A stretch of 45,839 bases of DNA, from NCBI GenBank assembly GCA_937864815.1, contig CALMJY010000236.1, positions 1-45,839 on the forward strand, written 5' to 3'. The DNA is from an uncultured Bacteroidota bacterium (GTDB lineage Bacteria > Bacteroidota > Bacteroidia > Bacteroidales > VadinHA17). The notes under the pieces are model-generated. The model had not been told where the DNA came from and searched no databases. It worked only from the letters and a program-made list of their open reading frames with translations. Shown here in pieces: positions 1 to 45,839 of this stretch (position 1 is its first letter; each line of letters starts with the position of its first letter). The translations under genes were made by a program, and so were the position numbers.

Positions 1-2
1 TT

Positions 3-51
3 CTTCCGGCTTCCGGCTTCCGGCTTCCGGCTTCCGGCTTCCGGCTTCCGG
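3..51. repeat. 7-bp tandem repeat, seven exact copies of CTTCCGG
   Basis: The unit CTTCCGG is repeated seven times without a mismatch, followed by a partial copy (CTTC). The array ends 7 bases before the stop codon (59-61) of the minus-strand repressor gene, so it sits immediately downstream of that gene. It is far more GC-rich than its surroundings. A second heptamer array lies at the end of the polymerase gene near 2419-2497. It is too short a period to be a CRISPR. Confidence 0.95.
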
Positions 52-58
52 CTTCTGT

Positions 59-886
59 CTATTTCTCCTCATCTATATCGGAAATTTCACTACCCAGCCT
101 CGCTTTGATACGCTGGAGATCATGCTTCATCCCTGCAACAGCCTGCATAAGCTGTTTTTCAGGTAAAACAGGATCAGGCAACTCACTGCTGATATAATTT
201 ACAAATTTCCATATTTCCTTAACCTCATTAACATGAACCTCATATGGCTCATAAACAGGATTAAGGGAATAGAGAACAAGCTTCCCGTCTTTTTTGAGAT
301 TGTTTTCAACTACCTTAAAGACAATTCCGTCATCGAGTGTAAAAACAATATATGCCTTTCCGCTTATAATATCCATCCAGTCCTGAAGATATTCTCCGGT
401 CACCCACGAACCATCGGGTATAGGAAGCATCGAATCGCCCTTCAGCTGGAATGTTCTGTATTTCTTTTTGTCAGACAAAAATGGCAGTGTGAATACCGGC
501 AGCTCACCGATATATTCAGGATCTGCATACCCTGTGGTATAGCCAGCCTTTGCCTTCTCCGGTACCAGTTCTATGTTTTCCCTGTTGCGGGAGTTAACTG
601 TGGTTGCCAGCACTCTGAGATTACTGCCTTTAACATATGCATCATATCCTCGTTCCAGTTCTCCCAACTGGCTTTCCGAGAGTTTTGATATATCCAGTTT
701 CAGGATTGTATCGATGGATATGTTAAAATATCCTGAAAATGAGATAAGTATCTCAATTCCGGGTTGAGCAACACCGTTCTCATAGCCACTTAGCGTTGAA
801 CGTTTCAGGTTCAGGGCAAATGCCACATCATCCTGGGTCCGCCCTCTCCTTTTTCTTAAAAATTTTATGTTGGAAGCAAAGTACAT
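59..886 (-). CDS. XRE-type repressor with S24/LexA-like self-cleavage domain
   Basis: A 275-residue protein with an N-terminal helix-turn-helix of the XRE/Cro kind (about residues 6-60) and a C-terminal S24 peptidase fold. The LexA-family autocleavage parts are all visible: an Ala114-Gly115 candidate scissile bond, Ser152 in the GDSM motif, and Lys191 in FKVV, 39 residues after the serine (37 in E. coli LexA). A charged C-terminal tail of about 40 residues follows. The family represses its own gene and damage-response genes until RecA-stimulated self-cleavage. Here the gene is divergent from a Y-family polymerase and a DnaE-type polymerase, so I infer it controls them. Its promoter (935-966) overlaps an operator-like palindrome, which argues for autorepression. 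It could also be a phage-type CI-like repressor, but no phage genes are nearby. Confidence 0.9.
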   Translation of the reverse strand: MYFASNIKFLRKRRGRTQDDVAFALNLKRSTLSGYENGVAQPGIEILISFSGYFNISIDTILKLDISKLSESQLGELERGYDAYVKGSNLRVLATTVNSRNRENIELVPEKAKAGYTTGYADPEYIGELPVFTLPFLSDKKKYRTFQLKGDSMLPIPDGSWVTGEYLQDWMDIISGKAYIVFTLDDGIVFKVVENNLKKDGKLVLYSLNPVYEPYEVHVNEVKEIWKFVNYISSELPDPVLPEKQLMQAVAGMKHDLQRIKARLGSEISDIDEEK

Positions 887-897
887 AATTAGAAATT

Positions 898-912
898 GAT
901 TATATTGTAATC
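898..912. promoter_or_regulatory. Operator-like palindrome 1, GATTA-N5-TAATC
   Basis: Inverted repeat with 5-bp arms (GATTA/TAATC) and a 5-bp spacer; one more base pair on each side extends the arms to TGATTA/TAATCA. It lies 12 bp upstream of the repressor start codon, inside the predicted leader. It has the same arms and spacer length as the dyad at 921-935, and the centres are 23 bp apart, about two helical turns, so two dimers could bind on one face. Assignment to the adjacent repressor is inference. Confidence 0.6.
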
Positions 913-918
913 ATTGAA

Positions 919-937
919 TTGATTAATTTTTAATCAA
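919..937. promoter_or_regulatory. Operator-like palindrome 2, TTGATTA-N5-TAATCAA
   Basis: Inverted repeat with 7-bp perfect arms and a 5-bp spacer, sharing its core GATTA-N5-TAATC with the dyad at 898-912. Its right arm overlaps the -7 box of the repressor promoter (935-942, read on the minus strand) and it covers the predicted transcription start. Binding here would block RNA polymerase, as expected for a self-regulating LexA-like repressor. Confidence 0.65.
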
Positions 938-966
938 AAATAAAATATAATTATAATATATACAAG
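935..966 (-). promoter_or_regulatory. Promoter of the S24 repressor gene
   Basis: Read on the minus strand: CTTG (963-966), 20 bp, then TATTTTTG (935-942). This matches the Bacteroidetes housekeeping pattern of TTTG, 19-21 bp, TAnnTTTG with one mismatch in the -33 box. Transcription would start near 928, giving a leader of about 40 nt. Confidence 0.6.
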
Positions 967-1008
967 AAAAACAGAATTTTTTTAATGAATTATTGGATAT
1001 GGACCATA

Positions 1009-1133
1009 AGATTGCTTCGTCGCTTCGCTCCTCGCAATGACTGCGCTATTACAATTACTTCTGTTTAGCGTTAACTGGAATTAACCTTATATGACAGTCA
1101 TTGCGAGCCCTACGCAGTAGGGCGTGGCAATCT
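1009..1133. repeat. REP-like interspersed inverted repeat
   Basis: Two inverted copies of a sequence lie here. The inner arms are a perfect 13-bp pair (CTCGCAATGACTG at 1031-1043 and its complement at 1095-1107). The outer ends AGATTGC (1009-1015) and GCAATCT (1127-1133) also pair. The segment has no ORF and could fold into one long hairpin or two. The layout fits a small non-autonomous or REP-type element. It separates the repressor promoter from the polymerase gene. Confidence 0.75.
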
Positions 1134-1176
1134 TAAACTCCACCCACAGAGTTATATACCTGATGATTTTTACACT

Positions 1177-2433
1177 ATGATACTCTCCGGCAACATAGAA
1201 CGTTCCATACTGCACCTCGACCTCGATACTTTCTTCGTATCGGTGGAGAGGCTGAAGAACAGCAGGCTCATAGGGAAGCCGGTGATAATCGGTGGTCTGT
1301 CTGACCGTGGAGTGGTCGCAAGCTGCAGCTATGAGGCCCGCAAATACGGAGTTAACTCCGCAATGCCCATGAAGCTTGCCAGGAATATGTGTCCCGATGC
1401 CATCATAATACGCGGCGACATGGAGCTTTACAGCAACTACTCAAATATTGTAACCGAAATAATAGCTGAGAGGTCACCTGTCTATGAGAAATCATCTGTT
1501 GATGAGCACTATATCGATCTTACAGGCATGGACCGCTTCTACGGATGTTACAAATGGTCGCATGAGCTGAGACGGTTTATAATGCAGGAAACAGGTCTGC
1601 CAATTTCGATAGGACTGTCGGTAAACAAGACTGTATCGAAGATCGCAACAGGCGAGGCAAAGCCGAACGGAGAAAGAGAGGTACAGAAAGAGCTTGTACT
1701 CCCCTTCCTCGATCCTTTGTCGATAAACAAGATCCCCATGATAGGTCAGAAGACATACCATCTGCTCCGTTCAATGGGAATAGCAACGATCTTTACTCTT
1801 CGGAATATTCCCGCTGAGATGCTGGAGAAACTTATGGGTAAAAATGGTATTGATATATGGAAGAAAGCCAATGGAATAGATTCAACACCTGTATTCAGCT
1901 ACACTGAACAGAAATCTATAAGTACCGAACATACCTTTGACAAGGATACCACCGACATGGTGAGGCTTAACCAGCTGTTTGTAAGCATGGTTGAGAAAAT
2001 TGCATTTGAACTCAGGAAGCAGGAAAAACTCACATCCTGTGTCACTGTTAAAATAAGGTATTCAAACTTTGACACCCACACTCTTCAGAAACGAATACCC
2101 TACACATCATTCGACCATGTGCTTGCCGATGTAACCAAAGAGCTCTTTTCAAGGCTCTACCAGAGAAGAATGCTTATAAGACTCATTGGTGTGAGATTCA
2201 GCCATATGGTAAGAGGAGTCCAGCAGCTCGACATGTTTGACGATACACCTGAAAAGGTAAACCTCTACCTGGCCATGGACAGACTGCGCAGGCGTTTCGG
2301 ACGGGATGCGGTAAAGAGAGCCTCCGGTGTTATGACTCTGGACGAAAAAGAGGAAAAAGCCATCCGACAGCTCGAAAACGCACTGAAAGAGAAGAATATG
2401 ATGGAAGAACGTCTCAGGGGGTACTGGTACTAG
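1177..2433 (+). CDS. dinB: Y-family DNA polymerase (DinB/Pol IV type)
   Basis: A 418-residue translesion polymerase. The catalytic carboxylates are intact: Asp15 in HLDLD, and Asp109-Glu110 in the SSVDE motif. Phe20 sits at the steric-gate position that excludes ribonucleotides. The little-finger region fills roughly residues 240-350, and QQLDMF near residues 348-353 resembles a beta-clamp-binding motif. Because the active site is complete, this is not the catalytically dead ImuB of ImuA-ImuB-DnaE2 mutasomes. It is 79 bp upstream of a DnaE-type polymerase on the same strand, suggesting a two-polymerase operon, and divergent from a LexA-like repressor. The last five codons and the stop fall inside a heptamer tandem repeat. 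ATG at 1177 is the start that leaves a normal Pol IV N-terminus. Confidence 0.93.
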   Translation: MILSGNIERSILHLDLDTFFVSVERLKNSRLIGKPVIIGGLSDRGVVASCSYEARKYGVNSAMPMKLARNMCPDAIIIRGDMELYSNYSNIVTEIIAERSPVYEKSSVDEHYIDLTGMDRFYGCYKWSHELRRFIMQETGLPISIGLSVNKTVSKIATGEAKPNGEREVQKELVLPFLDPLSINKIPMIGQKTYHLLRSMGIATIFTLRNIPAEMLEKLMGKNGIDIWKKANGIDSTPVFSYTEQKSISTEHTFDKDTTDMVRLNQLFVSMVEKIAFELRKQEKLTSCVTVKIRYSNFDTHTLQKRIPYTSFDHVLADVTKELFSRLYQRRMLIRLIGVRFSHMVRGVQQLDMFDDTPEKVNLYLAMDRLRRRFGRDAVKRASGVMTLDEKEEKAIRQLENALKEKNMMEERLRGYWY

Positions 2434-2497
2434 GTACTGGGTACTGGGTGCTGGGTAATGTGTAGTTTTAACCAGCAACCAGTAACCAGCAACAAAA
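2419..2497. repeat. Paired heptamer arrays at the dinB stop codon
   Basis: Six degenerate 7-bp units of the type GGTACTG run from 2419 to 2460, starting inside the last codons of dinB and running through its TAG stop. After a short spacer come three AACCAGY units plus a decayed fourth (2470-2497), which in reverse complement read RCTGGTT, partly complementary to the first array. The transcript could form an imperfect hairpin between dinB and dnaE. The 7-bp period matches the array at 3-51 although the unit differs. Confidence 0.8.
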
Positions 2498-2512
2498 GCA
2501 ACATAAGTATAA

Positions 2513-5449
2513 ATGTATCTCAATTGCCACTCATATTACAGCCTTCGCTACGGGACAATGTCCGTTGAACAGCTTGTGAAAAAAGCAAAGTCTGCTTCAG
2601 CTGAAACCATTGTTCTGACCGATATAAATAATTCAACTGCCATACCCGACTTTGCAGCAGAATGCAGAAAGAACAGTGTGAGGCCTGTTGCCGGTATAGA
2701 ATTCCGCAACGACAATGAACTGCTTTACATATGTATTGCACGAAATAACAAGGGGTTAAGGGAACTGAATGAATTTCTTTCAGAACATAATATCAACAAG
2801 ACACCAATACCGTTCCCTGCCCCGCAATTCTCTGAAGCATACACCATATACCATCATACAAAAACACCCGGAAGGGAGTTGTATGATAACGAACGGACAG
2901 GGATAACACCAGGTGAGAGAAACAAACTTATCACCATGAATTCTTCATTAAAAAGGAACAGAATGGTGCTTCTTCACCCGGTAACATATGCTGAACCTGA
3001 AGATATATTCATTCATCGCAGCCTGAGAGCTGTTGATAATAATATTCTTCTAAGCCATCTCAAGCCTTCACAATGCGCCGGGGAGGAGGAATTTTTCAAA
3101 GATCCGGGGTATTTTGAAAATATAAAAAAAGAACATCCCTGGCTTGTTGAAAACACTGCAAATCTCATCACCGACTGTGATCTTTACTTTGACAGTGAGA
3201 GTCTCAAGAACAAGAAGCTTTACTCAGCCAGCAGATATGATGACAAGCTTTTGCTTGAAAAGCTTGCCTGGGACGGAATGGTGTATCGCTACGGGAAGAA
3301 AAACTATGAGGCAAAAAAGAGAGTCGCTCATGAACTTGAAATAATTGACAGGCTGGGTTTCTCTGCCTACTTCCTTATTACCTGGGATATTGTAAGATAC
3401 TCGATGGCCCGCGGATTTTATCATGTTGGCAGAGGAAGCGGTGCAAATTCTGTAGTTGCTTACTGCCTGAAAATCACCAATGTTGACCCCATTGATCTGA
3501 ACCTTTACTTTGAACGGTTCATCAACCCGAAACGAAGCAGTCCCCCCGATTTTGACATAGATTATTCCTGGAAGGAAAGAGATGAAGTGATCGATTATAT
3601 ATTCAAGAGATATGGTTACAGCCATACAGCCCTTCTTGGAACTATAAACACATTCCGGGGTAAGTCGATCGTAAGGGAACTTGGCAAGGTACACGGACTT
3701 CCGAAGGAAGAGATTGATTGCCTGATCGATAATCCTTCTTCTGATACTAACAGAAACGAAATAACCGAAACTATATTTTCAACAGGCCTTAAGATAGCTG
3801 ATTTCCCGAATATGAGAAGCATTCATGCAGGAGGCATACTTATATCCGAGGATCCCGTCACCTGCTATACAGCACTCGACATGCCACCTAAAGGATTTCC
3901 CACAACGCAATGGGATATGTACACTGCAGAGGAGATTGGTTTTGAAAAGCTTGATATACTCAGTCAGAGAGGAATAGGCCATATACGTGAAAGTGCCGAG
4001 ATAATACTTCAGAACAGGGCAATAGATGTTGATGTACATGCTATCCATAAATTTAAGGAAGATCAGTTGGTAAAAGAATATCTGAGAAACGGAGAGACCA
4101 AGGGATGCTTCTATGTGGAAAGTCCTGCAATGAGAGGTTTGCTGAAAAAACTGAAGTGCGACAATTACACATCCCTTGTTGCTGCAAGCTCGGTGATCAG
4201 GCCGGGAGTAGCACGGTCGGGTATGATGAAGCAATATATCTACAGGTTCCACAATCCTGACAAATTCGAATATATACATCCTGTAATGAAGGAGCAGCTT
4301 GAAGAAACATTCGGAGTGATGGTTTACCAGGAAGATGTTCTGAAAGTATGCCACCACTTTGCGGGACTTGATCTGGCCGATGCCGATACATTGAGAAGGG
4401 CAATGAGCGGGAAATTCAGATCGAAGCAGGAAATGCAGCGCATAGTCGACAAATTTTTCTTCAACTGCCGTCAGAAGGGTTATAGTGAAGAGGTAACACG
4501 TGAGGTATGGAGACAGATCGAGTCGTTTGCCGGATACTCTTTCTCCAAGGCGCATTCAGCATCGTATGCTGTTGAGAGTTTCCAAAGCCTCTATCTGAAA
4601 GCCCATTTCCCCCTGGAGTTCATGGTTGCAGTTATAAATAATTTCGGAGGCTTCTACCGGACATGGGTATACGTTCACGAAGCACGAAGATACGGTGCCA
4701 GTATTGAACTCCCCTGTGTTAATATGAGCAAATACAAGACATGTATCTATGGAACAGACATATACATAGGTTTTATACATATAATGAGTCTCGAATTCAA
4801 TCTTGCCCAGTCTATCGAAACTGTCCGGAACGAAGCAGGTCCTTTCAAAGATCTTAACGACTTTGTTACCAGGGTTGCTCCCGGACTTGAGCAGGTAATC
4901 CTGCTTATAAAAGCAGGTGCCTTCAGATTCACAGGTAAGAACAAGTCTGTACTCCTGTGGGAAGCCCATATGATGATAAATAAGAACAAGTCTGAGAATA
5001 TACGCCCGCTCTTCTCCTCTCCTGTTAAAAAATTTGTACTTCCTGAGCTGGTGCAGAGCAAAACAGAAGATGTATATGATGAGATAGAGTTATTCGGATT
5101 TCCCGTTACCGTGAGCTGGTTCGATATGCTGGAAACATCATTCAGGGGTGAGATTACTGCACATAGAATGATCGAATATACAGGCCGTACAGTAAGGATG
5201 GTAGGACACCTTGTTACAGTGAAATATATTAAGACAGCAAAGAATGACTGGATGAACTTCGGATGCTTCATAGATGCCGAAGGGAGCTTTTTTGACACTG
5301 TTCATTTTTCCCAGTCTTTGAAATCATGGCCTTTCAAGGGAAGCGGAACATACCTGCTTCTTGGAAAAATTGTTGAGGAATTCGGATTTCCGTCTCTTGA
5401 AGTTGAAAAGATGGCCAGGCTTCCGGTTAAACCTGACCAGAGGTATTAA
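2513..5449 (+). CDS. dnaE2: DnaE-type DNA polymerase III alpha subunit, short error-prone-like form
   Basis: A 978-residue C-family polymerase, shorter than replicative DnaE (about 1,160) and close to the error-prone DnaE2/ImuC class. Order: PHP domain (about 1-65, with a region to 230), palm and fingers with GRGSGANS (307-314) and the catalytic aspartates of PDFDID (346 and 348) plus Asp481 in EKLDIL, helix-hairpin-helix region (LIKAGAF), and a C-terminal OB fold near 900-960. The PHP metal site is eroded: the usual HxH near residue 4 reads N-C-H, and the TDH motif reads TDI at 36-38, so intrinsic proofreading is unlikely. Its place after dinB under a LexA-like repressor suggests damage-induced, mutagenic synthesis rather than chromosome replication. 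The dnaE2 symbol is by analogy. It converges with the RelA/SpoT gene with a gap of only 6 bp. Confidence 0.88.
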   Translation: MYLNCHSYYSLRYGTMSVEQLVKKAKSASAETIVLTDINNSTAIPDFAAECRKNSVRPVAGIEFRNDNELLYICIARNNKGLRELNEFLSEHNINKTPIPFPAPQFSEAYTIYHHTKTPGRELYDNERTGITPGERNKLITMNSSLKRNRMVLLHPVTYAEPEDIFIHRSLRAVDNNILLSHLKPSQCAGEEEFFKDPGYFENIKKEHPWLVENTANLITDCDLYFDSESLKNKKLYSASRYDDKLLLEKLAWDGMVYRYGKKNYEAKKRVAHELEIIDRLGFSAYFLITWDIVRYSMARGFYHVGRGSGANSVVAYCLKITNVDPIDLNLYFERFINPKRSSPPDFDIDYSWKERDEVIDYIFKRYGYSHTALLGTINTFRGKSIVRELGKVHGLPKEEIDCLIDNPSSDTNRNEITETIFSTGLKIADFPNMRSIHAGGILISEDPVTCYTALDMPPKGFPTTQWDMYTAEEIGFEKLDILSQRGIGHIRESAEIILQNRAIDVDVHAIHKFKEDQLVKEYLRNGETKGCFYVESPAMRGLLKKLKCDNYTSLVAASSVIRPGVARSGMMKQYIYRFHNPDKFEYIHPVMKEQLEETFGVMVYQEDVLKVCHHFAGLDLADADTLRRAMSGKFRSKQEMQRIVDKFFFNCRQKGYSEEVTREVWRQIESFAGYSFSKAHSASYAVESFQSLYLKAHFPLEFMVAVINNFGGFYRTWVYVHEARRYGASIELPCVNMSKYKTCIYGTDIYIGFIHIMSLEFNLAQSIETVRNEAGPFKDLNDFVTRVAPGLEQVILLIKAGAFRFTGKNKSVLLWEAHMMINKNKSENIRPLFSSPVKKFVLPELVQSKTEDVYDEIELFGFPVTVSWFDMLETSFRGEITAHRMIEYTGRTVRMVGHLVTVKYIKTAKNDWMNFGCFIDAEGSFFDTVHFSQSLKSWPFKGSGTYLLLGKIVEEFGFPSLEVEKMARLPVKPDQRY

Positions 5450-5455
5450 TAATCA

Positions 5456-7636
5456 TCAGTTACTATCTGTACGTAAAGCTTTTACAATTCCTTTTAATCC
5501 TGATATTTTTCGTATAATCGTATGAAGAACATCACTGTTGGAAACCATTATATTAAGTACTCCTTCAAATAATCCGTCATTAATATTATAGTTGAAACTC
5601 CTCATTGCAACCTTATGATCGGCAATAATATCAGCGATTTTATTTACAATACCTATATCCTCCACCCCTGTTATTTTAACCGATGCAATGAAAGATGGTA
5701 TGTTTGCAGCTTTTGACCATCGTGCAGCTATCAGCCTGTATGGATACCTTGATAACATATTATGGGCATTTGGGCAACTGCTTCTGTGTATTTTAATACC
5801 TTCGGATATTGTCACGAAACCAAAAATACTGTCACCAAACACTGGGTTACAGCATTTCGATAATTTATAATCGAGACCTTCAACCTTATCCTGAATTATA
5901 AGAAAATCAGAATATTGCGGTGCCTTTATTTCCCTGATTTCCTTCTCCTCGGATACCTGTTCTTCAGCATTAGATTGTGAGCCTTCCGGATTAAGAAGCA
6001 CTTCTTTAATTTCAAGAAGCTCAAGCTTCTCGTTTGCTATAAGATAATACAGATCCATAGCATACTTAATGTTATAATGGTTCAGAAGGCGCTGTATTAC
6101 CGTATCATTATAGGCTAATTTCCAGTTTTTCATTCTCCGCATCAATATTTCCTTCCCTTCGGCAGCAGCTTTTGTCTTTTCTTCATTGAGCACCTGCCTG
6201 ATCTTGGTCTTTGCTTTATTTGTGACAACAAATGACAGCCAGTCCTGCTTTGGCTTCTGACTTTTTGACCTTAAAACTGAAACATGATCACCATTCTGAA
6301 GGACATGTCTGATAGTTACATTTTTACCATTCACTTTTCCTCCCACGCATGAAGCTCCAACAGCTGTATGAATATCAAAGGCAAAATCAAGTACAGTTGC
6401 TCCTGCCGGCAACTGACGAAGGTCTCCGTTTGGTGTGAAAACAAACACTTCATCTGTGTAAAGCCCTGATTTTACCTGGTCTATGAAAGCATTATCCTCT
6501 TTCTCTGTTGATTCAAGGATTTCCCGCATTTTTGCAAGCCAGTTATCAAGTCCTCCCTCACCTTTAATCCCTTTGTACTTGAAATGAGCGGCCAATCCCT
6601 TTTCAGCAATCTCATCCATTCTAGCTGAACGGATCTGAACTTCAACCCATTTTCCACGCGGACCAACTACTGTTGTATGAAGCGATTCATAGCCGTTTGA
6701 TTTAGGAACGGAGATCCAGTCACGCATTCTGCTTGGATTTGGTTGGTACAGATCCGTAACTACTGAATATGCTCTCCAGCAATCCGATTTTTCATTTTCC
6801 GGTTCACTGTTGATTATTATCCGTACAGCAAACAGATCGTATACTTCTTCAAATTCCACTCCCTGCTTTTTCATTTTAAGCATTATGGAGTGTATTGATT
6901 TAGTGCGGCTTTTGATGGTGAATTTAAAGCCCAGTTTTTCAAGCTTTTGGTTCAGTGGACTTGAAAAATCCCTGATAAGTTTATTTCTTGAAGCTGTAGT
7001 TTGTTTGAGTTTGAACTCAATATTTTTGTAGTGTTCTGGTTCGAGATACTTAACAGCCAGATCTTCCATTTCTGATTTAATATTATAGAAACCGAGCCGG
7101 TGTGCCAGCGGAGCATAAAGAAAATAGGTCTCTGAGGCTAATGGCAGTCTGTCCTTTTCAGGGGCATTGTCAAGGTTTCTCATGTATTCCATCCTTTCAA
7201 CAAGCTTGATGAGAATTACACGTACATCGTCAGCAAGGCTAAGCAGAAGCTTTCTGAAATTCTCTGCCTGATATGAAGCCTGCATAGAATCTATGCCAGT
7301 TATCCTGGAGAATCCCTGGAGTATTCCGACAACTTTGCTTCCAAATTCCTGCTCAAGTTCTTTATGACCAACAGGAAGATTATTATATGAATCGTGCAAT
7401 AATGCCGTAATTATGGATGTAAGACCAAGCCCCATTTCACCGGCGATAATTCTGGCTACCGAAAGTGCATGAAGGATCTCCGGTTTGCCTGTAAGTGTAA
7501 TTTTATCACCGCTTGCTCTTACTGCAAGATCAAGAGCTTTCCTGATCTTAGGAGTTTCTTCAGGGGTAACTGTATTCCTTGATGCCAGCAGAAGTGCTCT
7601 GTACGCTGAATATATTTTTTGTCTGTTTGAAGACAT
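5456..7636 (-). CDS. relA: RelA/SpoT-family (p)ppGpp synthetase, hydrolase site degraded
   Basis: A 726-residue long RSH protein. Order: HD hydrolase-like domain (about 25-180), synthetase domain (about 235-355) with the NGYESLHTTV and EVQIRS motifs, TGS domain (about 394-456), a Cys-rich zinc-finger-like region (Cys595-Cys596, Cys621) and an ACT domain (about 648-720). The HD pair is present (His81-Asp82), but the catalytic acidic pair after it is Asn85-Asn86, and the ADRLHN motif reads VERMEY near 146-151. Hydrolysis is therefore probably weak or absent, making this a RelA-like synthetase. The synthetase has RMRD at 303-306, closer to the RxKD form of bifunctional Rel enzymes than to ExDD. 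It should raise (p)ppGpp during starvation on the ribosome. Bacteroides species carry a RelA-like and a SpoT-like homologue, so a second one elsewhere is expected. Confidence 0.93.
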   Translation of the reverse strand: MSSNRQKIYSAYRALLLASRNTVTPEETPKIRKALDLAVRASGDKITLTGKPEILHALSVARIIAGEMGLGLTSIITALLHDSYNNLPVGHKELEQEFGSKVVGILQGFSRITGIDSMQASYQAENFRKLLLSLADDVRVILIKLVERMEYMRNLDNAPEKDRLPLASETYFLYAPLAHRLGFYNIKSEMEDLAVKYLEPEHYKNIEFKLKQTTASRNKLIRDFSSPLNQKLEKLGFKFTIKSRTKSIHSIMLKMKKQGVEFEEVYDLFAVRIIINSEPENEKSDCWRAYSVVTDLYQPNPSRMRDWISVPKSNGYESLHTTVVGPRGKWVEVQIRSARMDEIAEKGLAAHFKYKGIKGEGGLDNWLAKMREILESTEKEDNAFIDQVKSGLYTDEVFVFTPNGDLRQLPAGATVLDFAFDIHTAVGASCVGGKVNGKNVTIRHVLQNGDHVSVLRSKSQKPKQDWLSFVVTNKAKTKIRQVLNEEKTKAAAEGKEILMRRMKNWKLAYNDTVIQRLLNHYNIKYAMDLYYLIANEKLELLEIKEVLLNPEGSQSNAEEQVSEEKEIREIKAPQYSDFLIIQDKVEGLDYKLSKCCNPVFGDSIFGFVTISEGIKIHRSSCPNAHNMLSRYPYRLIAARWSKAANIPSFIASVKITGVEDIGIVNKIADIIADHKVAMRSFNYNINDGLFEGVLNIMVSNSDVLHTIIRKISGLKGIVKALRTDSN

Positions 7637-7670
7637 AAAAGAATTTACATTATACCTAATTAATTATTCC

Positions 7671-7709
7671 AAAAAAAATCCCCGGGAAGTTTGGGAACCC
7701 CGGGGATTT
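7671..7709 (-). terminator. Intrinsic terminator of the outer-membrane barrel gene
   Basis: Perfect 11-bp stem (AAATCCCCGGG at 7676-7686 pairing with CCCGGGGATTT at 7699-7709), 12-nt loop, followed on the minus strand by a run of Ts (A-tract 7671-7678 on the plus strand). It lies 22 bp past the stop of the gene ending at 7731 and before the relA-type gene, separating the two transcripts. Confidence 0.88.
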
Positions 7710-7730
7710 CAGATTTATTTTTGATTTTTA

Positions 7731-8798
7731 TTATCTGAACGAGATTCCCATTCCTCCTGAAATCACACTATACTGTGCCCAAGTATAGTCGAAATGGAAT
7801 GTAACTACTGCAAATTTAAGCCTGAATCCGGCATTCGCGCGTAAACCTGAATAATTCTTAACCTCAATCTCAGGAAAATTCTTTACAACACCGGCATCTT
7901 CATAAACATATTGTGTGGTGGAGAGGGCTGGATTTACAGTAGGCATTGGAAAATTACCTGTCATATTGATATTTGTAGCAGTGCTTGAATAACCCAAACC
8001 TCCATAAAGGGTGAAAACAGGAAGATTCAATGAAGCGATTGCAGAAGCATTCCAGGCCTGGGCAATCATTTCAAAATTCTGGTTATCCCAGGCAGTTGCA
8101 GGATATGCTGAGGAATAAAATTGTGGTGTTCCTGGATCAAGTGTAATTGGAACATTACCTGTAAGTTTTGTGTACCCGCCAAATACTGATACATCAAATG
8201 GAAGGAGATCATCACCCGGAATATATTGCATTATGCTATGTAGAAGACCAACTCCCCATGATGAAATATTTCCATCACTGATTGATATTTTTGGAATATA
8301 TCTGATCTTCAGTTCTGTACCAAGTGGAAGACCAATACCGGCCTGTAAGGTAGGAACAGGCATATACTTCCAGTTGGTTCCGGGAGGTGTCTGGAATGTG
8401 ACCGGCGCAATACCGCTTATTGGTTTACTGCTAAGAGTCGGTCCTGCTTTATCCGGCCCTGATATTGTTGGAGCCATCCCTGTACCAGTGAAATCAGTTA
8501 GTCCGATTTTTGAAACATCATAAGTATCATCAGATGATGGTACCATCCCCACATTAAAACCAAGAGTAATATCGAATCCTCCGAATTTATGAGGCTTGGC
8601 AGTATTGTACCAGCTTCCGTTAGCTCCTGCACCAAATGCATTAGCCCAAGGGGCAATGTATGCTTCTGTTATTTTTGAAGCATCCTTGACCCCTGCTTTC
8701 AGAAAATCAAAGTTATCAATTTGACCAACAACAATAATTAATGAAAAGAAGAACATAATAATTGTTGCCAGTAACCTGGGTTTGAACAGCCTGTTCAT
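7731..8798 (-). CDS. Predicted outer-membrane beta-barrel protein (DUF6588-like)
   Basis: A 355-residue protein with an N-terminal hydrophobic signal (about residues 8-26, ending VVGQ), then alternating polar/hydrophobic strands rich in Gly, Thr, Tyr and Asn, and a C-terminal strand ending in Phe-Arg. The central part (GLPLGTELKIRYIPK, SWGVGLLHS) resembles the DUF6588 family of Bacteroidetes barrels as far as I recall; I could not check this. No substrate can be inferred. It is a single-gene transcript with its own promoter (8827-8857) and a strong terminator (7671-7709). Confidence 0.65.
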   Translation of the reverse strand: MNRLFKPRLLATIIMFFFSLIIVVGQIDNFDFLKAGVKDASKITEAYIAPWANAFGAGANGSWYNTAKPHKFGGFDITLGFNVGMVPSSDDTYDVSKIGLTDFTGTGMAPTISGPDKAGPTLSSKPISGIAPVTFQTPPGTNWKYMPVPTLQAGIGLPLGTELKIRYIPKISISDGNISSWGVGLLHSIMQYIPGDDLLPFDVSVFGGYTKLTGNVPITLDPGTPQFYSSAYPATAWDNQNFEMIAQAWNASAIASLNLPVFTLYGGLGYSSTATNINMTGNFPMPTVNPALSTTQYVYEDAGVVKNFPEIEVKNYSGLRANAGFRLKFAVVTFHFDYTWAQYSVISGGMGISFR

Positions 8799-8826
8799 AG
8801 ATTAATTTTGTTTTTTTATGTATTTA

Positions 8827-8857
8827 CAAATATAGTTAAAATGATCCAATCATCAGA
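8827..8857 (-). promoter_or_regulatory. Promoter of the outer-membrane barrel gene
   Basis: On the minus strand: TCTG (8854-8857), 19 bp, TATATTTG (8827-8834). The -7 box is a full match to the Bacteroidetes TAnnTTTG pattern and the -33 box has one mismatch. The gene starts about 28 bp downstream. Confidence 0.5.
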
Positions 8858-8920
8858 AAATCGGAACTGTTTTAACTATGACAAGGCTTCTGACAGCAAG
8901 GTTGCATTCATTTGGATCAA

Positions 8921-9442
8921 TTATTGCTCCTTTTTATCAACATCCTCCAGTTTTTCAAGTTCCTGTATACCTGAGTTTTTAGAGAGTTCTGAAAGAGCTT
9001 TCAGATTTAAATCTCCCTTAATGGAAATGAGTGAGTTACCAGCAGGACCTCCTGTAATTACGAGCAGTTCCTTTATGATATCACCTTTCTGAATGGTAAG
9101 AAATTTGGTTGTATTTTTGCCTTCCTTTACAACCATCAGTTCCTCATATACTGAATAGTCCAGTTGCTTTTCAAGTTCCTTATAAAAATTGATGCTTTCA
9201 TTCAGTGTAGAATCCTCTACTGAAAGAATTCGGATAGATTTGAGATTACTGATAACCTTTGCTCCATCATCTTTCTGCTCCTCCTTATCTGAAAACATAC
9301 TGAACATTTTACCGGAAATAGAAACCACGGTAAATCCATCCCGCTCGGAATATTTATCAAACAAATCCTCGACAGGATTTCGTTGTCCATACATAATTCC
9401 TGAAAGGCATAAGACACAAATAAGTGATAATACTCTTTTCAT
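8921..9442 (-). CDS. DUF4252 secreted protein (second copy)
   Basis: A 173-residue protein with a signal peptide (residues 1-19, ending MYGQ) and the DUF4252 pattern seen in Bacteroidetes: a short helix DLFDKYSERDGFTVVSISGKM, a middle SIRILSVED strand, YEELMVVKEGKN, and GDIIKELLVITGG near 118-131. DUF4252 has no established biochemical role. It is last in the operon read as DUF4252, sigma factor, anti-sigma factor, DUF4252, starting 10 bp after the anti-sigma stop. The two DUF4252 proteins share the layout but are clearly diverged. A role in the envelope signal sensed by the sigma/anti-sigma pair is inference from position. Confidence 0.82.
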   Translation of the reverse strand: MKRVLSLICVLCLSGIMYGQRNPVEDLFDKYSERDGFTVVSISGKMFSMFSDKEEQKDDGAKVISNLKSIRILSVEDSTLNESINFYKELEKQLDYSVYEELMVVKEGKNTTKFLTIQKGDIIKELLVITGGPAGNSLISIKGDLNLKALSELSKNSGIQELEKLEDVDKKEQ

Positions 9443-9452
9443 ATTTAAATCT

Positions 9453-10043
9453 TTATTTATTAACTGATTCAGTTTTGCTTTTGTTTATTATAGTTGTCGT
9501 TTTTAAAGCACCATTGATTTTCAATAATGATTCGTTGATAACTGAAGATGAATTATTTATCTTTTCCATACTTTCTTCAGTAATAGCATTTAGCCTGCCA
9601 ACAGGTGCGAGAGTACTCGTTCCCTTGTTTAATCGTGTAGAAACATCCATAAGTATTTTCATAGTCTCAGCATACGCAATCTCAGGATCAGAATAAGTAT
9701 CATATATTTTGTAACGACTTTCAATAAGAAAATAGGTTCCAAAAAGTAAAAGTACGGTTGCTGCAATTCCGCTCAGAAAAACCAGATAACGTTTTCTGCT
9801 CTTATCTTTTTCTGAACTGCCAACAGAATAATTAATAGCTTTTTCTATTCTATCCTCAAGATTAATTGATGGTTCAGAAACCGTACCGTTAATCAGACAG
9901 AACCTGACATAATCCCATTCTGTTTCAAAACCTCCCGGGCAACTGGAATCATTGAAAATTGCCCGCAGCAGCTTTTCATCATTTTCAGTGGTTTCACCAT
10001 CAAAGAATTTAGTCAGCAGCTTTTTTATTTCCTCTTCGTTCAT
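9453..10043 (-). CDS. Membrane-anchored anti-sigma-factor-like protein
   Basis: About 196 residues from the chosen ATG at 10043 (MNEEEIKKLL). A longer reading from 10085 adds 14 residues lying inside the sigma gene and is less likely. The N-terminal 50 residues with FFDGETTENDEKLLRAIF resemble the cytoplasmic sigma-binding region of Bacteroidetes anti-sigma proteins. One transmembrane helix spans about 87-106, and the remaining 90 residues would be periplasmic. There is no FecR domain. Its start overlaps the end of the sigma gene by 35 bp, implying translational coupling so regulator and inhibitor are made together. The function comes from topology and position; no conserved anti-sigma motif is decisive. 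Confidence 0.7.
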   Translation of the reverse strand: MNEEEIKKLLTKFFDGETTENDEKLLRAIFNDSSCPGGFETEWDYVRFCLINGTVSEPSINLEDRIEKAINYSVGSSEKDKSRKRYLVFLSGIAATVLLLFGTYFLIESRYKIYDTYSDPEIAYAETMKILMDVSTRLNKGTSTLAPVGRLNAITEESMEKINNSSSVINESLLKINGALKTTTIINKSKTESVNK

Positions 10044-10542
10044 AATTGTACTTATTGAATTCATCCCTGATATGCTTACGAGCACGAGATATATTGACTC
10101 TTAATGTATTTATATTCTGCCCTGTGGATTCTGCTATCTCTTCATAGGATTTACCTTCCAGATCATGAAACTTAATGAGCACTCTGGAAGCCTCCGGCAT
10201 ATTTTCAATTATGTTTCTGATAATTTCATTGGATTCTCTTAAGACCATACTTTCATGAGGAGATATTTCTGTAAGGCTGCCAGATGATACCGAATCTGTC
10301 TCAATTAATGATATATTTCGGTTCTTTCTGATAAGGTCAATGCAATAGTTTCTGGTCATGGTTGTTGCCAATGCTTCAATACTTCTGTAGTCGGCCAGCT
10401 TCTCATTCATTTTCCAGAGTCTTAAAAATACCTCCTGAACCCCATCTTCCGCCTCCTCCTGGTTACGTAATATCCGGAAGGCAAAATAGTACAACTTTTT
10501 ACCAAGCTGCTGAACAAGGTTGCTGAATTCCTCCCGGCTCAT
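10009..10542 (-). CDS. ECF-type sigma-70 family RNA polymerase sigma factor
   Basis: A 177-residue protein with the two domains of ECF sigma factors: region 2 (about 12-80; EEAEDGVQEVFLRLW and the -10 recognition helix with RNYCIDLIRK) and region 4 (about 112-165; ASRVLIKFHDLEGKSYEEIAESTGQNINTLRVNISRARKHIR), a helix-turn-helix that reads the -35 element. Regions 1 and 3 are absent, as usual. It overlaps the anti-sigma gene and is flanked by two DUF4252 genes. A GTAAT-N16-CGTC element upstream of the operon (11121-11145) may be its own promoter. Confidence 0.92.
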   Translation of the reverse strand: MSREEFSNLVQQLGKKLYYFAFRILRNQEEAEDGVQEVFLRLWKMNEKLADYRSIEALATTMTRNYCIDLIRKNRNISLIETDSVSSGSLTEISPHESMVLRESNEIIRNIIENMPEASRVLIKFHDLEGKSYEEIAESTGQNINTLRVNISRARKHIRDEFNKYNYERRGNKKAAD

Positions 10543-10592
10543 AAATTATCAGGCAATTATATATAGCTTTCCAAAGATAACGACAATAATAA

Positions 10593-11084
10593 CTACCTGG
10601 AATCCATATCAATAAATTGCCCATTGTTTTTCTTAAGGTCCTTTGAAAACTTTTTAGCTTCATCATAAGACATCTCTCCTTTTATCTGTATAAGGGCATT
10701 ATCCTCACCACCAGCAATAAGAAGTAACTCCTTAAACTTTCGCCCTTCAGCCTTAACCAGCATCCGGAAATCCTGATCATATTCTTTAACTCTCATAAAT
10801 TCCTCATAATCATGAAGATCAATCTCTTTCAGGATTATGCCACCAAAGCCCTGATCCTTATCTGGTTTGTCCTCCTGAGCAAGTATCCTTATCTCAGATA
10901 TGTTTGAAGGCATACAGTTTTCATCATCAAAACAGGATGAGAACTTTAAAAGATTTCCGCTAACCGTAATAGTAACATATCCGTCTTTACCCGAATATTT
11001 GCTGAATAAAGCATCAACACTTTTCTGAGATTTCGCGTTCACTGATAACAGAACAATTAAAATGAATAATAATGATCTTTTCAT
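10593..11084 (-). CDS. DUF4252 secreted protein (first copy)
   Basis: A 163-residue protein with a signal peptide (about 1-19, ending AKSQ) and the DUF4252 layout: ALFSKYSGKDGYVTITVSG, SEIRILAQED, YEEFMRVKEYD, and RKFKELLLIAGG near 114-125. A CFDDENC segment (about 51-57) could make a disulphide and is absent from the other copy. First gene of the operon, 50 bp ahead of the sigma factor. The function of DUF4252 is unknown; its repeated linkage to this ECF pair suggests it is a regulon member or part of the signal pathway. Confidence 0.82.
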   Translation of the reverse strand: MKRSLLFILIVLLSVNAKSQKSVDALFSKYSGKDGYVTITVSGNLLKFSSCFDDENCMPSNISEIRILAQEDKPDKDQGFGGIILKEIDLHDYEEFMRVKEYDQDFRMLVKAEGRKFKELLLIAGGEDNALIQIKGEMSYDEAKKFSKDLKKNNGQFIDMDSR

Positions 11085-11120
11085 AGTAGTTATAGTTATT
11101 GTTTAACGTCTTAACTGTAT

Positions 11121-11145
11121 GACGAAGAACATTACATTACATTAC
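11121..11145 (-). promoter_or_regulatory. Possible ECF sigma promoter of the DUF4252/sigma operon
   Basis: On the minus strand GTAAT (11141-11145) is followed after 16 bp by CGTC (11121-11124), the spacing and -10 type of many ECF promoters. The -35 part lies in three tandem TGTAA units. It is 37 bp upstream of the first start codon. The match is short and could be chance. Confidence 0.3.
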
Positions 11146-11195
11146 AAAACTCTGCATGATTTGTTACATTATTAAAATAATCAGAATGTAAAGTG

Positions 11196-12011
11196 CTATT
11201 TAACAGGAAATTTGGGCTCCCTTGACATCTCATAATAATATGCCCAGTCAACAAGGTCAGGAACAATTCTCTGAAACAGGGCGGTTAGGCGGCCTTCCCA
11301 TGTGAGCAGCTTATTCCTTTTTTTCCTTTTGATTCCTTTTATCACCCATTTTGCCACATATTCCGGCGGCATAAGTTTATGCTCATCCCTTGGAGAATCT
11401 CCCTGCTCCTCTCCATTTGCCAGAAGAGCCCGCCTTCTTATGTTGGTAGTTGTAAAACCCGGTGCTATAACCATAACATGCAATCCCTTTTTTAAATGCT
11501 CAATCCTTATGGTTTCAAGGAAACCGTGAATCGCAAATTTAGATGCGGAATAACCTGTTCGCCAGGGCAGTCCATGGAATCCGGCAACAGAAGATACACC
11601 CACAAGAGAACCTTTCTGGGCTATCAGATAAGGAAGTGCATATTTGGTACAATATACTGTACCCCAGAAATTTACATCCATTAATCGATGGAGTACTTTA
11701 AGATCAACATCCAGAAATGATGCTCTCATTGATATACCGGCATTATTTACCAGGATATCAATTGTACCGAATTTATTTACAGTGGCTTCAATCAGGTTCC
11801 TGCAATCCTCCTCACGACTTACATCGGTTATTATGTAAAAGGCATTTTTGTTAAACCTGTTGATTTCAGATGTGATACGGGAGAGTTTTTCCTCTGATCT
11901 GGCTGCAAGAATAACCTTACTGCCATTTAGTGCAAACTCGCGGGCTACAGCTTCTCCTATTCCCGATGAAGCGCCGGTCACAATAACTACTTTGTCTTTG
12001 AATGATTTCAT
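11196..12011 (-). CDS. Short-chain dehydrogenase/reductase (SDR), classical type
   Basis: A 271-residue classical SDR. The Rossmann cofactor motif TGASSGIG is at 12-19, NNAG at 89-92, and the catalytic Ser140/141, Tyr154 and Lys158 (YSASK) are in place. The Arg residues after the second strand (AARSEEK) favour NADP(H). A C-terminal extension rich in Lys/Arg and aromatics (KGIKRKKRNKLLTWEGR, then WAYYYEM) resembles membrane-associated SDRs acting on lipid-like substrates, but the substrate is unknown. Single gene; an inverted repeat lies 35-53 bp upstream of its start. Confidence 0.9.
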   Translation of the reverse strand: MKSFKDKVVIVTGASSGIGEAVAREFALNGSKVILAARSEEKLSRITSEINRFNKNAFYIITDVSREEDCRNLIEATVNKFGTIDILVNNAGISMRASFLDVDLKVLHRLMDVNFWGTVYCTKYALPYLIAQKGSLVGVSSVAGFHGLPWRTGYSASKFAIHGFLETIRIEHLKKGLHVMVIAPGFTTTNIRRRALLANGEEQGDSPRDEHKLMPPEYVAKWVIKGIKRKKRNKLLTWEGRLTALFQRIVPDLVDWAYYYEMSREPKFPVK

Positions 12012-12045
12012 ATCAGAAAGATTAAATAGTTAATTTTTCACGAAA

Positions 12046-12064
12046 ATAACTTAAAATAAGTTAT
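12046..12064. promoter_or_regulatory. Inverted repeat upstream of the SDR gene
   Basis: Perfect 8-bp arms ATAACTTA/TAAGTTAT separated by AAA. It lies 35 bp upstream of the SDR start codon and has no T-run, so an operator is more likely than a terminator. No regulator can be assigned. Confidence 0.35.
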
Positions 12065-12235
12065 CTGAATAATTATCAAATGTTAGCAGATATAATATTT
12101 AAAATGCTTCAGAAATACTGAGATCAACTTACCTGAAAAAAAGTTCCAGGTTATTTTGATATAGCCGCAGATTGGGATTAGGTAAAAGTTGAAGGCTCGA
12201 TAATGATGTTATGAAAGGTTTGTGTGGAATTAAAG

Positions 12236-12259
12236 AAAAAGCAGCCTTTCGACTGCTTT
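12236..12259 (-). terminator. Terminator of tRNA-Lys
   Basis: On the minus strand, directly after the tRNA, a 7-bp stem AAAGCAG/CTGCTTT (12253-12259 with 12238-12244) with an 8-nt loop runs into a T-rich tract (A-tract 12236-12240 on the plus strand). Confidence 0.75.
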
Positions 12260-12260
12260 G

Positions 12261-12333
12261 TGATCCAGCTGGGGCTCGAACCCAGGACCCCATCCTTAAA
12301 AGGGATGTGCTCTACCAGCTGAGCTACTGAATC
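12261..12333 (-). tRNA. tRNA-Lys, anticodon UUU
   Basis: A full 73-nt cloverleaf on the minus strand: acceptor GATTCAG/CTGGATC with one G-U pair and discriminator A, D-stem GCTC/GAGC, anticodon stem CATCC/GGATG with loop CTTTTAA (anticodon TTT), a 5-nt variable loop, and T-stem CTGGG/CCCAG with loop TTCGAGC. The CCA end is not encoded and must be added by CCA-adding enzyme. It is a single tRNA gene with its own promoter and terminator. Confidence 0.97.
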
Positions 12334-12353
12334 CTCCCTTGTTTTTGCGAGTG

Positions 12354-12384
12354 CAAATGTATGATAAATTTATTTTAAATCAAA
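12354..12384 (-). promoter_or_regulatory. Promoter of tRNA-Lys
   Basis: On the minus strand TTTG (12381-12384), 19 bp, TACATTTG (12354-12361): an exact match to the Bacteroidetes consensus. The tRNA begins about 20 bp after the -7 box. It serves as the reference for the other promoters called here. Confidence 0.75.
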
Positions 12385-12471
12385 AAAATGATACACATTT
12401 TACAGACACAATAATGGAAGCTATTGTCCTTCACTTAGGACATCATTCCTGACTTAATCATTATCAATTAA

Positions 12472-12945
12472 TTACTCTTTTGAGAGAACAGGGATCTGTC
12501 TGTTAATAGATTCCTCAAGTGAGATAAGGGTTTCAGTCCTTACTATTCCTGATATATTCTGAATTGTATCTGTCAGGATCATTCTCAGATGTTCATTATC
12601 GCGGGTATAGACCTTTATAAAAAGTGAATAATTTCCAGTAGTATAGTGACATTCAATAATTTCAGGGATCTCCTTAAACTTCTTTATTACCTCTCTGAAA
12701 TGTCCGGGGTGATCAAGGAATACTCCAATATATGCACAGGTTTTAAATCCTACCATTACCGGATCTACCTTAAATTCAGATCCTTTAATCACTCCTATTC
12801 TAATCAATCGCTGAACCCTCTGATGGATTGCAGCTCCGGAAACACCACACTCCCTGGCAACTTCCAGGTATGGGATTCTTGCATTTTTAGTAATTATATC
12901 CAGTATCTTTTTGTCAAGATTATCAATCTGTGTACTTTCTGACAT
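12472..12945 (-). CDS. Lrp/AsnC-family transcriptional regulator
   Basis: A 157-residue protein with the N-terminal winged helix-turn-helix of Lrp/AsnC (about 9-55: LDKKILDIITKNARIPYLEVARECGVSGAAIHQRVQRL) and the C-terminal RAM ligand-binding domain (about 68-148), which in this family binds amino acids and forms octamers. The ligand and targets are not readable from sequence. It lies downstream of pyrD on the same strand with a 95-bp gap. That gap holds a small dyad, AGTAAT-ACAA-ATTACT (13013-13028), a possible autoregulatory site. Confidence 0.93.
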   Translation of the reverse strand: MSESTQIDNLDKKILDIITKNARIPYLEVARECGVSGAAIHQRVQRLIRIGVIKGSEFKVDPVMVGFKTCAYIGVFLDHPGHFREVIKKFKEIPEIIECHYTTGNYSLFIKVYTRDNEHLRMILTDTIQNISGIVRTETLISLEESINRQIPVLSKE

Positions 12946-13040
12946 ATCTCTAAATTTAAGAATTGATGCAATAAATATATAAAAACTTACAAATTTAAAG
13001 ATAAAATCAGTAAGTAATACAAATTACTAAAATATATTGA

Positions 13041-13961
13041 TTATTTGATCTGCTTGATGAGATACCCGATTATCTCATTTATATCCGAAACACCCTTTTC
13101 ACTAAGATATTTCTCAACACCTTCCAATATCTTAACAGGGGCATCCGGTTCAATAAAGGTAACTGTACCAATCTGGACAGCACTCGCACCTGCCAGAAAG
13201 AATTCAATAGCATCAGTTGCATTCATTATTCCTCCCATACCAATGACCGGTATTTTAACGGCTTTTGCAACCTGCCAAACCATTCGCAGGGCTACCGGTT
13301 TAATTGCAGGACCGGAAAGTCCGCCCGTGACAGTTGAAAGCACTGGTTTCATCTTATTCACATCAACAGCCATTCCCAGAAGTGTATTAATAAGAGAGAC
13401 TGAATCAGCTCCCTCCTCTTCAACCACCCTGGCAAAATCAACAATATTAGTAACATTAGGCGACAGCTTCACTATCAGCTTTTTCTTGTAAACAGCTCTC
13501 ACAGCTCGTATTACATCTCTTGCAGAATCGAGATTAGTCCCGAATATCATTCCACCTCTTTTAACATTAGGACAGGAAATATTTAGTTCAATCGCAGGTA
13601 TCTTATCCAGTCTGTTAATTCTTTCGGATAGAGATACATAATCATCAATCGTACTCCCATTAACATTAACAATAATATGTGTATCAAAGAGGCTTATTTC
13701 CGGATAGATGTGCTTTTCAAAATAATCGATCCCTTTATTTTGAAGTCCGACTGCATTCAGCATTCCTGCTGGAGTTTCTGCCATACGGGGATAAGCATTT
13801 CCTTCCCGTGGTTCAATTGTAGTTCCCTTTACAACAATTCCACCCAGACGAGATACATCAAAAAAATCTGTTAATTCAGGTCCGTATCCACATGTGCCTG
13901 AGGCAGTCAGGACAGGATTTTTAAAACAGAGATCGCCAATATTTACTTTGAGGTTCACCAT
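13041..13961 (-). CDS. pyrD: Dihydroorotate dehydrogenase, type 1B catalytic subunit
   Basis: A 306-residue FMN TIM-barrel enzyme oxidising dihydroorotate to orotate in pyrimidine synthesis. The N-terminal [16 protein letters not shown] and [15 protein letters not shown] segments line FMN and substrate; the active-site base is Cys130 in NISCPN, the cysteine that marks class 1 enzymes (class 2 has Ser). GMGGI near 236-240 binds the FMN phosphate. The 7-bp overlap with pyrK shows it is the 1B form, a soluble complex that passes electrons to NAD+ through PyrK. Transcribed pyrK then pyrD. Confidence 0.96.
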
Positions 13962-14722
13962 TTCAATTCCTTAATATTAAAAACAGGCCCTTCTGTACAG
14001 GTACAGACATTCCCCCTGGTTGTATCAACTATGCAACAGAGGCATATTCCAAATCCGCAAGCCATTAGATTCTCAAGAGACACTTCGCAAATGATACTAT
14101 TTTTTCGGCACAGATCTGCAACCGCATGCATCATGGGATCGGGTCCGCAGCAATATATCATGCTAATTTTCTGTGATTTAAGCACAGAATGGTGAGTTAC
14201 AAATCCTTTTTCACCAATGGATCCGTCTTCAGTTGTTAAATGAACTTTTCCAACACTGCTGTACTCATCTACAAGAATAACACGGCTCTTATTCCTGAAT
14301 CCCAGAAGATACTCAATCTCAAATCCTTTGTTTTTCAAATATTTACCAAGAAATAATAAAGGTGCGATACCGGTACCTCCGCCAATAAGCACTATCTTTC
14401 CATTCATTACAGGCTCTGAAAAAGCATTCCCGAGAGGATGTAAAACGTTAAGATAATCACCGGGTTTAAGCTTATACAGGGATTCAGTTCCTTTTCCAAG
14501 AACCTGGATCAGCATGCTGTAGGTATTGTTCTCAATATCAACATCATGAACAGATATAGGGCGACGGAGAAAAGTCCCCGGACTTCTGTCTGCCTTAACC
14601 TGGACAAACTGGCCTGGTCTGAATTCGGGAAGCTTTTGGTCTGATTCCAGTTTCAATACACAAAAATCTTCCGTAAGTATCTTATTACTAACAACTTTTA
14701 AATTATCAACCCGTTTTGTCAT
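13955..14722 (-). CDS. pyrK: Dihydroorotate dehydrogenase electron-transfer subunit
   Basis: About 255 residues from the ATG at 14722. A GTG at 14740 would add six residues but overlaps the -7 promoter box, so the ATG is preferred. It has an N-terminal ferredoxin-reductase-like beta barrel with the FAD motif RRPIS (about 53-57), a nucleotide-binding half starting [14 protein letters not shown], and a C-terminal 2Fe-2S site with four cysteines in [11 protein letters not shown] and [10 protein letters not shown]. It relays electrons from the FMN of PyrD to NAD+. Its first codons start the pyrKD operon; a perfect palindrome lies just upstream (14756-14770). Confidence 0.95.
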
Positions 14723-14739
14723 TAACAGCTGGTTTACCA

Positions 14740-14770
14740 CAAAGATAGCTTAATGGTTCTTCAGAAGAAC
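14740..14770 (-). promoter_or_regulatory. pyrKD promoter -7 box with upstream palindrome
   Basis: On the minus strand TATCTTTG (14740-14747) matches TAnnTTTG. No good -33 TTTG is seen. In its place is a perfect odd palindrome with 7-bp arms GTTCTTC/GAAGAAC about one central base (14756-14770). A protein bound there would sit where the -33 box should be, either activating a weak promoter or repressing it. Confidence 0.45.
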
Positions 14771-14818
14771 ATGCAAAACAGGCAATTTTGCAAATGTTTA
14801 TGAACAGAAAAGTAACAC

Positions 14819-15256
14819 TTATTTACGGGGATAGTATTCCTCAAAGCTATTATTACTGAAAAACCAGACAATTTTTACAACTTCGGTATGACCAGTTACC
14901 TGATTCTGAATGAGATCTTTCTTCTCTGCAACTGTTTTAATATCATCTTTTGCAGGTATCAGGTTATCATTTACTTCAAATAATTCCCTGGTTTGTTCCT
15001 TCTGATGAGCAGATAAACTATCCTCAAATAGATTCTGAAGGTTCTTATCCTTATACATTTCTCCTCTGCCGAAGAGGAGCCAATCAACGGAAAGGTATTT
15101 ATAACGATCCAGCATTTTAAGAATAAAATCCAGACTTGGATTATTCCTTCCGGAAACTATATGTGAAATAGCTGAAGGCTGAACCCCAATTTCTTCTGCA
15201 AACTGAGCCGATGATTTATTTTCAGCTCTCAGAAATTCCAGAATTCTCTCTTTCAT
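14819..15256 (-). CDS. XRE-family transcriptional regulator
   Basis: A 145-residue protein with an N-terminal XRE helix-turn-helix (about 1-60: KSSAQFAEEIGVQPSAISHIVSGRNNPSLDFILKML, then YLSVDWLLFGRGEMY, the usual end of this domain). A low-complexity charged linker (70-120) and a short C-terminal segment VVKIVWFFSNNSFEEYYP follow; the latter looks like a conserved Bacteroidetes tail but I know no function for it. There is no S24 or other effector domain. Upstream lies a 673-bp region with seven copies of a 12-bp dyad, most simply read as this protein's operators. Confidence 0.85.
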   Translation of the reverse strand: MKERILEFLRAENKSSAQFAEEIGVQPSAISHIVSGRNNPSLDFILKMLDRYKYLSVDWLLFGRGEMYKDKNLQNLFEDSLSAHQKEQTRELFEVNDNLIPAKDDIKTVAEKKDLIQNQVTGHTEVVKIVWFFSNNSFEEYYPRK

Positions 15257-15273
15257 AATACATTAATTTAGTA

Positions 15274-15331
15274 TTACAAATGTAAATATTATAATATTTA
15301 CATTTCTAACTAATGTTATTTACATGTGTAA
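15274..15331. promoter_or_regulatory. Proximal operator group of the XRE regulator gene (three dyads)
   Basis: Copies at 15274-15285 (exact TTACAAATGTAA), 15298-15309 and 15320-15331 (one mismatch each to TTACATTTGTAA) start 24 and 22 bp apart, so they would face the same side of the helix. The first two lie in a perfect 28-bp palindrome (15278-15305) with arms of 14 bp. On the minus strand the first copy contains TACATTTG, a full -7 promoter box, 21 bp before the XRE start codon, so binding would cover the promoter. Confidence 0.6.
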
Positions 15332-15602
15332 CTTTATCAACTACAGGGCACCTTCCTATATATTCCAGATTATGCTATATTACTGATTATATGATGATTA
15401 CAAAGTTACCACATCTCAATATCTTGTTAAGATTAGATTTATAATATGTTGGTATATAGCTTATTAAAGACTATTTCTAAATACTTATTACTACTAAAGG
15501 TCCAGATAATGGAGAAAACATTATATAAATACTTTATATTGGCACAATATATAATTGATATTCATATTATTATATGACTTATGAAAACAATTTAGATATA
15601 AT

Positions 15603-15684
15603 TTACCTATGTAAATATTCTTTTGTCGTAAAACCGATTACATTTGTAAATACAAATGTAAATTTCAGCGGTTTACATTTGTAA
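15603..15684. promoter_or_regulatory. Distal operator group (four dyads)
   Basis: Copies at 15603-15614 (TTACCTATGTAA), 15638-15649 (exact), 15650-15661 (one mismatch, directly abutting the previous copy) and 15673-15684 (exact). The second and third form a near-perfect 24-bp palindrome. The group is about 270 bp upstream of the proximal one with no gene between, an arrangement that would suit DNA looping or control of an unannotated transcript. Confidence 0.55.
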
Positions 15685-15929
15685 TTGACATTTTGAATGA
15701 GTGTAACTCCCTGCCCCTCTCCTAAGACCATGTAGGTAACTGAATATCGATTTTAAAACTGATTTTTACAGGCCTGATATGTTTCTGTAAGAAATATTGA
15801 ATTCTCAACGAGTTAACTTTTCGCTGAAATACTATCCTGTCCCCTACATAATCAACGGGGAAATAATGTATTGGTGCATAGCTGAACCAGAATAATGGCA
15901 AATAAAGTGTGAATGAGGCAAGTTTGAGA

Positions 15930-17315
15930 TTACTCAGGCTTAAAGTTTATTGCAGCTTCGTCATCGAATTCATTTTCTGATCGTGCTATAACAGCAGTAG
16001 CAAGGCAATTACCAATTACATTAACAGCTGTGCGGGCCATATCCATAAGTACATCAATACCAAGGATAATAAAAATAGGTTCTACCGGAAGTTTAAAGGT
16101 AACAGCTGTGCCCAGCAGTATAACGAGGGAAGCCCTTGATACTCCAGCGACTCCCTTACTGGTAAGCATCAGGGTAAGGCATATTATTATCTGCTTATCA
16201 AGTGGAAGATCAATACCGGCTGCCTGGGCTACAAAAATTGTTGCAAGCGAGAGGTATAATGTTGTACCATCGAGGTTAAAACTATAACCTGTTGGAATAA
16301 CGAAAGCTACTATCTTTCTGGGAATACCGAATTTTTCCATTGATTCCATTGCAGAAGGAAGTGCTGATTCCGAATTGGATGTAGCAAATGCAATTGTAGC
16401 AGGTTCTGATACAGCCCGGATGAATGGTTTTATTGGTATACTGAAAAACATGGCAACAGGGACCAGTATAAAAAGTATGAATACAATTAGTGCAACGTAC
16501 AGTGTTGCAAGCAGTTTAAAAAGATTATAAAGGATATCGAGTCCCATATGCCCTACCGTATATGCAATAGCTGCAAATACTGCTACCGGGGCAAAATACA
16601 TTACTATATTCGTAAATTTAAACATAGCCTCGGCCAGGCTTTCGGAAAAACGAATTAATGGAGACCGGTATTTTTCCTTAAGCATCGCTACTGCAATTCC
16701 AAAAATAATACTGAAAACCACGATTTGCAGAATCTGTCCTTCGTAAATAGCCTTTGCAAAATTCTCAGGAAAAATATGAAGGATGAAATCACTTGTTGAT
16801 TGAGCTTTAATGGAAGTGATTTCAGGTACATCAGGATTTGGAGGCAGTACTATTCCAACTCCTGCTTTGCTTATATTAATTGCCAGCAATCCTATGAATA
16901 ATGCTATAGTAGATACAATCTCAAAGTAAAGAAGAGACTTCCATCCCATTCTGCCAACCTGTTTGATATCTGCATGTCCGGCAATTCCAACCACAAGTGT
17001 TGAAAAGAGCAATGGTGCAATGATAGTCTTAACCATTCTTAAAAAAATATCGCTCAATACCTTCAGGTCTTTACCAACAGATGGGATATCGTATCCGAAT
17101 TCTGCCCCGGCCACCATAGAAACTAATATCCAGGTAGTAAGTGATTTTTTCCGGAAAGCGTATATTATAAGAACAGCAACGCTCATTAACCGGAATACCA
17201 AAAGCAGGTTTGAATTAAAATCAAACCACTTATTTGCCTGGAAAACAAGCATAATCAAGGTAATGGTAATAATACCAATTATTAAAAATGGAAATGCTTT
17301 CCAGATCCTGTTCAT
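15930..17315 (-). CDS. Sodium/proton-dicarboxylate (glutamate) symporter, DAACS family
   Basis: A 461-residue inner-membrane carrier from the ATG at 17315. An upstream ATG (17438) would add 41 residues but reads back through the SlyD C-terminus, so I reject it. Hydrophobic helices run from about residue 6 onward. The family signatures are present: serine-rich ATSNSESALP before hairpin 1, the ion-binding NLDGT (usually NMDGT), and TSKGVAGVSRAS for the second hairpin; the C-terminal helix contains DVLMDMARTAVNVIGN with Asp and Arg at substrate-binding positions. It should import C4-dicarboxylates or acidic amino acids. It starts 19 bp after slyD and is probably cotranscribed. Confidence 0.93.
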   Translation of the reverse strand: MNRIWKAFPFLIIGIITITLIMLVFQANKWFDFNSNLLLVFRLMSVAVLIIYAFRKKSLTTWILVSMVAGAEFGYDIPSVGKDLKVLSDIFLRMVKTIIAPLLFSTLVVGIAGHADIKQVGRMGWKSLLYFEIVSTIALFIGLLAINISKAGVGIVLPPNPDVPEITSIKAQSTSDFILHIFPENFAKAIYEGQILQIVVFSIIFGIAVAMLKEKYRSPLIRFSESLAEAMFKFTNIVMYFAPVAVFAAIAYTVGHMGLDILYNLFKLLATLYVALIVFILFILVPVAMFFSIPIKPFIRAVSEPATIAFATSNSESALPSAMESMEKFGIPRKIVAFVIPTGYSFNLDGTTLYLSLATIFVAQAAGIDLPLDKQIIICLTLMLTSKGVAGVSRASLVILLGTAVTFKLPVEPIFIILGIDVLMDMARTAVNVIGNCLATAVIARSENEFDDEAAINFKPE

Positions 17316-17334
17316 CAAAGAATATTTATATGTT

Positions 17335-17874
17335 TTAGCTGCAGCCTCCTGAACAACCGGAGTGACTTTTGCTGTTACATCCTGAACATGAAGGCATTGC
17401 TGATCCTGCAAGTTCCTGTTCGGTCGCATCTCTGACATCTATTATCTTTCCGGTAAAGAATAAACCCACTCCTGCCATAGGGTGATTAAAATCCATCCTT
17501 ACATGATCTTCAGTGATTTCATTTATTACACCTGTAAGGGGATTACCTTCATTATCCATCATTGGGACCTCATTTCCTACATAGCAGATTTCATTGTTCA
17601 GTTTTCCGTCAGTTTCAAAAACAGAAATAGGAACATTGATAATCATTTCCTCCCGTCTTTCACCATATGCCATTTCAGGATCAAGATTGAAACTAAATGA
17701 CTCTCCTTTGCTGAGAGAGGAAATATTTGATTCAAATACAGGAAGCAGCCTGCCTGTTCCGAAAATAAAATTCAATGGCTTATACTCATCCAGTACCTCA
17801 ATTATTCTACCATCCGCATTGCTCTCCCTCAGCTCATAGATGAGCGATATCATCTTATTTTTCTCTATTTTCAT
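17335..17874 (-). CDS. slyD: FKBP-type peptidyl-prolyl isomerase, SlyD-like
   Basis: A 179-residue protein with a split FKBP domain (about 5-75 and 125-148) and an inserted chaperone flap (about 76-124), the SlyD architecture. FGTGRLLPVFE and MAYGERREE are the usual active-site segments. The C-terminal tail has four cysteines and a histidine (Cys163, 166, 174, 178; His171) in about 20 residues, matching the metal-binding tail by which SlyD holds Ni or Zn. It acts in the cytoplasm on prolyl bonds and possibly in metallo-enzyme maturation. First gene of a pair with the symporter. Confidence 0.93.
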   Translation of the reverse strand: MKIEKNKMISLIYELRESNADGRIIEVLDEYKPLNFIFGTGRLLPVFESNISSLSKGESFSFNLDPEMAYGERREEMIINVPISVFETDGKLNNEICYVGNEVPMMDNEGNPLTGVINEITEDHVRMDFNHPMAGVGLFFTGKIIDVRDATEQELAGSAMPSCSGCNSKSHSGCSGGCS

Positions 17875-17907
17875 AATTATTGTTTAATATACTCAATTGG
17901 TACTTTT

Positions 17908-17915
17908 CAAATATA
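17908..17915 (-). promoter_or_regulatory. -7 box of the slyD promoter
   Basis: On the minus strand TATATTTG fits TAnnTTTG, 34 bp ahead of slyD. No convincing -33 TTTG is found at 19-21 bp. Confidence 0.4.
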
Positions 17916-17942
17916 GTTTAATTTGGCAATGGTGCCATAATA

Positions 17943-18557
17943 TCAAAAATTAAAGCTTAGTCTTATCTCCGGATTGTCATAAATAGCATATCCGGAATCC
18001 TGCAATGCCCACAAGACCATAATATTCATAAAGGATCTTCTTCCAAGCTGCTGACTGAGCCCCCCTCCGAAAAGAAGAGTATTGACAGTAAATCTTTCTG
18101 ATGAATAAGGCGGTGTTTGCCAATATGCCGATTCGAGATTCAGTATTTCATCTTCCAGATGCAGAAATATTCCCATATGCAAACCTACCGGGATAACATT
18201 ATTAAGATCCTGCAGCAGAACAAACTGAGTATAGAATTTGCCTCCATACATAGTTGTCTCATCATCATAGTATTTATAATATGTGAAATTCGGCCCACCG
18301 GCAACTGAAAGGCGGGGTAGAACCCATAATCCGACAACTGGTGCTACCTGGATATTTGTAAGTGTTCCAAATTGTAATCCGAATGATCCTCCAAAAAATA
18401 TTCTTTCCCTGAGGGGAGGTACTTCCTGTCTGGCATTTTGTGAAAATGAAGAATAAAATACTGATAATAAAAGCATTATCGAAACACATGTACGTAATGC
18501 AATTCGCAGTGAGCCAAAATATTCAATCTTTCCTATATTATTTTTCAATCTTTTCAT
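17943..18557 (-). CDS. Small predicted outer-membrane beta-barrel protein
   Basis: About 204 residues from the ATG at 18557 (an ATG at 18569 adds four). After a long basic N-region there is a hydrophobic signal (SIMLLLSVFYSSFSQ) and then strand-like segments rich in Gly, Phe and Tyr (FFGGSFGLQFGT, AGGPNFTYYKYY, LLFGGGLSQQLG) ending IRLSFNF, an aromatic C-terminus typical of barrel proteins. About 8 to 10 strands would fit. No family recognised. It overlaps the end of proC by 20 bp, so the two may be translated together. Confidence 0.6.
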   Translation of the reverse strand: MKRLKNNIGKIEYFGSLRIALRTCVSIMLLLSVFYSSFSQNARQEVPPLRERIFFGGSFGLQFGTLTNIQVAPVVGLWVLPRLSVAGGPNFTYYKYYDDETTMYGGKFYTQFVLLQDLNNVIPVGLHMGIFLHLEDEILNLESAYWQTPPYSSERFTVNTLLFGGGLSQQLGRRSFMNIMVLWALQDSGYAIYDNPEIRLSFNF

Positions 18558-19332
18558 ATGATGCAACAATTCCTTTAATCAGGGATGAACTAAAACCGTT
18601 ATGTTCCATTTCATTTAATCCAACAATTGTACAGCCTTTTGGTGTGGTAACTTTATCTATCTCTGATTCAGGATGGACCTGGCGCTGGATCAGAAGTTCC
18701 GCAGCTCCCTTTACAGTCTGGTTTACTATTTCGCTCGCAGTTTTTGCATCAAATCCAATCTGAATGCCACCCTGTATCATAGCCCTGATAAATCTTAGAA
18801 CATAAGCGACTCCGCATGCTCCGAGGATGGTTGCAGATTGCATGAGTTCTTCATCGATTATCATTGTGGTGCCCATGGTATTAAAAATGTTTTTCACATA
18901 TTCAATATCATCCTTAGCTGCTTCTCCATGCGAAAGACATGATACGGATTTACCCACACTGGCAGAAATATTTGGCATGGCTCTGAAAACCGGAATCTTT
19001 ACTTTAATCTGATCCTGAATATCCTTTAGTGATACCCCGGCTGTAACCGAAACAAGAATGTGTTTACCGGGATTAAGCATTTCCCGGATCTCTTCCAGTA
19101 TGCCAACAATATTATAAGGTTTTACAGCAATTATCACAAAATCAGAGTCATTAACAGCCTTTTTATTATCTGTTATGACATTTACCCCATATTCTTTCAG
19201 ATAATCGAGTTCCTCTATGTTCCTTCTTGTGACAGTTATTTTAGAAGCATCTGTCTGAGTATCTTGCATTAATCCGTGTAACAAGGAAACTCCTATATTT
19301 CCGCAGCCGATTATTGCAATTCTGTTTTTCAT
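18538..19332 (-). CDS. proC: Pyrroline-5-carboxylate reductase
   Basis: A 264-residue enzyme for the last step of proline synthesis, reducing pyrroline-5-carboxylate with NAD(P)H. The N-terminal Rossmann motif IIGCGNIG is at 7-14, AVKPYN follows the fourth strand (69-74), and FRAMPN is near 116. The C-terminal all-helical dimerisation domain has the family signature VTTPKGCTIVGLNEME near 228-243. Length is normal. Own promoter at 19372-19403. Confidence 0.96.
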   Translation of the reverse strand: MKNRIAIIGCGNIGVSLLHGLMQDTQTDASKITVTRRNIEELDYLKEYGVNVITDNKKAVNDSDFVIIAVKPYNIVGILEEIREMLNPGKHILVSVTAGVSLKDIQDQIKVKIPVFRAMPNISASVGKSVSCLSHGEAAKDDIEYVKNIFNTMGTTMIIDEELMQSATILGACGVAYVLRFIRAMIQGGIQIGFDAKTASEIVNQTVKGAAELLIQRQVHPESEIDKVTTPKGCTIVGLNEMEHNGFSSSLIKGIVASYEKIEK

Positions 19333-19371
19333 CTCACCACTAAAATTAATTCATTAATGAAAAATTTTGTC

Positions 19372-19403
19372 CAAATATAAGGATATAAGGCCTTAATACC
19401 ATA
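19372..19403 (-). promoter_or_regulatory. Promoter of proC
   Basis: On the minus strand TATG (19400-19403), 20 bp, TATATTTG (19372-19379); full match at -7, one mismatch at -33. The start codon is 40 bp downstream. Confidence 0.5.
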
Positions 19404-19543
19404 AAATGACTGGCATTTATATTCTGAATTAAGATGATATGAAATGCAGCGCTACCATACTTTATATTATGTTAGTATTTAAATTAATATATTAGTAATG
19501 ACCTATTTTTAAGGTTCTACCTATAACTAATTGACTGAATATT

Positions 19544-20233
19544 ATGAACATAATCGTAAACGGAGGTACCCGAGGGATTGGCAGGGAGGTTGTTCTAAAG
19601 CTGTCACAGGATTCTGCTAATAAAATAATTGTTACAGGAAGAAATGAAAAATTACTTAAATCTCTGACATCTGTTTCGGTGAATATTCATGCTGTTCAGA
19701 TGGATCTTGCATCACCTGTTAAAAATTATAATTCATTGTTAAATAGTATAAAAAAACATTTTACCTCAATTGATACTTTAGTAAACAATGCAGGATTGCT
19801 TATTGCAAAACCCTTCATGGAAACCAGTGAAAAAGAGGCCAGGGAAATACTGGAAACCAATTTTTTCGGTCCAGCTCTCTTAATACAAAAACTGAAGCCG
19901 TTTATGTCGGAAGGATCGCACATAATAAACATCGTGAGCATGGGAGGCTTTCAGGGTAGTGCAAAATTTAATGGTCTTGCCTATTACAGTTCTGCAAAGG
20001 CTGCTCTCTCATGCCTTTCGGAATGTCTTGCCAGTGAGTTCTCCGGTTCAAAGATTAGTGTAAATTCACTTGCTCTCGGAGCAGTTCAGACAGAAATGCT
20101 TGAAGAAGCCTTTCCCGGCTACAAGGCTCCTGTTAATGCAGAAGAAATGGCAGCTTTTATTGCATATTTTGCAATTAATGGCCATAAGTTCTTTAATGGT
20201 AAGGTATTACCTGTTGCAGTTACCACACCATAG
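19544..20233 (+). CDS. Short-chain dehydrogenase/reductase, short form
   Basis: A 229-residue SDR with a slightly atypical cofactor motif NGGTRGIG (6-13), NNAG at 81-84, and catalytic Ser132, Tyr148 and Lys152 (YSSAK). TGRN after the second strand suggests NADP(H). It ends soon after the fold with little substrate-binding extension. Divergent from proC with a 211-bp gap, alone on the plus strand, so no pathway can be inferred. The earlier SDR at 11196-12011 is a distant relative, not a duplicate. Confidence 0.88.
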   Translation: MNIIVNGGTRGIGREVVLKLSQDSANKIIVTGRNEKLLKSLTSVSVNIHAVQMDLASPVKNYNSLLNSIKKHFTSIDTLVNNAGLLIAKPFMETSEKEAREILETNFFGPALLIQKLKPFMSEGSHIINIVSMGGFQGSAKFNGLAYYSSAKAALSCLSECLASEFSGSKISVNSLALGAVQTEMLEEAFPGYKAPVNAEEMAAFIAYFAINGHKFFNGKVLPVAVTTP

Positions 20234-20277
20234 GAAGGCAACGGGCAACAGGCTTAAAGTAAAATAATAAGATATAA

Positions 20278-21354
20278 TCAGGAATAGGTTTTTATTTCGA
20301 GTTTGCCATCGAGGGCAAGCAGTGCATTATAAGCAAGCGATTTCATTTCATCCTCACCCGGATAGACAACTACTTCTGAAATAAATTCCACCATTGTCTT
20401 AATATCATCAACAGTTGATTGTTGATATGCCATACCTCCAGTCAGGATTATGGCATCGACCTTTCCGTGTAACACGCTTGCCATGGCACCAATCTCCTTG
20501 GAAATCTGATACGCCAGTGCTTTTGTAATCAGTATGGCCTGCTTATCTCCCCTTTCAGCCATTAAACACACCTCTTTAAAACTGTTTGTCCCCAGGTATG
20601 CAACCATGCCTCCCTTACCGGTAAGCATTGATTTAACTTCATCATGGGTGTATTTTCCGCTAAAACAAATAGCTGCAAGTTGTCCGGCCGGAAGGCTTCC
20701 TGATCTTTCAGGAGAGAATGATCCATCTCCGTCAAGAGCATTATTAACATCCACGACCTTTCCGGAGCGGTGCGCACCTACACTTACTCCTCCTCCCATA
20801 TGTGCAATAATCAGATTCAGATCCTCATACTTTCTGCCTATTGATGCCGCATACAAACGGGCAACAGCTTTCTGATTAAGCGCATGGAATATTGACCTCC
20901 TGGTTATTGCAGGATGTCCTGAAATTCTTGCGACATCCTGAAACTCATCAACTACTACAGGATCAACTATAAATGCATCTGCTGAGGGCAAGGAACCTGC
21001 AATTTCATCTGCTATTAGCCCTCCAAGGTTACTGGCATGCTGACCGGAATATCCTGATCTCAGGTCTTCAATCATTCTCCCGTTTATTTTATAAATACCT
21101 GATTCAATAGGTTTTACCAAACCACCCCTGCCTACTACAATTGCAATTTTCTCAAGTTTTACTTTTCGTGTGGCCAGTTCATTCATTATCAGTTCTTTTC
21201 GGAATTGAAACTGGTCTGTAATCTTATCAAAAGGTGCCAGATCGCTGCTGCTGTGGATTATTGATTTTTCAAATAAGAGTGTTTCTTCCTCAAAAAGTGC
21301 AATTTTTGTTGAGGTAGATCCAGGATTGATTGCAAGTATCAGGCGATTTTCCAT
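20278..21354 (-). CDS. buk: Butyrate kinase
   Basis: A 358-residue acyl kinase of the acetate/butyrate kinase fold, turning butyryl phosphate plus ADP into butyrate and ATP. The signatures are LAINPGSTSTKIALF (7-21), VGRGGLVKPI (near 93), HMGGGVSVGAH (about 184-194), and ILTGGMAYQ (about 310-318). It is shorter than AckA and has GGL where AckA has HGG, typical of Buk. Last gene of a six-gene operon and next to two phosphotransbutyrylase-like genes, its normal partners. It may also take isobutyrate or other branched acids. Confidence 0.95.
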   Translation of the reverse strand: MENRLILAINPGSTSTKIALFEEETLLFEKSIIHSSSDLAPFDKITDQFQFRKELIMNELATRKVKLEKIAIVVGRGGLVKPIESGIYKINGRMIEDLRSGYSGQHASNLGGLIADEIAGSLPSADAFIVDPVVVDEFQDVARISGHPAITRRSIFHALNQKAVARLYAASIGRKYEDLNLIIAHMGGGVSVGAHRSGKVVDVNNALDGDGSFSPERSGSLPAGQLAAICFSGKYTHDEVKSMLTGKGGMVAYLGTNSFKEVCLMAERGDKQAILITKALAYQISKEIGAMASVLHGKVDAIILTGGMAYQQSTVDDIKTMVEFISEVVVYPGEDEMKSLAYNALLALDGKLEIKTYS

Positions 21355-21395
21355 TTTCCCAGGTTGCTGTTAAAACTGCTGGCAATCTGATATAT

Positions 21396-22298
21396 TCAAA
21401 CCATCAGACATGCCAGAGCTATACAATAATATTTTGATATCTGACTTTCGCTGCGTGACATAACCACAACCGGTTTCTGTGTACCACGTATCAGTCCTCC
21501 AAGCTCGCCGCCGGCAAAGAGCATCAGTGACTTGTAGAACGGATTACTTGATTCAAGAGAGGGGAATAGCAGTATATCAGCTTCACCGTTTACGGGAGTA
21601 TTAATCCCCTTAATCTGTACACTTTCTTTATCGCAGGCAAGAAACAGATCCAGCGGACCATCCATAATGCAATCCCTGATTGTGCCATTCTCTGCCATAT
21701 TTTTCAATTCAATGTAATCATCAGAACTCTTAAAGTGTTTTCCTGGTTTTTCAGATGCAGCAATTAATGCAACTCTTGGTTTGTGCAATCCGAATCTTTC
21801 AGCCATTTCAATGGCATAATTCGCCATAGAAGCCTTCTGTTCGAGATTTGGATAAGGTATTACTGCAGGATCGGTTATGAATAATAGTTTATTATAGGCC
21901 GGAATCTGGATCGCTCCTACATAGCTTAAAACGGCGCCGGGGAGCATCAGTCCTTTTTCCTTGTCCATGACTGCTTTAAGAAAAATATCTGTTCCCACGA
22001 GTCCCTTCATTACAATATCAGCGTTGCCGTTTTTAACCAGCTCAACTGCCAGTGACGCAGATCTGGCAGCGTCATCACATGGTATAATATTAAATTGTGA
22101 TTCATCAATACCATCAATACTACAGATTCTTGATATTTCAACCGGATTACCTATAAGGAAGGCTTCAATAAATCCCTCATTTACTGTCCGATGAAGGGCT
22201 CCTATTGTATTCGGATCCTGAGCCCAGGCAACAGCAATTCTGTACCTCCTGTTGCCTGAACGTACAGTATCCACCATCTGGTTCAGTGTCCGGATCAT
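21396..22298 (-). CDS. ptb: Phosphate butyryltransferase-type enzyme, second copy
   Basis: About 300 residues from the ATG at 22298; an upstream ATG (22400) lies inside the preceding gene and is rejected. It has the PTA/PTB fold: RIAVAWAQDPNTIGALH at the N-terminus, DIVMKGLVGTDIFLKAV (about 80-96), FITDPAVIPYPNLEQK (about 137-152) and DGPLDLFLA (near 215). It starts 7 bp after the first copy and leads to buk. Ptb moves the acyl group from CoA to phosphate, feeding Buk. The two copies differ along their whole length, so they may be subunits or have different chain-length preferences. Confidence 0.88.
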   Translation of the reverse strand: MIRTLNQMVDTVRSGNRRYRIAVAWAQDPNTIGALHRTVNEGFIEAFLIGNPVEISRICSIDGIDESQFNIIPCDDAARSASLAVELVKNGNADIVMKGLVGTDIFLKAVMDKEKGLMLPGAVLSYVGAIQIPAYNKLLFITDPAVIPYPNLEQKASMANYAIEMAERFGLHKPRVALIAASEKPGKHFKSSDDYIELKNMAENGTIRDCIMDGPLDLFLACDKESVQIKGINTPVNGEADILLFPSLESSNPFYKSLMLFAGGELGGLIRGTQKPVVVMSRSESQISKYYCIALACLMV

Positions 22299-22305
22299 TG
22301 GAGTA

Positions 22306-23208
22306 TTATTTACATGAGGCAGCTGCCAGGAGAATACTATCGAATTTTGCCTGCTCTGAGTCAGATCTGGATGTAAGGACAATTGGAGCTGAAGCGCCAA
22401 GGATAATTGAGGCTACCTTGGCTTTTGCAAAGAATACCAGTGATTTATAAAGGACATTTCCAACTTCTATATCAGGCATAAGCAGAAGATCTGTATCACC
22501 TGCAACTTCACTTTTAATTCCCTTGTGTCTGGCACTCTCTATACTTACAGCATTATCAAATGCAAGCGGACCGTCAATAATACAGTTCTTTATCTGGTCT
22601 CTCTGGTTCATTTTTGATAATAATGCAGCATGTAGTGTGGCCTCCATATTTTCATTAACCATCTCAACTGCTCCAAGTACTGCTACTTTAGGCATCTTGT
22701 ATCCAAGCCGCAAAAGACATGATACCGAATTATTTACAATTGCAATTTTATCTTTCAGATTCGGAGCAATATTCATAGCCACATCGGTAACCGCAATTAC
22801 CTTATGATATGTATCCACTTCAAACAGTGCAAAATGAGAAAGGAGGTTACCGGTACGCAAACCCCACTCCTTATTCAGTACACCCTTAAGTAAAGATGAG
22901 GTACCAACCATTCCTTTCATCAAGACATCAGCCTGTTTATTACTGACCATTTTTATTGACATCTCAATGGATTTCTGGACATCCGGTTCATGGATAATTC
23001 TTAATCCGCTGATATCATAATTATTTGATGAACAGATATTCTGAATATTCTCAATATCACCGACCAGGATAGGTTCAACTATATTTTCTTTCCAGGCTTT
23101 AATTACAGCACCAAGTGAATGCTGATCCTGTGCAGCAGCCAGAATCAGTTTCTTTTTTGGAGCACCGGAAACAATGCTTTTAAGGTCATTAAGTGTATTT
23201 AAAACCAT
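22306..23208 (-). CDS. ptb: Phosphate butyryltransferase-type enzyme, first copy
   Basis: A 300-residue PTA/PTB-fold enzyme: LILAAAQDQHSLGAVIKA (20-37), DVLMKGMVGTSSLLKGVL (near 93-110), AVTDVAMNIAPNLKDK (near 138-153) and DGPLAFDNAVS (near 214). The TD-AMNI-P motif is the closest match to known Ptb proteins, so of the two neighbours this looks like the canonical copy. It lies between ackA and the second copy in the fermentation operon. Substrate could be butyryl-CoA or branched acyl-CoA. Confidence 0.9.
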   Translation of the reverse strand: MVLNTLNDLKSIVSGAPKKKLILAAAQDQHSLGAVIKAWKENIVEPILVGDIENIQNICSSNNYDISGLRIIHEPDVQKSIEMSIKMVSNKQADVLMKGMVGTSSLLKGVLNKEWGLRTGNLLSHFALFEVDTYHKVIAVTDVAMNIAPNLKDKIAIVNNSVSCLLRLGYKMPKVAVLGAVEMVNENMEATLHAALLSKMNQRDQIKNCIIDGPLAFDNAVSIESARHKGIKSEVAGDTDLLLMPDIEVGNVLYKSLVFFAKAKVASIILGASAPIVLTSRSDSEQAKFDSILLAAASCK

Positions 23209-23232
23209 AATTTCAGTTTTAATTATTTAGTT

Positions 23233-24447
23233 CTATTTGCCGGCCTTCATCTGCTCAACAATGTCCCTGGTTTCAGAAGCAATAACCCACTCTTCATTTG
23301 TAGGTACAATCATTACCGTCACACGTGACTCTTTTTTACTTATTATCAGCTCCTTACCGCGAACACCAGTATTTACCTTTTTGTCAAATTCAAGTCCGAG
23401 AAATTCCATATTCTCACATATCTTTTCGCGGTCATCAGGTGAGTTTTCTCCTATTCCACCGGTAAAAATCAGAATATCAACACCTCCCATTGCAGCAGCA
23501 TAAGCACCAATATACTTTCTTACCCTGTACTGGTACATCTTCAGGGAAAGAATTGCACGTTCATCACCTTCTGCAGCTGCTGTTTCAACCTCGCGCATAT
23601 CGCTTGAAATACCAGAGATGCCTAATACTCCGCTATGCTTGTTAAGAAGAGTATTGAGAGAAGAATAGTCGATCTCTTCCTTTTCCATTATAAGGGTAAG
23701 TGCACCTGCGTCAACATCGCCGGATCTGGTTCCCATAATAAGTCCCTCAACCGGAGTGAGTCCCATTGAGGTATCGAGTGACTTTCCATCTTTTATTGCT
23801 GTAATAGAAGCTCCATTTCCAAGATGGCATGTAATGATTTTTTTGCTCTTGTAATCAACAGCCAGGATCTCACAGGCTCTTTTAGAAACGTAGCTGTGGC
23901 TCGTACCATGAAAACCATATCTTCTTATGCCATATTTTTTATATAAAGAATATGGAAGAGCATACATAAAAGAGTAATCAGGCATAGTCTGATGAAACGA
24001 TGTGTCGAAAACTCCAACCTGCGGAATATCAGGAAGTAGGTTTTTCATTGCATAAATACCTTTAAGGTTTGCAGGATTATGCAATGGGGCAAGATCAGAA
24101 CAGTCTTCAACTCCCTTAATTGTTACTTCGTCGAGATAACAACTGCCCTGAAATGTTTCACCACCATGCACGAGCCTGTGTCCTACTGCATCAATCTCTG
24201 AAAGGCTACTGATAACACCTCTTTTTTCACTTATCATCATGCCCAGAAGAAATTCAAAACCACTCTGATGATCAAGTATTTCACCTTCAAGTTTTACTTT
24301 ATCGCCATCAAACCTTTCATTTTTAAGGAATGATCCTTTAAGACCGATTTTTTCAACTATCCCTTTTGCCAGAACAGAACCCTGATCTATGTCAAACAGC
24401 TGATATTTTATTGATGAACTGCCACAATTAAGTACTAATATTTTCAT
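23233..24447 (-). CDS. ackA: Acetate kinase
   Basis: A 404-residue enzyme making ATP and acetate from acetyl phosphate. N-terminal MKILVLNCGSSSIKYQLF, the VGHRLVHGGE segment near 87-96 with the substrate-binding Arg, FDTSFHQTMP near 147-156, HLGNG near 208, GTRSGDVDAG near 239 and GGIGENS near 330 are the standard AckA motifs. Length is normal. Together with pta in the same operon it completes acetyl-CoA to acetate with ATP gain. Confidence 0.97.
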   Translation of the reverse strand: MKILVLNCGSSSIKYQLFDIDQGSVLAKGIVEKIGLKGSFLKNERFDGDKVKLEGEILDHQSGFEFLLGMMISEKRGVISSLSEIDAVGHRLVHGGETFQGSCYLDEVTIKGVEDCSDLAPLHNPANLKGIYAMKNLLPDIPQVGVFDTSFHQTMPDYSFMYALPYSLYKKYGIRRYGFHGTSHSYVSKRACEILAVDYKSKKIITCHLGNGASITAIKDGKSLDTSMGLTPVEGLIMGTRSGDVDAGALTLIMEKEEIDYSSLNTLLNKHSGVLGISGISSDMREVETAAAEGDERAILSLKMYQYRVRKYIGAYAAAMGGVDILIFTGGIGENSPDDREKICENMEFLGLEFDKKVNTGVRGKELIISKKESRVTVMIVPTNEEWVIASETRDIVEQMKAGK

Positions 24448-24493
24448 TATGAAAAAGTTATATTTTTAAATTCAAGGGTTTATAACAACTTAA

Positions 24494-25462
24494 TTATTCT
24501 CCAACGGAGATGTTTCTTGTAACTTTCACACCATCCTTATTGTACTCATAAAATCCTCTTCCGGTGCGCCTCCCAAGCTGATTAGCCCTTACAAGCTTTT
24601 TAAGCAAAGGTGACGACTTATACTTCAGGTCACCAAATTCATCATAAAGATTTTCGCACCATCTCAGAATTTTATCAAGTCCTATTTTGTCTGCCATTTC
24701 AAATGGTCCGAGCGGAAGTCCGAAACCAACTCTCATCGTAAGATCAATATCTTCCATAGATCCCACACCTTCCATCAGTATATCGCATGCCTCATTAATA
24801 AACGGAACAAAAAGGCGTGTACTGATAATACCCGGAGATTCTTTAACAGGGATCACTCTTTTCCCAATAAGGTTGGCAAACTTAATTGTATTTTCATAAG
24901 CTACCTGAGAAGTATATAATCCTTTCACTATTTCAACAACCCGGGCATCAGCCTCAGGTGTAAGGAAATGAAAACTAACGCAACGGTCCTTATGCTCAAG
25001 ATCAGCGGTCAGCTCGGTTATGACCTGTGTTGATGAATTTGTTGCGATTATTGTACTCGGGCTAACATGACGCTCTATATTTTTAAGTATTTCCGACCTG
25101 ATATTATGGCTATGTTCACGTGATGATGATTTAACAGCTTCAATAACAATATCACAATCCTTGAAATTCCTGTATTCTGTTGTCCCTTTTATTCTGGATA
25201 GTATGCCCAGTTTTTCGGAATTTGTCATACCCCATCTTTCTATCATCCTGTCAAGTTCCTTTGCAAGTTCAGTATATGCCTGGTCAATCTTCTGCTGGCT
25301 CACTTCAAGGAATATCACATCAAGACCTTTAGAGCTAACCATCCGTGCGATGTTTTGTCCCACAGTCCCTGCACCGACAATTCCAACCTTCGAGAACAAA
25401 GTTTTTGGTCGGGTATCTTTCGATAATCCGTAGTCCTCAAGTTTTTCTGTATTATCTGCCAT
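24494..25462 (-). CDS. 3-hydroxyacyl-CoA (3-hydroxybutyryl-CoA) dehydrogenase, atypical active site
   Basis: A 322-residue protein with a 22-residue N-terminal extension, NAD-binding VGIVGAGTVG (26-35), VIEAV (106-110) and the C-terminal helical domain (DLTMRVGFGLPLGPFEMAD, and RRTGRGFYEY). In the catalytic region the His of the family's HFxNP motif is kept (His165 in FHFLTP) and Glu177 matches the catalytic acid, but the Asn normally in the PGFxxNR segment is Thr215 (PGIISTR), and the Asn of HFFNP is also Thr. It lies between pta and ackA in the acid-forming operon, which suggests acetoacetyl-CoA/3-hydroxybutyryl-CoA interconversion on the way to butyrate. The substitutions mean activity or substrate may differ. 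Confidence 0.85.
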   Translation of the reverse strand: MADNTEKLEDYGLSKDTRPKTLFSKVGIVGAGTVGQNIARMVSSKGLDVIFLEVSQQKIDQAYTELAKELDRMIERWGMTNSEKLGILSRIKGTTEYRNFKDCDIVIEAVKSSSREHSHNIRSEILKNIERHVSPSTIIATNSSTQVITELTADLEHKDRCVSFHFLTPEADARVVEIVKGLYTSQVAYENTIKFANLIGKRVIPVKESPGIISTRLFVPFINEACDILMEGVGSMEDIDLTMRVGFGLPLGPFEMADKIGLDKILRWCENLYDEFGDLKYKSSPLLKKLVRANQLGRRTGRGFYEYNKDGVKVTRNISVGE

Positions 25463-25510
25463 ATAATTATATATTTCTGCTATAAATGATTCAGAGTTAA
25501 AACGAAATAG

Positions 25511-26518
25511 TTATTTTTTTCTTCCTGCTGCCTGATTTGCTGTAATTGCTATCATGCTTACAATATCACTTACAGAACAGCCTCTTGAAAGATCGTTTAT
25601 CGGAGCTGCCATTCCCTGAAGTACGGGTCCTATCGCCTCTGCTCCTGCAAGCCTTTGCACAAGTTTATAGGCAATATTTCCTGAGTTCAGATCGGGGAAT
25701 ATAAGGACATTAGCCTTGCCTGCTATAGGACTACCCGGAGCTTTGCTTTTTCCAATCGATTCAATAAGCGCTGCATCGGCCTGCAGTTCACCATCAATTT
25801 GCAGATCGGGTGCCATTTCTTTCGCAATCCTTGTTGCATTTACAACCATATCAACCATTGGATGCTTTGCACTCCCTTTAGTGGAGAAACTGAGCATGGC
25901 GATCCTGGGTTCAAAACCACATATTGCCCTGGCAGTATTTGCTGAAGCAACAGCTATTTCTGCCAGTTCATTTTCAGTCGGATCAGGATGAACAGCACCA
26001 TCAGCGAAGATAATAACACCATTCTCACCGAATTTTTTATCCGGATGTATCATTATGAAAGCACCTGATACTACTGAAATGCCAGGAGCTGTCTTAACAT
26101 AATGGAATGCCGGCCTGAGAACATCACCTGTTGAATGATCTGCACCTGAGACTTCTCCGTCAGCGTCACCATTCTTTATCATAAGGACACCAAGATAAAG
26201 AGGATCTTCAATAAGTTTTGATGCTTCTTCCCTTGTTAATCCTTTGCTTTTTCTAAGATCCACCATCATATCAATGTAGTGTTCCTTTTTATCATGCGAT
26301 AGCGGGTTAATTATCCTTGCCTTTGATATGTTCCTGAGACCCAGCTTTTCTGAATGGGCTTTGATCTGCTCCGGATCACCAATAAGTATGATTTGTGCCA
26401 GCCCTTCCTGAATTGCAATATCAGCTGCCTTTATATTTCTTTCTTCATATCCTTCCGGAAGTACAATTCTTTGATTGTATTTCTTGGCATTTTGTTTGAT
26501 GCGATCTAATAATTCCAT
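25511..26518 (-). CDS. pta: Phosphate acetyltransferase
   Basis: A 335-residue single-domain PTA, converting acetyl-CoA and phosphate to acetyl phosphate. IVLPEGYEERNIKAA (18-32), DGEVSGADHSTGDVLRPAFH (119-138) with the Ser/Arg binding residues, and ADGAVHPDPTENELAEIA (172-189) are characteristic; KGSAKHPMVDMVV near 214-226 and GELQADAAL near 244 follow. The short form lacks the N-terminal regulatory domain of enterobacterial Pta. First gene of the operon pta, 3-hydroxyacyl-CoA dehydrogenase, ackA, ptb, ptb, buk. Confidence 0.96.
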   Translation of the reverse strand: MELLDRIKQNAKKYNQRIVLPEGYEERNIKAADIAIQEGLAQIILIGDPEQIKAHSEKLGLRNISKARIINPLSHDKKEHYIDMMVDLRKSKGLTREEASKLIEDPLYLGVLMIKNGDADGEVSGADHSTGDVLRPAFHYVKTAPGISVVSGAFIMIHPDKKFGENGVIIFADGAVHPDPTENELAEIAVASANTARAICGFEPRIAMLSFSTKGSAKHPMVDMVVNATRIAKEMAPDLQIDGELQADAALIESIGKSKAPGSPIAGKANVLIFPDLNSGNIAYKLVQRLAGAEAIGPVLQGMAAPINDLSRGCSVSDIVSMIAITANQAAGRKK

Positions 26519-26646
26519 TGTGTATCAATATATTAATGAGTTTTATATTTTTTTATAAATGTACAAAAAAAAAGTTCTATTAAACAATTTTCAAATACAT
26601 GATTAATATCAGTATTAACAACTATTAAGGTTTTCATTGTATTATA

Positions 26647-26679
26647 TTAAAATCATTTTCCAACACTTAAAATCATTTT
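26647..26679. repeat. Direct repeat in the pta / 2-hydroxyacid dehydrogenase divergent promoter region
   Basis: TTAAAATCATTTT occurs at 26647-26659 and again at 26667-26679, 20 bp apart start to start, in the 189-bp gap between two divergent genes. The spacing is near two helical turns, so a tandem binding site is possible. No regulator is assigned. Confidence 0.35.
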
Positions 26680-26707
26680 TCTAATTTAGCAGCTCATTAA
26701 ACATTTC

Positions 26708-29659
26708 ATGATGGAGAATTTTGAGGCGAAACTGATGGAACTGGCTAAAATCCTTGACGGGGATCTGAAATATGATATAATTACCACAACCATTTACTCA
26801 ACTGATGCTTCTGCCTACAGGGAAAAACCTCTTTCAGTTGCCTGGCCGAAAGGTCCGGAGGATATCAGAAAAATACTTGAATTTGCAAAAGAAAACAGAA
26901 CAGGAGTTACAATAAGAGCAGCAGGTACATCCCTTGCAGGACAGGTAGTCAGTTCCGGGATAATAGTTGACATCTCAAGGTACATGAACAGAATCCTTGA
27001 GATCAATAAAGATGAAAAATGGGTCAGAGCAGAGCCTGGTGTTGTTCTGGACGAACTTAATATCAAACTTAAAGAATACGGGCTGTTCTTCGGGCCTGAA
27101 ACCTCAACCTCTAACAGGTGTAATATAGGAGGCATGGTAGGAAATAATGCATGCGGATCACATTCCCTGGTTTACGGATCCACACGTGATCATACCATTG
27201 AGCTAAAAACCATACTGAGCGATGGTAGTGATGCAGTTTTCCATGCACTGACCAGGGATGAATTTACTGAAAAATGTAAGCTAAACAATCTTGAAGGAGC
27301 TGTATATAAGAATATCAGCAATATTCTTTCTGACAAAATCAATCAGGAGAATATCAGAAAAGAATTTCCGCATCCCGGTATAAAAAGAAGAAATACCGGT
27401 TATGCCCTTGATCTATTAATGGATTCAGATGTTTTTAATTCAGATTCGATTAACAAATTTAATTTCTGCAAATTACTGACTGGTTCAGAAGGTACTCTGG
27501 CTGCAGTCACCGAGATTAAGCTTAATGTTGTCCCACTTCCACCTCCGAATAAAGCACTGGTCTGTGTTCATCTGAAAGAAAGAAATGAAGCATTCAAAGC
27601 GAACCATGTTGCGCTGAAATTCAACCCTCAGGCGGTTGAGATGATGGATTACAAAATTCTCGATCTTACTGAGGATAACCTGAGTCAGAGAAACAACCGT
27701 TTTTTTCTTGAAGGAAAGCCAGGTGCCATTCTGATTGTGGAATTTGCAAGAGAAAAAATGGAGGAGATAGATTTTACTACAGCTTCTCTCATCCAGGCAA
27801 TGAAACAAGCAGGATACGGATATTCATATCCAGTCGTAAAAGGAAAAGATATATCAAAGGTATGGGAGTTAAGGAAAGCAGGATTGGGATTGCTCACAAA
27901 TATGAAAGGAGATCCAAAGCCTGTTTCACTTATTGAAGATACTGCAGTTGCTGTTGAAAATCTTCCGGCATATATGGAAGATATTGAGAAAATGCTCGCA
28001 TCACACGGGAAAGATGCGGTTTTTCATGCACATATTGGAACAGGAGAGCTTCATCTTCGTCCAATTCTTAATCTGAAGGACAAAGGAGATGTAGCTCTTT
28101 TCAGGACGATTGGCATGGAGACAGCTCTCATAGTAAAGAAGCATAACGGTTCTCTCAGCGGTGAGCACGGTGATGGCAGGCTGAGGGGAGAATTTATTCC
28201 TCTGATGCTTGGAGAACACAATTACAACCTTCTGAAAGAGATCAAAAATACCTGGGATCCTGATTGCATACTGAATCCCGGAAAGATTGTTGATACTCCC
28301 GAGATGAATACCAGTCTCAGGTATATACCGGGAGAACCAGTCAGGGAGATCGAAACGTATTATGATTTTTCATCGAGTGACGGGATAATCAGGGCAGCCG
28401 AAAAGTGTAACGGGTCAGCTGACTGCAGAAAATCTTTGAAAATAGGCGGAACAATGTGCCCTACATTTATGGCAACAGGTGATGAGGATAAAAGCACGAG
28501 AGCAAGAGCCAACATAATACGTGAATTTCTTAACAAAGGAGATGATCCATGGGACCACAAAGAGATCTATGAGATACTTGATCTCTGCATAGGGTGTAAA
28601 GGATGTAAATCGGAGTGCCCTTCCGGGGTAGATATTGCCAAAATAAAATCTGAATTTCTTCAGCACTGGTATGACAGGCACGGAATTCCTTTCAGAACAA
28701 GGTTGATTGCATATATTTCTTCTTTCAACAGGATTGGGTCCCTGGTTCCCGGAATATATAACTTCTTCCTCAGAAACAGGATTTCATCAGATCTTTTTAA
28801 GCGAATAACAGGATTTGCGGGGAAACGATCCATACCATTATTATACAGAACAACCCTGAGAAAATGGTTAAAAAATAACCTTGAAAAACTAAATCCTGAA
28901 AACCCCAAATCGACTGTTTGCCTGTTTGTTGATGAATTCACTAACTACAACGACACAAAAACCGGCATTGCAGCCGTAAAACTGCTTATTGCCTTGAATT
29001 ATAAGGTAATAACGACAAAACATTCACTAAGTGCCAGGACCTTTCTTTCAAAGGGAATGGTAAGAAAGGCAAAAACGATTGTAAGGTATAACATTGAAAA
29101 ACTACAGGATATTGTATCCGAAGAGGTTCCTTTGATTGGCATCGAACCCTCAGCTATTCTTGGATTCAGAGATGAATACCCTGAACTGGCAGGATCAGAT
29201 TTGATTTCTGTTTCACGAAAGATTGCTGCAAATAGCTATCTGATAGATGAGTTTCTTGCAAAAGAGTACATGAACGGCAGAATAGACAGATCACTTTTTA
29301 CTGACGAACCGAAGGAAATACTTCTCCATGGCCACTGTCAGCAAAAAGCAATAACATCTACATCATCAACAATAGAAATGCTCTCGGTTCCTGTTAATTA
29401 TAAAGTAAAAGAGATCGCATCAGGATGTTGCGGCATGGCAGGATCATTCGGCTATGAAAAAGAGCATTACGATCTTTCGAATCAGATAGGCGAGATGATT
29501 TTATTCCCGGAAGTTCGCAACTCAAAAGCTTCATCAATTATAGCTGCACCCGGAACCAGTTGCAGACATCATATTAAAGATGGTACCGGAAGAAAATCCC
29601 TCCATCCTGCAGTTGTGTTGTTTGAAGCGTTAAAAGAAGGTGTAAGGCTAAAGGTTTAA
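26708..29659 (+). CDS. Fused FAD-linked 2-hydroxyacid dehydrogenase with Fe-S domain (GlcD-GlcF/YdiJ-like)
   Basis: A 983-residue fusion. The N-terminal part (about 40-270) is a FAD-binding-4 domain with RAAGTSLAGQVVSSGIIVDIS (70-90, key Gly-Thr-Ser-Gly residues) and NACGSHS; the middle (about 280-540) is the FAD-oxidase C domain ending HGDGRLRGEF...DPDCILNPGKIVD. Then an Fe-S region with Cys567, Cys573, Cys584 and a second cluster Cys627, 630, 633, 637, and two C-terminal CCG domains (HGHCQQK and SGCCGMAGSFGYEKEHY). E. coli YdiJ, a D-2-hydroxyglutarate dehydrogenase, and D-lactate dehydrogenases of the GlcD/GlcF type have this layout. D-lactate or D-2-hydroxyglutarate are the likely substrates. 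The divergent partner is the acid-forming operon. Confidence 0.9.
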   Translation: MMENFEAKLMELAKILDGDLKYDIITTTIYSTDASAYREKPLSVAWPKGPEDIRKILEFAKENRTGVTIRAAGTSLAGQVVSSGIIVDISRYMNRILEINKDEKWVRAEPGVVLDELNIKLKEYGLFFGPETSTSNRCNIGGMVGNNACGSHSLVYGSTRDHTIELKTILSDGSDAVFHALTRDEFTEKCKLNNLEGAVYKNISNILSDKINQENIRKEFPHPGIKRRNTGYALDLLMDSDVFNSDSINKFNFCKLLTGSEGTLAAVTEIKLNVVPLPPPNKALVCVHLKERNEAFKANHVALKFNPQAVEMMDYKILDLTEDNLSQRNNRFFLEGKPGAILIVEFAREKMEEIDFTTASLIQAMKQAGYGYSYPVVKGKDISKVWELRKAGLGLLTNMKGDPKPVSLIEDTAVAVENLPAYMEDIEKMLASHGKDAVFHAHIGTGELHLRPILNLKDKGDVALFRTIGMETALIVKKHNGSLSGEHGDGRLRGEFIPLMLGEHNYNLLKEIKNTWDPDCILNPGKIVDTPEMNTSLRYIPGEPVREIETYYDFSSSDGIIRAAEKCNGSADCRKSLKIGGTMCPTFMATGDEDKSTRARANIIREFLNKGDDPWDHKEIYEILDLCIGCKGCKSECPSGVDIAKIKSEFLQHWYDRHGIPFRTRLIAYISSFNRIGSLVPGIYNFFLRNRISSDLFKRITGFAGKRSIPLLYRTTLRKWLKNNLEKLNPENPKSTVCLFVDEFTNYNDTKTGIAAVKLLIALNYKVITTKHSLSARTFLSKGMVRKAKTIVRYNIEKLQDIVSEEVPLIGIEPSAILGFRDEYPELAGSDLISVSRKIAANSYLIDEFLAKEYMNGRIDRSLFTDEPKEILLHGHCQQKAITSTSSTIEMLSVPVNYKVKEIASGCCGMAGSFGYEKEHYDLSNQIGEMILFPEVRNSKASSIIAAPGTSCRHHIKDGTGRKSLHPAVVLFEALKEGVRLKV

Positions 29660-29679
29660 GGCCTAATGAAGTAAAGTAA

Positions 29680-30450
29680 TTAGGGGACTAATTCAAATTT
29701 GTCAGCATCATTCAAAACAGGAAATTTTTTTCTGAACTCATTAAGTTCATCCATTGAGATCTCTGCTGTTATGCACTGTTCGAGTCCGGGATCTGACATA
29801 GTGATTATTTCTCCCTTCGGACCAATAATACCTGAATCTCCTGAATAGGTGATTCCGTTTCCATCGGTTCCTATCCTGTTTGATCCTGCTACAAAGCACT
29901 GATTCTCAATAGCTCTGGCTCTAAGTAAAATATTCCAGACATCTCTTCTGGCAGTTGGCCAATTTGCAGAATAAATCATCAGATCGGAGTCATTTCTGTT
30001 TCTGCTCCACACCGGAAACCTGAGATCATAGCATATATAAGGACTAATCCTGAAGCCTTTATAGTTAAAAACCATCCTGGAGTTTCCGCTGGTAAAATAC
30101 TTATCCTCCTCTCCCATTGTAAAAGTATGTCTCTTGTCATATGAATGGAATTCACCGTCAGGACCAGTAAAAATCCACCTGTTAAATACAGATTGTCCCT
30201 CCTTTACAATATAAGTGCCACAAATTGCTAATTTACATGTTCTGCTCAGAGCAGACATCCACTTAAAGGTTTCTCCATCAGGCGGTTCTGAATGAGCGTT
30301 CACATTCATGGTAAAACCTGTATTAAACATCTCCGGAAGGACTACGATCTCAGTTTTACCCGCAAGGGGTAAAATAAATCTTTCCAGATTATTAAGATTC
30401 TGTGATTTATTCTCCCAGATAATGTCCTGTTGTAATACTGATAATTTCAT
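29680..30450 (-). CDS. Carbon-nitrogen hydrolase, omega-amidase (YafV-like)
   Basis: About 256 residues from the ATG at 30450; an earlier start at 30498 would add 16 residues of poor quality that run into the upstream terminator. The nitrilase triad is visible: Glu40 (LPEMFNTGF), Lys106 (YDKRHTF) and Cys140 (PYICYDLRFPVW). The EMFNTGFTM and SANWP segments match the YafV/Nit2 omega-amidase subgroup, which hydrolyses alpha-ketoglutaramate or ketosuccinamate as metabolite repair. It ends 20 bp from the converging 2-hydroxyacid dehydrogenase, and both could relate to 2-oxoglutarate by-products, though that is inference. Confidence 0.9.
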   Translation of the reverse strand: MKLSVLQQDIIWENKSQNLNNLERFILPLAGKTEIVVLPEMFNTGFTMNVNAHSEPPDGETFKWMSALSRTCKLAICGTYIVKEGQSVFNRWIFTGPDGEFHSYDKRHTFTMGEEDKYFTSGNSRMVFNYKGFRISPYICYDLRFPVWSRNRNDSDLMIYSANWPTARRDVWNILLRARAIENQCFVAGSNRIGTDGNGITYSGDSGIIGPKGEIITMSDPGLEQCITAEISMDELNEFRKKFPVLNDADKFELVP

Positions 30451-30483
30451 TTTACATATTTTGTAACAGGATGGAACAGCTAA

Positions 30484-30514
30484 TAAAAGCAGGGACATGC
30501 AAATGCATGTCCCT
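30484..30514 (-). terminator. Terminator of the membrane-anchored hypothetical gene
   Basis: Near-perfect hairpin with 11-bp arms AGGGACATGCA/TGCATGTCCCT (30491-30501 and 30504-30514), then on the minus strand a short T-rich stretch (plus strand AAAA at 30485-30488). It is 28 bp past the stop of the gene ending at 30543. Its GGGACAT/ATGTCCC arms are also found in the terminator at 34891-34918. Confidence 0.75.
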
Positions 30515-30542
30515 TAAAAATTCATATCTAAACAAAGAATAG

Positions 30543-31697
30543 TTATTTCTTATTCACTGACTCATAATAATCAGAGAATATGCCATTAATGAGTGGTCTG
30601 TAATACAACCAGAAGAACCTTCGCAAATCTTCAGGTTTATCAGAATAAAGGATTCCTTTCAGTTTATGAACTCCCTTGAACCTTGATGTCCAAACAGGAA
30701 TATCTGTGTGAGCAAAATCGCCTGAAAAATAGTATATACGCTGTGTGGCTTTATCCTGGACAACTGCAGGAAACTCATTGGAAATATAGTTATTAAGAAG
30801 AAGAGTATCACCCTGAGGGGTAGTCTCCAGCTTGAATTTTGATATGACATTATTTTCCAGGGGATCAATAATATCGAACCACTGGTCGAATGCTACAGAG
30901 CCAGCTACGTTATATTTCTGGGAATTTGCCTCGTCAGTAATAATGGAAGGCATAGAATTTTTAAGATGCAGACCTTCTTCGAGCACGAGAATTTCTTTCT
31001 CTTTAAGAATCACAACACCTGATTTGGTGAAATTCCAGGGTTGTTTATACTGCTTCCTGTACATAGCAGTCATCCATATCGGAAAATCCTCTTTGGTAGT
31101 ATCAAGAGATGCAAAGTATCTTCCGGTCCATCCGGAAAAGGTTATTCCAAGTTTTTCCTGAGTACGTACTGATTCGAACTGAGCTGTAGGGTAATCAAAA
31201 GAGTTATACTCCATTATTATAAGCTTGTTCCTGTCTTTCATTTCCTTTATAAGGAGGAAATCATTATTATTAAGCCCTCCATAAAGTTTCCTGGATTTCC
31301 TGCTTTTATTTATGCCTTTGTACCAGTCATTAAAGAAAACGCCATATGTATCAGCAAAATAGACAGCATCATTTTTTTCAGCAAGAGAAATAAGTTCAGT
31401 AAGTCGATAATCGTTTCTCCCCCATTGTTTCTCCCTTAATGGCCGTATCGGATAGAATCCGTAGTAGTCTTTTTTATAGGAATAACCTCGTTTATTCTCC
31501 TTTTTTACAAATCTTTCATTCGTCAGTATCCAGTTGAATGACTTATGCTTTTCACGTTCCAGGACGGGCACTGTTTTATCAACCAGAATGATATCCATTG
31601 GCTTTTTTGCCTGGAAAGTCCAGCGGATCAGATTTATTAGTGGCAGAAACAGAATTGCTGCCAGGATGATAATTACAATAAGCAGAGATTTTTTCAT
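30543..31697 (-). CDS. Membrane-anchored protein of unknown function
   Basis: A 384-residue protein I do not recognise. Residues 5-26 form one hydrophobic N-terminal helix with a Lys-Lys start and no lipobox, so the rest is likely periplasmic and tethered to the inner membrane. The body has alternating alpha/beta-like segments (IILVDKTVPVL, NDAVYFADTYGVFF, NKLIIMEYNSFDYPT, YYFSGDFAHTD) that recall a Rossmann or class-I-amidotransferase-like fold, but no catalytic motif is clear. It is rich in Lys, Tyr, Trp and Phe. Single gene with its own terminator; the neighbours (omega-amidase, rarA) give no clue to its job. Confidence 0.7.
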   Translation of the reverse strand: MKKSLLIVIIILAAILFLPLINLIRWTFQAKKPMDIILVDKTVPVLEREKHKSFNWILTNERFVKKENKRGYSYKKDYYGFYPIRPLREKQWGRNDYRLTELISLAEKNDAVYFADTYGVFFNDWYKGINKSRKSRKLYGGLNNNDFLLIKEMKDRNKLIIMEYNSFDYPTAQFESVRTQEKLGITFSGWTGRYFASLDTTKEDFPIWMTAMYRKQYKQPWNFTKSGVVILKEKEILVLEEGLHLKNSMPSIITDEANSQKYNVAGSVAFDQWFDIIDPLENNVISKFKLETTPQGDTLLLNNYISNEFPAVVQDKATQRIYYFSGDFAHTDIPVWTSRFKGVHKLKGILYSDKPEDLRRFFWLYYRPLINGIFSDYYESVNKK

Positions 31698-32000
31698 AAC
31701 TGAATATATCTGAATGTATTCAAAAGAATAACTGTAATAAAATGATTACAACCAATCTTTAAAAATCAATTGTTAAATGTATTAATTTATTTTTTTTAAT
31801 TAAAATAATTTTGAGGCAATTTACTAAAAATAATTGAACAACAATACACTCTTACCAACCAAGGACTAAAACCATGTTCAATTAGTTGCTTCATAAACTG
31901 TTTGACTTCAACAAGATTTGAACATATATTACAGGTATGTTTAAAACAGGGTATTGAGGAGGATTGTTTTTATTACTTTTGCGTATACTTTTTAATTATA
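31698..32000. other. 303-bp gap before rarA
   Basis: No ORF with support. It holds a pair of 10-bp inverted repeats, TAATTGAACA (31831-31840) and TGTTCAATTA (31875-31884), with a 34-nt spacer, and the rarA promoter near its right end. The left half is AT-rich and shows nothing else. Confidence 0.5.
31953..31981 (+). promoter_or_regulatory. Possible promoter of rarA
   Basis: TACTTTTG at 31974-31981 fits TAnnTTTG; ATTG at 31953-31956 is a weak -33 box at 17 bp, shorter than usual. Transcription from here would begin after the alternative start at 31902, supporting the ATG at 32001. Confidence 0.4.
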
Positions 32001-33296
32001 ATGGTAAATCAACCACTTGCTGAAAGGTTAAGGCCTAAGGAGCTTGCAGAATTCTGCGGCCAGGATCATCTTGTTGGCAAGAATGCCGTCTTAAGAAAAC
32101 TTATTGAATCAGGTAATATTCCTTCCTTTATATTATGGGGTCCGCCCGGGGTAGGTAAAACAACACTGGCAAATATAATTGCCAATACACTTAAACGGCC
32201 TTTTTTTCATCTAAGTGCTGTACATTCAGGAGTTAAGGATGTCAGGGAGACTATTGAAAAGGCAAAAAAACAGCAATTTTTCAATCAGCCTAATCCTATT
32301 CTTTTTATTGATGAAATCCACAGATTCAACAAATCACAGCAGGATTCACTTCTGAGCGCCGTTGAGCAGGGAATAATAACCCTTATTGGGGCAACTACAG
32401 AAAATCCTTCATTTGAAGTTATATCTCCTCTCCTTTCCAGATGCCAGATTTACATTATGAAATCGCTGGATGAAGCAGAGCTAAAAGGATTGCTTGACAA
32501 AGCACTTCAGAAGGACAGTTATTTGTCAGCTTATAACATAGAAATAAAAGAATATGAGGCACTTATCCGGATTTCAGGAGGAGATGCAAGAAAACTATAT
32601 AACGCACTGGAACTGGTTGTTTCATCAGAGTCCGATGATTCAGCTCCGGAGAAGATAATTATTGATAATAATAAGGTACTTAACCATGTTCAGAAGAACC
32701 TGGCATTATACGATAAAAACGGGGAACAGCATTACGATATAATTTCAGCTTTCATAAAATCACTAAGAGGCAGTGATCCAAATGCAGCAGTTTACTGGCT
32801 CGCAAGAATGGTTGAAGGTGGTGAAGATCCGAAATTTATAGCCCGCCGTATGCTTATACTGGCTGCCGAAGACATTGGACTGGCAAATCCCAATGCTCTC
32901 CTGCTTGCACAGTCATGTTTTGAGGCAATTAATGTTATAGGATGGCCCGAGTCGAGAATCATACTTTCAGAGGCTGCAATATACCTGGCAACTTCTCCAA
33001 AAAGCAATTCTGCCTATATGGCAATTGACAGTGCTATTGAAAAAGTAGGAAGTGAAGGAGATCTGCCGGTGCCACTTCATATTAGAAATGCTCCCACCCG
33101 GCTGATGAAAGATCTCAACTATGGTAAGGACTATAAATATGCCCACAGTTTTGAAGGGAATTTTATCCAGGATAACTTTCTGCCGGATGAGATAAAGGGG
33201 AGTCTGTTTTACGAACCAGGCAATAATCCAAGGGAAGAAGAGATAAGAAAAAAGCTCTCAATAATGTGGAAGGACTTATATAATTATAATAAATAA
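32001..33296 (+). CDS. rarA: Replication-associated recombination protein A (AAA+ ATPase)
   Basis: About 431 residues from the ATG at 32001. The longer reading from 31902 adds 33 residues unlike the family and lies upstream of the promoter. The AAA+ module has Walker A GPPGVGKTT (about 47-55), Walker B LFIDEIHRF (about 97-105) and sensor-1 GATTENPSFEV (about 122-132), followed by a lid and the RarA/MgsA tetramerisation region (GSDPNAAVYWLARMVEGGEDPKFIARRM). The family works at stalled replication forks and strand ends with SSB. It is 18 bp upstream of kdsA and may be cotranscribed with it. Confidence 0.95.
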   Translation: MVNQPLAERLRPKELAEFCGQDHLVGKNAVLRKLIESGNIPSFILWGPPGVGKTTLANIIANTLKRPFFHLSAVHSGVKDVRETIEKAKKQQFFNQPNPILFIDEIHRFNKSQQDSLLSAVEQGIITLIGATTENPSFEVISPLLSRCQIYIMKSLDEAELKGLLDKALQKDSYLSAYNIEIKEYEALIRISGGDARKLYNALELVVSSESDDSAPEKIIIDNNKVLNHVQKNLALYDKNGEQHYDIISAFIKSLRGSDPNAAVYWLARMVEGGEDPKFIARRMLILAAEDIGLANPNALLLAQSCFEAINVIGWPESRIILSEAAIYLATSPKSNSAYMAIDSAIEKVGSEGDLPVPLHIRNAPTRLMKDLNYGKDYKYAHSFEGNFIQDNFLPDEIKGSLFYEPGNNPREEEIRKKLSIMWKDLYNYNK

Positions 33297-33314
33297 TTTA
33301 TAAATTTGTGACTT

Positions 33315-34151
33315 ATGTCAAGTGCTGCAATAAAAATTCGGGGGTTAAAGTACACTGAATCAGGCAATTTCTTTCTAATTGCCGGTCCTTGTGTGGTTGA
33401 AAGCGAGGAAATCATTTTCCATACTGCAGAAAAGATAAGAAGTCTCTCTGACAAGTACTCTATTCCCTTTGTATTCAAGTCTTCATACAGAAAAGCCAAC
33501 AGGTCAAAGGGCAGTTCATTCACAGGTATTGGTGATAAGAAGGCACTCAAAATTCTTTCTGATGTCAGGGAAAATTTTAAAATACCTGTTATAACTGATA
33601 TCCATAATCCTGAAGAAGCAGCTCTTGCTGCTGATTATGTTGATGTTTTACAGATTCCTGCATTTCTTTGCCGTCAGTCTGATCTCCTGGCTGCTGCAGC
33701 AAAAACAGGAAAATGTATAAATATCAAGAAAGGACAATTTCTTTCAGGGCCATCAATGAAATTTGCAGTTGAAAAAGTCAGGGAATCAGGGAATGATAAT
33801 ATTATCCTTACTGACAGAGGTAATATGTTCGGATATCAGGATATAGTTGTTGATTTCAGAAACATCCCTTTAATGCAAAAGATCGGTGTTCCTGTTGTTA
33901 TGGATATAACACACTCCCTGCAGCAACCAAACCAGGAAGAGGGAGTATCCGGCGGAAGACCTGAAATGATAGAAACAATTGGAAAAGCAGCTATTAGTGT
34001 AGGTGCTGACGGGATATTCATTGAGACCCATCCTGATCCATCTGCAGCAAAATCAGATGGTGCTAATATGCTTAAGCTGTCGGAACTCGAAAATCTTTTA
34101 ATAAAACTATGTGCACTTCGCAATACAATTAATTCATTTAAACAAATTTAA
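33315..34151 (+). CDS. kdsA: 3-deoxy-8-phosphooctulonate synthase (KDO-8-phosphate synthase)
   Basis: A 278-residue TIM-barrel aldolase joining phosphoenolpyruvate and arabinose 5-phosphate to make KDO-8-P for lipopolysaccharide. FKSSYRKANRSKGSSFTG (54-71), DVLQIPAFLCRQSDLL and GQFLSGPSMKF are typical. AGPC with Cys26 replaces the Asn of the E. coli metal-free enzyme, so this is probably the metal-dependent class II form. It indicates a Gram-negative outer membrane. A TAAATTTG box at 33301-33308 is close to the ATG, but a promoter so near would leave almost no leader. Confidence 0.96.
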   Translation: MSSAAIKIRGLKYTESGNFFLIAGPCVVESEEIIFHTAEKIRSLSDKYSIPFVFKSSYRKANRSKGSSFTGIGDKKALKILSDVRENFKIPVITDIHNPEEAALAADYVDVLQIPAFLCRQSDLLAAAAKTGKCINIKKGQFLSGPSMKFAVEKVRESGNDNIILTDRGNMFGYQDIVVDFRNIPLMQKIGVPVVMDITHSLQQPNQEEGVSGGRPEMIETIGKAAISVGADGIFIETHPDPSAAKSDGANMLKLSELENLLIKLCALRNTINSFKQI

Positions 34152-34162
34152 AATTCAGAAAC

Positions 34163-34867
34163 ATGAAAAAACTTATTCTTATATGTGCTGCTCTTGTTGC
34201 AGTTACATTTGTTAATGCTCAATCACTTGAGACAATTATCAAGCAATATGCAACCGCAATGAATTCTGATAAACTATCAAGTATAAAAACAATAAAAATT
34301 ACAGGTAAGATGTCAGCCATGGGTATGGAGATGCCAATGGTAATGCAGATGAAAAACCCAGATAAAGTAAGGGTTACATATAGCTTTAATGGCATGGAAA
34401 TGATAAGTGTTTTTGACGGAGTCAAAGGATATGCTATGAATCCAATGACCGGTTCAACAGAGCCTGTAGAACTAACCGGAAGCCAGTTAACACAGGTTAA
34501 GAACAACAATATCTTTACCAATCAGTTGCAGGAATATTATAAAAATAAGCAGCTTACCCTGGAAGGTGTTGAAGATGTTGATGGTAAACCTGCAAATAAA
34601 CTTAAGGTAAATGTAGAGGGAGGAAATCCAATTTATATGTTTGTTGACAAAGGGACAGGTCTTATTGTAAAATCAACCACAAAAGCCGAGCAAATGGGTA
34701 CAACAATGGATGTTGAAACTTATATGACTGACTATACAGATACCAAGGGAGTTATTCTTCCAAAGAAAACTATAGCCAAGATGAATGGAATGGAAGCTGG
34801 TGTGATATCATTCGATGTAATTGAAATTGATGTACCAATGGATGATGCTTTATTTAAGATCAAATAA
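34163..34867 (+). CDS. LolA-like secreted protein (outer-membrane lipoprotein-sorting type)
   Basis: A 234-residue protein with a clear signal peptide (1-20, ending VNAQ) and a sequence that fits the LolA/LppX beta-sandwich: IKTIKITGKMSAMGMEMPMVMQMKNPDKVRVTY, DGVKGYAMNPMTG, QLTLEGVEDVDGKPANKLKV and MFVDKGTGLIVKST. Methionine-rich strands could shape a hydrophobic pocket. Several such proteins occur in Bacteroidetes and most are not the essential LolA; a lipid or lipoprotein carrier role in the periplasm is inference. It starts 11 bp after kdsA, linking it to outer-membrane assembly, and is followed by a strong terminator. Confidence 0.8.
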   Translation: MKKLILICAALVAVTFVNAQSLETIIKQYATAMNSDKLSSIKTIKITGKMSAMGMEMPMVMQMKNPDKVRVTYSFNGMEMISVFDGVKGYAMNPMTGSTEPVELTGSQLTQVKNNNIFTNQLQEYYKNKQLTLEGVEDVDGKPANKLKVNVEGGNPIYMFVDKGTGLIVKSTTKAEQMGTTMDVETYMTDYTDTKGVILPKKTIAKMNGMEAGVISFDVIEIDVPMDDALFKIK

Positions 34868-34890
34868 CATTAAGACATATCAGAAAATAC

Positions 34891-34925
34891 GCAGGGACAT
34901 TCCATGGAATGTCCCTGCATTTTTT
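34891..34925 (+). terminator. Terminator, perfect 28-bp palindrome
   Basis: Positions 34891-34918 are a perfect palindrome with 14-bp arms (beginning GCAGGGACATTCCA), followed by ATTTTTT on the plus strand. It closes the kdsA/LolA-like transcript. On the minus strand it also follows the RNase P RNA and has a TATTTT stretch, so it probably works in both directions. Confidence 0.88.
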
Positions 34926-35308
34926 GCAGCTGGTCTGTAAGCCGGGTTCTGTTCTGTTTTGTCTTCTCCAAAAGAAATTAAAACAGTATCCATCATTTAT
35001 CTTGCCTCTGCATTGCTGCAGCGATCATACGACCTACCCCCCGGCATCGGACGAGCAGCCCTCAAAGCCGGTATACATGGTCTTTCAACCCATCAGGTGT
35101 ACGGCTCCGGATGTCACCACCCGGACCGGTAAGCTCTTACCTCACCTTTTCACCCTTACCCGCCAGATGGCGGACGGTTATTTTCTGTTACACTACAATA
35201 CCCTCGCGGATATCTTCCCGTTAGGAAGCATGGTGCTCTGTGTTGCCCGGACTTTCCTCTCCCCTCTTCGACTTCGCTCAGAAGGGAACGATGGAACAAC
35301 CTGCTGCC
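34926..35308 (-). ncRNA. rnpB: RNase P RNA component, bacterial class A-like
   Basis: Read on the minus strand, the 5' part has the universal GAGGAAAGTCCGGGC (about 35250-35265) and the 3' part has ACAGAACCCGGCTTACAGACC (about 34932-34953). Helix P1 forms between GCAGCAGGTT at the 5' end and GACCAGCTGC at the 3' end with one mismatch. ATGCCGGGGGGTAGGTCG in the middle belongs to the specificity region. The RNA cuts 5' leaders from pre-tRNAs. The exact ends are estimates from P1. The P3 hairpin contains CTGAGCGAAGTCGAAG. An ORF read across it on the plus strand is an artefact. Confidence 0.95.
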
Positions 35309-35311
35309 CTG

Positions 35312-35319
35312 CAAAGGTA
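35312..35319 (-). promoter_or_regulatory. -7 box of the rnpB promoter
   Basis: On the minus strand TACCTTTG fits TAnnTTTG and lies 4 bases before the expected RNA 5' end at about 35308. No good -33 TTTG is found at the usual spacing. Confidence 0.4.
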
Positions 35320-35333
35320 ATAATTAAAGAGAA

Positions 35334-35366
35334 TTTGTACATACCTTATTATTATAGTTAATTTTG
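35334..35366 (+). promoter_or_regulatory. Promoter of queA
   Basis: TTTG (35334-35337), 21 bp, TAATTTTG (35359-35366), a full match to the Bacteroidetes consensus. It lies 69 bp upstream of the queA ATG and directly behind the divergent rnpB promoter. Confidence 0.65.
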
Positions 35367-35434
35367 TCCGGTTATTGCAGTACCACCAGAATAATAACAA
35401 AAACTGACAAAATTTGATTGAGCCTAAGGAAAAC

Positions 35435-36646
35435 ATGCTTGCAAAAGAAATAGAAATTTCAGCGTACAATTACAGACTTCCGGAAGATAGAATTGCACAA
35501 TACCCTGTTAGCAACAGAGATTTGTCAAAGCTCCTGATTTACAAGAACAACCAGATTACTGATACTCTTTTCTGCAATATTGCCGATCATTTACCAGCCG
35601 GTCACCTGTTAGTATTTAATAATACCAAAGTTGTAAGGGCAAGGCTGAATTTCAAAAAAGAAACAGGGTCAGCAATAGAGATTTTCTGTATCGAACCACT
35701 AAATCCTTCTGATTATGAAAGGTCATTCAGTTCCAGAGGACAAGTAGTATGGAAATGTATAGTCGGGAACCTGAAAAAATGGAAAAAGGGAGTCCTTAAG
35801 CACCAGTTTCACTCAGATGGAATCAATTGTACCCTCTCAGCAGAGAAACTCAGCCAGGTAAATGACGCCTGTGAGATTTTATTTTCATGGGATTGTCCGG
35901 AAATGACTTTTGCCAGTATACTTGAAGGAGCAGGACACATACCGCTTCCTCCCTACATAAGCAGAAATGACAATTCAACAGACGCTGACCGATACCAGAC
36001 TATATATGCACAGGTGAAGGGTTCTGTTGCAGCCCCTACGGCGGGCCTGCATTTTACCGAAAAAGTATTTAAGAACCTTAGTGATAAGGGAATCCTGAAG
36101 GCAAATATCACATTACACGTCGGAGCAGGTACCTTTCAACCGATTAAAGCACAGCGGATTTCTGAACACAAAATGCATTGTGAACACTTCATTATTGATA
36201 TTAAAACGGTCGAACAGATTAAAGCAAGCCATGGAAAAGTTATAGCTGTGGGAACGACATCGGTCCGTACACTTGAAAGTCTGTACTGGATAGGGGTTCG
36301 GATTTTACAGGGAGAAATCATTCATGGTGACATAAATGTAGAACAATGGGAACCATATGGAAGTGAATTATCTTACTCAGAAGAAGATGCACTTAAGGCT
36401 TTAATCGATTTTATGAAGAAAAACGGGAAATCAATAATTGAAGCATCAACTTCTATCATGATTGTGCCCGGATACAAATTCATGATCATCAATGGAATAA
36501 TTACTAATTTTCATCAACCATGCAGCACTCTTCTTCTTTTGGTTTCAGCATGGACCGGCAGCAGGTGGAAAGATATTTACAAATATGCTCTTGATAATGA
36601 TTTCAGGTTTTTAAGCTATGGTGACTCATCACTGTTATTCAGATAA
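35435..36646 (+). CDS. queA: S-adenosylmethionine:tRNA ribosyltransferase-isomerase
   Basis: About 403 residues from the ATG at 35435; a TTG seven codons earlier is possible but less likely. It transfers and rearranges the ribosyl group of SAM onto preQ1 in tRNA to make epoxyqueuosine. The N-terminal YRLPEDRIAQYPVSNRDLSKLL, the LLVFNNTKVVRARL segment, and the signatures GSVAAPTAGLHFT (about 196-208), LHVGAGTFQPIK, GTTSVRTLES and TNFHQPCSTLLLLVSA are all in place. It is longer than E. coli QueA (356), with extra sequence near 95-160, common in Bacteroidetes. Single gene. Confidence 0.95.
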   Translation: MLAKEIEISAYNYRLPEDRIAQYPVSNRDLSKLLIYKNNQITDTLFCNIADHLPAGHLLVFNNTKVVRARLNFKKETGSAIEIFCIEPLNPSDYERSFSSRGQVVWKCIVGNLKKWKKGVLKHQFHSDGINCTLSAEKLSQVNDACEILFSWDCPEMTFASILEGAGHIPLPPYISRNDNSTDADRYQTIYAQVKGSVAAPTAGLHFTEKVFKNLSDKGILKANITLHVGAGTFQPIKAQRISEHKMHCEHFIIDIKTVEQIKASHGKVIAVGTTSVRTLESLYWIGVRILQGEIIHGDINVEQWEPYGSELSYSEEDALKALIDFMKKNGKSIIEASTSIMIVPGYKFMIINGIITNFHQPCSTLLLLVSAWTGSRWKDIYKYALDNDFRFLSYGDSSLLFR

Positions 36647-36672
36647 TTGCATCCATATTGGATCATAATTAA

Positions 36673-36680
36673 TATATTTG
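36673..36680 (+). promoter_or_regulatory. -7 box upstream of the TonB-locus small membrane protein
   Basis: TATATTTG fits TAnnTTTG, 55 bp before the ATG at 36736. The -33 box is not convincing. It would be the first promoter of the TonB locus. Confidence 0.35.
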
Positions 36681-36735
36681 TTATTCTTTGATTATAAACT
36701 GATTTTTCGTTTATTTGGTCCCAAATTCTTATACT

Positions 36736-36969
36736 ATGAATGAAAACCGGATAATGCAACAGATTTCAGCTATATTCTCAGTATTTATGGTAATTTTTTA
36801 TATTGGTGCAGGATATGTATTTATCTTCTATTTTGACCAGTATTTTCTGGATAAGCCCATTAGAGTAATAATGGGATCAACTTTTATATTTTATGGTATA
36901 TACAGGGCTTTCAGGTCATATGTACAGATTAAGAGTATATTTTTCACAAAAGACAATGAAACTGAATAA
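36736..36969 (+). CDS. Small two-helix membrane protein
   Basis: A 77-residue protein from the ATG at 36736; a TTG at 36715 would add seven residues. Two hydrophobic helices are predicted (about 11-33 and 45-60), joined by a short FDQYFLDKPIRV loop, with charged ends (MNENR and TKDNETE). I know no function. It is the first gene on the strand that leads into the PstS-like, TPR, ExbB, ExbD, ExbD and TonB genes, so it may belong to that locus. Confidence 0.65.
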   Translation: MNENRIMQQISAIFSVFMVIFYIGAGYVFIFYFDQYFLDKPIRVIMGSTFIFYGIYRAFRSYVQIKSIFFTKDNETE

Positions 36970-37062
36970 GTCTGTTATAAATATTTCCTTTAAGGATTGA
37001 GTTAAATGGCACACACTTTGTGAACTAATCTTTAATGCAAAACCGCTTAAACTTTTAAGATT

Positions 37063-38094
37063 ATGAACAAAGTACTACGAAATCTGAATTTTATTAGTAT
37101 AATTGCGTGCCATACAAAAAAAATGTCACGAAAATTACAGAAGACCAAAGGGATTAACATCCTGAATCCTTTGATTATTATGATTATGTCCTTCATCATG
37201 ATTCTATCGTCATGCAGAAATGAAGGACCTAAAACACTTGATGAAACTCCTACCAGAGGTAACATTAAGATTACAGTTGATGAATCGTTTCAGCCCCTCT
37301 TTGACACTGAGATATTCACATTTACACATCTTTATACCAGTGCCAATATAACTCCTCAGTATAAACCTGAATATGATGTGATTGAGGATTATATGAATGA
37401 TTCGGTAAAAGTTATTGTGAGCAGCAAAAAGCTGACTGACTATCAGATTCAATATCTTCGTGAATCTCAGATAATTGCACGTACAACGACCTTTGCATGG
37501 GATGCACTTGCCCTTGTTACAAACAAATCGAACCCCGATACCCTTATAAATTATGAAGTTATCAAGGATATCTTCCAGGGAAAAATCAAGAGGTGGAAGG
37601 AAATTGATCCAAAATCAAAGCTTGGAGATATTCAGGTAATATTCGATAATACCAAGTCAGGCAATATAAGGTACTTTAAGGAACAGTTTGAGATAAAAGA
37701 TAATCTTCCCGGGAATTTCTATGCTGTAAATAGCAATCCTGAAGTGATTGAATTTGTCAGCAGGAATTCAGATGCAATGGGAATAGTAAGCGTTAACTGG
37801 ATAAGTGACAAAGATGATTCACTCAGCATGAGCTTTGTCAGGAAGATAAATGTACTTGCAATTTCACAGCCCTATCTTAATGATGGCAGCTATTACCGAC
37901 CTTACCAGGGTTCAATCTATGATAAGTCATATCCATTTGTAAGAGAGATTTTTCTAATATCGCGTGAGACATTTGCCGGTCTTGGATCAGGTTTCATAAA
38001 CTGGGCTTGCGCTGAGCAGGGACAAAGGATTGTACTTAAATCAGGACTTGTGCCGGCAACTATGCCAATCAGACTTGTACAGATTAAAAACTGA
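37063..38094 (+). CDS. PstS-like phosphate/anion-binding lipoprotein
   Basis: Up to 343 residues. The N-terminus is uncertain: an ATG 20 codons in (37123) gives a more normal lipoprotein signal, ending in the lipobox LSSC with Cys51 in the long numbering. The mature part reads as a periplasmic binding protein of the PstS type: GNIKITVDESFQPLF, ARTTTFAWDALALVTNKSNP, IFQGKIKRWKEI (the typical PstS strand), NTKSGNIRYF, and GIVSVNWIS. PstS binds phosphate for an ABC importer, but no pstCAB genes are adjacent. The genes after it encode a TPR protein and a TonB system, so the protein may instead sense or deliver a ligand to that machine. Phosphate as ligand is not proven. Confidence 0.82.
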   Translation: MNKVLRNLNFISIIACHTKKMSRKLQKTKGINILNPLIIMIMSFIMILSSCRNEGPKTLDETPTRGNIKITVDESFQPLFDTEIFTFTHLYTSANITPQYKPEYDVIEDYMNDSVKVIVSSKKLTDYQIQYLRESQIIARTTTFAWDALALVTNKSNPDTLINYEVIKDIFQGKIKRWKEIDPKSKLGDIQVIFDNTKSGNIRYFKEQFEIKDNLPGNFYAVNSNPEVIEFVSRNSDAMGIVSVNWISDKDDSLSMSFVRKINVLAISQPYLNDGSYYRPYQGSIYDKSYPFVREIFLISRETFAGLGSGFINWACAEQGQRIVLKSGLVPATMPIRLVQIKN

Positions 38095-38212
38095 TATAAA
38101 ATGTTTTTTTTAAATTTAAGGGAACAGAATTTTATAAATTAAAAATAAATTTAGAGATTTGAGGATTAAAATAAGGAAACAATACAATAGTTATTTATAA
38201 TAAAATAAAATT

Positions 38213-40456
38213 ATGAAGCCTATAAATTTAAGACCAGTGTTTTTGCTGACGGTGTTATTGACAGTGTTGGTATCAACCACCAGATCTCAGGATTTGAATT
38301 CTGCAATTCAGCTGACAAAAAGTGAACAGTATGACAAAGCTGAGGAACTGCTCAAGCAGCTGATCCAGAATGAACCAACAAACAGCAAGAACTATTTTTT
38401 TCTCGGTGAAAATTACCTGCTAAACTATTTTTCAGATACTATTTCAAACTCACTAACGGTTTCTGCCAACCTGGCAAAAGAAGCATACCAGAAAGGTGTA
38501 GATGCCAATGCCAATGAACCGCTTAACTATGTTGGTCTGGCTAAAGTTGCATTCTACTTAGGTGATGATCAGAAAGCCACCGAGTACAGGGCAAAGGCAA
38601 AGAGCTTTCTTCTTCCTTACAAAAACATAAAAAAGATAGTCCCTCCTGCAAAAGAATATGCATATATTCTGGCCAAAATCGCAGAATCTTACATTAATGA
38701 AATTTCGGTCGATACCGCGCTTGCCTTACCACTTATCAGGGAAGCTATCAAGATTGATAATAAGAATGAAGATGTATATCTTATTGCCGGTGACATTTAT
38801 ATCCTGGGATTTGACGGATCTAAAGCTATTTCTTATTACAATCTTGCACAATCCGCCAATCCTTCTTCACCCACAGCCAATATGAAAATTGGAAACATAT
38901 ATGTAAAAGGACGTGCACTGCAGGCTGCTATTCCCTATTTTGAACAGGCTATTGAACTCAACGCCAATTACGCTCCTGCATACCGCGAACTAGGTCAGCT
39001 GTACCTTCTGGCACAAAGGTTTGCCCAGGCAAAGGAAAACTTTGAAAAATACCTCTCCCTTACTGCAGGAAATATTCCGGCTAAGGTCAGGTATGTCAAC
39101 GCTCTTTTCTATGCCAAGGATTATGAAGGTGTAATAACAAATGTTGAAGATATATTCAAAGTTGATAAATCAAGGACATACATGAACCGTATTGCAGGTT
39201 ATTCATGCTATGAAAAGACTCCGCCTGATTATGATAAGGCCCTTGCATATATGGAAACACTTTTTGCAACAGTTTCTCCTGAAAGGATTATTGCAAAAGA
39301 CTATCATTACATGGCCAGAATACTTGTCAAGAAGAACCTTAATGCACCTAAAATTGCCGACGAGGCCATTGCCCTAAAAGATCAGGTTGAAAAAGACAAA
39401 GCAAAAGCTGCTGCAACAAAGGTAGCTGCGGATAAAGCCAGATTAAATGCCAGTATAGCAAAGAATACAGCCAAAGCAGACAGTCTTGAAAAGGTTGCCA
39501 GAAAAATGGCAGCTGAGGTTGACAGGGCTTATGTAAACTATGGTAAGCTACTCGAATTAAGACCAAATGACAGAGCACTGCTCGGTGAAATAGCTGCAGC
39601 CTATAATTCATTCAAGGATTATTACGGAGTTGCAAAAACTCTTTCAAAAATGCTCGGTCCTCTCCCTGATTCAAAAGAGGAGTATATGCAGGTTGGAAGA
39701 GCATATTATAATGGAGAAAGATACCAGGGTGCAGATTCAATTTTTTCAATAGTTGCAAAGGCAGTTCCTGACTATGTTCCGGCATATTTATATATGGCCA
39801 GGACATATTCTAAAATGGATCCTGATACCAAACTCGGACTGGCCCAGCCAAAATTCGAAAAAGTGGTAGAGGTTGCACAGAAGGATTCGGTTAAATATGC
39901 TTCTGAACTGGCAGAGGCTCTTGGATTCCTTGGATATTTTAATATGACAAAGGAAAATTATACTCTTTCAAAAGCATATTATACAAGACTGGTTGATTGT
40001 GCACCAAATAACAAAGAATATCAGATAAGAGGTTATAATGGTTTAGGACTTGTTGAACTAAGGCTTGCAGGTGCGGAAAAAACCAATGAAGGCAGATTAC
40101 CGTATATCGCTAAATCATCTGAAGCTTATAACAAGATTCTTGCACTTGATCCTAATAACACCTCAGCCAAATCTCAAATAGCATATCTTAAGGAATTCGA
40201 AGCATCGGTTAAAAAAGGTATAAATCCGAATGAGATAAAAGGTATTATTAAGGATGCCGCATCAGGTGCACCAATTGCATATGCATCTATCAGGGTTAAA
40301 GACACTGCTGCCGAGAACATGACAAACCAGAAAGGTGAATATAAATTTGAAATTCCGGCTGGTTCTGAAGTGCTCATTATCAGCGCTAAAGGTTATGTGA
40401 CCCAGGAAATACCAGTTACAAAATCAAGAGTTTACAATGTTTCTTTATCAAAATAA
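38213..40456 (+). CDS. TPR-repeat protein with C-terminal carboxypeptidase-regulatory-like domain
   Basis: A 747-residue secreted protein: signal peptide 1-25 (ending TTRSQ), then tetratricopeptide-type helical repeats from about 30 to 330 and again from about 435 to 650 (for example AIPYFEQAIELNANYAPAYRELGQLYLLAQRFAQAKENFEKYL), interrupted by an Ala/Lys-rich, coiled-coil-like stretch near 385-435. The C-terminal 73 residues (GIIKDAASGAPIAYASIRVKDT...) are a carboxypeptidase-regulatory-like beta sandwich, found at the N-terminus of many TonB-dependent receptors. It sits between the PstS-like lipoprotein and exbB, so a periplasmic or outer-membrane scaffold for the TonB machine is plausible. 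No catalytic motif is seen. Confidence 0.85.
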   Translation: MKPINLRPVFLLTVLLTVLVSTTRSQDLNSAIQLTKSEQYDKAEELLKQLIQNEPTNSKNYFFLGENYLLNYFSDTISNSLTVSANLAKEAYQKGVDANANEPLNYVGLAKVAFYLGDDQKATEYRAKAKSFLLPYKNIKKIVPPAKEYAYILAKIAESYINEISVDTALALPLIREAIKIDNKNEDVYLIAGDIYILGFDGSKAISYYNLAQSANPSSPTANMKIGNIYVKGRALQAAIPYFEQAIELNANYAPAYRELGQLYLLAQRFAQAKENFEKYLSLTAGNIPAKVRYVNALFYAKDYEGVITNVEDIFKVDKSRTYMNRIAGYSCYEKTPPDYDKALAYMETLFATVSPERIIAKDYHYMARILVKKNLNAPKIADEAIALKDQVEKDKAKAAATKVAADKARLNASIAKNTAKADSLEKVARKMAAEVDRAYVNYGKLLELRPNDRALLGEIAAAYNSFKDYYGVAKTLSKMLGPLPDSKEEYMQVGRAYYNGERYQGADSIFSIVAKAVPDYVPAYLYMARTYSKMDPDTKLGLAQPKFEKVVEVAQKDSVKYASELAEALGFLGYFNMTKENYTLSKAYYTRLVDCAPNNKEYQIRGYNGLGLVELRLAGAEKTNEGRLPYIAKSSEAYNKILALDPNNTSAKSQIAYLKEFEASVKKGINPNEIKGIIKDAASGAPIAYASIRVKDTAAENMTNQKGEYKFEIPAGSEVLIISAKGYVTQEIPVTKSRVYNVSLSK

Positions 40457-40467
40457 TCACTCTTTTT

Positions 40468-40500
40468 CTTGTAAATAAGAAATACGAAAATGTATATTTG
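40468..40500 (+). promoter_or_regulatory. Promoter in front of exbB
   Basis: CTTG (40468-40471), 21 bp, TATATTTG (40493-40500); full -7 match, one mismatch at -33. It lies in the 83-bp gap after the TPR gene, 39 bp before exbB, so exbB-exbD-exbD-tonB can be transcribed apart from the upstream genes. Confidence 0.6.
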
Positions 40501-40539
40501 CAAAATTGTTAAATCTTAAACCTAAACAAATAGATAAAA

Positions 40540-41358
40540 ATGAGTAAACAAGGAAGTGCGTTCAAAGATGCGTTGCAGAATGTTTTTGCAGCTAGTGCTA
40601 TTTTAATAGCTTTTGTGGTATCCTATTTATTGTTTGTCAATGTAATGGGAGCTCCGGTTAATTTCGAAGGTGGAAATCCCAAAGGACATGCTCTTGAGGG
40701 TAACTACCTGGGAATTATTTACAAAGGAGGATTTATAGTTCCGATTCTTATGACTTGTGTTCTTACGCTGATCATCTTCGTTTTTGAAAGGACAATCACT
40801 CTTTCAAGAGCAAAAGGTAAAGGCAGATTAAACTCTTTTGTCCGTCAGCTCCAGACTCTTCTTGCTGAAGACAAAATTGAGGAGGCTCTTGCCGCATGTG
40901 ACAAGCAGAGAGGATCACTTGCAAACGTAATGAAAGCTGGTCTTGCACGTTACCGTGACCTTCAGAAAGATAAAGAACTTGAAAAAGACCAGAAGATAAT
41001 TTCGATTCAGAAATCATTCGAAGAAGCTACTGCTCTCGAGTTACCAATGCTTTCAAAAAACATGGTAATTTTCTCAACCCTCGCATCAGTATCAGTGTTG
41101 ATCGGTCTTATCGGAACAGTGCTTGGTATGATCCGCGCATTTGCCGCTCTTGCACAGTCAGGTGCACCTGACGCTCTTGCTCTGTCACAGGGTATTTCTG
41201 AAGCGCTTGTTAATACAGCATTCGGTATTACAGGTTCAACACTTTCCATACTTGCATTCAACTATTTCACAACAACAATCGACGATTACACATTTAAAAT
41301 TGACGAGTCAGGATTCAGCCTTACCCAGAATTTTGCTGCATCTCTGAAGAATGTATAA
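40540..41358 (+). CDS. exbB: MotA/TolQ/ExbB proton channel protein
   Basis: A 272-residue inner-membrane protein. Four hydrophobic helices are visible (about 18-37, 65-84, 175-199, 223-245); E. coli ExbB has three, so the first helix and the short extracytoplasmic loop after it are additional. The cytoplasmic loop (90-170) and the last two helices (SVSVLIGLIGTVLGMIRAF and ALVNTAFGITGSTLSILAF) are the MotA_ExbB domain. With ExbD it uses the proton gradient to energise TonB. First gene of a four-gene transcript. Confidence 0.93.
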   Translation: MSKQGSAFKDALQNVFAASAILIAFVVSYLLFVNVMGAPVNFEGGNPKGHALEGNYLGIIYKGGFIVPILMTCVLTLIIFVFERTITLSRAKGKGRLNSFVRQLQTLLAEDKIEEALAACDKQRGSLANVMKAGLARYRDLQKDKELEKDQKIISIQKSFEEATALELPMLSKNMVIFSTLASVSVLIGLIGTVLGMIRAFAALAQSGAPDALALSQGISEALVNTAFGITGSTLSILAFNYFTTTIDDYTFKIDESGFSLTQNFAASLKNV

Positions 41359-41403
41359 GTATGAATTTATCTTTTGGATTAAACTATATAACGGAAAACT
41401 GTA

Positions 41404-42042
41404 ATGCCAAAGATTAAATTACCAACAAAATCGCCCCATATCGACATGACGCCGATGGTTGATACATTTGCTGTGATCCTGACATTTCTTTTGTTGACCG
41501 CACAGATGAGACAGACCGAACCGGCCAATGTTGATACACCATTTTCAATTTCGGAGAAACCAACACCTGATTTCAACATGATGACATTCCTTCTATCAAA
41601 TGATGGAAAAATTTTCATGAATTTCGATAACGGAGGAGACACTTTAACAAAGTTCAGACCAAAGATTCTTGTTGAAGTAGGGAAACGTTATGGTATTGAA
41701 TTTACGGATATTCAGCAGAGAGAATTTGAAAAATATCCCTCCTCTATCGGTGTCCCAATTGAAAAGATGAAAGAATTCCTTGATAATAAAAATATGGCTG
41801 AAAGAAATAAACTGCAGACAGGTATCCCTATGGATTCGGCTGATAACCAGCTTGCTATATGGGTTCTATATGCACGTCAGGTAAATCCGAATGTTCAGGC
41901 ATGTATCAAGGGTGACTCTGAAGCTCACTTCGAAACTGTAGAAAAATTACTTGATATACTTCAGGATAAGAATGTAAACAGATTCAACCTGATCACCAGT
42001 CTCGAAGCAGCTAAAATTAACTTAGAAGAAATACAGCAGTAG
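41404..42042 (+). CDS. exbD: ExbD/TolR-family biopolymer transport protein, copy 1
   Basis: A 212-residue protein with a short cytoplasmic N-terminus, the conserved HIDMTPMVD motif with the proton-carrying Asp20 at the start of one transmembrane helix (about 18-34), and a large periplasmic domain. At 212 residues it is much longer than E. coli ExbD (141). Sits in the ExbB complex. It is 46 bp after exbB and almost directly abuts the second exbD (1-bp gap). Confidence 0.93.
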   Translation: MPKIKLPTKSPHIDMTPMVDTFAVILTFLLLTAQMRQTEPANVDTPFSISEKPTPDFNMMTFLLSNDGKIFMNFDNGGDTLTKFRPKILVEVGKRYGIEFTDIQQREFEKYPSSIGVPIEKMKEFLDNKNMAERNKLQTGIPMDSADNQLAIWVLYARQVNPNVQACIKGDSEAHFETVEKLLDILQDKNVNRFNLITSLEAAKINLEEIQQ

Positions 42043-42043
42043 T

Positions 42044-42715
42044 ATGGCAGAAATTATAGTTGAGGAAAAAGGAAAAGGTGGAAAGAAGAAAGCGAAGAAG
42101 CATCCACCACATCTGGATATGACTCCTATGGTGGACCTCATGTGTCTGCTGATAACTTTCTTTATGCTTACCACAGCCTTCAGCAAATCGAAGGTAATGG
42201 AGATCATTCTACCTGAAAAACTGAAGGATGACAAACCACAGGAAGCACCCAGGATTTCTGCCAGCCGTACGCTGAACATTATTCTTGGGCCCAATAATAA
42301 GCTTTACTGGTACCCTGGTGCTGTAAAACCTGAAGATTTCAATAATCTTCCTCCTTTAATGGAGACCGATTACAGTGCTGAGGGAATACGGAAGCTCCTT
42401 CTTGAAAGAAACAGAACACTTGCTAAAAAAATTGATGAATTCAATAAAGATGTTATTTCAGGTAAGATCCAGATTTCACAGGACTCAGTACGTGGTGCTA
42501 TCAGTCAGCTTAAAAAAATTGATGATACTGGACCTATCGTTCTGGTAAAAGCTTATAAAGATGCAAATTATGGCAACTTCGTAGATATTCTGGATGAAAT
42601 GAATATCTGTGGAATAGCACGTTACACATTTATGAAGATTGCATGGTATGAAGTAAAGATGGTGGAAACCGCTGCCGGTATCCAGTCTGGAACTGCAAAA
42701 CCTGCAACGAACTAA
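42044..42715 (+). CDS. exbD: ExbD/TolR-family biopolymer transport protein, copy 2
   Basis: A 223-residue protein with a basic N-terminus (GKGGKKKAKKHPPH), HLDMTPMVD with the essential Asp31, one helix (about 28-47) and a periplasmic domain. It shares the N-terminal motif with the first copy but differs beyond it. Bacteroidetes often have two or more ExbD proteins per ExbB; whether they form mixed dimers cannot be read here. It starts one base after the previous stop, indicating tight coupling. Confidence 0.93.
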   Translation: MAEIIVEEKGKGGKKKAKKHPPHLDMTPMVDLMCLLITFFMLTTAFSKSKVMEIILPEKLKDDKPQEAPRISASRTLNIILGPNNKLYWYPGAVKPEDFNNLPPLMETDYSAEGIRKLLLERNRTLAKKIDEFNKDVISGKIQISQDSVRGAISQLKKIDDTGPIVLVKAYKDANYGNFVDILDEMNICGIARYTFMKIAWYEVKMVETAAGIQSGTAKPATN

Positions 42716-42733
42716 ACCGTAAACCTTCAGAAA

Positions 42734-43513
42734 ATGGCAAAAGAAAAAATTATAGCACCTGCCTTCGATGACATAGTCTTTGAAGCAAGGAATAAGGAAT
42801 ACGGAGCTTACAGCCTGCGTAAAAAATACAATCGCAATGTAATAATAGCATTGATGATTGGGACAATAATTATTGCGACTGCTATTATCACACCTTACCT
42901 GAATGCAAAAGCTGCTGAAAACAGAGCTAAGCGTGCAGAAAGACAGGTTGAACTCAAGATGGAGAATCTGGACCAGCCAAATGAAACGGTTGCTCCGCCT
43001 CCTCCTCCACCACCTCCTCCTGCTGATGTTGTACAGCAGGCCAAATATGTTCCGCCTGTTGTAGTTGACTCAGTTAAACCTGAGGAAAATGTTCAGCTTA
43101 TGACAGCTGATGAAGCTCAGATCGAGGTTAAAGATGAAGAGGTAGTTGAAATAGTTGAGGAAGTAAAGGAAGAAGTTCAGGAAGAAGATCCGGAAGCTAC
43201 ACCATTTGTGGTAGTTGAGGAAATGCCTATGTACCCTGGCGGTGATGCAGAACTTCTCAAGTATATTGCAGAACATACACAGTACCCGGAAATTGCTAAG
43301 GAAAACAACATCCAGGGCAGGGTAATCGTGAGATTCTGTGTTACTTCAAAAGGAGGTGTCAGTCAGGTAAGCATCCTTAAAGGTGTTGACCCTGAGCTTG
43401 ATGCAGAAGCTATCAGAGTTGTAAACACACTTCCGGCATTTAAACCCGGAAAACAGGGAGGAAAACCAGTTCCTGTTTGGTACATGGTACCAATTACTTT
43501 CACACTTAAGTAA
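42734..43513 (+). CDS. tonB: TonB energy transducer
   Basis: A 259-residue TonB of the Bacteroidetes form: a cytoplasmic N-terminus with the conserved FDDIVFEARNKEYGAYSLRKKY, one transmembrane helix (about 36-54), a Pro-rich stretch (nine consecutive prolines near 88-96) and acidic Val/Glu-rich linker across the periplasm, and a C-terminal TonB domain (about 170-259: MYPGGDAELLKYI, IQGRVIVRFCVTSKG, LPAFKPGKQGGKPVPVWYMVPITF) that contacts the TonB box of receptors. It transmits force from ExbB/ExbD to TonB-dependent transporters. Last gene of the operon before a strong terminator. Confidence 0.95.
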   Translation: MAKEKIIAPAFDDIVFEARNKEYGAYSLRKKYNRNVIIALMIGTIIIATAIITPYLNAKAAENRAKRAERQVELKMENLDQPNETVAPPPPPPPPPADVVQQAKYVPPVVVDSVKPEENVQLMTADEAQIEVKDEEVVEIVEEVKEEVQEEDPEATPFVVVEEMPMYPGGDAELLKYIAEHTQYPEIAKENNIQGRVIVRFCVTSKGGVSQVSILKGVDPELDAEAIRVVNTLPAFKPGKQGGKPVPVWYMVPITFTLK

Positions 43514-43530
43514 TATTCTGGAATTTTATA

Positions 43531-43567
43531 AAAAGGCCGGTTCGAAAGATCCGGCCTTATTGTTTTC
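43531..43567 (+). terminator. Terminator of the TonB operon, probably bidirectional
   Basis: 8-bp stem AAGGCCGG/CCGGCCTT (43533-43540 and 43551-43558) with a 10-nt loop, followed by ATTGTTTT on the plus strand; on the minus strand it is followed by TTTTTAT, so it can also end the convergent threonine aldolase transcript. Confidence 0.88.
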
Positions 43568-43570
43568 ATA

Positions 43571-43630
43571 TCCGCGAAATCAGCGGGAGAAAAAGAACAA
43601 GCCTTAATTTCCCGCAGATGTCGCAGATTT
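43571..43630. repeat. Imperfect inverted repeat of REP type
   Basis: TCCGCGAAATCAGCGGGAGA (43571-43590) pairs imperfectly with TTTCCCGCAGATGTCGCAGA (about 43608-43627), separated by about 17 nt. It fills the gap between the two converging genes. It contains the CCCGCAGAT/TCGCAGATTT words that resemble dispersed repeats of Bacteroidetes genomes, though I cannot count copies here. Confidence 0.5.
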
Positions 43631-43642
43631 GCACTGATATTT

Positions 43643-44695
43643 CTACCGATGCAGCGCTTCCTTAAGAAGTCTGATAAAATCATTTATGTCTTTCTCTTCA
43701 GTATCCCAGCTGGTCATCAGCCGGTATTCTGAAGTAAGCTCATTCCATGTATAAAAGAAGTATTTCTCTTTAAGTCTTTCAGCAACTGCTGGTGGCATAA
43801 TTACAAAAACACCGTTGGCCTGGACTCTTTGTGTGATCCTTGTGCCCTGTATCCCGGTCAATTGCTCTGAAAGTACTTTGGCCATTTTATTGGCGTGCAG
43901 GGCAGAATGTTTCCAGAGATCATCCCTGAAATAGGCAATAAACTGAGCAGAGATGAATCTCATCTTTGATGCAAGCTGCATACCCTGCTTGCGGACATAT
44001 TTAAAATTATCAGCCAGACCAGGCCTTAGAAAACAGATTGCTTCACCGAACATCATACCATTCTTTGTCCCTCCAAATGAAAGAATATCTAATCCGGCAT
44101 CAGTTGTGAATTCTCTGAATTGAAGATCCAGAGCAACAGCTGCATTAGCTATACGTGCTCCGTCCATATGAAGTAACATTCCTCTAATGTGGGCAAAATC
44201 TGCAAGCTTTCTTATTTCATCCGCGGTATATAAAGTCCCCATCTCTGTGGACTGTGTAACTGAAATCACTTTAGGTTGTGCATGATGTTCAAATCCGAAT
44301 CCATGTACGTGACGTTCAATCAGTTCACAGTTAATTTTTCCATCTGGTGTATCCACCGTCAGAACCTTACATCCTGTAAATTTTTCAGGAGCACCACATT
44401 CATCCGATTCCAGATGTGCAGTTGATGAGGTAATTATTGAATTCCATGATTTTGTAACACCTGAAATACCCAGAACATTAGCTGCTGTGCCTGTAAAAAC
44501 AAAAAAAGTTTCTGTATCTTCTCCAAAATGAGACCTGAACAAACGACAGGCCTCCTCTGTATAGATATCATTGCCATATCCCAGTGTATGTCCCTGATTA
44601 ACAAGCTGCAATTCTTTTAAAATCTCAGGAAGGACACCTGCATTATTGTCACTTGCAAAACCTCTGCTGACAGCAATTTTCTCCATAATATTCAT
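43643..44695 (-). CDS. ltaE: Low-specificity threonine aldolase (PLP beta-eliminating lyase family)
   Basis: A 350-residue fold-type-I PLP enzyme cleaving threonine or allo-threonine to glycine and acetaldehyde. FASDNNAGVLPEIL at the N-terminus, TGTAANVLG (68-76), HLESDECGAPE, HMDGARIANAA (176-186) with Asp178 holding the pyridine nitrogen, and SFGGTKNGMMFGEA with Lys211 as the Schiff-base lysine match the aldolase group. A start three codons later (MEKIAVSRGF) is possible. It lies 32 bp after the upstream isomerase-like gene on the same strand. Confidence 0.93.
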   Translation of the reverse strand: MNIMEKIAVSRGFASDNNAGVLPEILKELQLVNQGHTLGYGNDIYTEEACRLFRSHFGEDTETFFVFTGTAANVLGISGVTKSWNSIITSSTAHLESDECGAPEKFTGCKVLTVDTPDGKINCELIERHVHGFGFEHHAQPKVISVTQSTEMGTLYTADEIRKLADFAHIRGMLLHMDGARIANAAVALDLQFREFTTDAGLDILSFGGTKNGMMFGEAICFLRPGLADNFKYVRKQGMQLASKMRFISAQFIAYFRDDLWKHSALHANKMAKVLSEQLTGIQGTRITQRVQANGVFVIMPPAVAERLKEKYFFYTWNELTSEYRLMTSWDTEEKDINDFIRLLKEALHR

Positions 44696-44727
44696 ACCTC
44701 TTCAGGCAAATTTTAATCCTGCTTCTA

Positions 44728-45801
44728 TTATTTATTCAGGATATTTGACATAAATTCACGTGCAAGCTGTACCTGCTCATGGACAAAGTCAATCTCTTCA
44801 AACGAATGATCCTTTTTTAATAAAGTATGGCAAAGTTCAAATGTAAAATAGCCATTATAACCAATCTCCTTCATTAACTGGATGTAGTGGTTGTAATCGG
44901 GCATTATACCATTTGCATAATAATTAAGCAGTATAGGCTGGACAACTCCCTTTTCATCGCGGTAATATTCCCCTCCGTAATGAGAATGAACCTGCAGACT
45001 CCCGATGGTCCTTACAGCATTGGCTATGTAATCCTTATCCTGTTTTTCAAATATTGGAAGGTCGAGGCAAACCTTTAGCCAGGGAGAGTTTACCAGGTTT
45101 ACCAGAGTAAGTACATCTTTCCAGCTTTTAATAAGAGGTGCATGATTTTGTAAAACCATAACGATCCCGTTTTCCTCTCCGAATTTAGCTGCCTCTTTCA
45201 GACAATCTTTAACAAAGTTCCATCTCTCAACCATGGTAACATAAGGATATTGCCTCATAAAAGAGTAATAGCCATCCCGATCGCGCACAAATTCATAAGT
45301 ACCAACTCCATCATGAATCGGGACTCCGGGCCATGCTGCGAATAACCTTACAAATTTAGCACCCAGATCCTTTGCCAGTCTGGCTGTTTCACGAACCATG
45401 AGAAGCTGACACTCCCTGTGTTCCGGTATCGGACTTGAAAAATCATTATTTGCGGCAACACAGGGAATCTCCAGTCCATATTTCGCAAGAGAATTTTTCA
45501 TCTCTTCCCGTTTCTTCTGATTCAGGTCTAACGGGTTACCCATCGGACGTTTATTATCCAGCTCAACCCCTTCAAATCCGAATTCTTTGGCACGCCGGCA
45601 CATTTCGTCAAAAGTTAAAGCATCACCTTTGTACCAGATACCTCCATATGTTATCGAATAAAGGCCTATTTTTATCCTGGATGGTTTCTGAATAGAAGCA
45701 GAACCTGGACCCTTTTCAGTTTTAACTGAATTAGTAACACTCCCAAGCATTGCGCCTCCTGCAACAGCTCCGGATGTTTCGAGAAATTTTCTGCGGTTCA
45801 T
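44728..45801 (-). CDS. Tat-exported sugar phosphate isomerase/epimerase-like TIM-barrel protein
   Basis: A 357-residue protein with a Tat signal (RRKFLETSGAVAGGAMLGS, residues 3-21) and a xylose-isomerase-like TIM barrel: IKIGLYSIT, FGFEGVELDNKR (52-64), VRLFAAWPG (147-155), MVLQNHAPLIKSWKD with a metal-site-like His, LKVCLDLPIF, QVHSHYGGEY, and YNGYFTFELCH near 318-328 with a Glu. Members bind a divalent metal and isomerise or epimerise sugars; exported forms are common in carbohydrate-degrading Bacteroidetes. The substrate is unknown. It starts 38 bp from the window edge, so further genes of its operon may lie outside. Confidence 0.85.
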   Translation of the reverse strand: MNRRKFLETSGAVAGGAMLGSVTNSVKTEKGPGSASIQKPSRIKIGLYSITYGGIWYKGDALTFDEMCRRAKEFGFEGVELDNKRPMGNPLDLNQKKREEMKNSLAKYGLEIPCVAANNDFSSPIPEHRECQLLMVRETARLAKDLGAKFVRLFAAWPGVPIHDGVGTYEFVRDRDGYYSFMRQYPYVTMVERWNFVKDCLKEAAKFGEENGIVMVLQNHAPLIKSWKDVLTLVNLVNSPWLKVCLDLPIFEKQDKDYIANAVRTIGSLQVHSHYGGEYYRDEKGVVQPILLNYYANGIMPDYNHYIQLMKEIGYNGYFTFELCHTLLKKDHSFEEIDFVHEQVQLAREFMSNILNK

Positions 45802-45839
45802 GATTTAAAGGATTTATAGGTTAATCATCAATAAAATAT

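Follow-up and report, generated by a model that had tools for sequence, protein, structure and literature searches.

A probable SOS control locus of Bacteroidales with a non-canonical LexA homologue and a putative tandem GATTA-N5-TAATC operator

Comparative analysis of a 45,839-nucleotide stretch of DNA from an uncultured Bacteroidales bacterium (the whole stretch is referred to as the window) indicated that the locus at its start very probably (probability about 0.82) controls the SOS response of this lineage through a repressor homologous to the non-canonical LexA proteins of Bacteroidetes. The following features were located, with positions counted from the first letter of the window.

59-886, minus strand: predicted S24 repressor of the self-cleaving type, 275 amino acids (Pfam HTH_3 and Peptidase_S24), homologue of the Bacteroidetes non-canonical LexA
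898-912 (extended, 897-913): putative operator O1, repressor proximal, GATTA-TATTG-TAATC, exact, half-sites of 2.0 and 1.77 bits
921-935 (extended, 919-937): putative operator O2, distal, GATTA-ATTTT-TAATC, exact, half-sites of 1.95 and 1.91 bits, overlapping the repressor -7 box
935-942, minus strand: TAnnTTTG, the repressor -7 box, whose last base is the first G of O2 on the minus strand
963-965, minus strand: TTG, the repressor -33 element, separated by 20 bp from the TA in the -7 box
919-946, plus strand: weakly predicted polymerase promoter, with TTG at 919-921 and TA at 941-942; its -33 part would lie under O2
1003-1142: paired inverted repeat of 140 bp, REP/MITE-like, in the polymerase leader
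1177-2433, plus strand: Y-family (DinB-like) DNA polymerase (Pfam IMS and IMS_C), divergent from the repressor
2513-5449, plus strand: DnaE-like DNA polymerase III alpha subunit (Pfam DNA_pol3_alpha, finger and PHP), downstream of the Y-polymerase

Canonical LexA of Escherichia coli cleaves itself through an S24 domain and controls error-prone polymerases. The same logic of self-cleavage and polymerase control is predicted for the window repressor, and comparison favored the preliminary description of this DNA, which had read the gene as a LexA-type S24 repressor. A difference from canonical LexA was detected in the DNA-binding part: the Pfam scan returned HTH_3 (E 6.8e-14) and Peptidase_S24 (E 3.7e-07), both above the cut-off, and the LexA winged-helix domain (PF01726) was not among the matches, which were to HTH_3, HTH_19, HTH_31 and S24 only. 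The residues named earlier as the cleavage apparatus, Ala114-Gly115, Ser152 and Lys191, were found in the window repressor at exactly those positions, and an A-G cleavage site together with S and K was present in 79/79 aligned close and Bacteroidales repressors, the window included. Among 29 class relatives, S and K were retained in all, A in 25 and G in 25; Met-Gly or Ala-Ser replaced Ala-Gly in L294 to L297 and L271 to L274, with the Ser-Lys dyad retained. A phmmer search of solved structures matched the repressor over its HTH part only (query residues 3-90) and returned no S24 chain. The repressor was the single S24 protein with an HTH in its own genome, and a candidate second S24 regulator (contig C187) was rejected as a signal-peptidase-like frame in which no HTH was seen.

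Both same-core dyads of the preliminary description, 23 bp apart, were recovered as exact sites, and O1 and O2 were the only exact copies of GATTA-N5-TAATC in the 45,839 bases. Dinucleotide shuffles (n = 100) gave a mean of 0.08 exact sites per window, and none contained two. A single dyad would be unremarkable, since perfect 5-N5-5 dyads number 72 in the window. As a pair of same-core dyads separated by 15 to 60 bp, O1 and O2 stood alone in the window, and no such pair arose in 100 local shuffles. With a weight matrix built from repressor operators, the two sites scored 23.0 and 20.9, and no other place in the window exceeded 6.6 (position 16183). The same scan detected no matching dyad at 940-1176, as had been noted before.

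Conservation of the pair was examined in reference genomes, in which 524 stretches encoding repressor relatives were detected and the best 80 were retained; L058 had no upstream DNA, and 79 relatives plus the window were compared. A close set of 62 loci (window included) had at least 75% repressor identity, and a distant set of 18 loci had 62 to 69%. Allowing up to one mismatch in each dyad, the tandem pair was present in 62/62 close loci, and both dyads were exact in 40. Spacing was 23 bp in 60 of these loci and 24 bp in 2, and shuffled upstream regions yielded the pair in 0/4,000 cases. Absence of the dyads from relatives, which had been put forward as grounds for abandoning the operators, was thus not seen in the close set; in the distant set, the pair was detected at the same threshold in only 5/18 loci and any site in 9/18. 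The close loci are related and hence are not independent trials, yet their flanks have diverged: in 60 loci (two containing N were dropped), the half-sites carried 1.77 to 2.0 bits, compared to 0.88 between the dyads and 0.84 over positions 947-990. By eye, L107, L110, L112, L114, L115 and L118 (63 to 65% identity) seemingly had two sites approximately 24 bp apart with one half intact (TGAYTA) and the other drifted (e.g., ACGTCA), as if the motif were changing. The O1 spacer (903-907; CAATA on the repressor strand) was as conserved as the half-sites, at 1.92 bits, and the O2 spacer carried 1.48 bits. As electrophoretic mobility shift assays (EMSA) of published repressors found spacer substitutions harmless for binding, according to the available text of PMC8565304, the O1 spacer may serve something else, and its conservation does not follow from the switch model.

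A Bacteroidetes promoter whose -7 box overlaps the distal dyad had also been proposed, and this arrangement proved to be widely kept. TAnnTTTG joined to O2, with a TTG 19 or 20 bp upstream, was present in 59/62 close loci; two of the three exceptions had undetermined bases in an element and the third (L092) had no TTG. These elements fit the Bacteroides consensus as quoted in PMC7366714, in the portion consulted. A plain consensus scan of the region found 2 promoters versus 1.8 expected, which is not above chance. Repressor bound at O2 should block its own promoter.

The divergent Y-family polymerase adjoined the repressor in 72/80 loci. The contig ended within 365 bp in L042, L045, L058, L085 and L090, and the polymerase was absent beside the repressor in L103, L119 and L120. 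Between the repressor start and the polymerase match lay 93 to 825 bp. The gap of 290 bp in the window is explained by the 140-bp repeat and flanking DNA that sit in it. The 11-base core of this repeat, CTCGCAATGAC, is found in 22 copies genome-wide, of which contig C323 has ten, and a similar element occupies the same gap in eight relatives (L042, L043, L044, L046, L049, L053, L054 and L057); a different repeat lies there in L048. Tandem arrays with a 7-bp unit were also observed in the window, namely CTTCCGG (7.6 copies, 3-55), just beyond the end of the repressor gene, and GGGTACT and AACCAGC (2419-2493), in and after the end of the Y-polymerase gene.

The dyads could be purely autoregulatory, with the polymerases driven from a separate promoter, unregulated or differently regulated, nearer their start. 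The polymerase start in the window is 240 bp from O2, its predicted promoter is weak and the region 940-1176 lacks a dyad, all of which would suit such an arrangement. We nevertheless consider it unlikely: in L047, L060 and L109, which lack an insert, the two starts are only approximately 95 bp apart, and the DNA between them consists mostly of the dyads and the repressor promoter. This compact gap indicates that the polymerases need no remote site, and the weaker site or action over distance that the preliminary description had entertained for them becomes unnecessary, the compact divergent region of relatives being lengthened here by the inserted repeat. The TTG at 919-921 and TA at 941-942 have a workable promoter spacing; the TA is invariant but is also part of the repressor's -7 box. 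With so little DNA between the two starts in compact relatives, the O1/O2 pair looks like a shared bidirectional operator.

Sites before other genes were then considered, as the preliminary description had suggested that hits of the dyad might precede repair genes. Across 25 genomes of the genus, 60 exact copies of TGATTA-N5-TAATCA were counted, compared to 5 of a reversed control. Thirty-seven of the 60 were at the repressor; 20 of the remaining 23 were inspected, and 7 of these preceded one of three gene families while 13 showed no recurring gene. The own genome contained 37 sites at one mismatch or fewer (control, 8), most of them in or before unrelated genes. Upstream regions of orthologues, with families assigned by Pfam and NCBIfam, were scored with the repressor-operator matrix. 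Scores of at least 12 were obtained for 6/10 Zn_ribbon_2 genes, with the site starting 28 to 31 bp before the gene start. Four of these six (L239 to L242) had been found by protein search alone, and the four negatives were the weakest matches. A DUF2461 gene was divergent across the Zn_ribbon_2 site in both loci read (L161 and L199). For TIGR03916, a radical-SAM protein linked to UDG and presumably the same family as COG4277, 3/5 regions reached this score, comprising all three genus members; these positives are not independent, as all three were also pattern hits. For DUF3795 the proportion was 5/11, seven weaker matches being left out; three positives were likewise pattern hits and hence not independent, and two (L253 and L254) were independent of the pattern. 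None of 149 control ORF starts scored 12 or above; in an earlier control set, 1/442 scored at least 18.9, and the few high scores came mostly from one recA coding stretch. The tandem layout was echoed by a weaker second site 24 bp further upstream in two Zn-ribbon loci (L239 and L240) and, by eye, by a half-site 23 bp further upstream in L247 and L248.

Other candidate targets were rejected. No recA upstream region carried the site (0/30 loci scored, from 41 genomes searched; best score, 5.3). Several recA genes carry a dyad-like stretch, perfect in G007, approximately 29 bp beyond where the family match stops; it was taken as coding chance because in G007 it lies inside the recA frame. A site with one mismatch lay 24 bp before gyrB in the own genome, which drew attention because topoisomerase IV is among the published targets (PMC8565304); no strong site recurred in orthologue upstream regions (best 30 of the matches listed); three of these regions scored 7.6, 9.2 and 9.4, just above the control maximum of 7.3, at unrelated places 129 to 196 bp away. 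Neither recN, ruvB, uvr nor ssb was recognized beside the own-genome sites at one mismatch or fewer. The suggestion that hits precede repair genes therefore held for one known SOS-type repair gene and not for recA, the other recurring hits falling before three uncharacterized families, Zn-ribbon, DUF2461 and DUF3795, which are candidate damage genes by virtue of the predicted sites. Loci from other families of the order had a Y-polymerase (L124) or SRAP (L125) gene on the far side of the dyads. A repressor homologue of 41% identity (L250; G047:C112) was divergent from the radical-SAM repair gene, a predicted target elsewhere, with no GATTA site between them.

These distributions also bear on the origin of the repressor. 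It might be a CI repressor of prophage type, whether resident or domesticated recently, with control limited to itself and its neighbor and no wider regulon; lambda CI-type repressors share its HTH type, S24 domain and paired operators, PHROGs matched it to phage repressors (phrog_4, E 1.1e-18) and its sites are strongest at the repressor itself. Such an origin appears unlikely, as the same chromosomal polymerase neighbor is found in 72/80 loci, the genes beyond the repressor in 11 loci show no phage sign by eye, and, in contrast to CI-type systems, scattered sites recur before the non-phage Zn-ribbon, TIGR03916 and DUF3795 genes. Least likely is that the GATTA dyads are read by some other DNA-binding protein, with the S24 repressor as only one of its targets: binding of the repressor to the dyads is a prediction, and one genome (G002, 75% complete) combines a dyad ahead of TIGR03916 with no repressor match, but throughout the repressor clade the dyads and promoter sit at the start of the repressor gene itself, and published members of the family are known to bind N5 dyads within the promoters of their own genes (PMC8565304). 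We infer that the S24 repressor itself reads the dyads.

The earlier statement that such sites are poorly described in the phylum was overturned by PMC8565304 (2021), which, in the text available, defines a Bacteroidetes non-canonical LexA family with an N-terminal penta-helical HTH (PF01381) and a C-terminal S24 domain (PF00717) and reports N5-spaced dyads supported by EMSA and mitomycin C induction. The sites given there are CTAA-N5-TTAG and GGA-N5-TCC and, across from an error-prone polymerase in Elizabethkingia anophelis, the diverged TTAC-N5-GTAA; motif discovery on further homologues recovered only the two main motifs. Targets include dinB-dnaE, a UDG operon (COG1573-COG4277), topoisomerase IV and, with regulation that varies by species, recA alongside further core SOS genes, and both repressor groups are reported as absent from the order Bacteroidales (PMC8565304).

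Repressor matches were detected in 74/296 genomes of a phylum sample. The window repressor was 36 to 48% identical to its 29 class relatives, of which 9 had CTAA-N5-TTAG, 1 (L294) had the published TTAC-AAATT-GTAA and 13 had a divergent Y-polymerase; homology to the published groups was found as judged through those class relatives that carry published motifs. In a tree rooted only at its midpoint, the window repressor grouped in a 30-row clade (95/95), of which 29 rows were the window and its relatives from the reference-genome scan, and the CTAA clade was separate (97/91). A helix stretch that we take to be the recognition helix reads KRSTLSGYEN in the window repressor and resembles KRSLVGAYEE in the CTAA clade. 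Its own promoter contains neither published motif but has GATTA-N5-TAATC in the same N5 layout. This mismatch of core limits membership of a group and not of the family, because PMC8565304 itself reports diverged cores. By position, error-prone polymerases are among the predicted targets, the dyads lying between the repressor and the divergent Y-polymerase in the 72/80 loci with this neighbor.

The CTAA-N5-TTAG group therein described shares with the window repressor HTH_3 plus S24, the cleavage residues, N5 dyads in its own promoter and, as targets that are here predicted, dinB/dnaE and the UDG-linked radical-SAM gene (PMC8565304). The window repressor differs as a separate Bacteroidales branch with a GATTA-N5-TAATC motif, other recognition-helix residues, a 23-bp tandem layout and no recA site. 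The E. anophelis variant is likewise a repressor divergent from an error-prone polymerase with an N5 dyad (PMC8565304), whereas its core is different and four related class members have Met-Gly for Ala-Gly. NCBI ranks placed 57 of the 80 repressor contigs in Bacteroidales and 2 in Marinilabiliales, and 21 had no order (metagenome assembly names). Within the order the repressor was patchy, with a strong match in 32/36 genus genomes and 8/24 from other families. No literature report of the GATTA dyad as a Bacteroidetes LexA palindrome was found, the comparison covering the palindromes given in the main text of PMC8565304, and the available part of a 2025 review of gut Bacteroidales (PMC12632263) does not mention SOS, LexA or DNA damage.

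In the mechanism that we propose, repressor dimers would bind the two TGATTA-N5-TAATCA dyads 23 bp apart and block a compact divergent promoter region, O2 containing the TTTG of the repressor's -7 box. Because this promoter region would be shared, the repressor and the Y-polymerase/DnaE pair would be shut off together. Upon DNA damage, RecA filaments would induce the S152/K191 dyad to cut at A114-G115, which would free the polymerase cassette and a small regulon made up of the radical-SAM repair gene, the Zn-ribbon/DUF2461 pair and, in relatives, DUF3795. The inserted repeat of the window would provide a long polymerase leader and not a remote operator. We give even odds to the more specific proposal of a separate Bacteroidales branch of SOS repressors, with a 23-bp tandem operator fused to the -7 box and common to both divergent genes and a small recA-less regulon that includes Zn_ribbon_2/DUF2461 and DUF3795 as previously unrecognized SOS genes.

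The repressor family, the non-canonical LexA of Bacteroidetes, is already known (PMC8565304). What is new is the apparent occurrence of the family in environmental Bacteroidales, its tandem GATTA-N5-TAATC motif and a small predicted regulon without recA. Judged by comparison, the arrangement is real and well conserved, and it is very probably an SOS-type switch and not an unknown system. With 57/80 repressor contigs in Bacteroidales, part of this order probably has an inducible response to damage. The operator is defined sharply enough to be tested directly for binding, and the changed helix beside a changed motif offers a test case for the divergence of SOS boxes.
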